The notes beneath the pieces are model-generated. The model had not been told where the DNA came from. It did not search any database and worked only from the letters and a program-made list of their open reading frames with translations. A program made the translations under genes and the position numbers. A stretch of 64,000 bases of DNA, taken from Flavobacterium cyclinae (GTDB lineage Bacteria; Bacteroidota; Bacteroidia; Flavobacteriales; Flavobacteriaceae). The stretch covers positions 1,798,001 to 1,862,000 of the forward strand of contig NZ_CP089095.1 of the NCBI RefSeq assembly GCF_021172145.1, given 5' to 3'. Within the stretch, counting starts at the first letter, position 1. Each line of letters starts with the position of its first letter. This document shows, piece by piece, positions 1 to 64,000 of this stretch.

Positions 1-154
1 ATAATACTTGTAATCCTAATGTAGTTAACAATGCCAAAACCACAATTCTCCAATCGGAATATCCTTGGTAATGGGCATAAGCGCTTCCCACGATAATTCC
101 AGAAACAGAAAGTGGTAAGGTTCGTAATCGTGCGGCTTGTATCCAGTGTTTCAT
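1..154 (-). CDS. menA: 1,4-dihydroxy-2-naphthoate prenyltransferase MenA, N-terminal part
   Basis: Only about 51 N-terminal residues are present; the gene runs off the left edge. The start ATG is followed by a basic amphipathic stretch containing ARLRTLPLS, then a hydrophobic segment with SGIIVGSAYA, which is the typical beginning of MenA, a UbiA-family integral membrane enzyme. MenA attaches the prenyl chain to dihydroxynaphthoate in menaquinone synthesis. It lies on the same strand as menB about 3.3 kb upstream, so this is part of a menaquinone gene neighbourhood. The catalytic Asp-rich loops are outside the window, so the call rests on the N-terminus and the context. Confidence 0.85.
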   Translation of the reverse strand, partial: MKHWIQAARLRTLPLSVSGIIVGSAYAHYQGYSDWRIVVLALLTTLGLQVL

Positions 155-163
155 TATTTTATT

Positions 164-190
164 TGTTTCAAGTTTCAGGTTTCAAGTTTG
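164..190. repeat. Phrase-like intergenic repeat (TTTCAAGTTTCAGGTTTCAAG)
   Basis: A short stuttering run built from TTTCAAG and TTTCAGG units sits between menA and the small membrane gene. The same vocabulary, read on the other strand, recurs at 38168-38200 and in related form at 4268-4300, 4717-4772 and 11885-11919. No coding function is seen. Confidence 0.6.
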
Positions 191-196
191 TTGAAA

Positions 197-586
197 TCAT
201 TGCATAATTGCAACAAATATTAATAAACCAAAAACTATAGAAAATGGTGCACAAATTCTCAAGTATATTGGTTTTAATGTTTGAGCTGCTTTTGTTGAAA
301 ATTTATGATGCGTTTTCATTGGTGTAAGCATCAAAATTACTGCAGAAATGATTAAAAAGTAACCAAAAATGGTGAAATATTGTTCATGAGAATTCGTTTT
401 AGATGTAATAACAAAACTTATTCCTAATACTAAACGAATAATCAATTCACCATAATTAATTGCAAATGTACTTCCTGCTTTACCAATTATTACCCTCACT
501 TTTTCGGGGTTTAAAAACATAAGAAACCCGGAGTATATTAAAAACAACCCAAAACAAATGATGATATATTTTGAAACCAACTCCAT
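197..586 (-). CDS. Small four-helix integral membrane protein, function unknown
   Basis: The product is 129 residues if translation begins at the ATG of MELVSK. That ATG overlaps the stop codon of the upstream PH-domain gene as TGATG, an arrangement typical of translational coupling; an in-frame start 14 codons further upstream would lie inside the neighbour and is less likely. Four hydrophobic segments are visible: near residues 6-25, 46-62, 72-92 and 111-128. A motif NPEKVRVIIGKAGST follows the first helix. I do not recognise a named family. Same-strand neighbours are two PH-domain proteins and menA, so it is probably the last or next-to-last gene of that operon. Confidence 0.7.
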   Translation of the reverse strand: MELVSKYIIICFGLFLIYSGFLMFLNPEKVRVIIGKAGSTFAINYGELIIRLVLGISFVITSKTNSHEQYFTIFGYFLIISAVILMLTPMKTHHKFSTKAAQTLKPIYLRICAPFSIVFGLLIFVAIMQ

Positions 587-2088
587 CACATCCAATTCTT
601 TTCCCATGATTCCACTTGATACAACCAATAATTCACTAATTGCTTAATTTCGGTGAAATTTCCTGTGGTAAAACTTACGGTTCCTCCCGCTGTTGATAGC
701 GTAACCGAACCAATATTTGTTGCTTTTTGCCAAAAAAATTGTTGGGTTTCGATGGCTTGAATTTTATAGGGTTCAATAAATGTCGTATCGATATCCCATG
801 CGCCATTTTGTTTGATGACAAATTCATTAGATACGAAAAGTCTATAATTTTTAAAAGAATACCAAAGTAAAATACTTGTAAAAACCGTAAATATAGAAGT
901 ATATAAAATCCATTCTTTCCATGTAACAAATTCTGTTATTTGGTTTAAAAATAAAGTAATGACTATTGGAAGCAGAAGAAAGAAAAATGAATTTACGGCT
1001 AATTTTCTCCAATTAGGTAAATACATTTTTTCTTTTTGTGGCAATTGCCCTAATAACAATTTTAAAATAGCATCACGTTCGTTTTCAGTACAACCTGGAA
1101 CTTCAATTTGGTCTTTTTCTTTTACTTTTTGCACATCACTAGATGCTTGATGAATCCCAATAGTTGTAACGTCTAATTTCTTTTGGAAGTAGTTTTGCGT
1201 AACTTTAATTTTTTGAACTTTATTCGGATTCAATAAGGTGTTTTTTGTTGAAAGCAATCCGTAAGATAAAATAATTGCTTGTTTACTTTTTTGAATGGTG
1301 AAATCGAAATATTTAAGAATCGTTCGAACTAAATTCACTACTAAAATTAGTCCGATGAAAAATCCAACAACTAATAAAAATGAATAAATAATAGGCAGTG
1401 TGTCAAGGTAATTAGTAACTTTATCTTCATCAATTACTTCAGTATTTAACTGTTGGAGATTCTCAATAATTGTGGTAAAAAAGACAAAAATTAATGCAAA
1501 ACTTTTAATGTAGTTTGATGTAAAACCAATTTTAATTAAGCTTGGTAATCCTATTTTTATAAAAGATATTGGAATAATATCTTCCCTATTTTCATCAGTA
1601 AAATCAGAAGTTTCTTGTTGGGAATGATTAATTAATCGTTCTTTTAAAATTGTTGCTAACTCGTGAGAAATAGCACTAATTGAGGCTTCTTTTTTATCGC
1701 TTCCAGCCGTGTCAATTTCTAATTTATGTACACCAACTATACGTTGAATCAAACTTTGATTGATGTTAACTTGCTGAATTTTATGCAACTGTATCGTAAT
1801 TCTAGTTTTATTTAATACGCCTTTCTGAATTACAAATTCGCCATTTTCTTCATCTATGTGAAAGGTAAAAAACAAATATTGCAAGTACGAAATAATTGCA
1901 ATTATCAAAACAACACCCGCTACACTTCCGAAGAAAACCAATTTATTAAGCGAATCAAACTTAACTAACCAAATCAACAACATAGGCCACAAAGCACGAA
2001 CCGTCTTCTGCAAGGAATTGGCAAACATGACCAAAATCCCCGGAAGCGATTGTCGTTGCGGCTGAGAAAAATCGACAGATTTATTCAT
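586..2088 (-). CDS. Bacterial PH-domain (DUF304, YdbT-like) membrane protein
   Basis: A 500-residue membrane protein with three DUF304/bPH2-type modules, each following hydrophobic helices: about residues 75-145 (QKGVLNKTRITIQLHKIQQV), 260-330 (YGLLSTKNTLLNPNKVQKIKV) and 410-480 (NGAWDIDTTFIEPYKIQAIE). Each has the family pattern of a Gly turn, then a strand ending in KIQ and a strand close to AGG or AGS. This multi-module layout is that of Bacillus YdbT. Its start overlaps the last bases of the upstream single-module partner by 8 nt, matching the ydbS-ydbT pairing. The role of the pair is not settled; work on the Bacillus proteins links them to resistance to bacteriocins, and I infer only a cell-envelope function here. 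Confidence 0.8.
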   Translation of the reverse strand: MNKSVDFSQPQRQSLPGILVMFANSLQKTVRALWPMLLIWLVKFDSLNKLVFFGSVAGVVLIIAIISYLQYLFFTFHIDEENGEFVIQKGVLNKTRITIQLHKIQQVNINQSLIQRIVGVHKLEIDTAGSDKKEASISAISHELATILKERLINHSQQETSDFTDENREDIIPISFIKIGLPSLIKIGFTSNYIKSFALIFVFFTTIIENLQQLNTEVIDEDKVTNYLDTLPIIYSFLLVVGFFIGLILVVNLVRTILKYFDFTIQKSKQAIILSYGLLSTKNTLLNPNKVQKIKVTQNYFQKKLDVTTIGIHQASSDVQKVKEKDQIEVPGCTENERDAILKLLLGQLPQKEKMYLPNWRKLAVNSFFFLLLPIVITLFLNQITEFVTWKEWILYTSIFTVFTSILLWYSFKNYRLFVSNEFVIKQNGAWDIDTTFIEPYKIQAIETQQFFWQKATNIGSVTLSTAGGTVSFTTGNFTEIKQLVNYWLYQVESWEKNWM

Positions 2089-2659
2089 GTTCTTCAGTTA
2101 ATGGAGTTTCTGTTGACACTACTTCAATTGGTTCGTCTAGTTTAAGCGGATTGATTTTTTGGGAAACCAAATTCTTAATTATTTGTGCGTCCTCCAAAAG
2201 CAAACCTGGAATTTCTAAATCAGAACTACTACCGCCAGCAGTAAACAATTCGACAGAAGCTAACCCTAATTTTCGAGAAATAAATCCTTGATGCAAAGCC
2301 ACATGTTGCACTCTATTAAAAGGGATAATCGTTGTAGTTTCAGAAATTAATCCCGATTTATAAATAGCGTCATGCTCTCTAAAAGCGTAGCCTTTTTTCT
2401 GAAAGCTCAACTTTGCAAATACTACAACTCCTGCTAAAATTACAACAATTGCAACTAAAATTATCGTCCAAATGGTATTAGAAAATGCATCTTGTTTAAA
2501 ATAAAACAAAGCCGAAAAACCTAAAATCACAAATACTAAAAGCAGTGAAAAATTAAAAAGTAAAACCGTAATATATTTAGGATTTAAGCCTTTCAATAGC
2601 ACTTCTTCAAATTTAGGAAGTTGGTTAATTTCTATGGTATTATTGGTGAATTCGTTCAT
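2081..2659 (-). CDS. Bacterial PH-domain (DUF304, YdbS-like) membrane protein
   Basis: The 192-residue protein has two adjacent transmembrane helices (about residues 33-55 and 62-85) followed by one DUF304/bPH2 domain with the pattern IIPFNRVQHVALHQGFISRK and LASVELFTAGG. It ends in an acidic tail. It overlaps the three-module PH protein by 8 nt, so the two are almost certainly co-translated and probably act as a membrane complex, as in ydbS-ydbT pairs. Only 3 nt separate it from the outer-membrane protein gene upstream. Annotation is confident at the domain level; the cellular role is unknown. Confidence 0.8.
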   Translation of the reverse strand: MNEFTNNTIEINQLPKFEEVLLKGLNPKYITVLLFNFSLLLVFVILGFSALFYFKQDAFSNTIWTIILVAIVVILAGVVVFAKLSFQKKGYAFREHDAIYKSGLISETTTIIPFNRVQHVALHQGFISRKLGLASVELFTAGGSSSDLEIPGLLLEDAQIIKNLVSQKINPLKLDEPIEVVSTETPLTEEHE

Positions 2660-2662
2660 ATT

Positions 2663-3247
2663 TTAAAATTTAAAACCAAGACCTAAATAAATAAAATGTG
2701 TGTTTGCGGTTCCTTCAATATCATCCGAGTTTACAGGAAAATACTTGTAACTACCTTCTACAAAAAGCAAATCAGAAATATGATATTTCAAACCTAGATT
2801 AATTGTAAATCCATTAAAACTTAATTTTTTCTCTCTTACAGTGATAGCTGGATCCATTGGATCAAATAAGCCTGATGCATATTTAAAATTATTAGAGAAA
2901 AAAGCATAACCTAATCCAAAAAAAGGTTTTAATTTACCTTTAAAGACATCTACTTCAATACTAGCATTGGGATTCCAAATTAGTATATCGTTCTGTAAAA
3001 AGTATTCTCTGGTCTTCAAATAATCGATAGTTATACCTCCAAAAACGGAAATCATTTCGTCTTGATAAACCGCATAATTTCCAGAAACTCCAACAACACC
3101 ATTAAAGCCGTCACTGATGATGTTTTCATTTCGAAGATTTCCAACATAGTGAACTCCTACTTGAAATTTTGTTGGTTTATTAGTTTCCTCTTGGGCAAAT
3201 AAAAAGCTGGAACAAACTAAAAATAAGGCTAAAAAATAGTTTTTCAT
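2663..3247 (-). CDS. Outer-membrane beta-barrel protein (OmpA/OmpW-like porin fold)
   Basis: The chosen ATG gives a clean 19-residue signal peptide, MKNYFLALFLVCSSFLFAQ; an in-frame start 16 codons upstream would place polar residues before it and is rejected. The mature part of about 175 residues is made of alternating amphipathic strands with many aromatic residues and ends in FIYLGLGFKF, where the final aromatic residue fits a barrel C-terminal insertion signal. Motifs such as KPFFGLGYAFF and LKYHISDLLFVEGSYKYF are typical of small eight-stranded barrels in Bacteroidota. It is 3 nt from the YdbS-like gene and may head that operon. Its ligand or role cannot be told from the sequence. Confidence 0.75.
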   Translation of the reverse strand: MKNYFLALFLVCSSFLFAQEETNKPTKFQVGVHYVGNLRNENIISDGFNGVVGVSGNYAVYQDEMISVFGGITIDYLKTREYFLQNDILIWNPNASIEVDVFKGKLKPFFGLGYAFFSNNFKYASGLFDPMDPAITVREKKLSFNGFTINLGLKYHISDLLFVEGSYKYFPVNSDDIEGTANTHFIYLGLGFKF

Positions 3248-3296
3248 TGTGTTGTAATTACAATATTCAAGTTCTAAAAACAAATAAAAGGGCAAT

Positions 3297-3360
3297 TGCT
3301 TTTGCTTCGCTCAAGGGTTAACCTACTTCGTAGGAGATTCCTAGCAAGCTCGGAATGACA
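3297..3360. repeat. Intergenic hairpin repeat of the GTCATTCCGAGC type
   Basis: Read on the minus strand this segment starts GTCATTCCGAGCTTGC, a phrase I associate with dispersed intergenic repeats in Flavobacteria. Two hairpins are visible: CCTAC-TTC-GTAGG at 3322-3334, and ATTCC (3337-3341) pairing with GGAAT (3352-3356). It lies between menB and the barrel gene and encodes nothing obvious. It shares its GTCATT end with the longer hairpin at 46682-46738. Confidence 0.6.
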
Positions 3361-3363
3361 GTA

Positions 3364-3386
3364 ACCCATCACCCATCACCCATTAC
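3364..3386. repeat. Short tandem repeat CCCATCA
   Basis: Two full CCCATCA units and a partial, diverged third (CCCATTA) lie directly after the hairpin repeat and just 3' of menB. The array is too short to say more. Confidence 0.6.
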
Positions 3387-3404
3387 CTTTCATGCATCAC
3401 CAAA

Positions 3405-4244
3405 TTAAGGCAAATATTTCTTTTCAAAATTCGGTTTACGTTTTTCTAAAAACGCATCTCTTCCTTCTTTAGCTTCATCAGTCATGTATGCTAAACGAGT
3501 GGCTTCACCAGCAAATACTTGTTGGCCAACCATTCCATCATCTGTTAAATTCATTGCGAATTTTAGCATTTTAATTGAGGTTGGTGATTTTGCTAAAATT
3601 TCTTGAGCCCACTCATAAGCCGTATCTTCTAACTCAGCGTGAGGAATAACCGCATTTACCATTCCCATTTCAAAAGCGTCTTGAGCCGAGTAATTTCTAC
3701 CTAAGAAGAAAATTTCTCTCGCTTTCTTTTGTCCCACCATTTTAGCTAAATAAGCCGAACCGTAACCACCATCAAAACTAGTAACATCAGCATCCGTTTG
3801 TTTGAAAATAGCGTGTTCTTTACTCGCTAACGTTAAATCACAAACCACATGAAGCGAATGTCCGCCACCAACAGCCCATCCTGGAACGACACAAATTACC
3901 GCTTTTGGCATAAAACGAATCATACGTTGTACTTCCAAAATGTTCAATCTGTGATAACCGTCTTCTCCAACATAACCTTGGTGTCCACGTGCTTTTTGGT
4001 CGCCACCACTACAAAAACTCCAGATTCCGTCTTTAGAACTTGGTCCTTCAGCAGAAAGCAAAACTACTCCTATTGAAGTATCTTCTTGAGCATCGTAAAA
4101 TGCTTGAATTAGTTCAGAAGTTGTTTTTGGACGAAATGCATTTCTAACATCTGGTCGATTGAAAGCGATTCTTGCAACGCCATTGCATTTTTTATACGTA
4201 ATATCTTCAAATTCTCTAACGGTTTTCCAATTAATTGTGTTCAT
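3405..4244 (-). CDS. menB: 1,4-dihydroxy-2-naphthoyl-CoA synthase MenB
   Basis: A 279-residue crotonase-fold enzyme that closes the second ring of menaquinone by Dieckmann-type condensation of o-succinylbenzoyl-CoA. Visible family motifs are FCSGGDQKARG (CoA and substrate binding), VVPGWAVGGGHSLHVVCDLTLAS (oxyanion hole), TDADVTSFDGGYGSAYLAKMVGQKKAREIFFLGRNYSA (catalytic Asp/Gly region; given here only as a landmark near residues 148-186) and the C-terminal KPNFEKKYLP. Length is normal for the family. It shares strand and neighbourhood with menA. The first ATG is used; nothing upstream argues for another. Confidence 0.97.
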   Translation of the reverse strand: MNTINWKTVREFEDITYKKCNGVARIAFNRPDVRNAFRPKTTSELIQAFYDAQEDTSIGVVLLSAEGPSSKDGIWSFCSGGDQKARGHQGYVGEDGYHRLNILEVQRMIRFMPKAVICVVPGWAVGGGHSLHVVCDLTLASKEHAIFKQTDADVTSFDGGYGSAYLAKMVGQKKAREIFFLGRNYSAQDAFEMGMVNAVIPHAELEDTAYEWAQEILAKSPTSIKMLKFAMNLTDDGMVGQQVFAGEATRLAYMTDEAKEGRDAFLEKRKPNFEKKYLP

Positions 4245-4267
4245 ATTTTTAAATTTATTTTATTTTT

Positions 4268-4300
4268 CAAGTACAAGGGCAAATTCAAGTTCAATTTCAA
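4268..4300. repeat. Phrase-like repeat, left flank of the four-helix-bundle gene
   Basis: A run of CAA-led phrases (CAAGTACAAGG, CAAATTCAAG, TTCAATTTCAA) lies 3' of the four-helix-bundle gene. The segment at 4717-4772 on its other side carries the reverse-complement vocabulary, so the gene is bracketed by imperfect inverted repeats. Confidence 0.5.
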
Positions 4301-4318
4301 AATTATTGATTTAAAATA

Positions 4319-4687
4319 CTATTTCATTTTATTCAACATCATTCTTGATGTGATAGCAATTAATTCTTCTACTTCTGCTAAGAGCCAATTTCTATCTTTT
4401 TCATTTCCTTCTTTAATATAATTTAAAACTCTTAGTGAATTTCTTGATTCTTTTAATTCTTTGACAACTAAAGATAATTTAAAAACGTAATCTTTATCGG
4501 TAATTGTTCCTTGAGATTCACCATAATTTAAAGAAGCACTTCCAGAAGAACGAATTAATTGATTTTTATAATATTCAAGTTCATAAGCTTTTGCTAATTT
4601 TCTAACAAAGAAAATCGATTCACCTGCAAATCTTACTAATCTCTCATCTAAATTAAATATTCTTTCCGTTGGTTCATTTAATTCCAT
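4319..4687 (-). CDS. Four-helix bundle protein (S23 / 23S rRNA intervening-sequence family)
   Basis: A 122-residue, all-helical protein with the family landmarks LIRSSGSASLNYGES and SLRVLNYIKEG. The S23 family is found encoded inside intervening sequences of 23S rRNA genes and as free-standing genes; the Avd accessory protein of diversity-generating retroelements has the same fold. No reverse transcriptase, variable repeat or rRNA is present nearby, so neither of those contexts applies here. The gene stands alone between menB and the peptidase and is flanked on both sides by related low-complexity phrases in opposite orientation. Function is unknown; a nucleic-acid-binding role is an inference from the fold. 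Confidence 0.8.
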   Translation of the reverse strand: MELNEPTERIFNLDERLVRFAGESIFFVRKLAKAYELEYYKNQLIRSSGSASLNYGESQGTITDKDYVFKLSLVVKELKESRNSLRVLNYIKEGNEKDRNWLLAEVEELIAITSRMMLNKMK

Positions 4688-4716
4688 TATTTTTTGATTA
4701 AACTATTTAAGATTAA

Positions 4717-4772
4717 ACTTGATTTTTGAATTTGATTTTGAACTTGTTATTGATCTTGATTTTTGTATTTGT
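4717..4772. repeat. Phrase-like repeat, right flank of the four-helix-bundle gene
   Basis: A stuttering run of AACTTGATTTTTGAATTTG, TTGAACTTG and TTGATCTTG phrases. It is open in one frame upstream of the peptidase gene, but the resulting residues are low-complexity and precede a good signal peptide, so it is read as non-coding. Confidence 0.55.
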
Positions 4773-4829
4773 TTTGGTAAAAATAATTCATTTTTTGCAT
4801 TATATTGCAAGTTCAAAACAATAAGATTT

Positions 4830-5948
4830 ATGAAAAAACTATATATTGGATTGCTGTTTGCATCTGGACTATTTTCTGCTACGGCTCAAAACTATGAATT
4901 TCAGAACGTTAATAATGTAGAATGTTTGCCTGTCATCTCTCAAGATATCACCGGAACATGTTGGAGTTTCTCTACTTCTTCGTTTTTAGAATCGGAAATT
5001 ATTCGTTTAACAGGCAAGAAAATCGACCTTTCTGAAATGTATCAAGCGAGAACTACATATCCGTTAAAAGCAGAAAATTATGTTTTACGTCAGGGAAAAG
5101 CGAATTTCAGTGAAGGTGCTTTGGCTCATGATGTAATTAATAGTGTCTCAAAATATGGATTGGTTCCTAATAGCATTTATGATGGGTTAAACGATGGAAC
5201 AACCAAACACAATCATGCTGAAATGGTGGCGGTTTTAGAAGCAATGTTGAAAACGTATGTATCAAATCCTTCAGGAAAATTATCTCAAAATTGGAAACAA
5301 GCAATTAGTGCTGTTTTAGATATCTATTTAGGAAGTGTTCCAACTAAATTTGAATACGAAGGCAAAAATTACACGCCAAAATCATTTGCAGAATTCGCTA
5401 AAATCAAGCCAGAAAATTATGTTACTTTAACTTCGTTTACTCATGAAGCTTATTACAAACCCTTCATTTTAAATATTCCAGATAATTTTTCAAATGGGAG
5501 TATGTATAATTTGCCTTTAGATGAATTTATCGCCAATATTGATAATGCTTTAGCAAACGGTTATTCACTTTCCTTAGATTGTGATGTGTCAGAGCCAACC
5601 TTTTCAGGAAAATATGGAATCGCATTTATTCCTGAAAAAGAAGAAGATACTAAAACCGGATTGGCTGAAATAGTAATTGAAAAGAAAATTACACCTGAAT
5701 TTCGCCAACAAGAATTTGAAAATTTATCTACTACTGATGATCATTTAATGCATATTGTGGGAAAAGCAAAAGACCAAAAAGGTAATGTGTACTACAAAGT
5801 AAAAAATTCATGGGGAAGTGATGAAAAGAAAGTTGCTAATGGTGGTTATGTTTACATGAGTGTAACTTATTTGAGATTAAAAGCTATTTCTGTGATGGTT
5901 CATAAAGATGGAATTTCAAAAGAAACTAAGAAGAAATTAGGATTGTAA
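4830..5948 (+). CDS. Aminopeptidase C / bleomycin hydrolase family cysteine peptidase (C1B), exported
   Basis: The ATG at 4830 gives a 372-residue protein with a 20-residue signal peptide ending ATAQ. The papain-like triad is visible: Cys44 in TGTCWSFSTSSF, His308 in HLMHIVG and Asn326 in VKNSWG. The sequence is a short form of the bleomycin hydrolase/PepC family, which is normally cytoplasmic and about 440-470 residues; the signal peptide points to the periplasm or surface. It is followed after one base by a PH-domain gene. An upstream in-frame start would add 37 low-complexity residues encoded by the repeat and is rejected. Confidence 0.88.
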   Translation: MKKLYIGLLFASGLFSATAQNYEFQNVNNVECLPVISQDITGTCWSFSTSSFLESEIIRLTGKKIDLSEMYQARTTYPLKAENYVLRQGKANFSEGALAHDVINSVSKYGLVPNSIYDGLNDGTTKHNHAEMVAVLEAMLKTYVSNPSGKLSQNWKQAISAVLDIYLGSVPTKFEYEGKNYTPKSFAEFAKIKPENYVTLTSFTHEAYYKPFILNIPDNFSNGSMYNLPLDEFIANIDNALANGYSLSLDCDVSEPTFSGKYGIAFIPEKEEDTKTGLAEIVIEKKITPEFRQQEFENLSTTDDHLMHIVGKAKDQKGNVYYKVKNSWGSDEKKVANGGYVYMSVTYLRLKAISVMVHKDGISKETKKKLGL

Positions 5949-5949
5949 A

Positions 5950-6396
5950 ATGGTATTCAAATCGGCAATTAGTAAATTAAATAAATATATTTATTGGGGC
6001 GTAATACTATTGCTATTAGTCCTAACCATTCCTGCCTTTTTTGAGGATTCAAATGAACCCTTCATAGCAATATTTTTAATAAATTTTCTAGTAATACTAA
6101 TCTTAGTTTGGATATATAAAACTACTTTCTACAAGATTGATAGCACAAATTTATTTTGGAAATCGGGTCCTTTTTATGGCAAAATCGATATAACGAAAAT
6201 CAATAAAATTGAATATCACGAAGGGATAATTGTGCCAACTATTTGGAAACCAGCATTGAGTCATATTGGCTTAATCATTACTTACAATAAATATGATGAT
6301 ATTTACATTTCTCCTGAAAAACAACAAGAATTTATTGCTACATTGCAATGCCTAAATCCCAATATTACGTTTAAGAATACGCCTTATGTTGAATAA
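5950..6396 (+). CDS. PH-domain (bPH_4-type) small membrane protein
   Basis: A 148-residue protein with two N-terminal hydrophobic helices (about residues 14-30 and 38-56) and a C-terminal strand-rich domain with GKIDITKINKIEYHEG, a Leu/Ile-rich strand pair and YISPEKQQEFIATL near the end, matching the bacterial PH family of YokE-like type (bPH_4). It starts one base after the peptidase stop and overlaps the following serine hydrolase gene by 11 nt, so the three form an operon. Its role is unknown. Confidence 0.75.
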   Translation: MVFKSAISKLNKYIYWGVILLLLVLTIPAFFEDSNEPFIAIFLINFLVILILVWIYKTTFYKIDSTNLFWKSGPFYGKIDITKINKIEYHEGIIVPTIWKPALSHIGLIITYNKYDDIYISPEKQQEFIATLQCLNPNITFKNTPYVE

Positions 6397-7567
6397 AATA
6401 GTACTTGTAAGTTTAAGTTTACTACTTTTTAATTGCCAAAATAAACCCGACGAAAACAAAGAATCTACCTTAAAAGATAAAGAAGGTAATGTTTCTGAAT
6501 ATGCCATAAACTTTACACCTTTAACTACCATTTATAAAAAAAGAATGGGAAATGAAATGGAGGCTTTTTACGATAAAAAATTCAATTCCAAAGACTTTAG
6601 TGGTTCATTTTTAGTTGCTAAAAATGGGGAAATCTTATATGAAAATTATAGTGGCTATGCCTTTAAAGAAAAAGGGGATTCAATTAAACAAGATACGCCA
6701 CTTCATATTGCTTCTGTGAGTAAAGTAATTACAGCAGTTACGGTTTTAAAATTAGTGGACCAAAAGAAAGTAAAATTAGACGCTACTGTAAAATCCATTT
6801 TACCTGAATTTCCTCACGAAGAAACTACTGTTAGAATGTTATTAAATCACCGAAGTGGTTTGAGAAATTATGCTTATTTCACTGATGATAAAGGCGTTTG
6901 GGATAAGAAAAAAACACTAACCAATCAAGATGTTTTAACATTATTAGCTACTAAAAATATTGGATTAGAATCAAAGCCTGGAACGCGTTTTGGTTATTGC
7001 AATACAAATTATGCTTTATTGGCTTTAATCATAGAAAAAGTAACGAATAAAACATATCCAAAAGTGCTTCAAGAAATGATTTTTGATCCTTTAGATATGA
7101 AAAATACGTTTGTTTTTGATGATTTAAACAAAAAAGACGAAGTGAGTCAATCTTACAAAAACAACTATTTGCGTTTGGCTTTTGAGTTTTTGGATCAAGT
7201 TTATGGCGATAAAAACATCTACTCTACTCCGCGTGATTTATTGAAATTTGATTTGGCCTTATATTCTGATAAATTTTTAAGTGCTGAAATGAAATCCGAA
7301 ATGTATAAAGGATACAGCTATGAAAGAAAAGGAACCAAAAACTACGGTTTAGGAATTCGAATGTTAGAATTTGAAACTGGACAAAAGTACTTTTTTCATA
7401 ATGGGTGGTGGCATGGAAATACATCGTCATTTGTAACACTTAGAAAAGATTCAGTTACCATAATTTCGATTTCAAATAAGTTTACTCGTAAAACATATCA
7501 AACAAAACGCTTAGCGCCAGAATTTGGAGATTATCCGTTTAAATTTAATGCAGAAGAAAGCGAATAA
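6386..7567 (+). CDS. Lipoprotein serine hydrolase, class C beta-lactamase / PBP4*-like
   Basis: The N-terminus is a lipoprotein signal with lipobox LLFNC (Cys17), so the 393-residue product should be anchored in an envelope membrane. The penicillin-binding fold motifs are present: SVSK at Ser110-Lys113, YCN at Tyr203-Asn205, and HNG in FFHNGWWHG near residue 338. These define the serine beta-lactamase-like hydrolase family, whose members act as esterases, D-peptidases or amidases; the substrate cannot be deduced. It overlaps the PH gene by 11 nt, and its stop codon directly abuts the stop of the convergent dioxygenase gene with no spacer. Confidence 0.88.
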   Translation: MLNKIVLVSLSLLLFNCQNKPDENKESTLKDKEGNVSEYAINFTPLTTIYKKRMGNEMEAFYDKKFNSKDFSGSFLVAKNGEILYENYSGYAFKEKGDSIKQDTPLHIASVSKVITAVTVLKLVDQKKVKLDATVKSILPEFPHEETTVRMLLNHRSGLRNYAYFTDDKGVWDKKKTLTNQDVLTLLATKNIGLESKPGTRFGYCNTNYALLALIIEKVTNKTYPKVLQEMIFDPLDMKNTFVFDDLNKKDEVSQSYKNNYLRLAFEFLDQVYGDKNIYSTPRDLLKFDLALYSDKFLSAEMKSEMYKGYSYERKGTKNYGLGIRMLEFETGQKYFFHNGWWHGNTSSFVTLRKDSVTIISISNKFTRKTYQTKRLAPEFGDYPFKFNAEESE

Positions 7568-8446
7568 TTAGCCAATCTTTACTGAAGTCATTGTTAACGA
7601 ACCTCCAACAGCTTTATCGTTAAAGAATTCTACTTTATCATTATCAGTTTGTAATGCTAAAATATATAGTAAGGGATAGTAATGGTCTGGTGATGGTACA
7701 GCTAAGGTTGCTGCTTTGTTTAATTTTTCATACTGGATTAATTCTTTATGAAAGCCGTTTGAGATTTTATTTTTGAAGATGTCATTCATTTCTAACGCCC
7801 AATCAAATCCGTATTCAGGTTCGTTGAGTTTATCCCAAGCTACCATTCGTAAATTATGCACCATGTTGCCACTTCCGATAATTAAAACACCTTTTTTACG
7901 AAGTGCTAATAATTGTTTTGCCAATTCATAATGATAAGCAGCAGGTTTGTAATAATCAATACTCAATTGTAAAACCGGAATATCCGCATCAGGATACATG
8001 TGTTTCACTACCGACCAAGTACCGTGATCTAATCCCCAATCGTGGTCTAATTCCACTGCTGGATTTGTGATTAATTTTTGAATTTCGCCAGCCAATTCAG
8101 GATCTCCTGGCGCTGGATATTGAAGATCAAATAACGCTTGAGGAAAGCCTCCAAAATCGTGAATCGTTTTTGGATTTGGCATTGCCGTAACCATTGTACC
8201 TTTTGTTAACCAGTGCGCTGAAATTACAACAACAGCTTTTGGTAATGGGATATCTTTTCCCATTTGTTTCCATCTTCTTGAAAACTCATTATCTTCAATA
8301 GCATTCATTGGCGAACCATGTCCGATGAATAAAACAGGCATCTTCTCCTCCTCTTCTCCTAATCCTTTTGTCCAATCATAGAACGGTTGTATACTTGCCA
8401 TAGCAATTCCTCCTGTAAGTAAAGTTATGAAATTCTTTCGATTCAT
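7568..8446 (-). CDS. ygiD: LigB-family extradiol dioxygenase (4,5-DOPA dioxygenase-like, YgiD)
   Basis: This 292-residue protein carries the class III extradiol dioxygenase pattern: GHGSPMNA (His43, first metal ligand), VVISAHW (second His), a DHDWGLDHGTW block, and GSGNMVHNLR. E. coli YgiD and plant DODA belong to this zinc- or iron-dependent group, which opens catechol rings. An N-terminal hydrophobic stretch (NFITLLTGGIAMASI) is longer than in YgiD and could be an export signal; no twin arginine is present. A perfect 16-bp palindrome ATTTGTATATACAAAT lies 9 nt upstream of the start and may be the operator. The gene is convergent with the serine hydrolase without any gap. Confidence 0.88.
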   Translation of the reverse strand: MNRKNFITLLTGGIAMASIQPFYDWTKGLGEEEEKMPVLFIGHGSPMNAIEDNEFSRRWKQMGKDIPLPKAVVVISAHWLTKGTMVTAMPNPKTIHDFGGFPQALFDLQYPAPGDPELAGEIQKLITNPAVELDHDWGLDHGTWSVVKHMYPDADIPVLQLSIDYYKPAAYHYELAKQLLALRKKGVLIIGSGNMVHNLRMVAWDKLNEPEYGFDWALEMNDIFKNKISNGFHKELIQYEKLNKAATLAVPSPDHYYPLLYILALQTDNDKVEFFNDKAVGGSLTMTSVKIG

Positions 8447-8454
8447 AAATTAAT

Positions 8455-8470
8455 ATTTGTATATACAAAT
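8455..8470. promoter_or_regulatory. Perfect palindrome, candidate operator of ygiD
   Basis: ATTTGTATATACAAAT is a perfect 16-bp inverted repeat ending 9 nt before the ygiD ATG. Its form, a TTTGTATATACAAA core, resembles operators of MarR-type winged-helix regulators; the identity of the regulator is inference, as no regulator gene lies nearby. Confidence 0.5.
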
Positions 8471-8511
8471 GTGATAATAAATAAAATGATTGAAAAGTAA
8501 ATTAACAAAAA

Positions 8512-8796
8512 TTAAGGAAGTAAATTAATTTTGAAATAACGAATTATAAAAAATATTGTTATGAGATTGAAAAAAAGTGCTAACCAATAATATTTATTAA
8601 AGTCATCTGTATTTGTAGCGATTTCGTATAGATTTAAAAGAGGTAAAATTACAACCCCTATCCAAATCGGAATCCAAATGATTTCAGTTTCAAAACCTAT
8701 GATGTAGATAGTTTCAAAATTTTGAAATATAGCAACAAACGTCATTAATAAAACGACAATACTTAATAAAAGATATATTTTGTTTTTTGTTGACAT
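8512..8796 (-). CDS. Small membrane protein, function unknown
   Basis: The ATG at 8796 gives 94 residues, starting MSTKNKIY, one base after the cvfB stop codon. Three hydrophobic segments are visible (about residues 8-25, 33-53 and 68-90) around the polar loop NTDDFNKYY. A longer reading frame beginning inside cvfB would add 21 residues and is unlikely. I do not recognise a family. It is probably co-transcribed with cvfB. Confidence 0.6.
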   Translation of the reverse strand: MSTKNKIYLLLSIVVLLMTFVAIFQNFETIYIIGFETEIIWIPIWIGVVILPLLNLYEIATNTDDFNKYYWLALFFNLITIFFIIRYFKINLLP

Positions 8797-8797
8797 A

Positions 8798-9625
8798 TTA
8801 AACCAAATAAATACCGTCTTCTTTGATTTCGATAAGTTTTTGTTTGTATAAATTTCCAACAGCTTTTTTGAAATTCTTTTTACTCATTTTCAAAACTGTT
8901 TTAATATCTTCTGGATGTGAATTATCGGTTAGTCGTAAGAAACCACGATTCGATTTTAACTCATCTAAAATCACTTGCGAAGAAGGTTCGATTGCCTCTA
9001 CTCCTATTTTACGAAGTAAAACATCAATTTTGCCATCAGGGCGAATAGTTTTAATGTAACCTTTGGTTTTCATTCCTGGTTTTACATCATCATATACTTC
9101 ATTTTTATACGCTAAACCTTTGTGTTTTTGGTTGATGATAACATTAATTCCAGCATCGGTAATATGAGAAATTAAGATGTCTACTTCTTCATTTCGCTGT
9201 AAGTCTAAATTTTCGTTACTCAAAAACTGATTGGTTTTACTAGAAGCTACTAATCGATTGGTTTTATCATCCAAATGCATGTAAACCAAATAACGCTTTC
9301 CTTCTTCCATAGGGCGTGCTTGCTCTTTAAATGGAACAAACAAATCTTTCTCTAATCCCCAATCTAAAAATGCCCCAAATTTATTAATGTAATTTACTTT
9401 CAAATGAGCAAATTCATTCAACTTAATATAAGGTTTTAACGTGGTTGCAACCTGACGTTCTTCGTGATCTAGATAAACAAAAACAGTAATATCATCTCCA
9501 ATATGAAAATCTTTAGGAACATATTTATTGGGTAATAAAATATCTTCAGTATCGTTTCCTAAAAATAATCCTACTTTAGTTGCTCTTAAAATTCGTAATG
9601 TATTGTATTCGCCTATTTGTATCAT
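8798..9625 (-). CDS. cvfB: S1-like RNA-binding protein, CvfB family
   Basis: The 275-residue protein starting MIQIGEYNTLRILR contains tandem S1-type OB folds: NKFGAFLDWGLEKDLFVPFKEQ near residues 82-105, a second with ILISHITDAGINVIIN, and a third with GYIKTIRPDGKIDVLLRK, followed by a winged-helix C-terminus (MSKKNFKKAVGNLYKQKLIEI). This is the CvfB layout; the Staphylococcus protein binds RNA and affects virulence gene expression. A TTG start 7 codons upstream falls inside a -7 promoter element (TACATTTG on the minus strand at 9644-9651), which supports the ATG at 9625. Confidence 0.92.
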   Translation of the reverse strand: MIQIGEYNTLRILRATKVGLFLGNDTEDILLPNKYVPKDFHIGDDITVFVYLDHEERQVATTLKPYIKLNEFAHLKVNYINKFGAFLDWGLEKDLFVPFKEQARPMEEGKRYLVYMHLDDKTNRLVASSKTNQFLSNENLDLQRNEEVDILISHITDAGINVIINQKHKGLAYKNEVYDDVKPGMKTKGYIKTIRPDGKIDVLLRKIGVEAIEPSSQVILDELKSNRGFLRLTDNSHPEDIKTVLKMSKKNFKKAVGNLYKQKLIEIKEDGIYLV

Positions 9626-9643
9626 GAAGTAAAAAATATGATG

Positions 9644-9651
9644 CAAATGTA
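9644..9651 (-). promoter_or_regulatory. -7 promoter element (TACATTTG) of cvfB
   Basis: The minus strand reads TACATTTG, an exact TAnnTTTG match, 18 nt upstream of the cvfB ATG. No clear -33 TTG is found at the usual distance. Confidence 0.5.
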
Positions 9652-9717
9652 AGCAATTAGAAGTTAAAAAAAATCCAGTTACAAGAACTGGATTTAAATT
9701 ATAGGTAAAAAAATGTA

Positions 9718-10935
9718 TTAGATACCAATTTCTAACTGAAATCTAACATACCAGTTTTGTTTGTTTGAACCATCAAAATAATTCAAATCACTTAAAGTAA
9801 CTTCGCCTTGTAATTTGAATGCATGTTCCCATAAGTATTTTGTTAAACCAATGGAATACTGTTTTGAATTTGGAGTTAACATTTGAATATCTTTATGCAT
9901 TTTTTGTGTTGAAAAACGACCAATAATTTCATAATTCGTTGGGAAAACATAGCTCAACTGATAGTCCATTCCGCTTCCAACAGGAACAAAGTTAAACTCT
10001 GTAATATCTTCTGGATTGTAAGCAATAGGATCTTTTGCAGAACGCGACATATAAGCCGACATAAAAGCCCAACCATTGTATTTTACCATTGCATCTACAA
10101 AAACCGCTTTAGTAGTTTTAGATTCAAATAAATCTTTTCCTAATTGACCTTGTGTTCTTTTTGATAAATTATTCTGACTGAATGCTCCCGATACTAATAA
10201 CTTAGGTTTTTCTTCTCGAGCAACGTCTCCTTCAAAATTAGTTCCGTCTTTTTTAAATGAACCAAAGGGCATCAATTCTAACTTTCCTGTTAGAGCAACC
10301 CCATCATCTGATGATTTTGTCCAGTTTCTTCCTTCTCCTGTAGTTACAGCTGTTTTTATATTATATGAAAACTTATCTTTATTTTCATTCAAATAATACG
10401 CTTGAAAACCAAAATCACGGTCAATTGTAAAACGCGCATTATTGATACTTCTATCTGTCAATTGAAGTGCACCTGAAGAGTTTACACGCTGACGGTTTCC
10501 TGGTAATTTAGTTTGGCCAAAAAGGAAACTCCAATGTTTATTAGGACGATAGAAAATAGCTGCATCACGAATTATATTAATATTCTCCCCTTCTTCGATT
10601 TCACCCACATCACCTGGAGCAAAGGATAATTGAATTACATATAAGAAATGAGGATTTCCTACATATCCGTCAAAGCGCAAACGTAAGCGTCTAATTTCGC
10701 CTGAATAAGCGGCATCTGCTCCATCATTTTGAATGAAAGTAACCCTATTTTGCATTCTAAAACGAATATTCAATTGAAATAAACTATCTGGAGAAGTTAT
10801 TCCTAATCCTTTTCCGTAACTGTAATAAGGAATTGCTGCTAATTTTAAATCGTTGTCTTTTAACACGGGTTTTATTTCTTGTGCACTTGAAAATACAGAA
10901 GCAAAAAGAAGTAAAACAATTACTATTTTTTTCAT
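9718..10935 (-). CDS. Phosphate-selective porin OprO/OprP family outer-membrane protein
   Basis: A 405-residue outer-membrane protein with signal peptide MKKIVIVLLLFASVFSSAQ. Characteristic strands include FQLNIRFRMQNRVTF, RRLRLRFDGYVGNPHFLYVIQLSF, WSFLFGQTKLPGNRQR and the C-terminal WYVRFQLEIGI, all typical of the porin O/P family in Bacteroidota. The family forms 16-stranded trimeric channels; some members are selective for phosphate or polyphosphate, but substrate specificity cannot be read here. It is transcribed divergently from prmA, with the two -7 elements only 4 bp apart. Confidence 0.88.
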   Translation of the reverse strand: MKKIVIVLLLFASVFSSAQEIKPVLKDNDLKLAAIPYYSYGKGLGITSPDSLFQLNIRFRMQNRVTFIQNDGADAAYSGEIRRLRLRFDGYVGNPHFLYVIQLSFAPGDVGEIEEGENINIIRDAAIFYRPNKHWSFLFGQTKLPGNRQRVNSSGALQLTDRSINNARFTIDRDFGFQAYYLNENKDKFSYNIKTAVTTGEGRNWTKSSDDGVALTGKLELMPFGSFKKDGTNFEGDVAREEKPKLLVSGAFSQNNLSKRTQGQLGKDLFESKTTKAVFVDAMVKYNGWAFMSAYMSRSAKDPIAYNPEDITEFNFVPVGSGMDYQLSYVFPTNYEIIGRFSTQKMHKDIQMLTPNSKQYSIGLTKYLWEHAFKLQGEVTLSDLNYFDGSNKQNWYVRFQLEIGI

Positions 10936-10961
10936 TTGTTATTTTGTTGTTTATTATTTTG

Positions 10962-10981
10962 CAAACTTAACATTACCTTTG
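10962..10981. promoter_or_regulatory. Back-to-back -7 elements for the porin (-) and prmA (+)
   Basis: TAAGTTTG on the minus strand (10962-10969) faces the porin gene and TACCTTTG on the plus strand (10974-10981) faces prmA. They are exact TAnnTTTG matches separated by 4 bp, so the two transcription starts lie very close together and polymerase binding may be mutually exclusive. Confidence 0.55.
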
Positions 10982-10996
10982 CAAAAAACATAAATT

Positions 10997-11830
10997 ATGT
11001 CAAATATTTATTTAGGATACCATTTTACTATAAAACCATTAGAATTAGGAAGTGAAATATTAATTGCAGAACTTGGAGAAAAAGCTTTTGAAAGTTTTAT
11101 TGAAACAGAAACTGGTATTTCTGCCTTTGTACAAAAGGATTTATGGAATGAAGCTATTTTAGAAGATATTCAAATATTATCAAATCCTGAATTTGAAATC
11201 TCTTACACTTTTGAAGAAATTGAACAAGTGAATTGGAATGAAGAATGGGAAAAAAACTTTGAACCCATTGATGTTGATGGAAAATGTCATGTGAGAGCTC
11301 CTTTCCATGAAAAAACTAATGCCGAATTTGATATTGTTATTGAACCTAAAATGAGTTTTGGAACAGGTCATCATGAAACAACACACATGATGATTCAACA
11401 TTTATTAGAAACTGATTTAGTAGGAAAGAAAACATTAGACATGGGTTGTGGAACTGCTATTTTAGCTATTTTAGCTGAAATGAAAGGTGCTCAACCAATT
11501 GACGCAATTGACATTGATAATTGGTGTTATTTGAATTCCATTGAGAATGCAGAACGCAACAATTGCAAACATATTTCAGTATATGAAGGCGAAGCTTCTT
11601 TGTTAGTTGGCAAAAAATACGACGTTATTATTGCTAATATTAACCGAAACATTTTATTAAATGATATGCAACAATATGTAGATTGTTTAAACGAAAATGG
11701 AATTTTATTTTTAAGTGGTTTTTATACAGAAGATATTCAGGTAATTTCAGAAAGTTGTACTTCTAAAGGATTAACGTATGTAAAACAATTTGAGCGTAAT
11801 AATTGGGTTGCATTAAAGTTTGTTAAATAG
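10997..11830 (+). CDS. prmA: Ribosomal protein L11 methyltransferase PrmA
   Basis: A 277-residue SAM-dependent methyltransferase. The N-terminal substrate domain carries WNEEWEKNFEPIDV, then FGTGHHETTHMMIQ and the SAM-binding motif LDMGCGTAILAILAEMKGA near residues 146-165, the acidic DAIDIDNWC and the ANINRNILL catalytic loop. PrmA trimethylates several amino groups of ribosomal protein L11. Length and order fit the family well. The start ATG lies 16 nt after its -7 element. Confidence 0.95.
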   Translation: MSNIYLGYHFTIKPLELGSEILIAELGEKAFESFIETETGISAFVQKDLWNEAILEDIQILSNPEFEISYTFEEIEQVNWNEEWEKNFEPIDVDGKCHVRAPFHEKTNAEFDIVIEPKMSFGTGHHETTHMMIQHLLETDLVGKKTLDMGCGTAILAILAEMKGAQPIDAIDIDNWCYLNSIENAERNNCKHISVYEGEASLLVGKKYDVIIANINRNILLNDMQQYVDCLNENGILFLSGFYTEDIQVISESCTSKGLTYVKQFERNNWVALKFVK

Positions 11831-11884
11831 TTAAGAGATAGAAGTTGGGAGTTTAGAGTTTGAAGTTTAATTTTTTTATTCTTA

Positions 11885-11919
11885 AAATTGATTTTTGAAT
11901 TTGAAATTGAACTTGAAAC
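11885..11919. repeat. Phrase-like intergenic repeat upstream of clpS
   Basis: The run AATTGATTTTTGAATTTGAAATTGAACTTGAAAC repeats the vocabulary of the segments that flank the four-helix-bundle gene at 4.3-4.8 kb (positions 11886-11919, paraphrased here in units ATTTTTGAATTTG and TTGAACTTG). It overlaps the clpS -33 region. Confidence 0.5.
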
Positions 11920-11937
11920 ATTTTTTTAATATTTTTG
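11907..11937 (+). promoter_or_regulatory. Promoter of clpS (TTG-N20-TATTTTTG)
   Basis: A -33 TTG at 11907-11909 and an exact -7 TATTTTTG at 11930-11937 are separated by 20 nt, matching the Bacteroidota consensus. The clpS ATG follows 25 nt downstream. Confidence 0.6.
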
Positions 11938-11962
11938 TAAGGAACTTTCAAACGAAAAGGAA

Positions 11963-12238
11963 ATGAGCACGATAGAAAAAGTACAAGAAGAAATTTTAGT
12001 TGAAGAAGCAATAGGCTTAAATCATGAAATTGTATTACACAATGATGATGTTAATACCTTTGATCATGTAATTGACACTTTAATTCGAGTTTGTAATCAT
12101 GATGATTTACAAGCTGAGCAATGTGCAATTTTAGTACATTACAAAGGAAAATGTACTGTAAAAACAGGTTCGTTAGAAGAATTAAAACCGCAATGCTCAG
12201 CATTGCTAGATGCAGGTTTAAGTGCTGAATTGATATAA
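11963..12238 (+). CDS. clpS: ATP-dependent Clp protease adaptor ClpS
   Basis: The 91-residue protein carries the adaptor signature VLHNDDVNTFDHVIDTLIRVCNH (N-degron pocket residues Asn-Asp-Asp), followed by CAILVHYKGKCTVKTG and the C-terminal helix LKPQCSALLDAGLSAELI. ClpS delivers N-end-rule substrates to ClpA/ClpC-ClpP. It has a good promoter in front and a strong stem-loop terminator directly after the stop, so it is a single-gene unit. Confidence 0.96.
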   Translation: MSTIEKVQEEILVEEAIGLNHEIVLHNDDVNTFDHVIDTLIRVCNHDDLQAEQCAILVHYKGKCTVKTGSLEELKPQCSALLDAGLSAELI

Positions 12239-12268
12239 AAAAAGTCCCGATTAAATCGGGACTTTTTG
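12238..12268. terminator. Bidirectional terminator after clpS
   Basis: An 11-bp perfect stem (12241-12251 with 12255-12265) of core AGTCCCGAT/ATCGGGACT and a 3-nt loop has A-runs before and T-runs after it, so it works in both orientations. It would originally have served sucD too, before the insertion element separated them. Confidence 0.85.
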
Positions 12269-12314
12269 TTTTATATGTCTTGTCCTGAAAAAAGTTGACT
12301 AAAAATCACATAAT

Positions 12315-12689
12315 ATGTCAACAAAAAAGAAAATTTCAAAAATTCCAACTGTCCCACAAATTTACAGCGAAGCATTTAAACGTCAAGTTGTAAGTGAATT
12401 TGAGAGGGGTTTATTTACAAAAGCAGAGCTTCGAAGACGTTACAATATTTTAGGTAGTAGTTGTATACCAAGATGGTTAAAAAAATATGGTAAATTTACC
12501 TATGAAGATAAATTAACTATTGGTCGTCCTATGAAAGATCCTCAACAACAGCGTATAAAAGAGCTAGAAGCTCAATTAGCGAAAAAAGAAGAAGAATTAA
12601 AAGTATTTAAACGATTTATTGAAATAGCTGAACGTGAACTTAAAATTGATATTGTAAAAAAGTCTGGTTCCAAGCAGTCGAAGAAATAA
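12315..12689 (+). CDS. IS3-family transposase OrfA (helix-turn-helix and leucine zipper)
   Basis: A 124-residue protein with an N-terminal helix-turn-helix (YSEAFKRQVVSEFERG, ELRRRYNI) and a C-terminal zipper-like coiled coil (QQQRIKELEAQLAKKEEELK, then FKRFIEIAERELKI). It binds the element's ends. Near the end of the gene, A-AAA-AAG at 12656-12662 is in the right phase for a -1 shift into orfB; without slippage translation stops at 12689. The fused OrfAB transposase would be about 422 residues. Confidence 0.92.
   Translation: MSTKKKISKIPTVPQIYSEAFKRQVVSEFERGLFTKAELRRRYNILGSSCIPRWLKKYGKFTYEDKLTIGRPMKDPQQQRIKELEAQLAKKEEELKVFKRFIEIAERELKIDIVKKSGSKQSKK
12656..12662 (+). promoter_or_regulatory. 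Programmed -1 frameshift site A-AAA-AAG
   Basis: The heptamer is read as A AAA AAG in the orfA frame. The -1 frame is closed by a TGA at 12647-12649 just upstream and then stays open through orfB, so slippage here is the only simple way to join the two products. Confidence 0.85.
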
Positions 12690-12703
12690 ATATAAATAGT
12701 TCA

Positions 12704-13582
12704 TTGACTATTTATGAGTTATGCGAACTGTTTGGATACACAAAACAAGCATTTTACAAGCGAAAGTCAAAGGTAAAAACACCTAAATACAACTCAGAAT
12801 TATTACGAAGTTTGGTAGTTACTATTCGTAAGCAATTACCCCGAACAGGTGGTAAAAAACTTCATGTAATGTTACAAGATGAATTTATAAAACACCATAT
12901 ATCAATTGGTCGGGATAATTTTTTAGATTTTTTAAAAGCAGAATATTTACAAGTTCCTAAAGCTCGAAGATATTACAAAACAACAAATTCAAGACATTGG
13001 ATGAAACGCTATCCAAATTTAATTAGCAATTTAGTACTTAACAGACCTGAGCAGGTTTGGGTTGCTGATATAACATATTTACGAACAAAAGAGAAAACAT
13101 ATTATTTGCATTTACTCACTGATGCGTGTTCCAAGAAAATTGTAGGATATCAATTGTCAGATAATTTAATGAGCTCAACTACTGTAAAAGCTTTAGAAAT
13201 GGCTTTGATTAAGAGGAAAACAAAAAATCAACTCATTCACCATTCTGATAGAGGTTTACAATACTGTAGTAAAGAGTATACCGAATTGTTAAAGAAAAAC
13301 AATATTTTAATTAGTATGACGCAAGAATACGACCCATATGAAAATGCAGTGGCAGAAAGAGTAAATGGAATTTTAAAAGAAGAATTTGGTTTACATGAAA
13401 TATTTGAAAACTATCAAAATTTAAACAAACAAGTTACACAGGCCATAACTTTATACAACAATTTTAGAATACATATGTCAATTAATATGATAACTCCAAA
13501 CCAAGCACATCAACAAAAAATAATACATTTAAAACAATGGAAAAAAATAAATCGTAACAGAATTAATTCTGTTACGATTTAA
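12704..13582 (+). CDS. IS3-family transposase OrfB (DDE integrase), made by -1 frameshift
   Basis: The 292-residue reading frame begins only at a TTG, and the frame is open back to the slippery site at 12656, so it is best seen as the C-terminal part of OrfAB. The DDE catalytic residues are visible: Asp in VWVADITYL, Asp in HHSDRGLQY, and Glu in YDPYENAVAERVNG, about 35 residues after the second Asp. An HTH_21-like region precedes them (GGKKLHVMLQDEF). The last codons lie inside a 34-bp perfect palindrome. Confidence 0.93.
   Translation: MTIYELCELFGYTKQAFYKRKSKVKTPKYNSELLRSLVVTIRKQLPRTGGKKLHVMLQDEFIKHHISIGRDNFLDFLKAEYLQVPKARRYYKTTNSRHWMKRYPNLISNLVLNRPEQVWVADITYLRTKEKTYYLHLLTDACSKKIVGYQLSDNLMSSTTVKALEMALIKRKTKNQLIHHSDRGLQYCSKEYTELLKKNNILISMTQEYDPYENAVAERVNGILKEEFGLHEIFENYQNLNKQVTQAITLYNNFRIHMSINMITPNQAHQQKIIHLKQWKKINRNRINSVTI
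13548..13581. terminator. 34-bp perfect palindrome at the orfB 3' end
   Basis: The segment equals its own reverse complement: the left half begins TAAATCGTAACAGAATT and the right half is its exact mirror. It encodes the last residues and the stop of orfB. As RNA it could form a hairpin in either direction, but the loop would have to open a few central A-T pairs and there is no long T-run, so terminator function is an inference. Confidence 0.55.
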
Positions 13583-13641
13583 CTATATTTGGATTATTAA
13601 CGAGTCAACCTTTTTTAGGACAACTCAATATGCTTCTAGGA

Positions 13642-14514
13642 TTATCCTAAAACTTCTTTTACTTTTTTACCAATTTCAGCTGGAGAATCTACCACGTGAA
13701 TTCCGTTTTCTCTCATGATACGTTTTTTAGCTTCAGCAGTATCATCAGCACCACCTACGATTGCACCAGCGTGTCCCATTGTTCTTCCTTTTGGAGCCGT
13801 TTCTCCTGCAATGAATCCAACAACTGGTTTACGGTTACCATCAGCTTTAATCCAACGAGCAGCATCTGCTTCTAATTGTCCACCAATTTCACCTATCATA
13901 ATGATACATTCTGTTTCAGGATCATTCATTAATAATTCAACTGCTTGTTTAGTAGTTGTTCCAATAATTGGGTCACCACCAATACCAATTGCAGTAGTAA
14001 TTCCTAAACCTTGTTTTACAACTTGATCAGCTGCTTCATAAGTTAAAGTTCCTGATTTAGAAACGATACCTACTTTTCCTTTTTTGAAAACGAAACCTGG
14101 CATGATACCAACTTTTGCTTCTTCTGGAGTAATTACACCAGGACAGTTAGGACCTACTAATCGACAATCTTTACTTTTAATATAGTCATACGCTTTAATC
14201 ATATCTGCAACAGGAATACCTTCAGTAATACAAATGATTACTTTAATTCCAGCTTCAGCAGCTTCCATAATTGCATCAGCAGCAAATGCTGGCGGAACAA
14301 AGATAATAGAAGTATCAGCTCCAGCTTTTTCAACAGCATCTTTAACCGTGTTAAATACGGGTCTGTCTAAATGAGTAGATCCTCCTTTTCCTGGAGTAAC
14401 ACCACCCACTACATTGGTTCCGTACTCAATCATTTGAGAAGCATGGAAAGTTCCTTCGCTACCTGTAAATCCTTGAACAATTATTTTTGAATTTTTATTA
14501 ACTAAAACGCTCAT
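13642..14514 (-). CDS. sucD: Succinyl-CoA synthetase alpha subunit SucD
   Basis: A 290-residue TCA-cycle enzyme subunit that, with SucC, interconverts succinyl-CoA and succinate with ATP or GTP formation. Motifs: [19 protein letters not shown] (CoA-binding Rossmann domain), [27 protein letters not shown], and the phosphohistidine loop GHAGAIVGG with His248. sucC is not in the window. The IS3 element lies only 19 nt beyond the stop codon. Upstream are the NTF2-like and lipid A genes on the same strand. Confidence 0.97.
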
Positions 14515-14549
14515 GATATATGAATTAAATTGTGTTTAAATTAGTGATG

Positions 14550-14557
14550 CAAAAGTA
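14550..14557 (-). promoter_or_regulatory. -7 promoter element (TACTTTTG) of sucD
   Basis: An exact TAnnTTTG match on the minus strand, 35 nt upstream of the sucD ATG. No convincing -33 element is present. Confidence 0.45.
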
Positions 14558-14598
14558 AGTTTTTTACCAAATAATCACCTCATTTTTATTGTGTTTTT

Positions 14599-14961
14599 TT
14601 AATTAGGTTTGCTAATTTGGTATCCTTTTTTAATTTTATCACCTTCAAATTCCCAAATAACAACAAATTTTGCAATTAAAACAATCTCTTTTGGATTCTC
14701 TATTGTAGTAGCTTTGTGATTATATTTTACTACAATTGTATTTTTTTCTTCAATTATATGGGAAATTTCCATAATTGAATCTACATAATTGTTTTTTAAT
14801 TCCTTAGCTAAATTAATGATATCTGATTTATACATTTTAACATTACCTTGAGAACTATCCCAATCCAAAATAAAATCATCATGCAAAAGGTCGGATAAAA
14901 AATCTACATTTCTTATACCATCCTCTTTATACAAAAATTCAATTTTCGCCTTATTTGTCAT
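14599..14961 (-). CDS. NTF2-like (SnoaL/DUF4440-type) small protein
   Basis: A 120-residue protein of cone-shaped alpha+beta type: an N-terminal helix, [15 protein letters not shown], a helix with [10 protein letters not shown], then three long strands ([46 protein letters not shown]). This matches the nuclear-transport-factor-2 superfamily, which includes enzymes and binding proteins with many functions. Its start overlaps the end of the lpxD-like gene by 11 nt, so they are co-translated. No catalytic residues can be assigned. Confidence 0.65.
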
Positions 14962-15892
14962 TCTGTTTTAATTTTTCAATGATTTCAGGAATACGCTTTA
15001 CATTAGCTAGTTGCTTTAATTTTTCGCGAGATTCTTCAATTGGTGTTCCAAAATACGTTTTTCCGCCTTCGATGGATTTAGTAACTCCAGTTTGTCCCAT
15101 TACAATTGCTTTTGAACCTATGGTAATTCCACTTGTTGTTCCTACTTGCCCCCATAACGTAACCTCATCCTCTATTACAACACAACCTGCAATTCCAGTT
15201 TGAGATGCAATTAAACATTTTTTTCCAATTACTGTATCGTGTCCCACATGAACCTGGTTATCAATTTTTGTTCCAGCTCCAATAGTAGTATCTCCAGTAA
15301 CCCCTTTATCGATAGTACATAATGCGCCTATTCCAACATTATCTTCAATAACTACTCTACCACCAGACAATAATTGATCAAATCCTTCTGGACGCTTTTT
15401 GTAATAAAAAGCATCAGCTCCTAAAATGGTTCCGGCATGAATCATTACATGATCACCTATTACAGTGTTATCATAAATCGTAACATTAGCATGAATCAAA
15501 CAATTTTTACCTATTTGAACATTATGTCCAATGAAACAATTTGGTTGAATTACCGTTCCTTCTCCGATTTTAGCTGAATCTGAAATCGCAGCATTCGAAG
15601 CTTGAAAAGGTCTGAAATGTTTTGTTAGTTTATTGAAATCTCTAAAAGGATCATCTGAAATTAATAATGCTTTTCCTTCTGGACATTCCACTTCTTTGTT
15701 AATTAAAACAATAGTCGCTGCCGATTGAAGAGCTTTATCATAATATTTAGGATGATCAACAAATACAATATCTCCAGGCTCAACAACATGAATTTCATTC
15801 ATACCATGAACAGGAAAATTAGCATCACCCACAAAATTACAATTGATAATTTGGGCAATATCTTTAAGAGGATAAACTTTAGGAAATTTCAT
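14951..15892 (-). CDS. LpxD-like UDP-3-O-acylglucosamine N-acyltransferase (second paralogue)
   Basis: This 313-residue protein has an N-terminal UDP-sugar-binding domain ([22 protein letters not shown]) and a left-handed beta helix of hexapeptide repeats from about residue 100 to 270. The region [24 protein letters not shown] aligns with the catalytic-His block of LpxD. A canonical LpxD of 337 residues is encoded 3 kb upstream in the same cluster, so this is a paralogue that may have a different acyl or sugar specificity. It precedes the NTF2-like gene with an 11-nt overlap. Confidence 0.85.
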
Positions 15893-15966
15893 TTAACAAG
15901 GATTTGTGTTTAGTCACAGTTTTCAGTACTTATTGGAATCTGCCAAGTGAGACTGTAAACTGAAAA

Positions 15967-16533
15967 CTATTCTTTTACTCTTTCCATATAGTTTCCGGTT
16001 GCTGTATCAATTTTGATTTTATCACCTTCATTGATAAACAACGGAACGTTTACAGTAGCTCCTGTTTCAACAGTAGCTGGTTTAGTTGCATTAGTTGCTG
16101 TGTTTCCTTTTACACCAGGCTCAGCATATGTTACTTCTAAAACGATAGAAGCTGGCATATCAACTGATAATGGAGCTTCAGTTTCAGCGTTAATTTGAAT
16201 CATTACGTTAGTTCCTTCTTTTAATAAATCTGGAGCATCTAATACATTTTTATTTAATGTAATTTGTTCAAATGTTTCATTGTTCATAAAGTGAAAATCA
16301 CTTCCTTCCGCATATAAATACTGGAATGTATGAGTTTCAACACGAACTTCTTCAATTTTATGACCAGCCGAAAACGTATTATCTAATACTTTACCATTTG
16401 TTAATGATTTTAATTTAGTTCTTACGAAAGCAGGACCTTTACCTGGTTTAACGTGTAAAAACTCAATGATTTTATAAATATCATTGTTGTACTTAATACA
16501 TAATCCGTTTCTAATATCTGCAGTTGTTGCCAT
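15967..16533 (-). CDS. efp: Translation elongation factor P
   Basis: A 188-residue three-domain OB protein. The KOW-like N-domain holds the loop VKPGKGPAFVRTKLKS, in which the Lys of PGKGPA is the site modified in other bacteria; the C-terminal domain ends GDKIKIDTATGNYMERVKE. EF-P relieves ribosome stalling at polyproline stretches. It sits between lpxA (32 nt away) and the second lpxD paralogue, a placement that I regard as usual for the family. Confidence 0.97.
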   Translation of the reverse strand: MATTADIRNGLCIKYNNDIYKIIEFLHVKPGKGPAFVRTKLKSLTNGKVLDNTFSAGHKIEEVRVETHTFQYLYAEGSDFHFMNNETFEQITLNKNVLDAPDLLKEGTNVMIQINAETEAPLSVDMPASIVLEVTYAEPGVKGNTATNATKPATVETGATVNVPLFINEGDKIKIDTATGNYMERVKE

Positions 16534-16564
16534 TGTAATTATTTATGTTTATTTCTATTTAATT

Positions 16565-17350
16565 TTAAATTGAACTAGTATATCCTTTCATAATACCACG
16601 AGAAGAATTTTTAATAAAATCTAAAATCTCGTCTCTTTCAGGAGTTGCTTCCATTTCGGCTTCAATTATACTCACTGCTTGAGATGTATTGTAATTTTTT
16701 TGATATAAAATTCTGTAAATATCTTGAATTTCTCTAATTTTTTCAGTTGTAAAACCTCTTCTTCTTAAACCAACAGAATTAATTCCTACATAAGACAGCG
16801 GTTCTTTTGCTGCTTTTGTATATGGAGGCACATCTTTTCGCACTAATGAACCACCAGAAATCATAGCATGGTCTCCGATTGAAATAAATTGGTGTACTGC
16901 TGCTAAACCTCCAATAATTGCAAAATTTCCAACTGTAACGTGTCCAGCTAAAGCAACACCATTTACAATAATGGCATTATCACCAATATGACAATCGTGT
17001 GCAATGTGAGCTGTTGCCATAATGAGACAATTTTTACCTATAACAGTTTGACCCGAAGCTACAGTTCCTCTATTAATTGTTACGCATTCTCTAACAGTTG
17101 TGTTATCACCAATTACAGCTAGAGAATCTTCTCCACCAAATTTTAAATCTTGTGGAACAGCAGAAATAACAGCTCCTGGAAAAATATTACAATTCTTACC
17201 TATTCGAGCTCCTTCCATAATGGTAACATTTGAACCAATCCAAGTTCCTTCACCTATTTCAACATTGTTATGAATGGTAGTAAAAGGATCAATTACTACG
17301 TTTCTTGCTATTTTAGCACCAGGGTGCACATAAGCTAATGGTTGATTCAT
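16565..17350 (-). CDS. lpxA: UDP-N-acetylglucosamine O-acyltransferase LpxA
   Basis: A 261-residue trimeric left-handed beta-helix enzyme that performs the first acylation of lipid A synthesis. Hexapeptide repeats start at VHPGAKIARNVVIDPF and continue to about residue 190. The catalytic-His block AHIAHDCHIGDNAIIVNG and the GGLAAVHQF segment are intact; a C-terminal helical domain follows. It lies between lpxC-fabZ and efp on the same strand. Confidence 0.97.
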   Translation of the reverse strand: MNQPLAYVHPGAKIARNVVIDPFTTIHNNVEIGEGTWIGSNVTIMEGARIGKNCNIFPGAVISAVPQDLKFGGEDSLAVIGDNTTVRECVTINRGTVASGQTVIGKNCLIMATAHIAHDCHIGDNAIIVNGVALAGHVTVGNFAIIGGLAAVHQFISIGDHAMISGGSLVRKDVPPYTKAAKEPLSYVGINSVGLRRRGFTTEKIREIQDIYRILYQKNYNTSQAVSIIEAEMEATPERDEILDFIKNSSRGIMKGYTSSI

Positions 17351-17436
17351 ATATTTTTAAGTTATTAGTAATTAGTGATTCGTGATTAGTTTTTTATAAA
17401 GTTAAACTAATTCTAAATTCTAATTGCTGTGTTTTA

Positions 17437-18825
17437 CTATTTTACTTTAACAATTTGAGCCATTAATTCGGCTTCAGAAACTAATTTACCGTTTGCATAG
17501 GCATACGCTTGCATATGACAAATTCCTCTTCTAATAGGTGATAATAAATCACATTTAAAGAATAAGGTATCACCCGGCAACACTTTATTTTTAAATTTAA
17601 CATTATCAATTTTCATAAAATAAGTTAAGTAATTTTCAGGATCTGGAACAGAACTCAAAATTAAAATACCTCCTGTTTGAGCCATTGCTTCAATTTGTAA
17701 AACTCCGGGCATAACTGGTGCTCCAGGGAAATGTCCTACAAAGAAATCTTCGTTCATAGTAACATTTTTTAATCCTACTACATGAGTATCTGTCAATTCT
17801 AAAATTTTATCAACCAATAAAAAAGGTGGACGATGAGGCAATAAATTCATAATGCCATGAATATCCAATACCGGTTCTTTATTAATATCATAATGAGGAA
17901 CATTGTTTCGTTCTTCTAACTTTATAATTTTTGCCATTTTTTTAGCAAACTGTGTGTTTACATAATGACCCGGCTTATTTGCTATAACTTTTCCTTGAAT
18001 TCGAGTTCCAATAAGTGACAAATCACCAACTACATCTAACAATTTATGACGAGCTGCCTCATTAGGAAAATGTAGTGTTAAATTATCTAGAATTCCATTT
18101 GGTTTAACCGAAATTGAATCTTTATTAAATGCTTTCTTAAGATTTTCCATCGTTTCTGTTGAAATTTCTTTATCCACATAAACAATGGCATTATTCAAAT
18201 CACCACCTTTTATTAGACCATTATTCAATAATGCTTCTAATTCATGTAAAAAACTAAATGTTCTACAATCTGCAATTTCAGACTTGAAATCTTTAATTCC
18301 TTTCATTGTTGCATTTTGAGTACCTAATACTTTTGTACCAAAATCAACCATTGCAGTTACGCAATATTCATCTGAAGGAATAACCGTAATTTCACTACCA
18401 GTAGCTTCATCTAAATAAGAAATTACTTCTTTTACTACATAAACTTTTCTTTCCGCTTCTTGTTCTACAACTCCAGCTTTTTCTATTGCTTCAACAAAAT
18501 ATTTTGAAGAACCATCCATAATAGGAAGTTCAGAAGCATTTAATTCAATAATAACATTATCTAAATCACAACCAACAATTGCTGCCAACACATGCTCAGG
18601 TGTTTGAATCATAACACCTTTCTTTTCTAAATTTGTTCCACGTTGCGTGTTAACTACATAATTTGCATCTGCCTCAATTATAGGTTGACCTTCTAAATCA
18701 ACTCTAACAAATGTATAACCATTATTTACTGGTGCAGGTTTAAATGTCATAGAAACCTCTTGACCTGTATGCAATCCAACACCTTTTAAAGAAATTTCGT
18801 TTGCGATGGTTTTTTGTTTAACCAT
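17437..18825 (-). CDS. lpxC/fabZ: Bifunctional LpxC-FabZ fusion
   Basis: The 462-residue protein joins two enzymes. Residues 1 to about 305 are LpxC, the zinc-dependent UDP-3-O-acyl-GlcNAc deacetylase, with GVGLHTGQEV, TPEHVLAAIVG (Zn His) and RHKLLDVVGDLSLIG (Zn His and Asp). Residues from about 318 are FabZ, the hydroxyacyl-ACP dehydratase, with LLPHRPPFLLVDKI and GHFPGAPVMPGVLQIEAMAQ. The fusion is known from Bacteroidota and links supply of hydroxy-fatty acids with the committed lipid A step. It lies 22 nt after lpxD. Confidence 0.97.
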   Translation of the reverse strand: MVKQKTIANEISLKGVGLHTGQEVSMTFKPAPVNNGYTFVRVDLEGQPIIEADANYVVNTQRGTNLEKKGVMIQTPEHVLAAIVGCDLDNVIIELNASELPIMDGSSKYFVEAIEKAGVVEQEAERKVYVVKEVISYLDEATGSEITVIPSDEYCVTAMVDFGTKVLGTQNATMKGIKDFKSEIADCRTFSFLHELEALLNNGLIKGGDLNNAIVYVDKEISTETMENLKKAFNKDSISVKPNGILDNLTLHFPNEAARHKLLDVVGDLSLIGTRIQGKVIANKPGHYVNTQFAKKMAKIIKLEERNNVPHYDINKEPVLDIHGIMNLLPHRPPFLLVDKILELTDTHVVGLKNVTMNEDFFVGHFPGAPVMPGVLQIEAMAQTGGILILSSVPDPENYLTYFMKIDNVKFKNKVLPGDTLFFKCDLLSPIRRGICHMQAYAYANGKLVSEAELMAQIVKVK

Positions 18826-18847
18826 GATTACTATATTTATTTTTGAA

Positions 18848-19861
18848 TTATTGTTTTTTTAAATTTTCGATATCTGCCACTATTTTAGGTAAATTTCTAA
18901 AGTGTACGAATGATTTTGCAAAATCTCCATAGTTGAAAGCAGGACTTCCTTGAACAACCTCGCCATCACCTAAACTTTTACCAATACCCGATTGCGCTTG
19001 AATTTTTACATTATTACCAATAGTAATATGACCAACGATTCCAACTTGTCCGCCAATCATACAATTTTTACCTATTTTTGTTGAACCCGCAATACCTGTT
19101 TGCGAAGCAATTACAGTATTTTCTCCAATTTCAACATTATGAGCAACTTGAATATGATTATCCAATTTTACTCCTTTTCTTATAATAGTTGAACCTAAAG
19201 TAGCTCTATCAATAGTAGAACAAGCTCCAATTTCTACATCATCTTCTATGATAACATTTCCTATTTGAGGAACTTTTTTGTACGTTCCATCTTCTTGAGG
19301 TGCAAATCCAAATCCGTCAGATCCTATAATAGTTCCCGAATGAATTGTACAATTATTCCCTATTACAGTTTCTGAATAAATTCGTACTCCAGCAAAAAAG
19401 ACACAATTATCGCCAATTGTAACATTATCACCAATAAAACTATTTGGGTAAATTTTTACATTGTTTCCAATAACTACATTTTTTCCAATATAACAAAAAC
19501 TTCCCAAATATAAATCGGAACCGTAAGTAACACCATCTGAAATTACTGAAGGTTGCTCAATTCCAGATTTCATCAATTTAACTTGATTGTAGTATTCTAA
19601 CAATTGAGAAAAAGCTTTATAAGCGTCTTCAACCTTTATTAAAGTGGTAGAAATTTCTTGTTCGGGTTCAAAAGTATTGCTAACAATGGTAATTGTTGCT
19701 AATGTTGAATAGATGTAATTCGTATATTTAGGATTTGCAAGAAATGTTAAAGATCCTTCTGTACCTTCTTCAATTTTTGACAATTTGTAAACCTCTGCAT
19801 TAGGGTTTCCAACTACTTGTCCTTGCAAGATTCCTGCTATTTGAGCTGCTGTAAACTTCAT
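18848..19861 (-). CDS. lpxD: UDP-3-O-acylglucosamine N-acyltransferase LpxD
   Basis: A 337-residue enzyme of standard length. The N-terminal uridine-binding domain contains [16 protein letters not shown]; hexapeptide repeats from about residue 105 form the left-handed helix, and [28 protein letters not shown] holds the catalytic His. A C-terminal helix closes the protein. It adds the second hydroxyacyl chain to the lipid A precursor. It is the first gene of the lpxD, lpxC-fabZ, lpxA, efp run. Confidence 0.96.
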
Positions 19862-19912
19862 TTATTTGTTTTAATCGATTGTATCAAACCACATGAAACC
19901 ACTTCATCTTGG

Positions 19913-19920
19913 CAAAAATA
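19913..19920 (-). promoter_or_regulatory. -7 promoter element (TATTTTTG) of the lpx cluster
   Basis: An exact TAnnTTTG match on the minus strand lies 51 nt upstream of the lpxD ATG, just beyond the HD-gene stop. It would serve the lpxD-led transcript. Confidence 0.45.
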
Positions 19921-19938
19921 TAAAATTAAATTAAAATG

Positions 19939-21174
19939 TTAACGTTCTAAGATGACTTTTGGAAAACAAATAAAATATTTTGTCACAGGTTTAGACAAAG
20001 CTTTTAAATGCAATTGATCTGAAGCTTCTACTACATCTTCAATTGTTTTGTCTTTTTTCAAAATTCGAATTGGTTCACTCGATTTGCTATACGCTTGATT
20101 TTTCAATTTGCCTTTGAACACAAAATAATCAGCTTCTTTTTCCGAAATTCCCGCAATTGAAATGTATTTATTTTTTATACCCAACAAATTCTCTTTGTTC
20201 GGTTTATCATCACTCATTTGAATCTTTAATAAATCACGATTTAAAATCATTTTACATAGTGACTGTAACACAAAATCATCATGAAATTGCCATGATTTTA
20301 TTGCTCCTAATACATCATAATCATCCAAATAGGAAAACTTATCCAAAACATTTTTATCAAAATTTTCTAAAGATATTTTATTCTGTAAAAAAAACTGCAA
20401 TGGTTCGCTACAAGATAAAACTGTACCTTTTTGTGTTAACTCTTTAGCACGTTTTAAAATCTTAGTCAATATTAGTTCAGCCACAACGCTGGTTTTGTGC
20501 AAATAGGCTTGCCAATACATCAAACGTCTTGCCACTAAGAATTTTTCAACTGAGTAAATCCCTTTTTCTTCAATAACCAAAAAATCATCTTGTACGTTCA
20601 TCATTTGGATTAAACGTTCGCTGTTGATATTACCTTCAGCTACACCGCTATAAAAACTATCACGTTTTAGATAATCCATTCGATCCATATCCAACTGACT
20701 TGAAATCAATTGCAACATGAATTTTCTATGATATTCGCCTTTAAAAACTTGGATTGCTAATGCTAATTTTCCATCAAATTCTTTATTCAATTGCTCCATG
20801 AACAACAACGATAATTCTTCATGATGCACTTCTTCTACAATACTATGCTCCATAGCGTGACTGTAAGGACCGTGACCAATATCATGCAACAAAATAGCAA
20901 TATACAACGCATTTTCTTCTTCTTCCGATATAGAAACTCCCTTAAATTTAAGCGTTTGAACCGCTTTTTGCATGATATGCATACAACCTAACGCATGATG
21001 AAAACGCGTATGATGTGCTCCAGGATAAACCAAATACGACATGCCCATTTGGGATATTCTTCGTAAACGCTGAAAATAAGGATGCTGAATTAAATCGTAA
21101 ATTATACTATTGGGAATGGTTATAAAACCATAAATAGGATCGTTGAATATTTTGAGTTTGTTGGTTTGGCTCAC
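19939..21174 (-). CDS. HD-domain phosphohydrolase (SAMHD1/dGTPase-like)
   Basis: A 411-residue protein with the HD metal site spread over RFHHALGCMHIMQKAV (His in HTRFHHALG, near residues 56-63) and ILLHDIGHGPYSHAMEH (His-Asp, about residues 94-110), and DMDRMDYLKRDSFYSG further on (Asp). This is the arrangement of the dNTP triphosphohydrolase and SAMHD1-like group, called YdhJ-like in Bacillus. A role in nucleotide pools is likely but the substrate is unknown. The start NKLKIFNDPIYGFITIP is typical of the family. Minus-strand -7 element TACATTTG lies at 21194-21201. Confidence 0.9.
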   Translation of the reverse strand: MSQTNKLKIFNDPIYGFITIPNSIIYDLIQHPYFQRLRRISQMGMSYLVYPGAHHTRFHHALGCMHIMQKAVQTLKFKGVSISEEEENALYIAILLHDIGHGPYSHAMEHSIVEEVHHEELSLLFMEQLNKEFDGKLALAIQVFKGEYHRKFMLQLISSQLDMDRMDYLKRDSFYSGVAEGNINSERLIQMMNVQDDFLVIEEKGIYSVEKFLVARRLMYWQAYLHKTSVVAELILTKILKRAKELTQKGTVLSCSEPLQFFLQNKISLENFDKNVLDKFSYLDDYDVLGAIKSWQFHDDFVLQSLCKMILNRDLLKIQMSDDKPNKENLLGIKNKYISIAGISEKEADYFVFKGKLKNQAYSKSSEPIRILKKDKTIEDVVEASDQLHLKALSKPVTKYFICFPKVILER

Positions 21175-21193
21175 AATTTGATAATTTTAGTAA

Positions 21194-21201
21194 CAAATGT
21201 A
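21194..21201 (-). promoter_or_regulatory. -7 promoter element (TACATTTG) of the HD gene
   Basis: An exact TAnnTTTG match on the minus strand, 19 nt upstream of the start codon. Confidence 0.5.
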
Positions 21202-21306
21202 GCGATTTTTTACAAAATTAAATCGTTAAAAAGTATTCAAAATTTTATACAATATTTAATACAAACGTCGTTTAATAAATAGTAACTTGCACACAAATTA
21301 AGAAAT

Positions 21307-22860
21307 ATGAGCCAAATAAAAATACTTTGGGTTGATGATGAAATTGATTTACTAAAACCCCATATCCTTTTTTTAGAAAAGAAAAACTATCACGTAACCA
21401 CTTGTAATAACGGACAAGACGCTATCGATTTGTTCGAAGAAAATAATTTTGACATTGTTTTCTTAGACGAAAACATGCCTGGTTTAAGTGGTTTGGAAAC
21501 TTTATCTGAATTAAAAGAAAAGAAATCTTCGGTTCCGGTGATTATGATTACCAAAAGTGAAGAAGAATACATAATGGAAGAAGCCATCGGTTCTAAAATT
21601 GCCGATTATTTGATAAAACCGGTTAATCCAAATCAGATTTTATTGAGTTTGAAGAAAAATTTAGACCATTCGCGATTAATTTCAGAGAAAACAACTTTGG
21701 ATTACCAGAAAGAATTTCGAAAAATTGCAATGGATATGGCTATGATTCGTACTTATGAAGATTGGGTAGAATTATACAAAAAACTCATATTCTGGGAATT
21801 AGAATTAGAAAACATTGAAGATCAAAGCATGGTTGAGATTTTAGAAAGTCAGAAAACCGAAGCTAATGTGCAATTTGGAAAATTTATTGAACGTAATTAC
21901 GAAGATTGGATACAAGATCCGGATGATGCACCTGTATTATCACATCAAGTATTTGGACAATATGTAGCGCCAGAAATTCGAAAAAAAGATAGACCTATTC
22001 TATTTATTGTAATTGATAATTTACGATATGATCAATGGAAAGCTTTTGAAAATATTGTAAACAATCATTTTAAATTAGAAAAAGAAGTAAGCTACTACTC
22101 TATTCTTCCTACTGCAACACAATATGCAAGAAATGCAATATTTTCGGGATTATTACCTTTAGAAATGGAGAAAAAATTTCCACAATATTGGAAAAATGAT
22201 ATTGATGATGGTGGAAAAAACTTATATGAAGGTGAATTTCTATCAGAGCAATTAAAACGTTTGGGATTAAACATCAAACAGGAATATTATAAAATTACCA
22301 ACTTTAAAGACGGAAAAAAACTAGCTGAGAATTTCAAATCATTAAAAAACAATGATTTAACGACAATTGTTTACAATTTTGTGGATATGCTATCACACGC
22401 TAAAACTGAAATGGAAGTTGTTAAAGAATTGGCTTCTGATGATAAAGCATATCGTTCTTTAACGGTAAGTTGGTTTAAAAACTCACCTTTATTAGATATT
22501 ATTCAACAAGCTCAAAAGCAAGGATTCCGATTAATTTTAACTACTGATCACGGAACTATCAATTGTAAAAATCCGTCAAAAGTTATTGGAGATAAAAACA
22601 CGAGTTTAAATCTTCGATATAAAACAGGAAGAAGCTTAACATATGAAGACAAAGATGTTTATGCGGTGAAAGATCCAAAGAAAATTGGTTTACCAGCGCT
22701 AAACATGAGTAGCTCTTTTATTTTTGCGAAAAACGATTTATTTTTGGCTTACGTAAATAACTACAATCATTATGTGAGTTATTACCGAAACACCTACCAA
22801 CATGGTGGAATTTCTTTAGAAGAAATGATTATTCCATTTTTAGTTCTAGAGCCAAGGTAA
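21307..22860 (+). CDS. porX: Type IX secretion response regulator PorX (receiver-PglZ)
   Basis: A 517-residue protein. The receiver domain (1-120) has the acidic pair DDE near residues 10-12, phospho-acceptor Asp54 in IVFLDENMPG, Thr in VIMITKS and Lys in YLIKPVNP. From about residue 190 follows a PglZ domain of the alkaline phosphatase superfamily, with VIDNLRYDQWKAF and LTTDHGTINCKNP. PorX with its kinase PorY controls type IX secretion genes in Porphyromonas and Flavobacteria; the PglZ part hydrolyses oligonucleotides in studied homologues. No kinase is adjacent, so it is an orphan regulator here. tsaE follows after 49 nt. Confidence 0.95.
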   Translation: MSQIKILWVDDEIDLLKPHILFLEKKNYHVTTCNNGQDAIDLFEENNFDIVFLDENMPGLSGLETLSELKEKKSSVPVIMITKSEEEYIMEEAIGSKIADYLIKPVNPNQILLSLKKNLDHSRLISEKTTLDYQKEFRKIAMDMAMIRTYEDWVELYKKLIFWELELENIEDQSMVEILESQKTEANVQFGKFIERNYEDWIQDPDDAPVLSHQVFGQYVAPEIRKKDRPILFIVIDNLRYDQWKAFENIVNNHFKLEKEVSYYSILPTATQYARNAIFSGLLPLEMEKKFPQYWKNDIDDGGKNLYEGEFLSEQLKRLGLNIKQEYYKITNFKDGKKLAENFKSLKNNDLTTIVYNFVDMLSHAKTEMEVVKELASDDKAYRSLTVSWFKNSPLLDIIQQAQKQGFRLILTTDHGTINCKNPSKVIGDKNTSLNLRYKTGRSLTYEDKDVYAVKDPKKIGLPALNMSSSFIFAKNDLFLAYVNNYNHYVSYYRNTYQHGGISLEEMIIPFLVLEPR

Positions 22861-22861
22861 G

Positions 22862-22894
22862 AGTGTTCAGTATTTAGGAAAAAAGTGTTCAGTA
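22862..22894. repeat. Pair of AGTGTTCAGTA direct repeats between porX and tsaE
   Basis: AGTGTTCAGTA occurs at 22862-22872 and 22884-22894, 22 bp apart. It belongs to the phrase-like intergenic class; a binding site is possible because the spacing is about two helical turns, but there is no other support. Confidence 0.45.
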
Positions 22895-22909
22895 AAAGTT
22901 AAATTAAGT

Positions 22910-23323
22910 ATGACCATAATATACAGTTTAGAAGAAATTAATGCCATTGCAAAACAAATCCTGGCAACACCTTCTTTAAAAAAAATCATTACTTTTCATG
23001 CTTCTATGGGAGCAGGTAAAACTACTTTGATTAAAGAATTAGTAAAAGAATTAGGTGTTAAAGATAATTCAAGCAGTCCAACATTTTCTTTAGTAAACGA
23101 ATACAGAACTTTTGAAGGCGAAACGGTGTATCACTTTGATTTATATCGCTTAAATTCGGAAGAAGAAGGTTATGATATGGGATTAGACGAATACTTCTAT
23201 TCTGATAATTGGTGCTTTATCGAATGGCCTGAAAAAACGCCAAATTTAATTCCGATTGACCATGCGAGTATTTCCATAAAAATTTTATCAAATGGTAAAC
23301 GTGAACTAACGCTCAAAAATTAA
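22910..23323 (+). CDS. tsaE: tRNA threonylcarbamoyladenosine biosynthesis ATPase TsaE
   Basis: The 137-residue P-loop protein has ASMGAGKTTLIKEL (Walker A), SSPTFSLVNEY (switch), VYHFDLYRL and CFIEWPEK, all standard for TsaE. It works with TsaB, TsaC and TsaD to make t6A37 in ANN-decoding tRNAs. It is followed by a stem-loop and T-run and then by ald. Confidence 0.95.
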   Translation: MTIIYSLEEINAIAKQILATPSLKKIITFHASMGAGKTTLIKELVKELGVKDNSSSPTFSLVNEYRTFEGETVYHFDLYRLNSEEEGYDMGLDEYFYSDNWCFIEWPEKTPNLIPIDHASISIKILSNGKRELTLKN

Positions 23324-23330
23324 TACCAAG

Positions 23331-23363
23331 GGAATAGAAAATCAACTTCTATTCTCTTTTTTT
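23331..23363 (+). terminator. Terminator after tsaE
   Basis: GAATAGAA (23332-23339) pairs with TTCTATTC (23347-23354) around a 7-nt loop, followed by CTCTTTTTTTG. It ends the porX-tsaE unit before ald. Confidence 0.75.
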
Positions 23364-23422
23364 GTGAATCTATTTCCCAAGTCTAAAATTATTCCTAATT
23401 TAGAACCTCAAAATCAAAAGTA

Positions 23423-24619
23423 ATGTCGATATATACTCCATTTTCTGCTTCACAATTACTTCCGCAAGAAGAAAAACTTGAAGTAGCGCGTCATAAAAGC
23501 GAATTATTTATTGGGATTCCAAAAGAAACCTCGTATCAAGAAAGAAGAATTTGCTTAACGCCAGATGCTGTTTCTTCATTAGTATCACACGGACACCGCG
23601 TAATGTTAGAAGCTGGTGCTGGAGAAACTTCAAGTTATACCGATAAAGAATACAGTGATGCGGGTGCCGAAATTACACAAGACACCAAAAAAGTTTTGGG
23701 TTGTCCGATGATTTTGAAAGTAGAACCACCTACTCTTGCCGAAATTGAGATAATGAATCCCCAATCGATTATCATTTCTGCAATTCAATTAAAAACACAG
23801 AAAAAAGAATATTTTGAAGCATTGTCAGCAAAAAAGATAACTGCATTAGCATTTGAATTTATCAAAGATGAAGATGGATCCTATCCTACTGTAAAATCAT
23901 TATCTGAAATAGCTGGTACGGCTTCCATATTAATAGCTTCAGAATTAATGATTGGTGAAAATATTGGAAAAGGCTTACTTTTTGGTAATATTACGGGAGT
24001 TCCACCAACAAAAGTTGTCATTATAGGAGCTGGAACAGTAGCCGAATATGCTGCCAGAACCGCTTTAGGATTAGGCGCACATGTTAAAGTTTTTGATAAT
24101 TCTATTACCAAATTACGTCGTTTGCAAAACACTTTAAATCAAAGAATTTTCACTTCTACCATTCAAGAAAAATCACTTTTAAAGGCATTAAGACGTTGCG
24201 ATGTTGCTATTGGCGCCATGAAAGGAAAAAATAGAGCTCCAGTTGTAGTTACTGAAACTATGGTAGAACACATGAAAAAAGGTGCTGTAATTGTAGATGT
24301 TAGTATTGATACTGGAGGATGTTTTGAAACTTCTGAAGTTACCACGCATGAGAAACCTACTTTTATAAAAAGTGGCGTTATTCATTACTGTGTACCCAAT
24401 ATACCTTCTCGATACTCTAAAACGGCTTCCATGTCAATTAGTAATATTATTTCCCCATTTTTATTACAAATTGCTGAAGATGGCGGAATTGAAAGTGCAA
24501 TACGTTGTAACAGAGGTTTAAAAAACGGAATTTACAGTTATCATGGCCTACTAACTAATAAAGCTATAGCAGATTGGTTTAATTTAGAATATCGCGATAT
24601 CAACTTGATTGTTTTTTAA
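23423..24619 (+). CDS. ald: Alanine dehydrogenase
   Basis: A 398-residue NAD-dependent enzyme converting alanine to pyruvate and ammonia. The catalytic N-terminal part begins GIPKETSYQERRICLTPDAV and has EAGAGETSSYTD, VLGCPMILKVEPP; the NAD-binding Rossmann motif is VVIIGAGTVAEYAARTALGLG near residues 195-215. The last part holds GGCFETSE, CVPNIPSRYSKTASM. An N-terminal extension of about 28 residues relative to Bacillus Ald is present. An alternative is a related AlaDH/PNT-type dehydrogenase, but the motif order favours Ald. Confidence 0.9.
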   Translation: MSIYTPFSASQLLPQEEKLEVARHKSELFIGIPKETSYQERRICLTPDAVSSLVSHGHRVMLEAGAGETSSYTDKEYSDAGAEITQDTKKVLGCPMILKVEPPTLAEIEIMNPQSIIISAIQLKTQKKEYFEALSAKKITALAFEFIKDEDGSYPTVKSLSEIAGTASILIASELMIGENIGKGLLFGNITGVPPTKVVIIGAGTVAEYAARTALGLGAHVKVFDNSITKLRRLQNTLNQRIFTSTIQEKSLLKALRRCDVAIGAMKGKNRAPVVVTETMVEHMKKGAVIVDVSIDTGGCFETSEVTTHEKPTFIKSGVIHYCVPNIPSRYSKTASMSISNIISPFLLQIAEDGGIESAIRCNRGLKNGIYSYHGLLTNKAIADWFNLEYRDINLIVF

Positions 24620-24654
24620 AGTTAAATTCTATGGTGAATGTGTATAATTTAAAC

Positions 24655-24662
24655 TAAATTTG
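24655..24662 (+). promoter_or_regulatory. -7 promoter element (TAAATTTG) of the DUF4258 gene
   Basis: An exact TAnnTTTG match 16 nt upstream of the start codon of the following gene. Confidence 0.45.
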
Positions 24663-24678
24663 CACAAATTATTATGAT

Positions 24679-25065
24679 ATGAAGTTTCAGTTTCGATTAG
24701 CCTATTATTTATTTGGATTATTCTTAGGAGGTGTTTTTGTAATGTGGTTTTTAAAATCAAAAGCAACTGACAAAGGAGTAGAATTTTGTTATTTTCCAAA
24801 TTGTAGAGTTTTGAAAGATTTGAGAAGTAAATCGCTCGAAATTGATTCGCTTGCTCAAAAATCTTTAGATGGAAAATGGGTTACATTAGAAGATATTCGT
24901 AATAGTTTACGTTATGGCGATGTTGATTTCTCAAAAAGTAATGAAGCTTACAGAAAAGGTAAAATTTATGTTATAGAAGGCAAAACTTCTAAAAATGAAG
25001 AGATTACCATTACTATGGTAAATTACACAAATAAAGTACTTTTAGAAAAGATAGAAAAAAAGTAA
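24679..25065 (+). CDS. DUF4258-domain membrane-anchored protein
   Basis: The 128-residue protein has one N-terminal transmembrane helix (about residues 5-24) and a C-terminal domain with WVTLEDIRNSLRYGDVDFSKS, then YVIEGKTSKNEEITITMVN, which fits the DUF4258 pattern. Two Cys (FCYFPNCRV) lie just after the membrane segment, on the likely periplasmic side. Its function is unknown; DUF4258 members often resemble RelE-type toxin folds, but no antitoxin is adjacent. Confidence 0.7.
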   Translation: MKFQFRLAYYLFGLFLGGVFVMWFLKSKATDKGVEFCYFPNCRVLKDLRSKSLEIDSLAQKSLDGKWVTLEDIRNSLRYGDVDFSKSNEAYRKGKIYVIEGKTSKNEEITITMVNYTNKVLLEKIEKK

Positions 25066-25082
25066 TTTTATAACTATTTTAC

Positions 25083-25112
25083 TTGCAAATACAATTAAAC
25101 CTTGTATATTTG
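25083..25112 (+). promoter_or_regulatory. Promoter of the tRNA-Val region (TTG-N19-TATATTTG)
   Basis: A -33 TTG (25083-25085) and an exact -7 TATATTTG (25105-25112) are 19 nt apart. The start would lie about 30 nt before the first tRNA-like copy, so all three tandem copies should be in one transcript. Confidence 0.6.
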
Positions 25113-25147
25113 CACTCGCAATACAGAATTAGTATAGCACGTCAGAG

Positions 25148-25204
25148 GAGTAATTAGCTCAGTTGGTTCAGAGCATCCCGAATTATCGGGAGGGTCAGGG
25201 TGAC
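25148..25204 (+). pseudogene. Truncated tRNA-Val-like copy 1
   Basis: The 5' part of the downstream tRNA-Val is recognisable: degraded acceptor strand GAGTAAT, TA, and an intact D arm GCTCAGTTGGTTCAGAGC. The anticodon arm is replaced by ATCCCG-AATTAT-CGGGA and the T arm is cut to AGGGTGAC; there is no 3' acceptor strand. It cannot fold as a tRNA. Confidence 0.75.
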
Positions 25205-25217
25205 AAAAAATATATTG

Positions 25218-25273
25218 GGGCAATTAGCTCAGTTGGTTCAGAGCATCCCGTTTATCGGGAGGGTCAGGGTGAC
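25218..25273 (+). pseudogene. Truncated tRNA-Val-like copy 2
   Basis: Same design as copy 1, 70 bp downstream: intact GGGCAAT acceptor strand and D arm, then anticodon-arm substitute TCCCG-TTTAT-CGGGA and the shortened GGGTCAGGGTGAC. An A-run and TATATTGG spacer separates it from the real tRNA. Confidence 0.75.
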
Positions 25274-25288
25274 AAAAAAATTATATTG

Positions 25289-25363
25289 GGGCAATTAGCT
25301 CAGTTGGTTCAGAGCACCTCGTTTACACCGAGGGGGTCAGGGGTTCGAATCCCTTATTGCCCA
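25289..25363 (+). tRNA. tRNA-Val (anticodon TAC)
   Basis: All arms pair: acceptor GGGCAAT with ATTGCCC, D stem GCTC/GAGC, anticodon stem CCTCG/CGAGG around TTTACAC with anticodon TAC, T stem AGGGG/CCCTT with the TTCGAAT loop, and discriminator A. CCA is not encoded. It is the only complete tRNA in the window and the third unit of a tandem array whose first two units are defective. A terminator hairpin follows. Confidence 0.95.
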
Positions 25364-25366
25364 CTT

Positions 25367-25392
25367 AATCCTACTTTTAGTAGGATTTTTTT
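25367..25392 (+). terminator. Terminator after tRNA-Val
   Basis: AATCCTAC (25367-25374) pairs with GTAGGATT (25380-25387) around TTTTA, followed by a T-run. The same hairpin recurs after tRNA-like copy 3. Confidence 0.85.
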
Positions 25393-25411
25393 ATGCCAAA
25401 ATTTTAATTAT

Positions 25412-25650
25412 ATGCCTTACACAGTCTCACTAGAGATAAATATCACGTTGGCTACACAGCCGATTTAGCTACAAGAATAATTCGTCACAATCAAAAAAGC
25501 AAAGGATTTACTGGTTCAACTAACGATTGGATTTTGGTTTACCAAGAAGAATTTAATTCCCAAAGAGAAGCTATTCAAAGAGAAGAACAAATCAAAAACT
25601 GGAAAAGTAAAATCAAAATTCTAGAATTAATTCAAAAAAATAGCAATTAG
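25412..25650 (+). pseudogene. GIY-YIG nuclease gene, copy 1, frameshifted
   Basis: Compared with copy 2, it lacks 16 bp right after ATGCCTTACACAG. The lost segment lies between two copies of TACACAGT, so slippage between direct repeats explains it, and the reading frame is broken at codon 5. Beyond that the protein is intact in another frame: YTADLATRIIRHNQKSKGFTG, NDWILVYQEEFNSQREAIQRE, EQIKNWKSKIKILELIQKN. Its TAG stop lies inside the 5' end of tRNA-like copy 3. Intact size would be about 83 residues, the size of free-standing UPF0213/URI GIY-YIG proteins. Confidence 0.8.
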
Positions 25651-25735
25651 CTCTGTTGGTTCAGAGCATCCCGACTATATCGGGAGGGTCAGGGGTTCGA
25701 ATCCCTTTCCGAAATTCGGAACAAGTTATTGCCCA
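25641..25735 (+). pseudogene. tRNA-Val-like copy 3 with a 20-nt insertion
   Basis: The D arm (GCTCTGTTGGTTCAGAGC) and T arm (AGGGGTTCGAATCCCT) match the real tRNA-Val, and ATTGCCCA is present. The 5' acceptor strand is TAGCAAT, mismatched at positions 1-2; the anticodon arm is TCCCG-ACTATAT-CGGGA without the usual T33; and about 20 nt containing TTCCGAAATTCGGAA separate the T arm from the 3' acceptor strand. It is unlikely to be functional. Confidence 0.75.
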
Positions 25736-25738
25736 CTT

Positions 25739-25766
25739 AAATCCTACTTTTAGTAGGATTTTTTTA
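25739..25766 (+). terminator. Second copy of the tRNA-Val terminator
   Basis: The hairpin ATCCTAC-TTTTA-GTAGGAT and T-run after tRNA-like copy 3 is the same as after the real tRNA, showing that tRNA, terminator and nuclease gene were duplicated together. Confidence 0.75.
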
Positions 25767-25784
25767 TACCAAAATTTTAATTAT

Positions 25785-26036
25785 ATGCCTTACACAGTTT
25801 ACATTCTACACAGTCTCACTCGAGATAAATATTACATTGGATACACAGCCGATTTAGCTACAAGAATAATACGTCATAATCAAAAAAGCAGAAGATTTAC
25901 TGGTTCAACCAACGATTGGATTTTGGTTTACCAAGAAGAATTTAATTCCCAAAGCGAAGATATTTAAAGAGAAAAACAAATCAAAAACTGGAAAAATAAA
26001 ATCAAAATTCAAGAATTAATTCAAAAAAAAAGCTAA
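25785..26036 (+). pseudogene. GIY-YIG nuclease gene, copy 2, nonsense mutation
   Basis: The N-terminal 60 codons are intact and carry the family signature YTVYILHSLTRDKYYIGYT with RIIRHNQ after it. At codon 61 a TAA (25965-25967) stands where copy 1 has CAA, so a single C-to-T change truncates it. The frame continues beyond it with REKQIKNWKNKIKIQELIQKK to the stop at 26034-26036. The C-terminal part normally supplies structural and catalytic elements, so a 60-residue product is probably inactive. Confidence 0.8.
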
Positions 26037-26056
26037 TAGCTCTGTTGTTTCAGTGT
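26030..26056 (+). pseudogene. 5' tRNA remnant after GIY-YIG copy 2
   Basis: AGCTAATAGCTCTGTTGTTTCAGTG aligns (positions 26031-26055) with the acceptor and D-arm region of tRNA-like copy 3 with a few differences, then similarity ends. It marks the right boundary of the duplicated unit. Confidence 0.6.
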
Positions 26057-26135
26057 AAAATAGTAAACTAAAAGTACAAAGAATTTAATCCTGAACTTTT
26101 CACAAAAAGCAGATGAATAAAACTTCTTCATTTCT

Positions 26136-26143
26136 TATATTTG
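26136..26143 (+). promoter_or_regulatory. -7 promoter element (TATATTTG) of pepT
   Basis: An exact TAnnTTTG match 17 nt upstream of the pepT ATG. Confidence 0.5.
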
Positions 26144-26160
26144 TGTAAAATTTAAAAATC

Positions 26161-27405
26161 ATGCAACATATTATAGATCGTTTTATAAGCTACGTTACTA
26201 TAGACACCGAATCTGATCCAAACTCAGATACTACTCCAAGTACAAAAAAACAATTAGATCTAGCCAATCTTTTAGTAAAAGAACTAAAATCAATGGGGAT
26301 GACCGATGTAACTATCGATAAAAATGGTTACGTTATGGCTACTTTAGAAAGTAATGTAAAACACGAAGTTCCTACTATAGGTTTTGTTTCTCACTACGAT
26401 ACTACACCTGATTTTACTGGAGCAAATGTAAAACCACAAATTGTAAAAAATTATGACGGTGGTGATATCATCTTAAATAAAAAACAAAATATTGTTTTAT
26501 CACCAAGTTATTTCAAAGATTTACTTTTATACAAAGGACAAACTTTAATCACTACCGATGGAACAACTTTATTAGGTGCTGATGACAAAGCCGGAATTAC
26601 CGAAATTATGTCGGCAATGGAGTACTTAATCCAACATCCAGAAATCAAACACGGAAAAATTAGAGTAGGTTTCACACCTGATGAAGAAATTGGTCGTGGT
26701 GCACATAAATTTGATGTAGAAAAATTTGGTTGTGATTGGGCCTATACTATGGATGGAAGTCAAATTGGCGAACTAGAATATGAAAATTTCAATGCAGCTG
26801 GAGCTAAAATCACTTTTAAAGGAAAAAGCGTTCACCCAGGATATGCTAAAGGAAAAATGATTAATTCAATGTTGTTAGCCAACCAATTCATTTCTAAATT
26901 ACCAAAGAAAGAAATTCCTGAAAAAACTAAAGGTTACGAAGGTTTCTTCCACGTTGTTGGAATTTCAGGCAGTATTGAAGAAACAGTGGTTGAATTAATC
27001 ATTCGCGACCATAGTGCAAAAAAATTCAAAGAACGTAAAGAGTTCATTCATGAATTAGCCAATAAATTCAATAAAAAATGGCAAAAACAATTTGGAGAAG
27101 AAATAGTAATTGCCGAAGTTAAAGATCAATACTACAATATGAAAGAAAAGGTAAAACCTGTTTTTCATATCGTAGAAATTGCTGAAAAAGCCATGAAAGA
27201 ATTAGGTATTAAACCAATCATAAAACCAATTCGAGGAGGAACTGATGGTTGTCAATTATCGTACAAAGGATTACCTTGTCCTAATATTTTTGCTGGAGGT
27301 CACAATTTTCATGGAAAATACGAATATGTTCCTGTTGAAAGCATGGTAAAAGCTACTGAAGTAATTGTAAAAATTGCTGAAATTACAGCTACAACTAAAA
27401 AATAA
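26161..27405 (+). CDS. pepT: Peptidase T (tripeptide aminopeptidase)
   Basis: A 414-residue M20 metallopeptidase with two zinc ions. Motifs: [11 protein letters not shown] (metal His and Asp), GADDKAGI (bridging Asp), [11 protein letters not shown] (Glu ligands), [14 protein letters not shown] (dimerisation/substrate His) and the last metal His in [14 protein letters not shown]. It releases the N-terminal residue of tripeptides in the cytoplasm; there is no signal peptide. A terminator follows. Confidence 0.96.
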
Positions 27406-27432
27406 ATCTATTTCTAAATAGATAACTATTAT

Positions 27433-27463
27433 AAAGACAAGTTATTTACAGCTTGTCTTTTTT
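27433..27463 (+). terminator. Terminator after pepT
   Basis: AAAGACAAG (27433-27441) pairs with CTTGTCTTT (27452-27460), loop of 10 nt, followed by T residues. Confidence 0.8.
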
Positions 27464-27509
27464 CGTATATTCGCAATTCTATTCTAATTCATCATTAATT
27501 TAATCAATT

Positions 27510-29750
27510 ATGTTTGAAAAAATAAACCTTAAAAAAGGCTTGACATTCGCCTTAATTTCAACCCTTTCTTTTTTGTCTATTGCACAAGAAAAACACCTTA
27601 AAAACATTAAACAGTTAACTTTCGGTGGCGATAATGCAGAAGCTTATTTTAATCCAAAAGGTGATAAATTAACACTTCAAGTAACCAATAAAGCATTTGG
27701 AGTTTCATGTGACCAAATCTACATGTTGGATTTACAAGCACGAGAATTCAACGAAAAGAGTTTGCAATTGGTTTCTACCGGAAAAGGAAGAACTACTTGT
27801 TCTTTTTATATGCCAGATGGAAAACATATTATTTACGCTTCAACACATGCGGCTGACCATGCTTGTCCTCCTCCTCCAAAACCGATAGATGGAAAATATT
27901 TATGGGCAATTTATCCAGAATTCGATATTTACATGGCAGATTTAAAAGGGAATATCGTAAAACAATTAACAAATTCTCCTGGATATGATGCAGAAGCTGT
28001 AGTTTCTCCAGACGGAAAGAAAATTGCTTTTACGAGTATTAGAAGTGGCGATTTAGAAATCTATGTAATGGATATCGATGGAAGTAATTTAAAACAAATC
28101 ACTTCTGGATTAGGATATGATGGAGGTTGTTTCTTTTCGCATGATAGCAAGAAAATTGTATTCCGTTCGTCTCGTCCAAAAACTCCTGAAGCGATTAAAG
28201 AATATAAAGATTTGTTGGCACAAAATTTAGTAGCTCCATCTGAAATGGAAATCTACACTTGTAACATAGATGGTTCTGATTTAAAACAAATTACAAATCT
28301 TGGAAAAGCTAATTGGGCACCTTACTTCCACCCTTCTGATAAGAAAATTATCTTTTCTTCAAATCATCATTCAACACGTGGATACGATTTTCAATTGTTT
28401 ATGATTGATATTAACGGTGAAAACTTACAACAAATAACTTGGGAAAGCGAATTTAATGCATTTCCAATGTTTTCACCTGATGGAAAAAAATTGGTATTCT
28501 CAAGTAACAGAATGCAAAGCAAACCTAGAGAAACCAATGTATTCATAGCAGATTGGGTTGAAGGAGATGCAGCTGAAATTGCTCAACCAAAATCGCTAAA
28601 AAAACACATTAGTTATTTAGCTTCCGATGAATTACAAGGACGTTTAACAGGTTCTGAAGGCGAGAAAAAAGCAGCCGATTACATTGCAAAAGAATTCAAA
28701 ACTTTAGGATTAAAACCTTATGCTAACAATAGTTATTTCCAAAAATTCAATTACAAAATAAAATTAAATCCTCATGCTACAGATGGTTCTGGTGATAAAG
28801 CCAATCACGGAACTAATGTTATTGCATTCTTAGACAATAAAGCTTCTAAAACCATTATTATTGGAGCACATTACGACCATTTAGGATTAAACGAACACAA
28901 CCATTCTACTAAACCTAATTCACATGGTGAAATTCATAATGGTGCTGATGACAATTCTTCCGGTGTTGCTGGAGTTTTGGAATTAGCTCGTATGCTATCA
29001 ACAAACAAAACCAAAGAAAATGCAAATTATATTTTTGCTTTATTTTCAGGTGAAGAAGATGGTTTAATTGGTTCAAAACATATGGCAGAAACTTTGAAGT
29101 CTTTATATCCAAATGTTGTTACCATGATTAACATGGACATGATTGGACGTTTAAATGCAGATAAAGCTTTGACTGTTGGTGGTGTGGGAACTTCGCCAGA
29201 ATTTTCGAATATTGTAACTAAAAATAAACCAGCTGGTTTTAATGTAACTTTAGACAATGCAGGACAAGGTCCTTCTGATCATACCTCTTTTTACCTAAAA
29301 GATATTCCAGTGTTGTTTTTCTTTACTGGAACTCATATGGATTATCATAAACCAAGTGATGATGAAGATAAAATTAATTATTATGGTGTAAGAAACATCA
29401 CGGATTATGTATTTAGAGTATGTTCTGAAATTGAAAAGTTAGAAAAAATTGAGTTTACTAAAACAACTATGAATTCAGAAAAAGTTGTTCCAAAATACAA
29501 AGTAACTTTAGGAATTATGCCTGATTACACCGATCATGGAGATGGTTTACATATTGATGGTGTTACCGATAATCGTCCAGCTCATGCAGCAGGAATATTA
29601 GCGGGTGATATTTTAGTAAAAATTGGTGATTGCGAAATTAAAGAAGTATACGGTTATATGGATTGCTTATCCAAATTAAGTGTTGGTGATGAAAAAGATG
29701 TAATCGTAATGCGAAATGGAAAACCTTTAACGCTTAAAGTTAAGTTTTAA
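27510..29750 (+). CDS. Secreted M28 peptidase with TolB-type propeller and PDZ domain
   Basis: A 746-residue exported protein (N-terminal hydrophobic segment ending SIAQ). Residues about 35-345 are WD40/PD40 beta-propeller repeats (SPDGKKIAFTSIRSGDLEIYV and similar). An M28 zinc aminopeptidase domain follows: GAHYDHLG (His454, Asp456), NGADDNSSGVAGVLELA, FSGEEDGLIGS, NMDMIGR and the last His in HMDYHKPSDDEDKINY. The C-terminus is PDZ-like (ITDNRPAHAAGILAGDILVKI in close form). No type IX C-terminal sorting domain is seen, so a periplasmic location is likely. It is its own transcription unit, ended by a terminator. Confidence 0.92.
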   Translation: MFEKINLKKGLTFALISTLSFLSIAQEKHLKNIKQLTFGGDNAEAYFNPKGDKLTLQVTNKAFGVSCDQIYMLDLQAREFNEKSLQLVSTGKGRTTCSFYMPDGKHIIYASTHAADHACPPPPKPIDGKYLWAIYPEFDIYMADLKGNIVKQLTNSPGYDAEAVVSPDGKKIAFTSIRSGDLEIYVMDIDGSNLKQITSGLGYDGGCFFSHDSKKIVFRSSRPKTPEAIKEYKDLLAQNLVAPSEMEIYTCNIDGSDLKQITNLGKANWAPYFHPSDKKIIFSSNHHSTRGYDFQLFMIDINGENLQQITWESEFNAFPMFSPDGKKLVFSSNRMQSKPRETNVFIADWVEGDAAEIAQPKSLKKHISYLASDELQGRLTGSEGEKKAADYIAKEFKTLGLKPYANNSYFQKFNYKIKLNPHATDGSGDKANHGTNVIAFLDNKASKTIIIGAHYDHLGLNEHNHSTKPNSHGEIHNGADDNSSGVAGVLELARMLSTNKTKENANYIFALFSGEEDGLIGSKHMAETLKSLYPNVVTMINMDMIGRLNADKALTVGGVGTSPEFSNIVTKNKPAGFNVTLDNAGQGPSDHTSFYLKDIPVLFFFTGTHMDYHKPSDDEDKINYYGVRNITDYVFRVCSEIEKLEKIEFTKTTMNSEKVVPKYKVTLGIMPDYTDHGDGLHIDGVTDNRPAHAAGILAGDILVKIGDCEIKEVYGYMDCLSKLSVGDEKDVIVMRNGKPLTLKVKF

Positions 29751-29765
29751 AATTTCATATAAAAG

Positions 29766-29803
29766 AAAAAGCCGAATTTCAAAAAATGAAATTCGGCTTT
29801 TTT
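29766..29803. terminator. Bidirectional terminator between the M28 peptidase and yajC
   Basis: GCCGAATTTC (29771-29780) pairs with GAAATTCGGC (29788-29797), with A-runs before and T-runs after; the two flanking genes converge on it. Confidence 0.88.
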
Positions 29804-29816
29804 ATTTAAAAAAATC

Positions 29817-30086
29817 TTATTTTGAAGCTAGTTTAGCACTCATTTCCATTGAAATGGCAGATTTTTCCATTTTAATTTTTCCTGCCATAGTTTCAACTAC
29901 AACAGTTTCTTCATTCATTTCAGCAATTTTACCGTGAATTCCAGCTTTTGTGATAATTCTATCTCCAACTTTTAAACCGGTTTCAAATGCTTTTTCTTTT
30001 TTTGCTCTTTGTTGTTGTGGTCTTATCAATAAAAAATAAAACACAGCAATCATTAATACTAATTGTATTGCTAAACTTGGATTCAT
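29817..30086 (-). CDS. yajC: Preprotein translocase subunit YajC
   Basis: An 89-residue protein with a single N-terminal membrane helix followed by the signature FYFLLIRPQQQRAKKEK and a small soluble domain with GDRIITKAGIHGKIAEMNEETVVVE. YajC accompanies SecDF at the translocon. It is the last gene of a nusB, DUF1573, yajC run. Confidence 0.96.
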   Translation of the reverse strand: MNPSLAIQLVLMIAVFYFLLIRPQQQRAKKEKAFETGLKVGDRIITKAGIHGKIAEMNEETVVVETMAGKIKMEKSAISMEMSAKLASK

Positions 30087-30112
30087 ATTATATTAATTAT
30101 GCTGCAAATAAA

Positions 30113-30571
30113 TTATTTAGCAGCTGGTGTTACATTGGCTTTAATTTTGAACATTTCATGTCCGTTTGCGGTATTTGTTTTAAGTGTTACCGTTTTTTCT
30201 TGTGATCCTGGTTTTCCTTTAGAATCAAAAGATACTTTTATTGGAGCTGAATCTCCTGGCTTAATTGGATCTTTAGGAGGTTGAGGAACAGTACAACCAC
30301 AACTTCCTTTAGCTTCATGAATAATTAAATCAGAATCGCCAACATTTTTAACCATAAATTCAGTTTCAACTATGGCACCTTCTGCTATTGTTCCAAAATC
30401 GTGTACTTCTTTATCGAATTCAACTTTTGCTAATCTTCCTGCGATTGCATTTTGTTCTTGAATTGCTTTCATGTCAGCCTCTGTAATTATATCAGCAGCA
30501 CTTTCTTGTTTGCAAGATGTTGCCATAAATACAAATGAAACTAACATTAAATTAATTGATTTTCTAATCAT
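30113..30571 (-). CDS. DUF1573 lipoprotein
   Basis: A 152-residue lipoprotein with lipobox MATSC (Cys20). The rest is one DUF1573 immunoglobulin-like domain: KEVHDFGTIAEGAIVETEFMVKNVGDSDLIIHEAKGSCGCTVPQPPKDPI, given as a landmark for residues 56-104 with the family GSCGCT core, ending in MFKIKANVTP. Such domains are very common in Bacteroidota and probably mediate protein contacts in the periplasm. It lies between nusB and yajC, 11 nt after nusB. Confidence 0.9.
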   Translation of the reverse strand: MIRKSINLMLVSFVFMATSCKQESAADIITEADMKAIQEQNAIAGRLAKVEFDKEVHDFGTIAEGAIVETEFMVKNVGDSDLIIHEAKGSCGCTVPQPPKDPIKPGDSAPIKVSFDSKGKPGSQEKTVTLKTNTANGHEMFKIKANVTPAAK

Positions 30572-30582
30572 ATCCTTAATTT

Positions 30583-31524
30583 TTATAATAAACCTCTACC
30601 TGATTTTTTTAATTTACCGTTTTGAGTAAATTCTTTTACCAAATTGTCTAAAATTCCGTTGATAAAAATACTACTTTTTGGTGTAGAATATTCTTTTGCA
30701 ATTTCTAAATATTCGTTAATTGTTACTTTAGCCGGAATAGATGGAAATTTCAACAACTCACAAATTGCCATTTTTAAAATAATAGTATCAATTTCTGCAA
30801 TACGTTCAACATCCCAATTAGGTGTTTTATCAATATATTCCTTAGATAACTCTAATTCGTTTAAAACAGTTTTTCGAAACAAATTCTTAACAAATTCCTT
30901 ATCATCTTCGTCTTTATATACTTTAGGAACACTAAAGAAGTCTTCTTCTCCTTTCAACTGTTTCAATTGTTTTACTATCAATGTATTAATTGAAGGTAAA
31001 TCATCTAACCAAGTTAATTTATAATCTTCTAAATAATCATATAAACGATCGCTTGGTGCAATTACTTCTGTATACAAATCAATTAGGAATTTTTTATCAT
31101 CTTCAAAACTCCCTTCAGGTTTTTGCATATATTCTTGATACATTTCACTTTCTTTAATTGTATCAATTAATGATAATATAATATCATCATTTAATTTCCA
31201 ATTGTTGATGTGATTATCTTGAATAGCTTCATTCAAAGTTTCTGATTCTGATAATAAAACCAAAACTTTATTCTTAATAAATTTAAAATTTGGATTTCGT
31301 TCTTCTTTAGTAGCTAAGTGTTTTTTTGAAGCTAAATCGATATATTCTTCTTCTTTATTTTTGATTTCAATAAGGGCTGAAAGCAATAAAAGATATAAGT
31401 TTTGAGTATTTTCGATACTTTGATAAAGAAATTTTTCTTCTTTATCTAGATTATCAGATTGATGTTGGTGCATAGCATAAATACTTTGCATTACTTTTAC
31501 ACGAATATGTCTTCTGTTTAACAT
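30583..31524 (-). CDS. nusB: Transcription antitermination factor NusB (long form)
   Basis: A 313-residue protein; the NusB fold is in the C-terminal third (LNELELSKEYIDKTPNWDVERIAEIDTIILKMAICELL, PAKVTINEYLEIAKEYSTPKSSIFINGILDNL, quoted as landmarks for about residues 215-300). It starts LNRRHIRVKVMQSIYAMHQ, a normal NusB N-terminus. Between the two is a helical insertion that makes it about twice the length of E. coli NusB; this long form is usual in Bacteroidota. NusB with S10 binds boxA in rRNA transcripts. Confidence 0.93.
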   Translation of the reverse strand: MLNRRHIRVKVMQSIYAMHQHQSDNLDKEEKFLYQSIENTQNLYLLLLSALIEIKNKEEEYIDLASKKHLATKEERNPNFKFIKNKVLVLLSESETLNEAIQDNHINNWKLNDDIILSLIDTIKESEMYQEYMQKPEGSFEDDKKFLIDLYTEVIAPSDRLYDYLEDYKLTWLDDLPSINTLIVKQLKQLKGEEDFFSVPKVYKDEDDKEFVKNLFRKTVLNELELSKEYIDKTPNWDVERIAEIDTIILKMAICELLKFPSIPAKVTINEYLEIAKEYSTPKSSIFINGILDNLVKEFTQNGKLKKSGRGLL

Positions 31525-31551
31525 ACTAATTAAGAACTTTATAAAATTAAG

Positions 31552-31588
31552 AGAGCGAAAAAGTTACCTTTTTCGCTCTGCAAAAATA
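31552..31588 (-). terminator. Hairpin after the dehydrogenase gene, overlapping the nusB promoter
   Basis: A perfect 12-bp stem (31552-31563 with 31568-31579, core AGAGCGAAAAAG) with a TTAC loop follows the dehydrogenase stop. Immediately next to it, at 31581-31588, the minus strand reads TATTTTTG, a -7 element facing nusB. Terminator and promoter are therefore packed within 40 bp. Confidence 0.7.
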
Positions 31589-31607
31589 CAATATTATTTA
31601 AAACGAA

Positions 31608-32711
31608 TTACTTCTTTAATTCATTTTTTGCATCATCAATTCTTTTTTGTGCAATTGAAAAAGCAGCTTGATGTGTAGTGATGTTATTATCATCTGCAAA
31701 TTTGAAAATTTCTAACGCAGTATTGTAGATATTTTCTGTTTTTTCCATAACCTGAGCATTAGACCATTTTACTAATTCAGAATACACATTAATTACTCCA
31801 CCAGCATTAATTAAGAAATCGGGAGCATATAAAATTCCTTTTTCTTTTAATAATTTTCCGTGAACCGATTCATTTGCTAATTGGTTATTAGCCGCACCAG
31901 CAATAATTGAAGCTTTGATATTGTTTATAGTAGCATCATTAATTGTTGCTCCTAAAGCACATGGTGCATAAATATCTACATCGGCACTATACAAATCTGA
32001 ACCTGTAAAAATTTTAGCTCCGTATTTTGCTCCTACTTGGTGAACTCTATCTTCGTTGATATCGGTAATAGTAACGATTGCACCACTTTCTGTTAAGTGT
32101 TGAACCAATACTTCACCTACGTGACCAATTCCTTGTACTAAAACACTTTTACCTTCTAAATTATCAGAACCGAATTTGTATTTAGCAGCTGCTTTCATTC
32201 CCATGAAAACACCGTAAGCAGTAACAGGAGAAGGATTTCCAGAACCACCTCTATCAACAGAAATTCCAGCAACGTGTTTTGTTACTTCGTTAACAGTATC
32301 CATATCTTTAGTTTCCATTCCTACATCTTCTGCAGTGATGTATTTTCCAGATAATGAATCTACAAATTGTCCAAAACGACGCATTAATTCAGGTGATTTT
32401 TGAGTTTTAGCATCGCCAATAATTACGGCTTTTCCTCCACCTAAATTCAATCCTGAAATAGAATTTTTATAGGTCATTCCTCTTGATAAACGTAAAACAT
32501 CATTCAATGCTTCCCATTCGTTAGTATAATTCCACATTCTAGTTCCTCCTAAAGCAGGTCCTAAAACTGTGTTATGAATTCCAATAATTGCTTTTAATCC
32601 TGTATCTTTGTCGTGACAAAATACAACTTGTTCATGACCATCAAAAGATACCTGACCAAAAACTGGATCTACTTTATGAAGCTCATTTGCTTTTAATAAT
32701 TCTGTTGTCAT
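31608..32711 (-). CDS. Glu/Leu/Phe/Val dehydrogenase (leucine/valine dehydrogenase-like)
   Basis: A 367-residue NAD-dependent amino-acid dehydrogenase. The catalytic domain has GPALGGTRMW, MTYKNSISGLNLGGGKAVI (catalytic Lys) and ITAEDVGMETKDMD (Asp). The nucleotide-binding domain has VQGIGHVGEVLVQHL and APCALGATIND, then AGAANNQLA. Length and motifs are nearer to leucine/valine/phenylalanine dehydrogenases than to the longer glutamate enzymes. It deaminates a branched-chain or related amino acid; the exact substrate is not determined by sequence. Confidence 0.9.
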   Translation of the reverse strand: MTTELLKANELHKVDPVFGQVSFDGHEQVVFCHDKDTGLKAIIGIHNTVLGPALGGTRMWNYTNEWEALNDVLRLSRGMTYKNSISGLNLGGGKAVIIGDAKTQKSPELMRRFGQFVDSLSGKYITAEDVGMETKDMDTVNEVTKHVAGISVDRGGSGNPSPVTAYGVFMGMKAAAKYKFGSDNLEGKSVLVQGIGHVGEVLVQHLTESGAIVTITDINEDRVHQVGAKYGAKIFTGSDLYSADVDIYAPCALGATINDATINNIKASIIAGAANNQLANESVHGKLLKEKGILYAPDFLINAGGVINVYSELVKWSNAQVMEKTENIYNTALEIFKFADDNNITTHQAAFSIAQKRIDDAKNELKK

Positions 32712-32903
32712 GCGATTTGAGTTGGTTGAAAATTATTCAATATTTAATTACAATATTACGAATAATTTTAAAATGATTCAAAAAATTATATTTATTTTAA
32801 TAATTTAGCAATAAAATGCTGTAAAATACGATAATCATTCATTATCAATTGATTACCTTTTTAATGAATTTGATGTAGAAATGTTATCGCACTTAAGAAT
32901 ACT

Positions 32904-34670
32904 ATGAAAGAATTACAATATTTAAACAAATACTTTGTCAAATATAAATATCGTTTCCTACTTGGAATAGTTATCACCATTGTTGCACAAATCTTTTCAT
33001 TATTCACTCCTGAGTTAATAGGAAACTCTATAAAAGTAATTGAAGATTATGTAAAAAGTCCTGATGGTGATCTACTTAGTTTCCAAAAATCATTATTTCA
33101 CAATATTCTATTGATTTTAGGAACAACTATTATTGCTGGATTTTTCACTTTCTTAATGCGTCAAACTTTAATTGTTATGTCGCGCCATGTAGAATTTGAT
33201 TTGAAAAATGAAATATTCAATCACTATCAGACCTTAACCCAAAGTTTCTACAAACGCAATCGCACTGGAGATTTAATGAATCGTATTAGTGAAGATGTTG
33301 GAAAAGTAAGAATGTATGTAGGCCCAGCCGTTATGTATTCTTTAAATACGTTAATGCGTTTTACTATTGTGGTGATATACATGTACAACATTTCCCCAAA
33401 ACTAACTTTGTACTCATTATTACCATTACCTCTTTTATCGTACAGTATTTTCAAAATCAGCTCCATGATTCATAAAAGAAGTGGCGAGTTTCAAAAGAAT
33501 TTATCTACGTTATCTTCATTTACTCAAGAAATTTTCTCTGGAATTCGAGTTATTAAGGCTTATGCTATTGAAAATAAAAAACAACAAGAATTTACTAATT
33601 TAAGCAATGAAAGTAAAGTTAAAGCCATGAATTTAGCCAAAGTAAATTCGCTTTTTGGCCCATTAATGATTTTACTTATTGGATTAAGTAACTTAGTTGT
33701 AGTATATGTTGGAGGTTCTATGTATATCAATCATGATCCTGAAATTGGGAGTATTGGGGTAATTGCCCAATTTATTTTATACATCAATATGTTGACTTGG
33801 CCTGTGGCATCTTTGGGTTGGGTTTCTTCATTAGTACAAGAAGCAGAAGCTTCACAAAAACGAATTAATGAATTCTTAAAAGAAGAGCCCGAAATTAAAA
33901 ATACAGTTAATCAACCTACTTCTATTGAAGGTTCAATTACGTTTGATAAGGTTACTTTTGAATACGAAGACACCAAAATTAAAGCCTTAGACGAAATTTC
34001 ATTTGAAGTTAAAAAAGGAAAAACATTGGCTATTTTAGGAAAAACAGGTTCTGGAAAATCGACACTTTTAACCTTAATTAGTCGTTTGTATGATACGACT
34101 TCAGGCACAGTTTATATTGATAATAAAGAGATCAAAAATTTAAATTTATTTGACTTACGAAATCAAATCAGTGTTGTTCCCCAAGATGCTTTCTTGTTTT
34201 CGGATAGTATCAAAAACAACATCAAATTTGGAAATGAAAATGCGACTGAGGAGGAAGTAATGGAAGCAGCTAAAAAAGCCGTAGTTCATGACAATATTAT
34301 GAATTTCAACCAGCAATATGAAACGATTTTGGGTGAACGAGGTATTACTTTGTCGGGTGGACAAAAGCAACGTGTTTCTATTGCTCGTGCCTTAATAAAA
34401 AACGCACCAATATTGTTATTAGACGATTGTTTAAGCGCTGTGGATACTGAAACAGAAGAAACCATTTTGAATAATTTATTAGACTATTGCAAAGACAAAA
34501 CGACAATAATTGTGAGTCACCGTGTTTCATCTGCAAAAAATGCAGATTGGATTATTATTTTGGAAGAAGGAAAAATAAAAGAGCAAGGCACTCATTCTCA
34601 ACTACTAGACCATGATGGTTATTACAAAGAGTTATACTTAAAACAACTTTCAGAAAAAGAAATTGACTAA
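32904..34670 (+). CDS. ABC-type exporter, fused permease and ATPase
   Basis: A 588-residue half-transporter. Six transmembrane helices lie in residues 15-320, with the exporter-type coupling region GEFQKNLSTLSSFTQEIFSGIRVIKAY (landmark near 190-217). The ATPase has Walker A GKTGSGKS (379-386), Q-loop ISVVPQDAFLFSDSI, signature LSGGQKQR, Walker B ILLLDDCLSAVD (usual catalytic Glu replaced by Cys), and switch His in IIVSHR. The Cys at the catalytic Glu position is unusual for a homodimeric exporter and suggests either a degenerate site in a heterodimer or reduced hydrolysis. Substrate unknown. PUR follows after 69 nt. Confidence 0.93.
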   Translation: MKELQYLNKYFVKYKYRFLLGIVITIVAQIFSLFTPELIGNSIKVIEDYVKSPDGDLLSFQKSLFHNILLILGTTIIAGFFTFLMRQTLIVMSRHVEFDLKNEIFNHYQTLTQSFYKRNRTGDLMNRISEDVGKVRMYVGPAVMYSLNTLMRFTIVVIYMYNISPKLTLYSLLPLPLLSYSIFKISSMIHKRSGEFQKNLSTLSSFTQEIFSGIRVIKAYAIENKKQQEFTNLSNESKVKAMNLAKVNSLFGPLMILLIGLSNLVVVYVGGSMYINHDPEIGSIGVIAQFILYINMLTWPVASLGWVSSLVQEAEASQKRINEFLKEEPEIKNTVNQPTSIEGSITFDKVTFEYEDTKIKALDEISFEVKKGKTLAILGKTGSGKSTLLTLISRLYDTTSGTVYIDNKEIKNLNLFDLRNQISVVPQDAFLFSDSIKNNIKFGNENATEEEVMEAAKKAVVHDNIMNFNQQYETILGERGITLSGGQKQRVSIARALIKNAPILLLDDCLSAVDTETEETILNNLLDYCKDKTTIIVSHRVSSAKNADWIIILEEGKIKEQGTHSQLLDHDGYYKELYLKQLSEKEID

Positions 34671-34739
34671 AATTTTGTTTTATCCGATTTTTTTTAGATT
34701 TTTGAGACGCTATAACACTAATTAATTGACAGTAGGATT

Positions 34740-35114
34740 ATGAGAGAAAATGACATGTTAGAAAAAGAAGATATTTTTTCTAAAGTATTGCGAGCAGGAA
34801 GAAGAACGTATTTCTTTGATGTAAGAGCAACAAAAGCAGATGATTACTACATTACTATTACAGAAAGTAAAAAATTTACTGAAGAAGATGGTTCATTTCA
34901 CTTTAAAAAACACAAAATTTATTTGTACAAAGAAGATTTCGCTGCATTCCGTGAAATTTTAGACGAAATGACTGATTTTGTTTTAGATCAAAAAGGTGAA
35001 GAAGTAATTTCTGAAAGACACCAAAAAGATTTCAAAAGAGAATCGTACAACGAAGTTAATGATGAAGTAAAATCAGCTGAAAGTTTTACAAATATTGATT
35101 TTGACGATATTTAA
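34740..35114 (+). CDS. PUR family (DUF3276) DNA/RNA-binding protein
   Basis: The 124-residue protein has KVLRAGRRTYFFDVRATKADDYYITITESKK and FKKHKIYLYKEDFAAF (residues about 15-70 cited as landmarks), the PUR repeat pattern of DUF3276 proteins in Bacteroidota and spirochaetes; these fold as dimers of PUR domains and bind single-stranded nucleic acid. The C-terminal tail is acidic. A terminator follows. Which nucleic acid it binds is unknown. Confidence 0.9.
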   Translation: MRENDMLEKEDIFSKVLRAGRRTYFFDVRATKADDYYITITESKKFTEEDGSFHFKKHKIYLYKEDFAAFREILDEMTDFVLDQKGEEVISERHQKDFKRESYNEVNDEVKSAESFTNIDFDDI

Positions 35115-35131
35115 TCGGAAAGAAAAAATAT

Positions 35132-35170
35132 AAATCCCAAACTCATTTTTAGAATTTGGGATTTTTTTTA
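35132..35170. terminator. Terminator between PUR and csaA
   Basis: AAATCCCAAA (35132-35141) pairs with TTTGGGATTT (35155-35164), followed by a T-run to 35170; an A-run precedes it, so it may also act on csaA from the opposite side. Confidence 0.8.
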
Positions 35171-35500
35171 TCCTATCCGCAACCCATTTTCAACAGGTAT
35201 ATCAGAAGTTAATAAAACAATATCGTTCTTATCGCCTACTGATCCTAACACTAAACATTCGCTCATAAAATCCGCAATTTGCTTTTTTGGAAAGTTGACA
35301 ACAGCCACTATTTGTTTTCCTAATAAATCTTCTTTTGAATATCGCTTAGTAATTTGTGCGGATGATTTTTTAATTCCTAAATCTGAACCAAAATCAATTG
35401 TTAATTGATATGCAGGTTTATTTGCTTTAGGAAAATCATTAACTTCTACAATAGTTCCAATTCGCATTTCTACCTTTTCAAAGTCTTGCCATGTAATCAT
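35168..35500 (-). CDS. csaA: tRNA-binding-domain protein CsaA
   Basis: The 110-residue OB-fold protein starts ITWQDFEKVEMRIGTIVEV and ends VLLTSDIPVENGLRIG, with FPKANKPAYQLTIDFG and QIVAVVNFPKKQIADFMSECLVLG between; all match CsaA, a homodimeric relative of the EMAP/Trbp111 tRNA-binding domain first described as a secretion chaperone in Bacillus. Its -7 element sits inside the loop of the neighbouring operon's terminator. Confidence 0.94.
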   Translation of the reverse strand: MITWQDFEKVEMRIGTIVEVNDFPKANKPAYQLTIDFGSDLGIKKSSAQITKRYSKEDLLGKQIVAVVNFPKKQIADFMSECLVLGSVGDKNDIVLLTSDIPVENGLRIG

Positions 35501-35510
35501 ATTCTTAAAA

Positions 35511-35547
35511 TAAAAAAAGTATAATTCACAAAAGTAAATTATACTTT
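35511..35547 (-). terminator. Terminator of the trxA-rhodanese-DUF2892 operon, with the csaA -7 element in its loop
   Basis: On the minus strand AAAGTATAATT pairs with AATTATACTTT (35537-35547 with 35516-35526), followed by seven or more T residues, a good intrinsic terminator. Its 10-nt loop holds TACTTTTG (35529-35536), an exact -7 element for csaA, whose ATG is 29 nt downstream. Confidence 0.7.
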
Positions 35548-35568
35548 ACAATACTATTTATTACTAAA

Positions 35569-35781
35569 TTATTTTTTCTCTTTTATTTTACAAGTATTAA
35601 TACCTAACAAAGTATATAGTGGACAAAATTGAATTGATGCTGTAAGAATCATAATAGCTCCAACACCAAATACAACCCATTTTAAAGTGCCTTCTAATAG
35701 TCCTGAAAGTCCAAAAATCAGAGCAATAACTCCAATCATAACTCGTAAAAAACGATCACCAGTACCAATATTTTTTTTCAT
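35569..35781 (-). CDS. DUF2892 (YgaP-type transmembrane) protein
   Basis: A 70-residue protein with the DUF2892 start MKKNIGTGDRFLRVMIGVIAL, two membrane helices and a C-terminal CPLYTLLGINTCK. In E. coli YgaP such a domain is fused to a rhodanese; here it is a separate gene 13 nt after a rhodanese, which supports joint work on sulfur or redox chemistry at the membrane. Confidence 0.93.
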   Translation of the reverse strand: MKKNIGTGDRFLRVMIGVIALIFGLSGLLEGTLKWVVFGVGAIMILTASIQFCPLYTLLGINTCKIKEKK

Positions 35782-35794
35782 AATTAGCCATTTA

Positions 35795-36184
35795 TTATTT
35801 TACTATAGGTTTGTTTTCACTATTCCAATTGATAATTCCGCCTTCTAAATCCGAAATATTCTTAAATCCTAATTCATTTAATCTTGAAGAGGCTTTTGCA
35901 CTTCTTCCTCCTGCTTTACAATAAACCATTACCGGTTTTTCTTTATCTAAAGCTGTTATTTTGGTATCAAAATCATCTGCAGTAATATCAATATTAATAG
36001 CATTCTCTAAATGCCCTTCAGCAAATTCTTCCGGAGTTCTAACATCAACTATTTGAACATCAGGTTGTGTCATTTTTTTCTCGTATTTAGACACATCCAA
36101 TACTTGAACACCTTCAACTTGATTCTTTAAACAAGAAGTAACTCCTATTAAAAGCAATACTAAACTTAATACTTTTATCTTCAT
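35795..36184 (-). CDS. Rhodanese-like lipoprotein
   Basis: A 129-residue protein with lipobox GVTSC (Cys18) and one rhodanese domain: VQIVDVRTPEEFAEGHLENAINI, then the active-site loop VYCKAGGRS with Cys89. It should transfer sulfane sulfur or act as a persulfide sink in the periplasm. It lies between thioredoxin and DUF2892 in one operon. The loop is of normal length, so it is probably active. Confidence 0.93.
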   Translation of the reverse strand: MKIKVLSLVLLLIGVTSCLKNQVEGVQVLDVSKYEKKMTQPDVQIVDVRTPEEFAEGHLENAINIDITADDFDTKITALDKEKPVMVYCKAGGRSAKASSRLNELGFKNISDLEGGIINWNSENKPIVK

Positions 36185-36224
36185 TCTTTTCTAATTATTT
36201 GGTTTTGAATATAAATTTAAAAAA

Positions 36225-36527
36225 TTAATTTAAATGATTACTAATTATTGATGTTAAATCTCTAACACTTAACACCCCCGATTGACGCCATAACATTTTA
36301 CCGGTTTTAAATAACATTAAAGTAGGAACACCTCTAACCATAAAATGAGAAGCCAAATCTTGGTGTTGGTCCACATTAACTTTAATTATTTTAACTCCTT
36401 CTTTTAAATTTGCTTTTACTTCTTGCAATATTGGTGACATCATTTTACAAGGTCCGCACCAATCAGCATAGAAATCTACTAAAACCAAATCGTTACTATT
36501 AATAATATCATTAAATTTTGCATTCAT
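36225..36527 (-). CDS. trxA: Thioredoxin
   Basis: With the ATG at 36527 the protein has 100 residues and the redox centre WCGPCK at Cys24 and Cys27, the cis-Pro in RGVPTLMLF and no signal peptide. A TTG eight codons upstream would also be in frame, but it lies inside the -7 element, so the ATG is preferred. It is the first gene of the thioredoxin, rhodanese, DUF2892 operon and is transcribed divergently from hemN; a Crp/Fnr-like palindrome lies 29.5 bp (centre) from its -7 element. Confidence 0.93.
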   Translation of the reverse strand: MNAKFNDIINSNDLVLVDFYADWCGPCKMMSPILQEVKANLKEGVKIIKVNVDQHQDLASHFMVRGVPTLMLFKTGKMLWRQSGVLSVRDLTSIISNHLN

Positions 36528-36548
36528 AATTTTATCTATTTTGTTATT

Positions 36549-36556
36549 CAAAGGTA
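36549..36556 (-). promoter_or_regulatory. -7 promoter element (TACCTTTG) of trxA
   Basis: An exact TAnnTTTG match on the minus strand, 21 nt upstream of the trxA ATG. Confidence 0.55.
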
Positions 36557-36577
36557 CAATTTGAAAAAGCTATTTTA

Positions 36578-36593
36578 TGTAATATATGTTACA
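36578..36593. promoter_or_regulatory. Crp/Fnr-like palindrome near trxA (TGTAATATATGTTACA)
   Basis: Seven of eight positions mirror each other, with TGTAA/TTACA half-sites. Its centre is 29.5 bp from the first base of the trxA -7 element, which would put it near -41.5, the class II activator position. Confidence 0.5.
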
Positions 36594-36603
36594 CAAACGT
36601 AAT

Positions 36604-36617
36604 ATGATAATTATCAT
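36604..36617. promoter_or_regulatory. FNR-box-like palindrome near hemN (ATGATAATTATCAT)
   Basis: A perfect 14-bp palindrome that equals the FNR consensus TTGAT-N4-ATCAA apart from the outermost base of each half. Its centre is 29.5 bp from the hemN -7 element, exactly the same spacing as the other palindrome to trxA. Confidence 0.55.
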
Positions 36618-36639
36618 TTTTTTTTGTTCCAAAGCAGTA

Positions 36640-36647
36640 TAAGTTTG
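36640..36647 (+). promoter_or_regulatory. -7 promoter element (TAAGTTTG) of hemN
   Basis: An exact TAnnTTTG match 23 nt upstream of the hemN ATG. No TTG stands at the usual -33 distance, consistent with dependence on an activator. Confidence 0.55.
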
Positions 36648-36670
36648 TATGGTGCTAAAATTCTATACCA

Positions 36671-38035
36671 ATGTCAGTCTCAATAGTCCAAAAATATAAC
36701 GTTCCAGGACCACGCTATACAAGTTATCCTACTGTTCCTTACTGGGAGGAAGATAAATTTCATTTAGATGATTGGAAAAATACTCTTTTACAATCTTTTA
36801 AAGAAACTAATAATACAGAAGGTATTAGCTTATACATTCACCTTCCGTTTTGTGAAAGTTTATGTACTTTTTGTGGCTGTAACAAACGTATAACCAAAAG
36901 ACATGAAGTTGAAGATCCTTATATTACAGCAGTAATTAAGGAATGGAAACTCTATTGCGACATTTTTCCTAGAAAACCTATAATCAAAGAAATTCACTTG
37001 GGAGGTGGTACACCTACATTTTTTTCACCTGAAAATTTAGAACGACTTATCAATGGAATTTTTCAATATGCAAATAAAGCAGATGAACACGAATTTAGTT
37101 TTGAAGGTCATCCCAATAATACAACAAAACAACACCTACAAAAATTATACGATTTAGGATTTAGAAGAGTTAGTTTTGGCGTACAAGATTATTCGCCTCA
37201 AGTGCAAGAAGCCATTCATAGAATCCAACCTTTTCATAATGTAGCTAAAGTAACTTTTTGGGCTAAAGAAATAGGTTATACTTCGATTGGACATGATTTA
37301 ATTTTTGGTTTACCATTCCAAACATTAGAAGATGTAAAAGATACTATTGATAAAACTAAATCCCTATTTCCAGATCGTTTAGCTTTTTATAGTTATGCAC
37401 ATGTTCCTTGGATAAAAGGTAATGGACAACGTGGATTCAAAGATGAAGACTTACCAAAAGATGATGAAAAACGTAAATTGTATGAAGAAGGTAAAAAACA
37501 GTTAGCTCAAAATGGATATCATGAAATAGGAATGGATCATTTTGCCCTAGAAAATGATAGCATGTATAATTCTTTTAAAATAGGAACTTTACATCGTAAT
37601 TTTATGGGATATACTGCTTCTAAAACCCAATTAATGATTGGATTAGGAGTTTCTTCCATTAGCGATAGTTGGTACAGTTTTGCACAAAATGAAAAAACAA
37701 TTGAAGATTACTACACTCATTTAGAAGAAAATCAATTACCTATTTTTAGAGGTCATGTACTAACAGAAGAAGATTTAATTATTAGAAGACATATATTAAA
37801 TTTAATGTGCCAATTTTCAACTTCTTGGAATGATAAAACTTTGTATTTTAATGAATTGCCAAAAGTTTTAGAAAGCTTAGAAGAAATGAAAGAAGATGGA
37901 CTTGTCAACATTCAAGAAAATACAATTTCAGTCACAGAAAAAGGAAAACCATTTGTACGTAATATTTGTATGGCATTCGATTTAAGATTAATCCGAAAAG
38001 CTCCAGAAACTAAACTATTTTCAATGACGATTTAA
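36671..38035 (+). CDS. hemN: Oxygen-independent coproporphyrinogen III oxidase HemN
   Basis: A 454-residue radical-SAM enzyme that decarboxylates coproporphyrinogen III in haem synthesis without oxygen. It has the HemN start VPGPRYTSYPTVPYW, the FeS motif CESLCTFCGC (Cys61, 65, 68; extra Cys70), HLGGGTPTFFSPENL, FEGHPNNTT, RVSFGVQDYSPQVQ and the C-terminal HemN domain with IIRRHILNLMCQF. Length and the extra Cys mark true HemN rather than HemW. The divergent thioredoxin operon and FNR-like site suggest low-oxygen control. Confidence 0.97.
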   Translation: MSVSIVQKYNVPGPRYTSYPTVPYWEEDKFHLDDWKNTLLQSFKETNNTEGISLYIHLPFCESLCTFCGCNKRITKRHEVEDPYITAVIKEWKLYCDIFPRKPIIKEIHLGGGTPTFFSPENLERLINGIFQYANKADEHEFSFEGHPNNTTKQHLQKLYDLGFRRVSFGVQDYSPQVQEAIHRIQPFHNVAKVTFWAKEIGYTSIGHDLIFGLPFQTLEDVKDTIDKTKSLFPDRLAFYSYAHVPWIKGNGQRGFKDEDLPKDDEKRKLYEEGKKQLAQNGYHEIGMDHFALENDSMYNSFKIGTLHRNFMGYTASKTQLMIGLGVSSISDSWYSFAQNEKTIEDYYTHLEENQLPIFRGHVLTEEDLIIRRHILNLMCQFSTSWNDKTLYFNELPKVLESLEEMKEDGLVNIQENTISVTEKGKPFVRNICMAFDLRLIRKAPETKLFSMTI

Positions 38036-38167
38036 GTTCAACATGAAACTTAAAACAAAAATTAAAACATATAAGTCATCTAAAGAAAAATAAGTAAATC
38101 GTTAAATTCAATCAAGGCCATAAAAGATTTTAAAGATTACTCACATTTTTTAAATCTGTATTCCAAA

Positions 38168-38200
38168 AACTTGAAACTTGAAACCTGAAACCTGAAACTA
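38168..38200. repeat. Phrase-like repeat (AACTTGAAACTTGAAACCTGAAAC)
   Basis: Units ACTTGAA and ACCTGAA repeat four times between hemN and the barrel gene (positions 38169-38196). It is the reverse complement of the run at 164-190. Confidence 0.6.
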
Positions 38201-38204
38201 AAAA

Positions 38205-40031
38205 CTATTCATAACGAATATATCCTGGCTTAGACAATTGGAAATCATATAGGGATAAATTCGTATTTTCAAATGAATTAAATTTATTTATGTTATCACC
38301 TTCAAAAGGAATAGTTGGATAATATGAAAAAGAAATTTGGAAACTATTAAATACCAAAAAGTCATTATTAATTAAGGCACCAATACTAAATTTCGAATAC
38401 ACTTTACTTAAAAACAAAGCTTTTTCATTAGCTAAAGAACCTAAAGTCATATTAAAATAAGGACTAAATCGGAATCCATACCAACTTCCAGGTATGTAAG
38501 ATTGTGTTTGAAATGAAAGTGTCCATTTTTGAGTACCACTTAATCGATTGTCAAAACCTTCTAAACCATCTCCACTTAGTAAATTTAATCTATCTTTAAA
38601 AGAGGCATCACGATTATTTCCCCAAGTATAAGTAGGTTTTATAAACTGTCTAAATCGCCATTTACCCCAATTTAGTAAAGGGCTAAAATAATTAACTCCT
38701 GCTTTAAAAGTTGTTTGCTCCGTAAATCCACTATTGTAAAAACTACCCCACTCGGCAAAACCACTTGCATATCCAAATGAGCATTTTTTACCATAAGAAA
38801 AACTTAAACCTGAATACATTCGGGTTGTACTATTCTTTTCCTGATGTCCAATGATAAAAGCGATATTTTTTCCATACGGAATATCTTCAGTAATATTGTA
38901 ATTGAAAACAAAGGTATCTTGATAGAACTTTTGTTTAGAAATACCAATCATCCCAATCCAATTTTTTTCATTTGAAAAATAAAACGAAGGATCTGAAATT
39001 GGACCTGGTAATTTTTGAAACTTTTTTTGATTGTATGTTAATGCTAAAATTAAATTGGTATAATGACGCTCTGGATTTGACTTTGAATTAATTTTAAAAG
39101 CTCTTCCATACCAATATTCTTGAAAATCAAAAGAATATTTTTCTAATGAAAAAATATCCAATACTGGAAAAAGTTCAGTTTGCAATCGGTTTTCAAAATA
39201 AAATCCACCCGCATTCTTTGTAATTACAGAATAGAATGGTCTGTTTAAATTAATACTTCGTCTGCTATCATTGTTATAATCATTCGCATAATTAAGATCC
39301 AATCGAATGTACGTATTTTTTATGTTATTTATGGAGTATTGCGCATAAGTTGCTCTTTCCTTAGTTTCAAAACGATTTTTTATATTACCACTTATCAAAT
39401 GTCCAAATCCTAAAATATTACGCTCTGTTAATTTTATACTGCTTTCAGAAGAAGACAAACTACCAGTAGGTATTAACGTCCAAGAATCCAATACGCGAAC
39501 TTTAACATCTATAGAATCATTACTATTTTCAATTGCAACTGGAGTAATAATAACTTCACGAACAAAACGTTGGCTACGAATTAAACGTTCAGATTCTTTT
39601 AGTAATAACGAATCACATTTACTGTTTTTCTTAAAAAGCAACAGATTTCGTATGGTATGATTTTTGGTTTTGATATGAGTAAAATTACCAAATTTTTCAA
39701 TGGAATTTTTTGGTTTTTTTGTCTCATTAGTAACTGAATAACCGAAAGGATCTAAAGTTTCTATATAGATATTCCGAATAACTTTTCCATTGGTTTTGTT
39801 GGTAATATGAGGCGCAACTTTAGGTTTTGTCTCAGGAATAAAATTTTCAACCTTTAAGGCAGATGAACGAAATAATAATTTGTAAATAAACTTGTTAAAT
39901 TTACTTTTTTTAGATAACTCATGAATATCATAATAAATAGTTGTTGTACTATCTGATTCTTTAGTTTGTGCATGCAAACACTTACTATTCAAACAAATAA
40001 TTAAAACAAAAACTATTAACTTAAATTTCAT
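38205..40031 (-). CDS. BamA/TamA-like outer-membrane protein with POTRA-like region
   Basis: The ATG at 40031 gives 608 residues and a signal peptide ending CLHAQ; a longer frame adds 22 polar residues and is rejected. Residues about 85-190 include KVIRNIYIETLDPFGYS and LIRSQRFVREVIITPV followed by VKVRVLDSWTLIP, a POTRA-type domain. The rest is a barrel of about 16 strands, with RNILGFGHLISGNIKNRF early and FSYYPTIPF near the end; the last residues are QLSKPGYIRYE. This matches the BamA/TamA superfamily, but is smaller than BamA with one POTRA, so a surface assembly or lipid-transport role is possible. Divergent from the helicase gene. Confidence 0.8.
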   Translation of the reverse strand: MKFKLIVFVLIICLNSKCLHAQTKESDSTTTIYYDIHELSKKSKFNKFIYKLLFRSSALKVENFIPETKPKVAPHITNKTNGKVIRNIYIETLDPFGYSVTNETKKPKNSIEKFGNFTHIKTKNHTIRNLLLFKKNSKCDSLLLKESERLIRSQRFVREVIITPVAIENSNDSIDVKVRVLDSWTLIPTGSLSSSESSIKLTERNILGFGHLISGNIKNRFETKERATYAQYSINNIKNTYIRLDLNYANDYNNDSRRSINLNRPFYSVITKNAGGFYFENRLQTELFPVLDIFSLEKYSFDFQEYWYGRAFKINSKSNPERHYTNLILALTYNQKKFQKLPGPISDPSFYFSNEKNWIGMIGISKQKFYQDTFVFNYNITEDIPYGKNIAFIIGHQEKNSTTRMYSGLSFSYGKKCSFGYASGFAEWGSFYNSGFTEQTTFKAGVNYFSPLLNWGKWRFRQFIKPTYTWGNNRDASFKDRLNLLSGDGLEGFDNRLSGTQKWTLSFQTQSYIPGSWYGFRFSPYFNMTLGSLANEKALFLSKVYSKFSIGALINNDFLVFNSFQISFSYYPTIPFEGDNINKFNSFENTNLSLYDFQLSKPGYIRYE

Positions 40032-40123
40032 TAAAAAACGAGCAATTTTAAATTTAGCGTAAAGTAAGTAATTTTTAAATAATACAACGAAATTCATTAA
40101 AAAATCAATATAAAAACTTTGCG

Positions 40124-40131
40124 TACCTTTG
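40124..40131 (+). promoter_or_regulatory. -7 promoter element (TACCTTTG) of the helicase gene
   Basis: An exact TAnnTTTG match 21 nt upstream of the ATG at 40153. Confidence 0.5.
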
Positions 40132-40152
40132 CAAATAATTTTATTTACGCAT

Positions 40153-41499
40153 ATGAAAACTTTCTTAGAATTCGATTTACCAAAATCATTACAAAAAGCA
40201 TTAGACGAATTAGGTTTTGTGCACGCTACACCTATTCAAGAAAAATCGCATTCTGTAATTCTATCAGGAAGAGACGTAATGGGAATTGCACAAACCGGAA
40301 CCGGTAAAACCTTCGCCTACTTATTACCTATCCTAAAACAATGGAAATTTCAAAATAACGAATCACCAAGAGTAGTTATTTTAGTTCCCACACGTGAATT
40401 AGTAGTACAAGTAGCAGAAGAAGTTGAAAAACTAACCAAATACATGAGTGTACGAACGCTTGGTATATATGGTGGCGTTAACATAAATACACAAAGAAAA
40501 GCACTAGCAGAAGGAGTTGATATTTTAGTAGGGACGCCTGGACGTGTTATGGATTTAGCACTTGACGGTGTTTTACGTTTTGATTCGCTTCAAAAATTAG
40601 TCATTGACGAATTTGACGAAATCTTAAACTTAGGGTTCCGTGCGCAATTGACTTCAATATTAACCATGATGCGTGGTAAAAAACAAAATATCTTATTCTC
40701 GGCAACCATGACCGAAGAAGTTGATGAAATGTTAGATGAATATTTTGATTTTCCTGAAGAAGTTTCCTTAGCACCAAGCGGAACACCTTTAGAGCAAATC
40801 GAGCAAATAGTATATCAAGTTCCGAATTTCTTAACGAAATTAAATCTAATAAAACATTTAATTCACGAAACGGAAGGAATGGATCGTGTGTTGATTTTCG
40901 TGAACAACAAACGTATCGTAGAATTAGTTTCCGAAACCTTAGAAAGCGAATTTCCAGAGCAATTTGGAGTAATTCACTCTAATAAATCACAAAATTATCG
41001 TTTGAATACGATGGCTGCATTTCAGGCGGGCGAATTAAGAGGTTTGGTTACAACCGATATCATGGCACGTGGTTTGGATATTTCTGATATTACGCACGTT
41101 ATCAACTTACAATTTACCGAAGAACCTGAAAAATACATGCACCGTATCGGTAGAACCGGTCGTGCTGATAAAACAGGTGTTGCTATAAGTTTGATTTCAC
41201 CAAGCGAAGTAGAACCAAAAATTGAGGTAGAATTATTAATGAATACCGAAATCAAAGAACTTCCAATACCAGAAGATTTAAAAATAGAAGAACGCTATTT
41301 AGACTTCGAAAAGGAAAAGAAAAAAATGAAGTTCTTACTAAAAACCCCTAAAAGAGAGGGTGGTCAAGCATTCCATGAAAAGAAAGACAAAAACAAAAAA
41401 GTCAACCTAGGCGGTCCAGGAAAACGTACTCCAAGAAAAACAGAATCCAGAAACCGTGCTGTGGAAAGAAAACGCGCGGAGAAGAAAAAGAAGAGATAG
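40153..41499 (+). CDS. DEAD-box RNA helicase (RhlE/CsdA-like), motif II DEFD
   Basis: A 448-residue ATP-dependent RNA helicase. Q motif FVHATPIQEKS, motif I AQTGTGKT, Ia PTRELVVQ, Ib TPGRVMD, II DEFD (usually DEAD), III SAT, IV IFVNNK, V TTDIMARGLDIS, VI HRIGRTGRAD are all present. A basic Lys/Arg-rich tail follows residue 395, suited to RNA binding. Bacteroidota carry several such paralogues for ribosome assembly and cold growth. The ATG at 40153 lies after a -7 element; an earlier in-frame start falls inside it. Confidence 0.94.
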   Translation: MKTFLEFDLPKSLQKALDELGFVHATPIQEKSHSVILSGRDVMGIAQTGTGKTFAYLLPILKQWKFQNNESPRVVILVPTRELVVQVAEEVEKLTKYMSVRTLGIYGGVNINTQRKALAEGVDILVGTPGRVMDLALDGVLRFDSLQKLVIDEFDEILNLGFRAQLTSILTMMRGKKQNILFSATMTEEVDEMLDEYFDFPEEVSLAPSGTPLEQIEQIVYQVPNFLTKLNLIKHLIHETEGMDRVLIFVNNKRIVELVSETLESEFPEQFGVIHSNKSQNYRLNTMAAFQAGELRGLVTTDIMARGLDISDITHVINLQFTEEPEKYMHRIGRTGRADKTGVAISLISPSEVEPKIEVELLMNTEIKELPIPEDLKIEERYLDFEKEKKKMKFLLKTPKREGGQAFHEKKDKNKKVNLGGPGKRTPRKTESRNRAVERKRAEKKKKR

Positions 41500-41524
41500 T
41501 CTTAAGAACTCAAAATTCTACTTC

Positions 41525-41602
41525 CGTCACTTCGAGTGATTTTATATTTTAAAAACCCTAGTTTTTGAAATTTTAAATTGTGTCGAAAACTATAGAAACG
41601 AT
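41525..41602 (+). repeat. Hairpin repeat copy A (CGTCACTTCGAGTG ... GTATCGAGAACTGTAG type)
   Basis: A 78-bp unit with conserved left end CGTCACTTCGAGTGAT and right end close to TGTGTCGAAAACTATAGA. Between them is a hairpin: 11 bp (41546-41556 with 41561-41571, one G-T pair) and loop CCTA. The 413-bp gap 41500-41912 holds this and two related units and no gene. Confidence 0.75.
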
Positions 41603-41612
41603 ATAACACCAC

Positions 41613-41690
41613 CGTCACTTCGAGTGATTTTTAAAAGGAAAAATGCTAATTTTTTCTTTTAAAAATTGTATCGAGAACTGTAGAAACGAT
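41613..41690 (+). repeat. Hairpin repeat copy B
   Basis: Also 78 bp, 10 bp after copy A, with the same left end and the right end ATTGTATCGAGAACTGTAGA. The stem sequence differs from copy A but is again self-complementary: 17 bp (41628-41644 with 41649-41665, one G-T pair), loop GCTA. Confidence 0.78.
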
Positions 41691-41700
41691 TACTTTTCAT

Positions 41701-41766
41701 TAGTTCTCGATACATTTTGCATTTGTAAATCTTTGGATTTACAAATGCAAAACACTCGAAGTGACG
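41701..41766 (-). repeat. Hairpin repeat copy C, inverted
   Basis: On the minus strand it begins CGTCACTTCGAGTG and ends TGTATCGAGAACTA. The stem is a third, unrelated sequence: a perfect 17-bp pair (41715-41731 with 41736-41752) with a 4-nt loop. B and C together also form one large inverted repeat. Confidence 0.78.
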
Positions 41767-41887
41767 ATTGTGAAATTAGATTTTTTAAACTATTTCAGTA
41801 AAAAATCCTTAAAAATTTCTCCAATCCGTGTAATCCGCGTTCCAAAAAAATGACTCCAATATCTATAGTAATCTAAATGGAATTTCG

Positions 41888-41895
41888 TACTTTTG
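41888..41895 (+). promoter_or_regulatory. -7 promoter element (TACTTTTG) of the BatA-like gene
   Basis: An exact TAnnTTTG match 17 nt upstream of the start codon. Confidence 0.5.
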
Positions 41896-41912
41896 ACAAA
41901 TTCTAATAATAA

Positions 41913-43838
41913 ATGCAGTTCAAACATCCAGAAATTCTCTACTTCCTTTTTCTGTTGGTTATACCAATTTTGGTGCATTTATTTCAATTACGTCGTTTTA
42001 AAAAAGAATATTTTACTAACGTAAAACTGCTTAAAGAACTTCAAATTCAAACCCGAAAAAGTTCTAAAATCAAGAAATGGTTGTTGTTGGCGACACGTTT
42101 ATTGTTATTAACTTGTTTGATTTTAGCTTTTGCACAGCCTTTTTTCAACGCCAAAGACACCACAAATAAAGGAAACGAACTCATCATTTTATTAGACAAC
42201 TCGTTTTCGATGCAGGCCAAAGGTGCAAAAGGCGAATTACTCAAACGTAGCATTCAAGATTTATTAGAAGAATTACCCGAAAACCAACAATTCTCATTAC
42301 TTACGAATTCCGAAGTGTTTTGGGACACTGATATCAAATCGATTCAAAAAGAATTGCAGAATTTGAAGTATTCTGCGATGCCGTTTCAATTTGATTATTT
42401 GATTAATCAAGTCGAAACCAAAAAGAAAAACACTAAAAAAGATTACGTTATCATTACCGATGCGATACAATCCGAAAGCAAAAAAGCCTTGGATTTAGCA
42501 GAAAATAATATCGTATATTTCATACAACCCGAAGCGCAAAACAAAACCAATATCAGCATTGATAAAGTCGTGATTTCACAAGTTTTGGATCAGTTTTACG
42601 AATTAAAAATCACGCTTCAAGCTTTTGGAGAAAACGAAAATGAAGTGCCACTTTCTGTTTTCAGTAACAATAAAGCGATTGCAAAAACCATCGCAAAATT
42701 TGAAAATCAAAAAACAGAAATTGCAATCACCATTCCAAAAAACGATTTTCACGGAAATATTAGTATCGAAGATAATAGCTTAAGCTATGACAACGATTAC
42801 TATTTAAGCATTTCAAAACCAGAAAAAGCAAATGTAATCGCCATCGGAAATTCAGATAAAAACAATTTCTTAAGTCGTATTTTTACAGCTGATGAGTTTA
42901 ATTTTCAAAGCACGGAATTGGCTACTTTAGATTATAATCAAATCGAAAATCAAGATGCGATTGTGTTAAATGAATTGGAAGATTTACCAGTTGCTTTAGG
43001 AACAACACTAAAATCGTTTTATGAAAAAGGGGGCAATATTGTTTTGATTCCGAATGCGAAAAATACGCCTAGTCTATTAAACGCTTTCGTTAAAAACTTC
43101 GGTGGAATGAGCTATTCCCAACTTTCAACTTCTGGAAAACAAATCACGAAAATCAACTTTAATCATCCTTTATACCAAACGGTTTTTGAGAAGAAAGTGA
43201 CTAATTTTCAATATCCAAATGTGAAAGAAAGCTTCACTTTATCAGGAATTACGAACATTTTACAATACGAAGATAATTCAGTTTTCGTAGGTTCGACTAC
43301 CAATCGATTGGGAACGTTTTACGCTTTTTCAGCTCCGATTAACAAACAGAATAGTAACTTCCAAAACGCACCTTTAATTGTCCCAACCTTTTACAACATG
43401 GGACAAAATCAAGGAAAAACGGGAATTAACGCTTATACAATTGGAGAAAATGAAAACCTAATTCTAGAAACGATTTTAGCAAAAGATGAAGTGGTAACAG
43501 TTCAAAAAGAAGGCTACAGCTTTATTCCAATGCAACAAATTTTGAATACCAAATGCAAACTTTCATTTGGTGATTATCCTGAAGAAGCTGGAAATTTTGA
43601 AGTTTTAAAAGGCAATAATTCACTTAAAAAAATCAGTTTTAACTATCCAAGAACGGAAAGTGACTTATCAAAACTTTCCTCTTCAACATTTGAAAAATTC
43701 AAAAAAGTTAACAATATAAATACTGTTTTAAATGACATTGCGTCTGAACGAACTAGCAATGAAGTTTGGAAATGGTTTATCATCGCAACACTACTATTTT
43801 TAATAACAGAACTACTAATCCAAAAATTTGTAAAATGA
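41913..43838 (+). CDS. BatA/vWA-domain membrane protein (aerotolerance-type)
   Basis: A 641-residue protein with the BatA N-terminal signature FKHPEILYFLFLLVIPILVHLFQLRRFK (landmark, residues 3-30) and a second helix at about 55-76. Residues 88-200 are a von Willebrand A domain with the metal motif LLDNSFSMQ (DxSxS). A long extracytoplasmic region follows, and a C-terminal helix ends at VWKWFIIATLLFLITELLIQKFVK (618-641). The stop overlaps the next start as ATGA. The family is linked to stress or oxygen tolerance; exact role unknown. Confidence 0.88.
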   Translation: MQFKHPEILYFLFLLVIPILVHLFQLRRFKKEYFTNVKLLKELQIQTRKSSKIKKWLLLATRLLLLTCLILAFAQPFFNAKDTTNKGNELIILLDNSFSMQAKGAKGELLKRSIQDLLEELPENQQFSLLTNSEVFWDTDIKSIQKELQNLKYSAMPFQFDYLINQVETKKKNTKKDYVIITDAIQSESKKALDLAENNIVYFIQPEAQNKTNISIDKVVISQVLDQFYELKITLQAFGENENEVPLSVFSNNKAIAKTIAKFENQKTEIAITIPKNDFHGNISIEDNSLSYDNDYYLSISKPEKANVIAIGNSDKNNFLSRIFTADEFNFQSTELATLDYNQIENQDAIVLNELEDLPVALGTTLKSFYEKGGNIVLIPNAKNTPSLLNAFVKNFGGMSYSQLSTSGKQITKINFNHPLYQTVFEKKVTNFQYPNVKESFTLSGITNILQYEDNSVFVGSTTNRLGTFYAFSAPINKQNSNFQNAPLIVPTFYNMGQNQGKTGINAYTIGENENLILETILAKDEVVTVQKEGYSFIPMQQILNTKCKLSFGDYPEEAGNFEVLKGNNSLKKISFNYPRTESDLSKLSSSTFEKFKKVNNINTVLNDIASERTSNEVWKWFIIATLLFLITELLIQKFVK

Positions 43839-45094
43839 CGCAAGTTATTCTAAAACAAGCCAAAATCATCGACGCTTCAAGTCCGTTTCACAACCAAGTG
43901 ATGGATATTAAAATTGAAAACGGAACGATAACACAAATAGAAAAAGAAATCACAGCTACTTCGGGTTTTGAAGTTGTAAATATCCCGAATTTACACGTTT
44001 CAAAAGGTTGGATGGACAGCTCAGTTTCTTTCGGAGAACCAGGGTACGAAGACCGCGAAACTATTGAAAACGGATTAAAAGTTGCTGCTAAAAGCGGGTT
44101 TACAGCAGTAGCTTTACAACCGAATTCAAACCCAACTATCGATAATCAAGCGCAAGTGGGATTTGTTTTGGACAGAGCTAAAAACCAAGCCACAACTTTA
44201 TATCCAATCGGAGCTTTAACCAAAGGTAGCGAAGGAACGGATTTAGCGGAATTATTCGACATGAAAAACGCTGGAGCCATAGCGTTTGGTGATTACAAAA
44301 AAGCGTTACAAAATGCCAATCTTCAAAAAATTGCCTTGCAATACGTACAAGATTTCGACGGTATGTTGATTGCTTTTTGTCAAGATAGTACGTTAAAAGG
44401 AGTTGGAATTGCAAATGAAGGTGTGATTAGTACAAAACTAGGTATGAAAGGAATCCCTGCTTTAGCAGAAGAATTGCAAGTAGCACGTAACTTATTTTTA
44501 TTAGAATACACAGGCGGAAAATTACACATCCCAACCATTTCAACTCAAGGAAGCATCAAATTAATCAAAGAAGCTAAAGCAAAAGGATTACAAGTAACCT
44601 GTAGTGTTGCTGTTCATAATTTAGTCTTAAATGACGAAATGTTAATGGGATTTGACACCAGATACAGAGTATTACCTCCATTACGCGAAGAAGCAACCAG
44701 AAAAGCTTTAGTAGAAGCTGTTTTAGATGGAACAATTGATTGTATAACTTCTGATCACAATCCACTAGATATTGAACATAAGAAATTAGAATTTGATTTA
44801 GCGAAAGATGGAACTATTGGTTTAGAAAGTGCTTTTGGTGCTTTACTAACTATTTTACCACTTGAAGTTGTAGTTGAAAAATTAAACGCTAATAAACTGG
44901 TTTTCAATGTAGAAAATCCATCATTAGCAATTGGAAAAAAAGCTGATATTTCACTTTTCACTACTGAAGATAATTGGACATTTGGCAAAGAAAACATCTT
45001 ATCCAAATCAAAAAATTCAGCTTTCTTAGGACAAAAAATGAAAGGGAAAGCGATCGGAATTTACAATAATGGACAACTGATTTTAAACTCATAA
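43835..45094 (+). CDS. Dihydroorotase homologue lacking the HxH metal motif
   Basis: The ATG at 43835 overlaps the upstream stop as ATGA and gives 419 residues, the length of class I dihydroorotases. The amidohydrolase fold is clear (GEPGYEDRETIENGLKVAA, YTGGKLHIPTIST, CSVAVHNLVLND, ITSDHNPLDIEHK). However, where active enzymes have D-x-H-x-H, this protein has Asp61-Ser-Ser63-Val-Ser65, so both metal His ligands are replaced. Other ligand positions (VAVH, SDH) remain. Such homologues act as non-catalytic partners of aspartate transcarbamoylase in some bacteria; that role here is inference. It may be annotated pyrC elsewhere. Confidence 0.88.
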   Translation: MTQVILKQAKIIDASSPFHNQVMDIKIENGTITQIEKEITATSGFEVVNIPNLHVSKGWMDSSVSFGEPGYEDRETIENGLKVAAKSGFTAVALQPNSNPTIDNQAQVGFVLDRAKNQATTLYPIGALTKGSEGTDLAELFDMKNAGAIAFGDYKKALQNANLQKIALQYVQDFDGMLIAFCQDSTLKGVGIANEGVISTKLGMKGIPALAEELQVARNLFLLEYTGGKLHIPTISTQGSIKLIKEAKAKGLQVTCSVAVHNLVLNDEMLMGFDTRYRVLPPLREEATRKALVEAVLDGTIDCITSDHNPLDIEHKKLEFDLAKDGTIGLESAFGALLTILPLEVVVEKLNANKLVFNVENPSLAIGKKADISLFTTEDNWTFGKENILSKSKNSAFLGQKMKGKAIGIYNNGQLILNS

Positions 45095-45104
45095 ATTATT
45101 CAAA

Positions 45105-45425
45105 ATGAACGAAATTGAACAAGGAAAACAAACCGCAATTGTAAGTTATTTAACTATAATTGGTTCCGTAATAGCTATTTTTATGAATAACGAAACTAAA
45201 AATTCTTTTGCTAGTTTTCATATTCGTCAAGCTTTAGGAATTTTCGTGACTTTTTTTCTATTAGGTTATCCAATTGGTTATTTTGATAGTTGGATGATAA
45301 CGGCGTCTTATTGGACTTTTATATTTATTTTATGGTTGTTTGGTTTTATGAATGCCTTAAATGGAGAACAAAAACCTGTTCCTTTTTTAGGAGAATTGTA
45401 TCAAAAATTATTTAAAAGTTTCTAA
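45105..45425 (+). CDS. Small membrane protein of the Tic20/DUF4870-like type
   Basis: A 106-residue protein with three hydrophobic segments (about 12-27, 43-58 and 66-86) and the pattern KQTAIVSYLTIIGSVIAIFMN followed by SFASFHIRQALGIF, which occurs in DUF4870 and related import-component-like proteins. It starts 10 nt after the dihydroorotase homologue and is followed by an esterase; probably one transcript. Function unknown. Confidence 0.7.
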   Translation: MNEIEQGKQTAIVSYLTIIGSVIAIFMNNETKNSFASFHIRQALGIFVTFFLLGYPIGYFDSWMITASYWTFIFILWLFGFMNALNGEQKPVPFLGELYQKLFKSF

Positions 45426-45464
45426 ACTTTTTTAAACTTCCAAACATCAAAATCTTTATTAATA

Positions 45465-46109
45465 ATGAATTTATACTATTTAATCCAAGAACCTAAAATT
45501 AAGCACGATAAAAATCCGTTGCTTATATTACTTCATGGTTATGGCAGTAATGAAGAAGATTTATTTTCTTTCGCTTCTGAATTACCACAAGATCATTATG
45601 TGATTTCGGTGCGTGCTCCTTATGATTTACAACCTTACGGGCATGCTTGGTATGCGATTCATTTTGATGCGGATGAAAATAAGTTTTCAGATAATGTACA
45701 AGCTAAACAGTCAGTAGAATTAATTTCAGATTTTATTGATGAAGTAGTAAAACAATATCCTATCGATACTAAAAATGTTAACTTAATTGGATTTAGTCAA
45801 GGCGCTATTTTAAGTTATGCTACTGCCCTAACCTTTCCTGATAAAATTTCAAAAGTGGTTGCATTAAGCGGATATTTTAATCAAGAAATCATGCCCGAGG
45901 TTATAGACAAAAATGCCGTTTCACATTTAAAATTCTTTGTTTCGCATGGTTCGGTTGATCAAGTAATACCGGTGGAATGGGCTAGAAAAGCCAAACCAGC
46001 TTTAGAAAACTTAGGTTTAGAAGTGGTTTATCATGAATATCCAGTAGGTCATGGTGTAGCACCACAAAACTTTTATGATTTTAAAAATTGGTTAGTAAAA
46101 CAATCTTAA
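45465..46109 (+). CDS. Alpha/beta hydrolase, phospholipase/carboxylesterase family (YpfH-like)
   Basis: A 214-residue serine esterase with LLHGYGSNEEDLFSFA (oxyanion region), nucleophile elbow GFSQGAILSYA, Asp in HGSVDQVIPVEW and His in YPVGHGVAPQN. The arrangement is that of the short carboxylesterase/APT1 group. No signal peptide, so cytoplasmic. Physiological substrate unknown. Confidence 0.93.
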   Translation: MNLYYLIQEPKIKHDKNPLLILLHGYGSNEEDLFSFASELPQDHYVISVRAPYDLQPYGHAWYAIHFDADENKFSDNVQAKQSVELISDFIDEVVKQYPIDTKNVNLIGFSQGAILSYATALTFPDKISKVVALSGYFNQEIMPEVIDKNAVSHLKFFVSHGSVDQVIPVEWARKAKPALENLGLEVVYHEYPVGHGVAPQNFYDFKNWLVKQS

Positions 46110-46142
46110 GTAAAGGTTAGCAAAACTTTAAGCAATTATTCC

Positions 46143-46150
46143 TATTTTTG
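46143..46150 (+). promoter_or_regulatory. -7 promoter element (TATTTTTG) of tpx
   Basis: An exact TAnnTTTG match 23 nt upstream of the tpx ATG. Confidence 0.5.
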
Positions 46151-46173
46151 TAATCCAAAAAAAAAAATTAGGT

Positions 46174-46671
46174 ATGGCATCAATTACACTAGGAGGAAAT
46201 CCTGTTCACACAAATGGCGAATTGCCAACAGTAGGTTCAAAAGCTACTGATTTCAAATTAGTTAAAACCGATTTAGGAACTGCTTCATTGGCTGATTTTG
46301 CAGGTTCAAAAGTAGTATTAAACATTTTTCCAAGTGTAGATACTGGGACTTGTGCTGCATCGGTTAGAAAATTCAATGAAAAAGCAAGTACTTTAGCAAA
46401 TACGAAAGTGTTATGCATTTCTAGAGATTTACCTTTTGCTCAAAAACGTTTTTGTGGTGCTGAAGGATTAGAAAATGTAATCAACCTTTCTGATTTTAAA
46501 GACGGAAGTTTCGGTAAAAACTATGGTTTAGAAATTACAAACGGACCTTTAGCTGGTTTACATTCGCGTGTGGTAATCGTTTTAGACGAAAACGGAACTA
46601 TTTTACATACTGAACAAGTAAACGAAATCGCTGACGAGCCTAATTACGAAGCCGCTTTAGCAGTATTATAA
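46174..46671 (+). CDS. tpx: Thiol peroxidase Tpx (atypical 2-Cys peroxiredoxin)
   Basis: A 165-residue enzyme almost identical in layout to E. coli Tpx: peroxidatic Cys60 in [15 protein letters not shown] and resolving Cys94 in [11 protein letters not shown], with [13 protein letters not shown] near the end. It reduces alkyl and lipid peroxides using thioredoxin. A strong hairpin repeat follows the stop. Confidence 0.97.
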
Positions 46672-46681
46672 TAAAACAAAA

Positions 46682-46738
46682 GTCATTTTGAATTCGTTTC
46701 AGTTTTAAAAATTGATTCTGAAACGAGTTCTGAATGGC
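46682..46738. repeat. Hairpin repeat 3' of tpx (GTCATTTTGAATTCGTTTCAG type)
   Basis: The left arm (46682-46702) and right arm (46718-46738) form a 21-bp stem as RNA, with 3 G-U pairs and one mismatch, and a 15-nt loop. There is no long T-run. It belongs to the GTCATTC...TTTCAG class of flavobacterial intergenic repeats and may stabilise or end the tpx transcript. Confidence 0.7.
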
Positions 46739-46792
46739 AAATTCATTTTGATTTGATTACACTTGAGAATCAAAAAAATAAATAGCATTTAA

Positions 46793-47167
46793 ATGAAATT
46801 CGAAAAAGACGAAACCCTTTTTACAGGCCGATTAAAAAGTATTGGATTTGCACTTAAAGGTGCAATTAAATTAATTACAACAGAGCATAGCGTTATGGTA
46901 CAATCTTCATTAGCTGTACTTATGACAATTGCTGGTTTTTATTTTGGCATCAACCGTTTTGAATGGATGATGCAAATCTTAGTTTTTGGTTTAGTGCTTG
47001 GAATAGAAGGCCTCAATACAGCTGTTGAAAAAATAGCTGATTTTGTTCATCCTGATTTTCATGAGCGCATCGGTTTTATCAAAGATATAGCTGCTGGAGC
47101 TGTGTTTTTTGCTGCCTTAACTGCTATTGCTATAGGCTGTATTATTTATTTTCCATATTTATTTTAA
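46793..47167 (+). CDS. Diacylglycerol kinase family protein (DgkA-type)
   Basis: A 124-residue membrane protein with three helices and the DgkA signature LGIEGLNTAVEKIADF; the N-terminal RLKSIGFALKGAIKLITTEHS is also typical. Members phosphorylate diacylglycerol or undecaprenol. Length is normal. It lies 33 nt before ftsK, which has its own -7 element. Confidence 0.93.
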   Translation: MKFEKDETLFTGRLKSIGFALKGAIKLITTEHSVMVQSSLAVLMTIAGFYFGINRFEWMMQILVFGLVLGIEGLNTAVEKIADFVHPDFHERIGFIKDIAAGAVFFAALTAIAIGCIIYFPYLF

Positions 47168-47173
47168 ATTCGC

Positions 47174-47181
47174 TACTTTTG
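47174..47181 (+). promoter_or_regulatory. -7 promoter element (TACTTTTG) of ftsK
   Basis: An exact TAnnTTTG match 19 nt upstream of the ftsK ATG. Confidence 0.5.
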
Positions 47182-47200
47182 TAAAAATTGTCGCGTTTAC

Positions 47201-49726
47201 ATGGCCAAAAAAACTAGCAAAGACTCCGTTAATAATCCTACTGAAACCAAAGAAAAATTCTCTTGGCGTTTAAGTCGTCAACAGAAATTTGTTTTCGGAA
47301 TTTTATTGATTTTCTTTTCCTTAGCACTTTTGCTTTCATTTATATCGTATTTCGTTACTGGAATTAACGATCAAAACATCGTAAGTGAATTAGCAAATAG
47401 AAATGCTAAAGCTGAAAATTGGTTGGGAAAGTTTGGAGCTTATTTGGCCGATTTCTTTCTATATAAAAGTTTTGGGGTTGCTTCATTTATCTTTGTTAGA
47501 GTCCTATTTTTAATTGGTGCATATTTAATTTTAGACATGTCCCTTTCGAAACTTAAAAAAAGCTTTTTTTGGGATTTTTATTTGATAATTTTCATTTCTG
47601 TCATATTTGGATTTTTCTGGGAATATATGCCTCAGTTAGGTGGAACCATTGGATTTGAAATGAATCTTTACATTCAAGATTATATTGGAAAAACAGGAAC
47701 ACTTTTAGTTCTGTTATTTGGAATTGTTTTGTTCTTAGTTTTTAAAATCAAGATATCACCGGAAAGTTTTACAAAAGTTTTTGAAAAACCACAAGAAGAA
47801 TTGAATGAAGATTTAGCAACATCAGCAGTGGCTATTTCAGAAACTGAAAACAATTCAGAACCAACAACTGAAGAGGAAGACCAAACCGTTTTACCAGTTT
47901 CTCCTACTTCTAAATCTAAAGACGATTTTATCTTGACTGAAGATGAGGAGGAAATGGGGAATTTTGAATTAAAAACATATCCATCTTCATTTGAAGTTAA
48001 TAAAGAAGCTTTAAAACCTACAATTGCTTCGGCATCTGAACTTACTTTAGATCCAAAACCAAAAGTTGAAACTACCGAAGCACATAATTTCTCTATCGAA
48101 GATAAAAGCATTCCACAAGAAGAATTCGTAAACGAAGATGCTTTTGTAATTGAAAAAGTAGCGGAAGAAGAAGTTGTTGAAGAAAACTTAGCTGCTAAAT
48201 TGGTACAAGATTTTGGACTATTTGACCCAACATTAGAACTTTCGAATTACCAGTTCCCTCCTATCGATTTATTAAAAGAGTATTCTTCAGGTGGAATTAC
48301 CATCAATCAAGCCGAATTAGAAGAAAACAAAAATAAAATTGTTGATACATTAAAAAATTACAGTATCGGAATTTCACAAATTAAAGCTACGGTTGGTCCT
48401 ACTGTTACACTTTATGAAATTGTACCTGATGCGGGAATTCGTATCTCCAAAATTAAAAACTTAGAAGACGATATTGCATTGTCTTTAGCGGCATTAGGAA
48501 TTCGTATCATCGCGCCAATCCCAGGTAAAGGAACAATTGGTATTGAAGTACCAAATAACAATCCAACCATGGTTTCGATGAAGAGTGTAATTGCTTCACC
48601 GAAATTCCAAACAGCCGAAATGGAATTACCAATCGCTTTAGGAAAAACCATTTCCAATGAAACTTTTGTAGTAGATTTGGCGAAAATGCCTCACTTATTA
48701 ATGGCGGGTGCAACTGGTCAAGGAAAATCTGTTGGATTGAATGCGGTGTTAACTTCATTGCTTTATAAAAAACATCCGGCTGAAGTAAAATTCGTTTTGG
48801 TGGACCCTAAGAAAGTAGAGTTAACTTTATTCAATAAAATTGAACGTCATTATTTAGCAAAACTTCCCGATGGTGGTGATGCTATTATTACGGATAACAC
48901 TAAAGTAATCAATACCTTAAACTCGTTATGTATTGAAATGGACAATCGCTATTCTTTATTAAAAGATGCCATGGTTCGAAATATTAAAGAATACAACGAG
49001 AAATTCAAAAACCGTAAACTAAATCCAGAAAATGGTCACCGCTTTTTACCTTATATTGTATTAGTAGTCGACGAGTTTGCCGATTTAATCATGACAGCGG
49101 GTAAAGAAGTAGAAACACCAATCGCTCGTTTAGCTCAGTTAGCCCGTGCTATTGGAATTCACTTGATTATTGCCACTCAACGTCCATCTGTTAATGTAAT
49201 TACAGGTATCATTAAAGCTAATTTCCCTGCTCGAATTGCGTTTCGTGTAACTTCAAAGATTGATTCAAGAACCATTTTAGATAGTCAAGGTGCTGATCAA
49301 TTAATAGGAAGAGGTGATTTATTATATACTCAAGGAAACGATATCACTCGTGTTCAATGTGCATTTGTTGATACACCAGAAGTTGATAAAATTTGTGATT
49401 TCATTGGATCTCAAAAAGCCTATCCTGAAGCCTATTTACTGCCAGAATATATTGGAGAAGAAAGTGGCATAAAACTTGATATTGATATATCAGAAAGAGA
49501 TTCTTTGTTTAGAGAAGCTGCAGAAGTTATAGTAACAGCCCAACAAGGAAGTGCCTCTTTAATACAACGTAAACTGAAATTAGGGTACAATAGAGCCGGC
49601 CGTTTAATTGACCAACTAGAAGCCGCTGGAATTGTAGGTCCGTTTGAAGGTAGTAAAGCCCGTTCCGTTTTAATACCTGATTTAGTAGCATTGGAACACT
49701 TTTTTAATAATGAACAAAACAAATAA
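47201..49726 (+). CDS. ftsK: DNA translocase FtsK
   Basis: An 841-residue septal DNA pump. Four membrane helices lie in the first 190 residues, then an acidic linker (about 200-340), the alpha/beta motor with Walker A GATGQGKS (503-510), Walker B YIVLVVDEFADLIM and IIATQRPSVNVITG, and the C-terminal gamma winged helix (LIQRKLKLGYNRAGRLIDQLEAAGIVGP, landmark near 787-814) that reads chromosome polarity sequences. The linker is short compared with E. coli. It heads an ftsK, lolA-like, lptF/G-like run. Confidence 0.97.
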   Translation: MAKKTSKDSVNNPTETKEKFSWRLSRQQKFVFGILLIFFSLALLLSFISYFVTGINDQNIVSELANRNAKAENWLGKFGAYLADFFLYKSFGVASFIFVRVLFLIGAYLILDMSLSKLKKSFFWDFYLIIFISVIFGFFWEYMPQLGGTIGFEMNLYIQDYIGKTGTLLVLLFGIVLFLVFKIKISPESFTKVFEKPQEELNEDLATSAVAISETENNSEPTTEEEDQTVLPVSPTSKSKDDFILTEDEEEMGNFELKTYPSSFEVNKEALKPTIASASELTLDPKPKVETTEAHNFSIEDKSIPQEEFVNEDAFVIEKVAEEEVVEENLAAKLVQDFGLFDPTLELSNYQFPPIDLLKEYSSGGITINQAELEENKNKIVDTLKNYSIGISQIKATVGPTVTLYEIVPDAGIRISKIKNLEDDIALSLAALGIRIIAPIPGKGTIGIEVPNNNPTMVSMKSVIASPKFQTAEMELPIALGKTISNETFVVDLAKMPHLLMAGATGQGKSVGLNAVLTSLLYKKHPAEVKFVLVDPKKVELTLFNKIERHYLAKLPDGGDAIITDNTKVINTLNSLCIEMDNRYSLLKDAMVRNIKEYNEKFKNRKLNPENGHRFLPYIVLVVDEFADLIMTAGKEVETPIARLAQLARAIGIHLIIATQRPSVNVITGIIKANFPARIAFRVTSKIDSRTILDSQGADQLIGRGDLLYTQGNDITRVQCAFVDTPEVDKICDFIGSQKAYPEAYLLPEYIGEESGIKLDIDISERDSLFREAAEVIVTAQQGSASLIQRKLKLGYNRAGRLIDQLEAAGIVGPFEGSKARSVLIPDLVALEHFFNNEQNK

Positions 49727-49733
49727 ATTTAAA

Positions 49734-50378
49734 ATGACACGTTTTTTACAAATTGCAATTGCTCTTTTCATTGGTTTTTCCATACAAGCTCAAGATGCCA
49801 AAAAAGCTAAAGAATTACTAGATGAAGTTTCAGCAAAAGTAAAATCGTACAATAATATTGTAATCGACTTCAAATATTCATTACACAATCCAAAAGAAAA
49901 TATCAACCAAGAAAGTAAAGGAAATGTTATGCTTCAAGGCAATTTATACAACCTTAATTTCATGGGAGTTACTAAAATTTTTGATGGTAAAAAAGTGTAT
50001 ACTATTGTTCCAGAAGATGAAGAAATTACCATTGCAAACTTTGATGAAAAAGATGACAATGCTATTTCTCCTAACAAAATGCTAACCTTTTTTAATTCGG
50101 GTTATAAATATTCATGGGATATTCTTCAAAATGTAAAAGGAAGAAAAATTCAATATGTAAAATTAACCCCTTTTAGTAGTAAAGATCAAAGAAAAGAAAT
50201 TTTGGTTGGAATCGATGTGCAAACCAAACACATTTACACCATTATTGAAGTGGGTAAAAACGGGACAAAAACTACATTAACTGTTAATTCTTTTAAAACA
50301 AATCAGCCATTATCAAAAAATCATTTTACCTTTACCAAATCAAAATATCCTAATTATTACATCAATAAATTAGACTAA
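49734..50378 (+). CDS. LolA-like outer-membrane lipoprotein carrier
   Basis: The ATG at 49734 gives 214 residues and a signal peptide MTRFLQIAIALFIGFSIQAQ; an earlier ATG would overlap ftsK by 17 nt and weaken the signal. The fold pattern is that of LolA: VSAKVKSYNNIVIDFKYS, GNVMLQGNLYNLNFMGVTKIFDGKKVYTI (landmark), then strands ending HFTFTKSKYPNYYINKLD. LolA carries lipoproteins across the periplasm. Placement next to an LptF/LptG-like gene fits envelope transport. Confidence 0.85.
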   Translation: MTRFLQIAIALFIGFSIQAQDAKKAKELLDEVSAKVKSYNNIVIDFKYSLHNPKENINQESKGNVMLQGNLYNLNFMGVTKIFDGKKVYTIVPEDEEITIANFDEKDDNAISPNKMLTFFNSGYKYSWDILQNVKGRKIQYVKLTPFSSKDQRKEILVGIDVQTKHIYTIIEVGKNGTKTTLTVNSFKTNQPLSKNHFTFTKSKYPNYYINKLD

Positions 50379-50388
50379 TTACGAATAG

Positions 50389-51849
50389 GTGAAAATCTTA
50401 GATAAATACATCATTAAATCTTTCATGATTACATTTACTACGGTATTTGTAATCTTGTTTTTTATATTCGTTTTACAAGGTATTTGGCTTTTTATTGCCG
50501 AATTAGCGGGTAAAGACTTAGACTTTTTAACGATAGTGAAATTTCTAACTTTTTATGCGCCTACAATTGTACCTATGGTGTTACCTTTATCGGTACTTTT
50601 AGCCTCAATCATGACTTTTGGTAGTTTTGCCGAAAACTATGAATTTGCAGCCATGAAATCCTCTGGTATTTCATTACAGCGCGCTATGAAAATGCTAACT
50701 ATCACTATTGGAATTTTAGCATTTGTATCTTTCTTTTTTGCTAATAATGTAATTCCAGATGCACAATTTCGTTTTATCAACCTTAGAAAAAACATTGTGC
50801 AACAAAAACCAGCGATGGCAATTACCGAAGGACAATTTAATATGATTGGAACTTCAAATATAAAAGTAGATAAGAAATCGGGGGATAATGGTGAAATTTT
50901 AGAAGGAGTTACCATGCATGTTAAAAATAACAACATGGGATTAGGTGCCAATACTATTATTAAAGCTAAAAGCGGATTACTCACAAGTGAAGATGATTCT
51001 AACTATTTACAATTAGAATTATATGATGGACACTATTATGAAGACATTCATCCTAAAAATTATGAAGATCGTAAAAAAGTTCCGTTTGCCAAAAGTAGTT
51101 TTAAGAAGTATGTTATTAATATCGATTTAACTAAATTAAATCAGGCAGAAATAGACGATGGTAATATTACATCTGAAAAAATGTTAACAGTTCCTGAATT
51201 GAAATACACTATAGATTCATTACAAAAAAGTTATTCAAAAGATGTTGTTTCCTATGCTGAGAATTTAGCTTCACGAAATGACAATATATTTAGAAGAAGA
51301 ATCAATACAAATACTACTGTACAAAATAAATCCAATAAAAAAGCTCCAGAAGATGTTGTATCGATATTTAGTCAAACCGAACTTAAACAAATATTAGAAA
51401 CAGCTAAAAGTGTTGTAACTAGTAACGAATTTTCTGTTCACAGCAATAAGCAAGATTTAGAGACAAAATCTAAAAATATTAGCAACCATTGGATGGCAAT
51501 ACATGAAAAATTTGTGATTGCATTTTCTTGTTTATTGATGTTTTTTATTGGAGCACCACTTGGAGCAATTATTAGAAAAGGAGGATTAGGTCTTCCAATT
51601 GTTTTTGCGATGTTAATTTTCATTTCGTTCCATTTTATCAATACTTTTGGTAGAAAACTAGCGCAAGAAGATACCATTCCACCATTTTTAGGAGCTTGGA
51701 TGTCATCGTTTATCATGACACCTTTTGCAATAATTCTTACCTATAGAGCTACAAATGATATTGGATTAATGATCAATTTTGATTGGTTAACTGAGCCTTT
51801 TAAAAATCTTATAAATAAAATAAATAAATCTAACGACGACAACAACTAA
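50389..51849 (+). CDS. LptF/LptG-family permease (YjgP/YjgQ), GTG start
   Basis: The 486-residue protein starts at GTG (no ATG in a good position), 10 nt after the LolA-like gene. Six membrane helices are arranged as three, a long periplasmic beta-jellyroll part (about residues 130-360), and three more; the motif YEFAAMKSSGISLQRAMKML near residue 84 is typical. These permeases extract LPS from the inner membrane with LptB. Only one is present here, and the periplasmic part is longer than in E. coli because of an inserted polar region around residues 260-335. Confidence 0.9.
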   Translation: MKILDKYIIKSFMITFTTVFVILFFIFVLQGIWLFIAELAGKDLDFLTIVKFLTFYAPTIVPMVLPLSVLLASIMTFGSFAENYEFAAMKSSGISLQRAMKMLTITIGILAFVSFFFANNVIPDAQFRFINLRKNIVQQKPAMAITEGQFNMIGTSNIKVDKKSGDNGEILEGVTMHVKNNNMGLGANTIIKAKSGLLTSEDDSNYLQLELYDGHYYEDIHPKNYEDRKKVPFAKSSFKKYVINIDLTKLNQAEIDDGNITSEKMLTVPELKYTIDSLQKSYSKDVVSYAENLASRNDNIFRRRINTNTTVQNKSNKKAPEDVVSIFSQTELKQILETAKSVVTSNEFSVHSNKQDLETKSKNISNHWMAIHEKFVIAFSCLLMFFIGAPLGAIIRKGGLGLPIVFAMLIFISFHFINTFGRKLAQEDTIPPFLGAWMSSFIMTPFAIILTYRATNDIGLMINFDWLTEPFKNLINKINKSNDDNN

Positions 51850-51853
51850 TACC

Positions 51854-52987
51854 ATGTCAAACAACATACAACTCAACACTATTGAAGAAGCTATTGAAGA
51901 CATCCGTCAAGGAAAAGTAATCATAGTTGTAGATGACGAAGACCGTGAAAATGAAGGTGATTTTTTAGCCGCTGCCGAAAAAGTAACTCCCGAAATGATT
52001 AATTTCATGGCTACTCACGGTAGAGGTTTAATTTGTGCTCCTTTGACTGAATCTCGTTGTAAAGAACTTGATTTACATGCAATGGTTCGTAATAATACTG
52101 ATCACATGGAAACTGCATTCACTGTTTCAGTAGACTTAAAGGGAAATGGCGTTTCAACAGGTATCTCTGCTTCTGATAGGGCTAAAACCATTCAAGCATT
52201 AATAGATCCTGAAACAAAACCTTATGATTTAGCCCGCCCTGGACATATTTTTCCTCTTATTGCAAAACAAGGTGGGGTTTTAAGAAGAACAGGTCATACT
52301 GAGGCTGCTATAGACTTTGCACGTTTAGCCGGATTTAAACCTGCTGGTGTTATCGTTGAAATCATGAATGAAGATGGTACTATGGCACGCTTACCTCAAT
52401 TAGTTGAAGTAGCGAAAAAGTTTGATTTAAAACTGGTTTCTATTGAAGCTTTAGTTGCTTATCGTATGCAACACGACAGTTTAATACAAAAGAAAGAAGA
52501 TTTTGATATTCAAACTCGTTTTGGAACTTTTAGAATGCGTGCTTATTTACAAACCACAAACAAACAAGTTCATATTGCTTTAACTAAAGGGACTTGGAAT
52601 TCTGGTGAACCTGTATTAACTCGTATTAATACCACACAAGTAAATAATGATATTTTAGGTACCCTTACAGATACGACAGATAAAAAACTGGATGATATTT
52701 TTAGAAAAATAAATGAAGTAGAAAAAGGTGCTATTATCTTTATCAATCAAGAAGTGAAATCTTTAGAATTACTTGATCGTATTGCCGAATTAAAGATATT
52801 ACAATCACAAGGAGAAATGCGAGCTCCTCAAATCAAAATGGATACAAAAGATTTTGGTATTGGTGCTCAAATTCTTCATGATTTAGACATTTCAAAAATT
52901 CAATTGTTATCTAACAGCTCTGCTCCTACCAAACGTGTTGGGATGATAGGATACGGTTTAGAAATTACCGATTACGTAAATTACTAA
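51854..52987 (+). CDS. ribBA: RibBA-type protein: active 3,4-DHBP synthase, degenerate GTP cyclohydrolase II
   Basis: Residues 1 to about 205 form an intact 3,4-dihydroxy-2-butanone-4-phosphate synthase ([57 protein letters not shown]), which supplies riboflavin precursor. Residues 210-377 align with GTP cyclohydrolase II ([34 protein letters not shown]) but contain no Cys, while the enzyme needs three zinc Cys and the RCDCG motif; the second half is therefore expected to be inactive. A separate RibA should exist elsewhere in the genome. It starts 4 nt after the permease gene. Confidence 0.93.
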
Positions 52988-52991
52988 ATAA

Positions 52992-53027
52992 AAAAAGCTC
53001 CAAAATTTATATATTTTGGGGCTTTTT
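52992..53027. terminator. Bidirectional terminator between ribBA and the eptA-like gene
   Basis: AAAAAGCTCCAAAAT (52992-53006) pairs with ATTTTGGGGCTTTTT (53013-53027), one G-T pair, loop of 6 nt; it serves both convergent genes. Confidence 0.85.
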
Positions 53028-53043
53028 ATTATTACAACTTTAC

Positions 53044-54576
53044 TTATTCCTGAAAAATATTCATTTCCTCATTATAAATAGGACTTTCGATATTTAAAAA
53101 ATTCAATACACTATGGAATACGTGGTATTGAGATAAATTATTTAATGACTTCACTTTTTTGTTACTGGAATCAGAAATCCAAACAATAAAAGGAATTTCA
53201 TATTGTTCTTTAGGTGCAATACTCATTGGAATACCATGCATATATAAGTTTTTTTCACCTAGAGATTCTCCATGATCAGATACAAAAAGCATAGTGCTTT
53301 TAAACGAATTAAGTCCTTTTAATTCTTCAATAGTCTTGTGTAAAATATAATCGGTGTAAACAATGGTATTGTCATATGCATTTATAAGTTCAGCTTGAGA
53401 GCAATTCGATAATTCTACACTTTCACAAACAGGCTTAAATTGTTCAAATTGTGGAGGATATTTTTTATTATAACTTGGTCCATGACTTGTACTTGTATGC
53501 AAAACAATTAAAATTTTATTCTTTTTACTTGCCAAAATTTGATCTTTTAAACCGTGTAAAAGAACCTCATCATAATTACAGTAATCTTCTTTACAATTGG
53601 TATGAAGATAAGCTCTATCTTGATAGTTTTTAATGTGAACAGGTGGTTCTCCCCAGTTTGAAGTTCGCCAAATTACCTCTACATCATTACGGTATAAATA
53701 ATTTGGTAATATCTCATATAAATCATCTGTTTCTTTGTGATCTAAAATACTCTTTACTCCAGCTGTTGTATATGTGGCACTAGAAGTAGCATTAAAGTGG
53801 AATAAATTCTGAGTTTTTGACAACATCGGATTCGTATTTTTAGAATATCCGTATAACGAAAAATTTTGTCTCCTAGCCGATTCACCTATGACTAAAATCA
53901 CTACAGCTTTTTCATTATCCTTAATTTTTGCATCTGGTAGTAAAATTTCTTTTTCATTTTTTTTATGTTGGTGAATATAAAAAAGGGATGTATTTACTAC
54001 ATACGACCAAGGCATAGCTAAACCTCCTAATCTTTTTGAATTTTTATCAATCCAAAGCCAATTACTTGCATTAACAAAAACTAGAACAAGCGCAAACAAT
54101 AATGTAAGAGATGATAATATCGAGAAACGTTTAAAAGAAACACGTTCAATTTTACTTTTTATAATAAAATAACTAGGTATAACCCCTAAAAAAATAAGAT
54201 ATAATATCATCTTATATGAAAAATAGCTACTTGACTCTTCATAATTGGTATTCAACACATTACCTATCATACTTTCATCTACTATTATTCCATAAGTAGT
54301 TACAAAATAAACCGCAATAGCATTCATTAAAAAGAACAATACCAATAAAATCTTTCCAACACGTTGCGATAAAAACAAGAATAAAAAAAACACGAATGCG
54401 TTTAATACAATCATGAGTATTACTAAACTCGTGATTACAAAAACTCCGCTAATGGACTTATAATTGATGTTTTCAAATACGAAATTAAAAAAAGGAATAT
54501 GAAAAAATAAGAAGTTAAGACTACTGATTATTAAAACAAAAGGTAGAATCTTGAAGTTATTTTTTAATGTAAACAT
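53044..54576 (-). CDS. Phosphoethanolamine transferase, EptA-like (lipid A modification)
   Basis: A 510-residue inner-membrane enzyme: five N-terminal helices up to about residue 175, then a periplasmic sulfatase-fold domain with VIGESARRQNFSLYGYS (metal Glu232), nucleophile region ATSSATYTTAGVKSILDH (Thr270 or Thr271), FVSDHGESLGEKNLYMHG (Asp-His ligands). This is the EptA/MCR-type family that adds phosphoethanolamine to lipid A. Its start overlaps the upstream PAP2 phosphatase gene by 20 nt, so phosphate removal and ethanolamine addition are probably made together. Confidence 0.92.
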   Translation of the reverse strand: MFTLKNNFKILPFVLIISSLNFLFFHIPFFNFVFENINYKSISGVFVITSLVILMIVLNAFVFFLFLFLSQRVGKILLVLFFLMNAIAVYFVTTYGIIVDESMIGNVLNTNYEESSSYFSYKMILYLIFLGVIPSYFIIKSKIERVSFKRFSILSSLTLLFALVLVFVNASNWLWIDKNSKRLGGLAMPWSYVVNTSLFYIHQHKKNEKEILLPDAKIKDNEKAVVILVIGESARRQNFSLYGYSKNTNPMLSKTQNLFHFNATSSATYTTAGVKSILDHKETDDLYEILPNYLYRNDVEVIWRTSNWGEPPVHIKNYQDRAYLHTNCKEDYCNYDEVLLHGLKDQILASKKNKILIVLHTSTSHGPSYNKKYPPQFEQFKPVCESVELSNCSQAELINAYDNTIVYTDYILHKTIEELKGLNSFKSTMLFVSDHGESLGEKNLYMHGIPMSIAPKEQYEIPFIVWISDSSNKKVKSLNNLSQYHVFHSVLNFLNIESPIYNEEMNIFQE

Positions 54577-55384
54577 AAATGAATTTATAAAGAGCTACAA
54601 ATAAACTAATTAATGCTAAATAAAACACTATAATTTTCTCATTATATAATTTTATCGAAATTGAAACACAACAAGCTGCTATAGCAATAATAAATACTGG
54701 AGCAAATTTCTTTAAACAAATCCAGTTCCAAATTTTATATCTTCTACTAATAAAAATTCCAAGCAATGCCGATATAAAACCAACAATACTTCCAATTAGT
54801 ACATCAAGTGGGAAATGAGCACCTACCGCTACTCTAGACAATCCAATAAGATATCCCAAAGACAACATAAGAAAAATCCAACCTAATTTATAACCGATTT
54901 TCTTTGGCATAAAGGCAAACATAACGATTATTAAAATGGTAAAGATTGTTATTGTATGTCCTGATGGCAAACTACTAAAACCATGCAATGTACGACCGAT
55001 AATTGTAAAGCTATCTTGATCTAAAATTTCTGCAGGCCTTGGAACCATAAATAAATCTTTCAAAGATTTACATAAGATAGCAGAAACCAAAAGTCCAGAA
55101 ATTAATGATTCCCACACTTTAGGTGCGTAAATTACCAATAGAATAATAAACGAAAGAAATATAGACGCATCTCCTAATTGGGTAAAATTAAATGCTGTTT
55201 TAGAATACTGACCAAAATATTGATTCAATGCATAAAACCAATCCTTTTGAATATTCACATACCCTTGAACACTGAAAGCATCATTTACCAAAAGAAATAG
55301 AACGATAGATAGTATCATTATTAGGGGAATAAAAAATAACCTAGGTCTAATTTTGTTCAAATTAGTAATTACAACTTCGTTCAT
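54557..55384 (-). CDS. PAP2-family membrane phosphatase (LpxE/LpxF-like)
   Basis: A 275-residue protein with six or more helices and the full PAP2 signature: KSLKDLFMVPRP, SSLPSGHT, and SRVAVGAHFPLDVLIG (KxxxxxxRP, PSGH, SRxxxxxHxxxD). Together with the overlapping EptA-like gene, it resembles LpxE (lipid A 1-phosphatase)/EptA pairs that replace a phosphate by phosphoethanolamine. Other PAP2 roles, such as undecaprenyl pyrophosphatase, are possible. A minus-strand -7 element TATTTTTG is at 55401-55408. Confidence 0.9.
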   Translation of the reverse strand: MNEVVITNLNKIRPRLFFIPLIMILSIVLFLLVNDAFSVQGYVNIQKDWFYALNQYFGQYSKTAFNFTQLGDASIFLSFIILLVIYAPKVWESLISGLLVSAILCKSLKDLFMVPRPAEILDQDSFTIIGRTLHGFSSLPSGHTITIFTILIIVMFAFMPKKIGYKLGWIFLMLSLGYLIGLSRVAVGAHFPLDVLIGSIVGFISALLGIFISRRYKIWNWICLKKFAPVFIIAIAACCVSISIKLYNEKIIVFYLALISLFVALYKFIYVYIKK

Positions 55385-55400
55385 TTTAAGAATTTATTAA

Positions 55401-55408
55401 CAAAAATA
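55401..55408 (-). promoter_or_regulatory. -7 promoter element (TATTTTTG) of the PAP2-EptA operon
   Basis: An exact TAnnTTTG match on the minus strand, 16 nt upstream of the PAP2 gene start. Confidence 0.5.
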
Positions 55409-55540
55409 AATAAATATCTTAAAATTTTGATATTTAAATTTGAGAATTAAGAATAAATTAAGTTTCCAGTTAAAATTTTAAAAAGGAACATAATTCTATT
55501 AAAGTCAATAAGATTTTAAAAACGGAAATTACCTTCAATA

Positions 55541-56644
55541 TTAATAATATTTAGCTAGAGAAGTAAAAATACTCCACCAATCTGCATTTCCATTTTTCTT
55601 ACCTAATCTTACAATAATTAGGTCTTTAGTAGGATGAACATAAATATATTGACCTAAAATTCCTTGAGCCATAAAATCCTCGTTTGGTGTTGGTAACCAC
55701 CATTGGTATTGGTAATAACTTACGCTTCCTTCAGTTGTATCTTTTTGGGTAGATTGTGTAATCCATTTTTCTGATACAATTTGTTTACCATTCCATTTTC
55801 CTTTGTTTTTATAAAGTTTCCCTAATTTAGCATAGTCTCTAGCTCTTGCATTAATACAACAAAATGTTTTTTCTAATCCATTATTTTTTCTATCAATACT
55901 CCAAGAAGCATCAAACTCCATTCCTAAAGGTGTCCATAATTTCTCTTGTAAATAAGAAGTAACAGTTGTTCCTTTTAGTGAACGCTCTAAAATCAAACCT
56001 AAAAGTTGTGAATCACCACTACTGTACTCAAACTTTTTACCTGGTTCAGATTGCATTTTCATTTTACTTATTAACTTTCTAAGATTTAATCCATAATAAA
56101 AAGAAGCGGCATCACCAAAAGGATTAAAATAACTCTCATTAAATTTTATTCCTGAAGTCATCTGTAAAAGATGTTTTATTTTTACTTTTTCAAAACCTTT
56201 GTTATTTAATTCGGGGAGATACTTAATGATTGGTTCATCAACAGAATCAATCAACCCATCATCAATGGCACATCCAATTAAGATCGACACGACTGATTTT
56301 GCCATTGAAAACGAAGGAACAATACTAGTTTCTTCATAACCTTTAAAATACTTTTCATATTGAATTGTATCATTTTTTATGATTAAAAAAGCAACTGTTT
56401 TATTATCTTCAAGATATTGGTCAAACGGTATAGCATTAAGAGTTTTTGGAAATTTACCAGTTGTAGCAACTGAAAAAGTATCTGATTGTGTTGGGGCAAT
56501 AAGTGGACGAGATTTAAATTTTTTATGATCCTTAATATCCGCAAAATTATAAAATACAAATCGGCCTAACTGACAAGATAATAATAAATGACTAACAAGA
56601 ATAATTCCCAATAATCTAAATCCAAAACGAAATGAGTTTTTCAT
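55541..56644 (-). CDS. Lipoprotein serine hydrolase, class C beta-lactamase-like (second)
   Basis: The ATG at 56644 gives 367 residues with lipobox LLLSC (Cys24). Motifs: SxxK in FSMAKSVVSILIG, YSSGDSQLLGLI (YxS in place of YxN), and a C-terminal GQYIYVHPTKDLIIVRLG. A longer frame to 56716 would begin upstream of the likely transcription start, because a good promoter (-33 and -7) lies at 56714-56745. It differs from the 6.4-kb paralogue in sequence, so it is not a recent duplicate. Substrate unknown. Confidence 0.88.
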   Translation of the reverse strand: MKNSFRFGFRLLGIILVSHLLLSCQLGRFVFYNFADIKDHKKFKSRPLIAPTQSDTFSVATTGKFPKTLNAIPFDQYLEDNKTVAFLIIKNDTIQYEKYFKGYEETSIVPSFSMAKSVVSILIGCAIDDGLIDSVDEPIIKYLPELNNKGFEKVKIKHLLQMTSGIKFNESYFNPFGDAASFYYGLNLRKLISKMKMQSEPGKKFEYSSGDSQLLGLILERSLKGTTVTSYLQEKLWTPLGMEFDASWSIDRKNNGLEKTFCCINARARDYAKLGKLYKNKGKWNGKQIVSEKWITQSTQKDTTEGSVSYYQYQWWLPTPNEDFMAQGILGQYIYVHPTKDLIIVRLGKKNGNADWWSIFTSLAKYY

Positions 56645-56713
56645 ATTAAATGATAAAAATTGAAATTGTGTTTTCAAACCAACTTTATATGAAAATAAAG
56701 TAGCTTCATTTCT

Positions 56714-56745
56714 CAAATGTACAACTAACCTTACTTTTAGACAAA
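56714..56745 (-). promoter_or_regulatory. Promoter of the second serine hydrolase (TTTG-N20-TACATTTG)
   Basis: On the minus strand TTTG (56742-56745) and TACATTTG (56714-56721) are separated by 20 nt. It places the transcription start near 56709 and leaves a leader of about 65 nt before the ATG at 56644. Confidence 0.65.
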
Positions 56746-56796
56746 TAATAGGTAATAAAAAACCTTGGGGGAGAATTTTGAGATACCATAAAGTAT

Positions 56797-56823
56797 AAAA
56801 AAAGCCAATACAAAGATTGGCTT
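56797..56823 (-). terminator. Terminator after the DUF4328 gene
   Basis: On the minus strand AAGCCAAT (56816-56823) pairs with ATTGGCTT (56802-56809), followed by a run of T residues. Confidence 0.8.
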
Positions 56824-56845
56824 ATAATTTTTATGTAAAAAAATC

Positions 56846-57682
56846 TTATTCAGTGACAGTAGAACGAGCTTCAATTTGTTCTAATTCAGTTTCTTTTTGA
56901 GCATAATTCTTAATAACGAAATATGCCAAAATAGCTAACGGAATTCCTAAAATTGAATTTACCATTTCTCCTGTAGTTAAATTAATATAATTCTCAACCG
57001 TTTCCTCTTTAAAAGCCATTTTAAAAACATAATTTCCTAAATAATTAGAAATAATCCAAAGCGTCCACCAAAAACCAATTACAATACCATTCGTGGGAAT
57101 TACATTTCCAGTTGCTTTGCCAATTAATTTACTTGTTTTACTGTCCAATTCATTCATTATTTGTACTGGTCTAAATAATGAAATTATTGGAACAAACCAA
57201 CCTCCAGCAGCCCAACCATCACTATGAGCACAAGTCCCTGTTCGAACTTGTAAATTATAATAGGCTCTTCTAAACCATTGAATAAAAAATACAGCACTAA
57301 TTATCATTGCAATCAAATAAATAATTCCGATAATCTGCTCTCTAAGATCATTTGTTGTTAACACTTCTTCAGGCACATAAAAACCTTCATTTAAATCATT
57401 TAATAAACCCAATTGTAAATAAGAAGAATACCCAGAAATAACATCTAAAACCATAACAATCATAATCATTATCATTGCATTTTTAGCTCGTTGAGCATTT
57501 GGTCTGATTGCTATTTTTTGTTGGGCTTTATCTGTAATTACTGAAGTATCATTCATATAATGGGTACAAGTTTCATCTGGTTCCAATCGATGGCCTCTAA
57601 TATTACAAATTGCTTCTGGTTCAAAATCCCCTTTTTTACGATTCAAACATGTTTGACAAACTAAAATTTGTGCTTCAGTCAT
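56846..57682 (-). CDS. DUF4328 membrane protein with N-terminal Cys-rich motif
   Basis: A 278-residue protein. The first 40 residues have VCQTCLNRKKGD, EAICNIRG and ETCTHY, four Cys that look like a small zinc ribbon. Four or more membrane helices follow. The DUF4328 core is IQWFRRAYYNLQVRTGTCAHSDGWAAGGWFVPIISLFRPVQIMNEL (landmark near residues 135-180). Function unknown. It has its own -7 element TATGTTTG (57718-57725, minus) and terminator, so it is a single-gene unit. Confidence 0.88.
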   Translation of the reverse strand: MTEAQILVCQTCLNRKKGDFEPEAICNIRGHRLEPDETCTHYMNDTSVITDKAQQKIAIRPNAQRAKNAMIMIMIVMVLDVISGYSSYLQLGLLNDLNEGFYVPEEVLTTNDLREQIIGIIYLIAMIISAVFFIQWFRRAYYNLQVRTGTCAHSDGWAAGGWFVPIISLFRPVQIMNELDSKTSKLIGKATGNVIPTNGIVIGFWWTLWIISNYLGNYVFKMAFKEETVENYINLTTGEMVNSILGIPLAILAYFVIKNYAQKETELEQIEARSTVTE

Positions 57683-57717
57683 AAGATAATATTTACACTA
57701 ATTATTAAACAATTTGC

Positions 57718-57725
57718 CAAACATA
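57718..57725 (-). promoter_or_regulatory. -7 promoter element (TATGTTTG) of the DUF4328 gene
   Basis: An exact TAnnTTTG match on the minus strand, 35 nt upstream of the start codon. Confidence 0.45.
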
Positions 57726-57883
57726 ATAAAATAATAGAAATATTTAGATTTTGAGATCCAAAAAATTAAGTAAAAGTGATGAATTAGAAAAATTAAATAG
57801 ATTGAATATTATTGAAAAACTATTACCTTGCTTATTATTAAATATCTTGTAAATATTTTACATATAATATATCTGTAAAAAAT

Positions 57884-58444
57884 ATGCATTCTAACACCAA
57901 ACTATTTTGTTTAGAAACCGTTTCTGATGTTATTTCTCAAACTAACAGCAGTACTATTTTACCTTCTTTAGAAAAATTAGCCATTCAATACAACATAACT
58001 AATATATACCAAACGTGTGATAGTATTGAAGGATTAGAAGAAAGTTTATCTACACTACTTTATGAAGATCGATACTTTAAAGATTATGAAATCTTATATT
58101 TTGTATTTCAAGGAAGTAACAATAATATTATCATTGACAATTATTTATATAGTTTAGAAGAAATTGCCGAATTCTTTGAAGGTAAACTAATTAATAAACG
58201 AATTCATTTTGCTAATACCTTTCAACTAAACTTAGATACCGAAACTGCTCAGTATTTTTTAGATGTTACAGGTGCCATTTCCGTATCTGGTTATAGTAAC
58301 ACAGCGCCAATACTTAGCACTATTATAGATAATTTATTCTTTGCTTTATGTTATGAATATGACGATGTTCATGATATAGTTGAAGTATTATTAGAAAAGC
58401 ATTATACCTTAGCAAAAGGAATGGGATTTACTTTGTATCATTAG
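57884..58444 (+). CDS. DUF6642-like protein, caspase-type fold without the catalytic pair
   Basis: A 186-residue protein. Its outline, LFCLET then TILPSLEKLAIQYNI, a strand YEILYFVFQGSNNN, SLEEIAEFFEGKLINKRIHFAN, and FLDVTGAISVSGYSN, follows what I recall of DUF6642, a family with caspase/CHAT-like strands. In that family the corresponding positions are FHG (His) and FGSC (Cys); here they read FQG and HFANTF, so neither catalytic residue is present. It lies 85 nt upstream of an M48 peptidase on the same strand. The family link comes from memory and is moderate. Confidence 0.55.
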   Translation: MHSNTKLFCLETVSDVISQTNSSTILPSLEKLAIQYNITNIYQTCDSIEGLEESLSTLLYEDRYFKDYEILYFVFQGSNNNIIIDNYLYSLEEIAEFFEGKLINKRIHFANTFQLNLDTETAQYFLDVTGAISVSGYSNTAPILSTIIDNLFFALCYEYDDVHDIVEVLLEKHYTLAKGMGFTLYH

Positions 58445-58529
58445 GAAACAAATTTTTGTAAGAAATTTTATTTCTATTCAATAATTTTCCCAAATAAATT
58501 CCATATTTGTAATTCAATTTTTCTTAATT

Positions 58530-60566
58530 ATGGACATTCAAATTTCGCCTGAATTTAAAAAACAAACAAGTAAAGCTATAATAGCAATTGTACTTTTTAT
58601 ATTAGTTTATTTGCTATTAATAGTATTAGGTTTTTTAATCACAATTGCTTGTATTGCCGGTGGTATAACAATAATTGTAGCAAGACCCATGTTTATTACT
58701 CTAGCATTAGGAATTGGTTTAGCGAGCTTGGGTGTCATGATTATCATATTTTTATTCAAATTTCTTTTCAAAAGAAACAAAACAGATTTATCTAAATTTA
58801 CCGAAGTAAAACGTTCTCAAGAACCCAAATTATTTGCATTTATTGATGAAATTGTTGCAGAAACAAATACCAATTTTCCAAAAAAAGTATTTCTTTCTAC
58901 AGAAGTAAATGCCAGTGTGTTCTATGATTCTAATTTTTGGAGTATGTTCTTGCCTATAAAAAAGAACTTACATATAGGAATGGGATTAGTAAATAGTGTA
59001 ACACATGATGAACTAAAAGCCATTTTAGCTCATGAATTTGGACATTTTTCGCAAAGAACAATGAAAGTTGGCAGTTTTGTTTACAATGTAAATCAAATTA
59101 TTTACAACATGCTGTATGACAATGATTCTTATGGAAATTTAATCCAAAAATGGGCCAATATAAGTGGTTACTTTTCCATATTTGTAGCAGCTGCAGTAAA
59201 AATCATACAAGGAATTCAGTGGATACTTCAAAAAATGTATGGCATAGTAAATAAAAACTACATGGCATTATCTAGAGAAATGGAATTTCATGCCGATGAA
59301 GTTGCAGCAAATGTAACTGGTTATTTGCCATTAAAAACTTCATTATTACGTATGGATTTAGCCGATAAAAGTTATAATAGTGTTTTAGAATTTTATGAAA
59401 GTAAATACAATGAGGGTTGGATTAGTGAAAACATATTTAAAGAACACTCTTTCATTATGAACTTTTACGCTAAAAAACAAGGTATTTCAATTATAGATCA
59501 ATTACCAGAAGTTAAACCTGAAAATACTAACTTTTTCAATACCTCAAAACTGGTAATTAAAAACCAATGGGCATCGCATCCTGAAATGGATGAACGTATT
59601 GCAGCACTAGAAAAAATTGGAATTGTAAAAACTAATCCAAATATTGAACCAGCAAGTAACATATTTGTTAATGCAATTGATACGGAAGAAAAATTAACTC
59701 AAAAATTATTTGGTAATGTAAATTACACATCAGAAAGTATTACTATAAACTTTGAAAAATTTAAAGAACAATTTGAAGCAGATTATATAAAAGAAAGTTT
59801 TGATGAAGTCTTTAAAGGATACTACAACCAACATAGTCCAACAAATTTTTCAATGGTAAATACTACTACATCAACGGATTCATTTGATAATTTATTTAAC
59901 GATGAAGTAGCTAATATTCCAAGAGAATTAGCAAATGCACAACAAGATATAATGATACTTCAAGGCATTAAAGAAGGCAATTACGATATTAATACTTTTG
60001 ATTATGAAGGAGTAAAATATAGTAAAAATGAAGTTACTAAGGCTATTCAAAAAATAGAAGAAGAAATAAAAAAACTCCAAGAAAAACTAAAACTTCATGA
60101 TCAAAATATTTATGATTATTTTCATACAATAGCCTCTCAAAAAAACAAAAAACTTGAATTTGAGTCAGTTACCAAAAAATATCTGAGTTTTGACAAAAAT
60201 TTTGATGAAAATTTTGAATTACACAGCAAAATATCAAATGCATTAGAATTCATTAGTAAAGAAACACCTTATGAAATAATAAGAGAACATTTTGAAACAT
60301 TTCGTCCTTTAGAAAAAAGATTAAAAGAGGAACTCAATAAACTTATAAATTTAAGTGTTTATCAAAACGAATCAAATCCTGAATTATTGAAAGAAATCGA
60401 ATCCTTTACAAATGAATATTTAAGCTATTTTGTGGGGAAAGAATACAAAGATGATCAATTACAAATTTTGTTTAAAATGATTCATTCTTTTCAATTTTTG
60501 AACCAAAGAATTTTCTTTTTACACAAAAAAGAATGGCTTGATTATCAATTACAATTATTAGCTTAA
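58530..60566 (+). CDS. M48-family membrane metallopeptidase (HtpX/Ste24-like), large
   Basis: A 678-residue protein with two N-terminal membrane helices (about 17-40 and 50-78), the zinc motif HEFGH (168-172) preceded by THDELKAILA, and the third ligand in SREMEFHADEVAA. Helices near residues 205-235 fit the Ste24/HtpX layout. The C-terminal half (about 360-678) is a long soluble, helical and partly coiled-coil region (EEEIKKLQEKLKLHDQN) of unknown role. HtpX relatives degrade or trim membrane proteins under stress. A hairpin terminator follows. Confidence 0.9.
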   Translation: MDIQISPEFKKQTSKAIIAIVLFILVYLLLIVLGFLITIACIAGGITIIVARPMFITLALGIGLASLGVMIIIFLFKFLFKRNKTDLSKFTEVKRSQEPKLFAFIDEIVAETNTNFPKKVFLSTEVNASVFYDSNFWSMFLPIKKNLHIGMGLVNSVTHDELKAILAHEFGHFSQRTMKVGSFVYNVNQIIYNMLYDNDSYGNLIQKWANISGYFSIFVAAAVKIIQGIQWILQKMYGIVNKNYMALSREMEFHADEVAANVTGYLPLKTSLLRMDLADKSYNSVLEFYESKYNEGWISENIFKEHSFIMNFYAKKQGISIIDQLPEVKPENTNFFNTSKLVIKNQWASHPEMDERIAALEKIGIVKTNPNIEPASNIFVNAIDTEEKLTQKLFGNVNYTSESITINFEKFKEQFEADYIKESFDEVFKGYYNQHSPTNFSMVNTTTSTDSFDNLFNDEVANIPRELANAQQDIMILQGIKEGNYDINTFDYEGVKYSKNEVTKAIQKIEEEIKKLQEKLKLHDQNIYDYFHTIASQKNKKLEFESVTKKYLSFDKNFDENFELHSKISNALEFISKETPYEIIREHFETFRPLEKRLKEELNKLINLSVYQNESNPELLKEIESFTNEYLSYFVGKEYKDDQLQILFKMIHSFQFLNQRIFFLHKKEWLDYQLQLLA

Positions 60567-60571
60567 CTTAA

Positions 60572-60608
60572 ATTTTCCCCAAAATTACAAATTGTATTTG
60601 GGGAAAAT
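60572..60608. terminator. Bidirectional terminator after the M48 gene
   Basis: ATTTTCCCCAAA (60572-60583) pairs perfectly with TTTGGGGAAAAT (60597-60608) between two convergent genes. The T-run is short, so the hairpin itself is the main evidence. Confidence 0.7.
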
Positions 60609-60622
60609 CTAACTAAGAATGC

Positions 60623-61996
60623 TTAACTCTTAAATAACACATTCATTATGTCTTCGTAAGTTTTTAATTCCTTTGGATGAACTCTCATTTTTAATTTCAC
60701 TTTACCTGAAAGCTCTTTTAATGCTTTAAAATCTTCAATTGTAAAATAAGCTAATTTATTAGTTTTAGTTAATCCCCATAATATGTTTTGACTTTCAGGA
60801 TTAAAATGAATTGAATTTGTGTAACGATACAAAGCATTCTTCCCAATTTCTACTAATACAACTTGTTTTAAGTCAAGTTTATTACCATTTTCATCTAAAT
60901 AAACTACTTCAATGTTTGCTCCTTTTGGATACGAATGAGGATAATCTAGGTTTACTAAACCAAATTGATTAATTTCCAATGTTCGTAATATTTTATTATT
61001 ACCTGTTAGTTTTTCTATTTCATTTTTATCAATGAAGAAATTATATTCTTTGACTTTTTTATCATAAATCTCCCAAACATCATTAATTCTTTTTCGTTCT
61101 TTCTCTAATTTTGAAATTAATTTAGCATATTTTTTTTGATAATTTGTTAAGGCTTTAGAATATTGAACTTTATCTTTAAAACTCAAATAACAAATACATG
61201 ATGATTTTGTTGTATCAGATATTTTTCCCCATGGTACAAAAGTTACTTTATATGTGCCATTTTTTAAATCTTCAACCAAAATATCTTTTGTAAAATTAAA
61301 TCCGCATTTTTTTCCATCAACAGGCTCAAACCATACATCTTTATATTCTTCTAATTTATCTTTTTCATTTAAATCATCAAATACTTGAAAAGCAAATTTT
61401 CCTGCTTCTTTAGGAGGAATTGGTGCTTCTGGCAATTGTGATATCTCTTCTGTTTTTGATGTTGAAATTATTTGATCTTTACCTAATTCATGCCAAGAAT
61501 TAGTATTTGGATCTAAATCATAACGATTAAATTTTGGATCTTTTGTAAAACTCACAGCTGCAACTTTTATTTTATTTTCTGGATTTACCTGAACTAAATT
61601 ACCCTTATTTGTAGCAGTAATTTCAAACATTCCTGCTGATTCAAATACCAATTCTTCCCCATTTGAATTGGTGAAATTCATAGGAATTCCCGCTAAATAA
61701 ATTTCCAAAGGATTAGAAAACATTCTAAATTTTAAGTCAACCGGACTTGTAATTACATTGCCACTTTCATCTAAGAAAGCTTCTTTAGGAATCGTGATTA
61801 TTGAACCTGATTTATGATAAATCACAGTGTCTTTTTGTGGTAAAATTTGAAATTCATCTGCAATTATATCTGCAGCAGGAATGGGTGGAACTAATTGCTC
61901 CTTTGTTGTTTGAAGTTTACTTTCTTTTTCATTTTCTTTACAAGAAAAGTAACTCATTGATATTAATACCAAGAGTAAATAATGTAGGTTTTTCAT
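60623..61996 (-). CDS. Lipoprotein of unknown function
   Basis: A 457-residue protein with lipobox MSYFSC (Cys19). Residues 55-175 form a strand-rich domain (VIYHKSGSIITIPKEAFLDESG, GIPMNFTNSNGEELVFESAGMFEI as landmarks) of a kind common in Bacteroidota surface or periplasmic proteins. A middle segment near 275-315 is Lys/Glu-rich and helical (YQKKYAKLISKLEKERKRIN). The C-terminal part is again strand-rich. I do not recognise a named family. It is convergent with the M48 gene and divergent from the histidine kinase. Confidence 0.7.
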   Translation of the reverse strand: MKNLHYLLLVLISMSYFSCKENEKESKLQTTKEQLVPPIPAADIIADEFQILPQKDTVIYHKSGSIITIPKEAFLDESGNVITSPVDLKFRMFSNPLEIYLAGIPMNFTNSNGEELVFESAGMFEITATNKGNLVQVNPENKIKVAAVSFTKDPKFNRYDLDPNTNSWHELGKDQIISTSKTEEISQLPEAPIPPKEAGKFAFQVFDDLNEKDKLEEYKDVWFEPVDGKKCGFNFTKDILVEDLKNGTYKVTFVPWGKISDTTKSSCICYLSFKDKVQYSKALTNYQKKYAKLISKLEKERKRINDVWEIYDKKVKEYNFFIDKNEIEKLTGNNKILRTLEINQFGLVNLDYPHSYPKGANIEVVYLDENGNKLDLKQVVLVEIGKNALYRYTNSIHFNPESQNILWGLTKTNKLAYFTIEDFKALKELSGKVKLKMRVHPKELKTYEDIMNVLFKS

Positions 61997-62136
61997 AATA
62001 ACTAAAATTTGGTTACTATTAAAAACGTTAATAAATTACAATTAGTACAAAACATTTAGAAATTCTACATTCTAAAACAAAAAATTCAAGATTAAATCAA
62101 AAATTACTACTTTAGTCTTTCCTTAGAAACAAAAAA

Positions 62137-63777
62137 ATGTACCTAAAAAAACAACTACTATTTTTTCTTTTTTGTACTCTAATTTCTTGTAAAAATCAAG
62201 AAGAAAACCCACCATTAGATAGTAGTTTAGAAAAAGCCGAACAACTTTACTCTAATAAAGAATTTAGAAAAGCATATTATCATTACAACCAATCTTTTCT
62301 ATACAATCAAAATGAAAATAATACAAAAAGGGCGGTTTACAACTTATTAAGAATGGCACACATTGAAAGTATTGAATGTGATTACATTGGAAGTGAAGCA
62401 ACTACCACACAGGCAATTCAATTGTTTAACAAAAGTATTCCTGTTGCCTATCAAACTAATGCATATACTTCTTTAGGGTTAAATTATTTGCATCTTGCAA
62501 ATTATGAAGAAGCTCATAAGATGTTTAAAAAATCAATGCAAATTACAGATGATTCCCTTACTGTTTATATTGCAAAAAATAATATTGCCTATTCTTATAT
62601 TAAGCAAAAAGAATATAAAAAAGCCATTTACCTTTTATCTGAAGTAGAAAATGAGAAAGTACTACAAGATTCGCCATTAGATTTTGCTCGCGTTTTAGAT
62701 AACAAAGGAATTGCATTGTTTCATTTAAATGATTTATCTGCTCTATCTTATCTACAAAAAGCTAAAGCAATTAGAGAAGCCAATAACGACAATTCGCAAA
62801 TTGTTTCATCGTATGTTCACTTAGCAGAATATCACCAAAATAAAGATGTTAAAACGGCTAAACTTTGGGCTGAAAAAGCCTATCATGCAGCAACCAAAGC
62901 TTTTATTCCCGATGACCGATTAGAAGCTCTAAACCTTTTATTTACAACTACAACAAACAACAACCTAAAAAACGAATATCACCATACTTATATTCATATT
63001 AATGATAGCTTACAAAAGGCAAGACAACAAGCTAAAAACCAATTTGCAAAAATCAAATATGATTCTGAAAAAGCTGAAAATGAGAAAACTGCTTATCAAT
63101 ATAAAATGTATGCTTTTATCGCCTTACTGATATTAAGTATCGCTATTTTCATTTTGCTTTATCGTTTAACCATTCAAAAAAACAAACGTAAAATTTTAGA
63201 AACTCAATATGCCACAGAGACTAAAATTGCCAAACGCTTGCATGACGAATTGGCTAATGATGTACACAATACTATAGCTTTTGCCGAAACCCAAAACTTA
63301 GAAAACGAACAAAACAAAGAAACTTTATTGGAAAATTTAGATACTATTTACCAACGTGCGCGCAACATTTCCAATGAAAACAAACAAATCAATACTGGAG
63401 AAGCTTATGTAGAGCAATTGAAGCACATGATTCATTCCTATAGTTCAGAAAAAATAAATGTGATATTAAATACTGCAGCATTACATGATATTCAATTAAA
63501 AGAAGAAGTCAAAATTGCTTTATATCGCGTATTGCAGGAACTCATGGTTAACATGAAAAAACACAGCGAATCTACTTTAGTTGCAATAGCATTTAAAAAC
63601 CTTCCCACAACAATAGAAATTACCTATTCGGATAATGGAAAAGGCGTAGAAAATCAATTACAAGTAAAAAATGGTTTACAAAATGTGGAAAACCGCATTT
63701 TTTCTATCAACGGAAACCTTACTTTTGAAACAGAACCTAATAAAGGGTTTAAAGTAAAATTTTCAATTCCGAAATAA
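62137..63777 (+). CDS. TPR-containing sensor histidine kinase (lipoprotein-like N-terminus)
   Basis: A 546-residue kinase. The start MYLKKQLLFFLFCTLISC has a lipobox-like end. Residues 30-300 are about six tetratricopeptide repeats (AYTSLGLNYLHLANYEEAHKMF is one), then a membrane helix at about 326-347. The cytoplasmic part has the H-box KRLHDELAND with His369, N-box VLQELMVNMKKHS, DNGKGV and GLQNVENRI, the pattern of HisKA_3/NarL-type kinases. A response regulator gene begins 2 nt after its stop, so they are cognate partners. The stimulus is unknown. Confidence 0.92.
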   Translation: MYLKKQLLFFLFCTLISCKNQEENPPLDSSLEKAEQLYSNKEFRKAYYHYNQSFLYNQNENNTKRAVYNLLRMAHIESIECDYIGSEATTTQAIQLFNKSIPVAYQTNAYTSLGLNYLHLANYEEAHKMFKKSMQITDDSLTVYIAKNNIAYSYIKQKEYKKAIYLLSEVENEKVLQDSPLDFARVLDNKGIALFHLNDLSALSYLQKAKAIREANNDNSQIVSSYVHLAEYHQNKDVKTAKLWAEKAYHAATKAFIPDDRLEALNLLFTTTTNNNLKNEYHHTYIHINDSLQKARQQAKNQFAKIKYDSEKAENEKTAYQYKMYAFIALLILSIAIFILLYRLTIQKNKRKILETQYATETKIAKRLHDELANDVHNTIAFAETQNLENEQNKETLLENLDTIYQRARNISNENKQINTGEAYVEQLKHMIHSYSSEKINVILNTAALHDIQLKEEVKIALYRVLQELMVNMKKHSESTLVAIAFKNLPTTIEITYSDNGKGVENQLQVKNGLQNVENRIFSINGNLTFETEPNKGFKVKFSIPK

Positions 63778-63779
63778 AT

Positions 63780-64000
63780 ATGTTTACAAAAGTATTAATA
63801 GCCGAAGATTTTGACAGCATTAACATAGCGTTAATTCAAACCCTAGAAAGTATGGGCGTTACGAAAATTGAACACGCTAAATATTGTGATGATGCCTTAT
63901 TGAAAGCAAAAAAAGCACTACAAGACAAAGCTCCATTTGATTTATTGATAAGCGATTTATCATTTGAAACAGATTACAGAACTGTAGCTTTGAAAAATGG
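63780..64000 (+). CDS. Response regulator, N-terminal part (probably LuxR/NarL type)
   Basis: About 73 residues are present before the window ends. They form the start of a receiver domain: MFTKVLIAEDFDSINIALIQTLESMG, acidic pair Glu-Asp at 9-10, and the probable phospho-acceptor Asp in FDLLISDLSFE. It follows the TPR kinase by 2 nt. The output domain is outside the window; a LuxR-type HTH is expected from the kinase type but not seen. Confidence 0.9.
   Translation, partial: MFTKVLIAEDFDSINIALIQTLESMGVTKIEHAKYCDDALLKAKKALQDKAPFDLLISDLSFETDYRTVALKN

Follow-up and report, generated by a model that had tools for sequence, protein, structure and literature searches.

A tRNA-anchored GIY-YIG nuclease arrangement, decayed at a tRNA-Val locus, is found again in many related bacteria and resembles a selfish element

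A decayed tRNA-Val locus and its counterparts in the same genome

The window, by which we mean the whole stretch of 64,000 nucleotides that was analysed, contains a tRNA-Val locus between two flanking genes (24679-27405), in which all tRNA and nuclease parts lie on the + strand. Its features are as follows.

24679..25065, + strand: upstream flanking gene, with a DUF4258 match of 22.4 bits, below the cut-off of 25; also found in the empty allele
25147..25216, + strand: partial tRNA-Val copy (5' two thirds) with the palindrome TCCCGAATTATCGGGA (25176-25191) in place of the anticodon arm
25217..25286, + strand: second partial tRNA-Val copy, offset by 70 bp, with the palindrome TCCCGTTTATCGGGA (25246-25260)
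25289..25364, + strand: intact tRNA-Val(tac), by ARAGORN and by Infernal (70.7 bits)
25367..25392, + strand: terminator-like hairpin and T run, copy 1, read by eye
25412..25650, + strand: GIY-YIG nuclease gene, copy 1, broken
25643..25735, + strand: tRNA-Val copy in which TCCCGACTATATCGGGA (25669-25685) takes the place of the anticodon arm, with a second palindrome, TTCCGAAATTCGGAA (25707-25721), on the 3' side
25740..25766, + strand: terminator-like hairpin and T run, copy 2
25785..26036, + strand: GIY-YIG nuclease gene, copy 2, 83 codons with an in-frame stop at 25965; PF01541 match over the first 60 codons
26032..26056, + strand: 5' tRNA-Val remnant after nuclease copy 2, its 3' part gone
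26161..27405, + strand: downstream flanking gene, 414 aa, which we take to be peptidase T (pepT); 97% identical in the empty allele

This is a decayed locus, with one intact tRNA-Val and two tandem units of terminator and GIY-YIG gene in which both genes are broken. The initial annotation had described the order tRNA-Val, hairpin and nuclease twice in tandem with a 5' tRNA remnant behind it, and this order is correct, but ARAGORN and Infernal recognize only the first tRNA as intact: ARAGORN finds a single tRNA in the window, and the copy at 25643-25735 reaches 31.4 bits with Infernal (model positions 8-63). Likewise, the gene length of 83 codons given there is right for copy 2, but neither copy is whole. 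The frame of copy 1 is shifted because 16 bp are missing near its start relative to copy 2, and its downstream frame stops at a TAG that lies within the next tRNA-Val copy, as had been noticed before. Identity is 92% over 247 nt between the nuclease copies and 98% over 59 nt between the terminator segments, indicating that the unit was duplicated as a block, in agreement with the earlier reading. Three tRNA-Val copies in the window have the form TCCCG...CGGGA where the anticodon arm would be. Neither these palindromes, nor the two copies upstream of the intact tRNA, nor the second example in this genome described below figured in the initial annotation. When folding of single-stranded DNA is compared with that of shuffled sequences, the copy at 25643 has a z score of -4.7 and the intact tRNA one of -3.2.

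The genome in which the window lies (3.017 Mb) has 10 GIY-YIG matches, three of which are found by the window protein. The third of these is an unbroken nuclease gene about 45 bp 3' of two tandem tRNA-Asn genes, and on its own 3' side come a tRNA-Asn copy with a palindrome, a repeat of the terminator of that locus and the decayed start of another copy. Its product is only 39% identical to the window nuclease. As the tRNA, the terminator and the nuclease all differ from those in the window, it is the architecture that recurs. Among five other small GIY-YIG loci of this genome, four have no tRNA within 1.5 kb, and a convergent tRNA-Tyr lies about 390 bp from the fifth.

We considered whether the TCCCGA palindromes are private to the tRNA units, and this is ruled out by 76 dispersed copies of TCCCGA(0-9)TCGGGA in the same genome (reversed control 0), as well as by 42 copies in G012, a genome without a match to the Val query. 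A second palindrome type, TCCGCC(0-9)GGCGGA, is rare across 30 genomes (0-13 per genome) and in several of them does not exceed its control.

The nuclease and its linkage to tRNA genes

The nuclease belongs to the GIY-YIG superfamily (PF01541, 42.1 bits with a cut-off of 22.6). In an alignment of 29 sequences Arg27 and Glu65 are invariant and Tyr6, Tyr17 and Gly19 nearly so, such that the Tyr, Gly, Arg and Glu residues of the GIY-YIG domain are conserved. This domain fills the open reading frame of about 83 aa, in which there is no separate DNA-binding module, and a structural model of a 95-aa member (mean pLDDT 89.5) has no extra domain. GIY-YIG is the sole Pfam family matched, and the protein does not qualify as a ToxN-type endoribonuclease of type III toxin-antitoxin systems. 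At E 0.001, comparison by sequence identifies only UPF0213 proteins and SLX1 as solved relatives (PDB 1zg2, 1ywl, 7wme). The Val-linked nuclease is under purifying selection with omega about 0.10 (median 0.10 in the 20 usable of 21 Val pairs); the values for other tRNA kinds are 0.39 for Asn (3 usable of 6 pairs) and 0.10 for Met (1 of 3 pairs).

The closest named relatives of the window protein are mostly from Flavobacterium, from which the sampled class and phylum would be Bacteroidia and Bacteroidota. We searched two overlapping draws of genomes with a profile built from the 29-sequence alignment, using a match cut of E 0.001, and obtained matches in 209 of 295 class genomes and 130 of 198 phylum genomes. 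Since this cut also takes in small GIY-YIG genes of other kinds (the window's own genome has 8 matches, 3 of them of the tRNA type), we use the count of 62 of 295 genomes given below as the lower bound on prevalence. For analysis of neighborhoods we took 89 class loci from 72 genomes, comprising 29 loci besides the window and the next 60 clusters, best first and with the window's own genome excluded, so that weaker matches are unrepresented in this set.

At 70 of the 89 class loci a tRNA identified by ARAGORN on the same strand ends 16-187 bp upstream of the nuclease gene (median 44 bp; linkage was defined as a same-strand tRNA whose end lies no more than 200 bp upstream). The chance of such linkage is about 0.15% per gene, given 46 tRNAs, 200 bp, one strand and 3.017 Mb. 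Further loci from the phylum draw have a tRNA in 14 of 21 cases, named loci, which partly overlap the relatives, in 55 of 79, and the first set of relatives at 17 of 25 places; half of the 24 named loci without a tRNA (12) start fewer than 320 bp from the end of a contig. The enrichment of GIY-YIG genes of 80-100 codons just 3' of tRNA genes, which the initial annotation proposed to look for, is therefore strong, and the lack of enrichment that would have counted against its reading is not seen. It is not a property of small GIY-YIG genes in general: with a query that is not of the tRNA type, 26 of 30 loci have no tRNA within 400 bp, and the other four are members of the tRNA type. Relatives of the nuclease were not found in phages, plasmids or viral contigs, with one query each.

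Among the 19 class loci that have no tRNA upstream, six show the mirror order, in which a partial, palindrome-bearing tRNA copy (palindromes read by eye) lies 5' of the nuclease and the intact tRNA 3' of it: L098 (Ala), L125 (Pro), L141 (Phe), L150 (Arg), L164 (Asn) and L169 (Pro). The upstream partial copy at L164 and L169 includes sequence that precedes the tRNA. Two more candidates for this order among the named loci were rejected, as they read as units of the ordinary order cut by a contig end. In either order, the linkage extends to 76 of the 89 loci, at least 62 of the 295 class genomes and 28 host families. The 13 loci that fit neither order include two within 100 bp of a contig end and one eight-copy array (L162).

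The neighboring tRNAs at the 70 loci are labelled by ARAGORN as 18 anticodons of 14 amino-acid kinds (Met 21, Val 16, Ala 6, Asn 6, Pro 6, and others). The nuclease tree (103 proteins, 82 columns) is poorly resolved, with 49 of 100 inner branches open, and some of the tRNA labels may be mistaken, since ARAGORN takes marked copies for other tRNAs. Lineages of the nuclease stay for the most part with a single kind of tRNA, and this association is clear: 84 labelled rows require 24 changes of tRNA kind on the tree, compared with 53 on average and no fewer than 46 in 300 shuffles. Host families cluster perfectly among the Val nucleases (11 changes, equal to the minimum; shuffled 14.4) but not among the Met nucleases (17 changes; minimum 15, shuffled 18.0). 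No recent transfer between host families is seen in the Val and Met trees, and given the perfect clustering within Val we make no claim of recent cross-family transfer. Tracking of host families over the whole tree was also considered as a proof of horizontal transfer and discarded (57 changes, compared with 61 in shuffles and a minimum of 58), being uninformative after separation by isotype.

Marked tRNA copies, arrays and empty sites

The architecture common to these loci is a GIY-YIG gene of about 83 aa beside an intact tRNA, and at most loci a partial duplicate of that tRNA lies on the other side of the gene. We aligned the sequence 3' of the nuclease gene with the tRNA at the 66 of 70 tRNA-linked loci that have enough 3' sequence. 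The median identity is 0.93 from position 49 to the end, and 0.5 in the 5' acceptor strand (positions 1-7), which is degraded. As in tRNA-anchored islands, the end of the tRNA is thus present as a direct repeat while the tRNA itself is intact. A tRNA copy is not recognizable downstream at 13 of the 66 loci; of the 53 recognizable copies, 43 contain a palindrome that is missing from the intact tRNA (GC-rich, with an arm of at least 6), where dinucleotide shuffles lead one to expect 6.0, and 10 have none by this threshold.

The partial copy is thus usually palindrome-bearing, and in most tRNA-Val units the palindrome lies exactly at the anticodon arm. Class-wide, 8 of 10 palindrome-bearing Val copies have it across the anticodon arm and two in the T-arm (L149, L181). 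Of 63 Val units examined in named genomes 57 could be aligned, and 54 of these have the palindrome over the anticodon arm, although units of one array are not independent of each other. The palindrome is also at the anticodon arm in Pro, Arg(acg) and Lys copies, at about positions 36-48 in 14 of 16 palindrome-bearing Met copies, and in varying positions in Asn, Thr, Ser and others. With one extra letter allowed, 31 of 43 palindromes start with TCC and end with GGA. In the 14 Met palindromes the outer letters are fixed and the inner pairs vary (pair 5 is C-G in 10, T-A in 3 and G-C in 1), which is weak evidence for selection on pairing, because these sequences were picked for being palindromes.

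The observation that three of the five non-tRNA GIY-YIG loci of the window's own genome have palindromes nearby raised the idea that small GIY-YIG genes are generally tied to dispersed palindromes, in analogy to REP sequences and RAYT transposases. This is unsupported as a general rule: 6 of 26 non-tRNA GIY-YIG loci have a palindrome within 400 bp (0.53 per kb), and the controls disagree with each other, at 0.39 per kb for pepT (29 loci), 0.08 for ABC-transporter genes (15) and 0.83 for tRNAs of the window's own genome (30). A palindrome of the CTGAAC type is common to three loci.

Units are often found in tandem arrays. Two or more nuclease matches are present at 20 of the 89 class loci (some of them fragments), at 7 of the 21 further phylum loci and at 24 of the 79 named loci. 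At one class locus, L165, the two nuclease matches adjoin different tRNAs. One tRNA-Pro array has five units exactly 350 bp apart and another has four units at 322 bp; the largest is a tRNA-Met array of ten units at 457 bp with 99% matching. A six-copy array in a relative (L073) has no intact tRNA near it. The 350-bp repeat unit consists of the nuclease ORF, the terminator and a tRNA copy, with no integrase and no room for one, and in this respect differs from a tRNA-integrating island. The last tRNA copy of the five-unit array precedes a different sequence and terminator, so the direct repeat there is the 3' half of the tRNA.

Similar units are also found at separate places within one genome. 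In one case, units at two tRNA-Val genes with unrelated flanks are 96.6% identical over 522 nt, in a match that starts about 35 bp before the tRNA and ends past the last terminator. In another genome the nuclease copies at two loci are 95.5% identical to each other and about 80% identical to those of other genomes, and no intact tRNA was found at either locus. Similarity of this kind within a genome could come from gene conversion.

The syntenic comparison suggested in the initial annotation yielded an empty allele. Locus L198, in genome G012 of a close relative, is the same neighborhood as that in the window, with a downstream flanking gene 97% and an upstream flanking gene 85% identical, and between these genes there is one clean tRNA-Val with a terminator of its own, and neither a nuclease nor tRNA copies; the flanking genes are about 0.31 kb apart in L198 and about 1.1 kb apart in the window. 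Another tRNA-Val neighborhood is occupied by the nuclease in six genomes, while of six other genomes that have the neighboring gene (at least 67% identity) two have a clean tRNA-Val, three have no tRNA and one could not be scored. The second tRNA-Val of the window's own genome has a palindrome-bearing copy and no nuclease, and relatives carry the nuclease in that neighborhood. If the tRNA is the target, both occupied and empty targets, as expected for a homing gene, are present at two tRNA-Val neighborhoods. A clean empty site could also arise by precise loss. The intact tRNA-Val beside an active-looking array (in G017) has the same sequence as in empty alleles; that is, nothing visible shields it from a nuclease that cuts tRNA genes.

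Possible mechanisms and relation to known systems

We consider it somewhat probable that the window holds a decaying member of a widespread one-gene family that is anchored at tRNA genes and behaves like a homing endonuclease gene. The initial annotation had suggested a selfish element that targets tRNA DNA. The phylogeny of the nuclease by isotype, the clean empty sites and the copies at different loci of the same genome are in favor of this, while the lack of visible recent transfer between host families and of anything that would protect the intact tRNA beside the nuclease is not. The linkage and the architecture are observed directly; cleavage and homing, which we infer, could proceed as follows. 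The nuclease would make a break within or at a cognate tRNA gene, or else at the copy that carries the palindrome, and the tRNA sequence flanking the nuclease gene would provide homology arms for repair or gene conversion into the broken tRNA gene, giving an intact tRNA and a new unit. If the intact tRNA is kept after insertion, the cost to the host should be small, and if it is regenerated, the event could be repeated and arrays could build up, which would later decay or collapse through recombination between tRNA copies. The tRNA-Val of the window has two such units beside it, with both nuclease copies broken since then.

Simple homing is hard to square with two observations: the intact tRNA beside the nuclease has not changed, and the protein consists of a bare domain. 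Homing enzymes of the I-TevI type have a separate DNA-binding module and we know of no bare-domain homing enzymes, which makes site-specific cutting by the nuclease harder to explain. Both difficulties would be eased if the nuclease recognized the hairpin of the marked copy. In this more tentative proposal, which we regard as possible though rather unlikely, the units would be a new class of minimal mobile element of Bacteroidota with a DNA hairpin as the functional end, in which a structure-selective nuclease, as SLX1 is, acts on the palindrome within the marked copy and spares the intact tRNA, releasing or amplifying units that re-enter cognate tRNA genes by tRNA homology. The dispersed genomic palindromes would then be by-products or partners. 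The exchange of the anticodon arm for a palindrome, whose position is constant in most Val units, gives a strong mechanistic clue.

Passive tandem duplication, in which tRNA loci recombine by themselves and carry along an adjoining nuclease gene that has no role, would account for arrays of near-identical tandem repeats, as produced by unequal crossing-over, and for the fact that the nuclease follows host families within Val. Tandem tRNA copies with no nuclease between them do exist, at 25147-25286 in the window and in G006 and G139. We nevertheless think this unlikely, since a bystander would not be expected to occur beside 14 amino-acid kinds of tRNA in 28 host families, in both orders relative to the intact tRNA, and with strong purifying selection on the Val protein, whereas other small GIY-YIG genes show no such linkage.

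A system acting at the RNA level is improbable in our view. In type III toxin-antitoxin systems a promoter, tandem RNA repeats and a terminator precede a nuclease gene that is expressed by low-level readthrough, and by analogy a tRNA or tRNA-like RNA could restrain the cognate nuclease or be cut by it. Tandem tRNA-like copies, a terminator and a nuclease gene are indeed present, the palindromes could be RNA hairpins, and a phylogeny that tracks isotypes is what co-evolution of protein and RNA would produce. The copy, however, is mostly 3' of the nuclease gene and has a degraded 5' acceptor strand, and the empty sites, the copies at two loci of one genome and the nuclease arrays are left unexplained. 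Least probable of all is a locus useful to the host, in which nuclease and array tune tRNA dosage or mend tRNA loci: despite purifying selection and the precedent of SegB, for which segmental amplification is reported to raise tRNA-Tyr dosage (PMC13096335), the distribution is patchy, the window copies are broken, and arrays multiply nuclease and marked copies rather than functional tRNA, ARAGORN finding one intact tRNA-Pro beside five units and one intact tRNA-Met beside ten.

The arrangement favored here, a tRNA-anchored GIY-YIG gene behaving like a homing gene, looks like an undescribed selfish element. Open-access titles and abstracts among the matches listed contain no description of bacterial tRNA-linked GIY-YIG units, which leaves novelty unproven. 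By term search, the text of a phylogenomic survey of the GIY-YIG superfamily (PMC1564403) does not contain the terms Bacteroid, Flavobacteri, Cytophaga, COG2827 or palindrom, and none of its three mentions of tRNA concerns linkage of tRNA and nuclease. If our reading is true, at least 62 of 295 sampled class genomes, from 28 host families, harbor a selfish nuclease family that makes its home at tRNA genes. This would account for tandem arrays of pseudo-tRNAs and for some of the spurious annotations of tRNAs, and it would offer a directly testable case of a minimal GIY-YIG domain tied to one tRNA kind.

Several known systems share individual features with these units. tRNA-anchored islands with integrases use a tRNA gene as their site and leave a partial tRNA repeat while the tRNA stays working. 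The units described here have the site, the partial repeat and the working tRNA in common with them, but lack an integrase, the nuclease gene being the only gene in the 350-bp repeat, and their partial copy is palindrome-bearing. REP palindromes are mobilized by RAYT transposases of the Y1 HUH type. Dispersed short palindromes, such as the 76 copies of TCCCGA(0-9)TCGGGA mentioned above, are a point of likeness, but the nuclease here is GIY-YIG and not Y1, and GIY-YIG genes away from tRNAs are not generally flanked by palindromes. UPF0213 minimal proteins and SLX1 share the GIY-YIG domain. UPF0213 has no function known to us, and we know of no tRNA linkage or arrays for either protein. SLX1 requires SLX4. 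Together the two are reported to form a structure-specific nuclease (PMC8287910).

The nearest known system is SegB. It is described as a free-standing GIY-YIG homing endonuclease of T-even phages that is enriched beside tRNAs and drives tandem amplification of a 718-bp unit of tRNA-Tyr and segB (PMC13096335). Both systems have a GIY-YIG gene beside tRNAs of many isotypes and tandem units of tRNA and nuclease, and the microhomology between the 5' end of the tRNA and the 3' end of segB resembles the position of the nuclease stop codon within the next tRNA copy in our units. They differ in that SegB belongs to phages and amplifies full-length tRNA-Tyr, whereas our units lie on bacterial chromosomes and multiply a nuclease, which is a bare domain of 83 aa, together with palindrome-marked copies. 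If our reading is right, the units described here would be to bacteria what SegB is to phages.

An unbroken family member beside tRNA-Asn

The family of GIY-YIG nuclease genes that lie beside tRNA genes has an unbroken member in the Flavobacterium cyclinae genome:

L003 1267-1960 (C1:238058-238750 of this genome): unbroken GIY-YIG/tRNA-Asn family member

At this locus two tRNA-Asn are followed by a terminator, an intact GIY-YIG gene of 95 aa, a tRNA-Asn copy carrying two palindromes, a second terminator, and a second, decayed nuclease copy of which only the start is present. Metagenome bins that carry the labels Wolfebacteria and Deltaproteobacteria also contain members of the family (L313, L321 and L322, the last with tRNA-Pro 210 bp 5' of the nuclease gene), which could reflect either true spread or mis-binned contigs.

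Palindrome-bearing tRNA copies

The same genome holds a second tRNA-Val accompanied by a marked copy:

L090 2006-2193: second tRNA-Val and palindrome-bearing tRNA copy

The copy lies 3' of tRNA-Val, with the nuclease absent, and is labelled tRNA-Lys(ttt) by ARAGORN; such copies in another genome are labelled tRNA-SeC(tca); palindrome-bearing copies may therefore seed false tRNA annotations. At two loci, L327 and L092, palindrome-bearing tRNA-Val copies stand 5' of intact tRNA-Val; these copies have promoter-like sequence before them and are near-identical across two genomes.

Palindromes and repeats outside tRNA-linked loci

Repeats also surround some small GIY-YIG genes that are not tRNA-linked:

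L035 1345-2017: GIY-YIG gene with flanking palindromes
L038 700-2030: GIY-YIG gene inside a repeat cluster (read by eye)

Five copies of CTGAACTCGTTTCAG or its complement flank the gene at L035, and CTGAAC-type palindromes likewise adjoin L342 and L344. At L038, many repeat copies with TCGAGCGAAGTCGAG were seen by eye around the gene. The palindrome TCCCGA(0-9)TCGGGA occurs at 76 places across the F. cyclinae genome (reversed control, 0) and 106 times in one sampled genome (G015), with few or none in others of the 30 scanned; part of these dispersed palindromes may be terminators.
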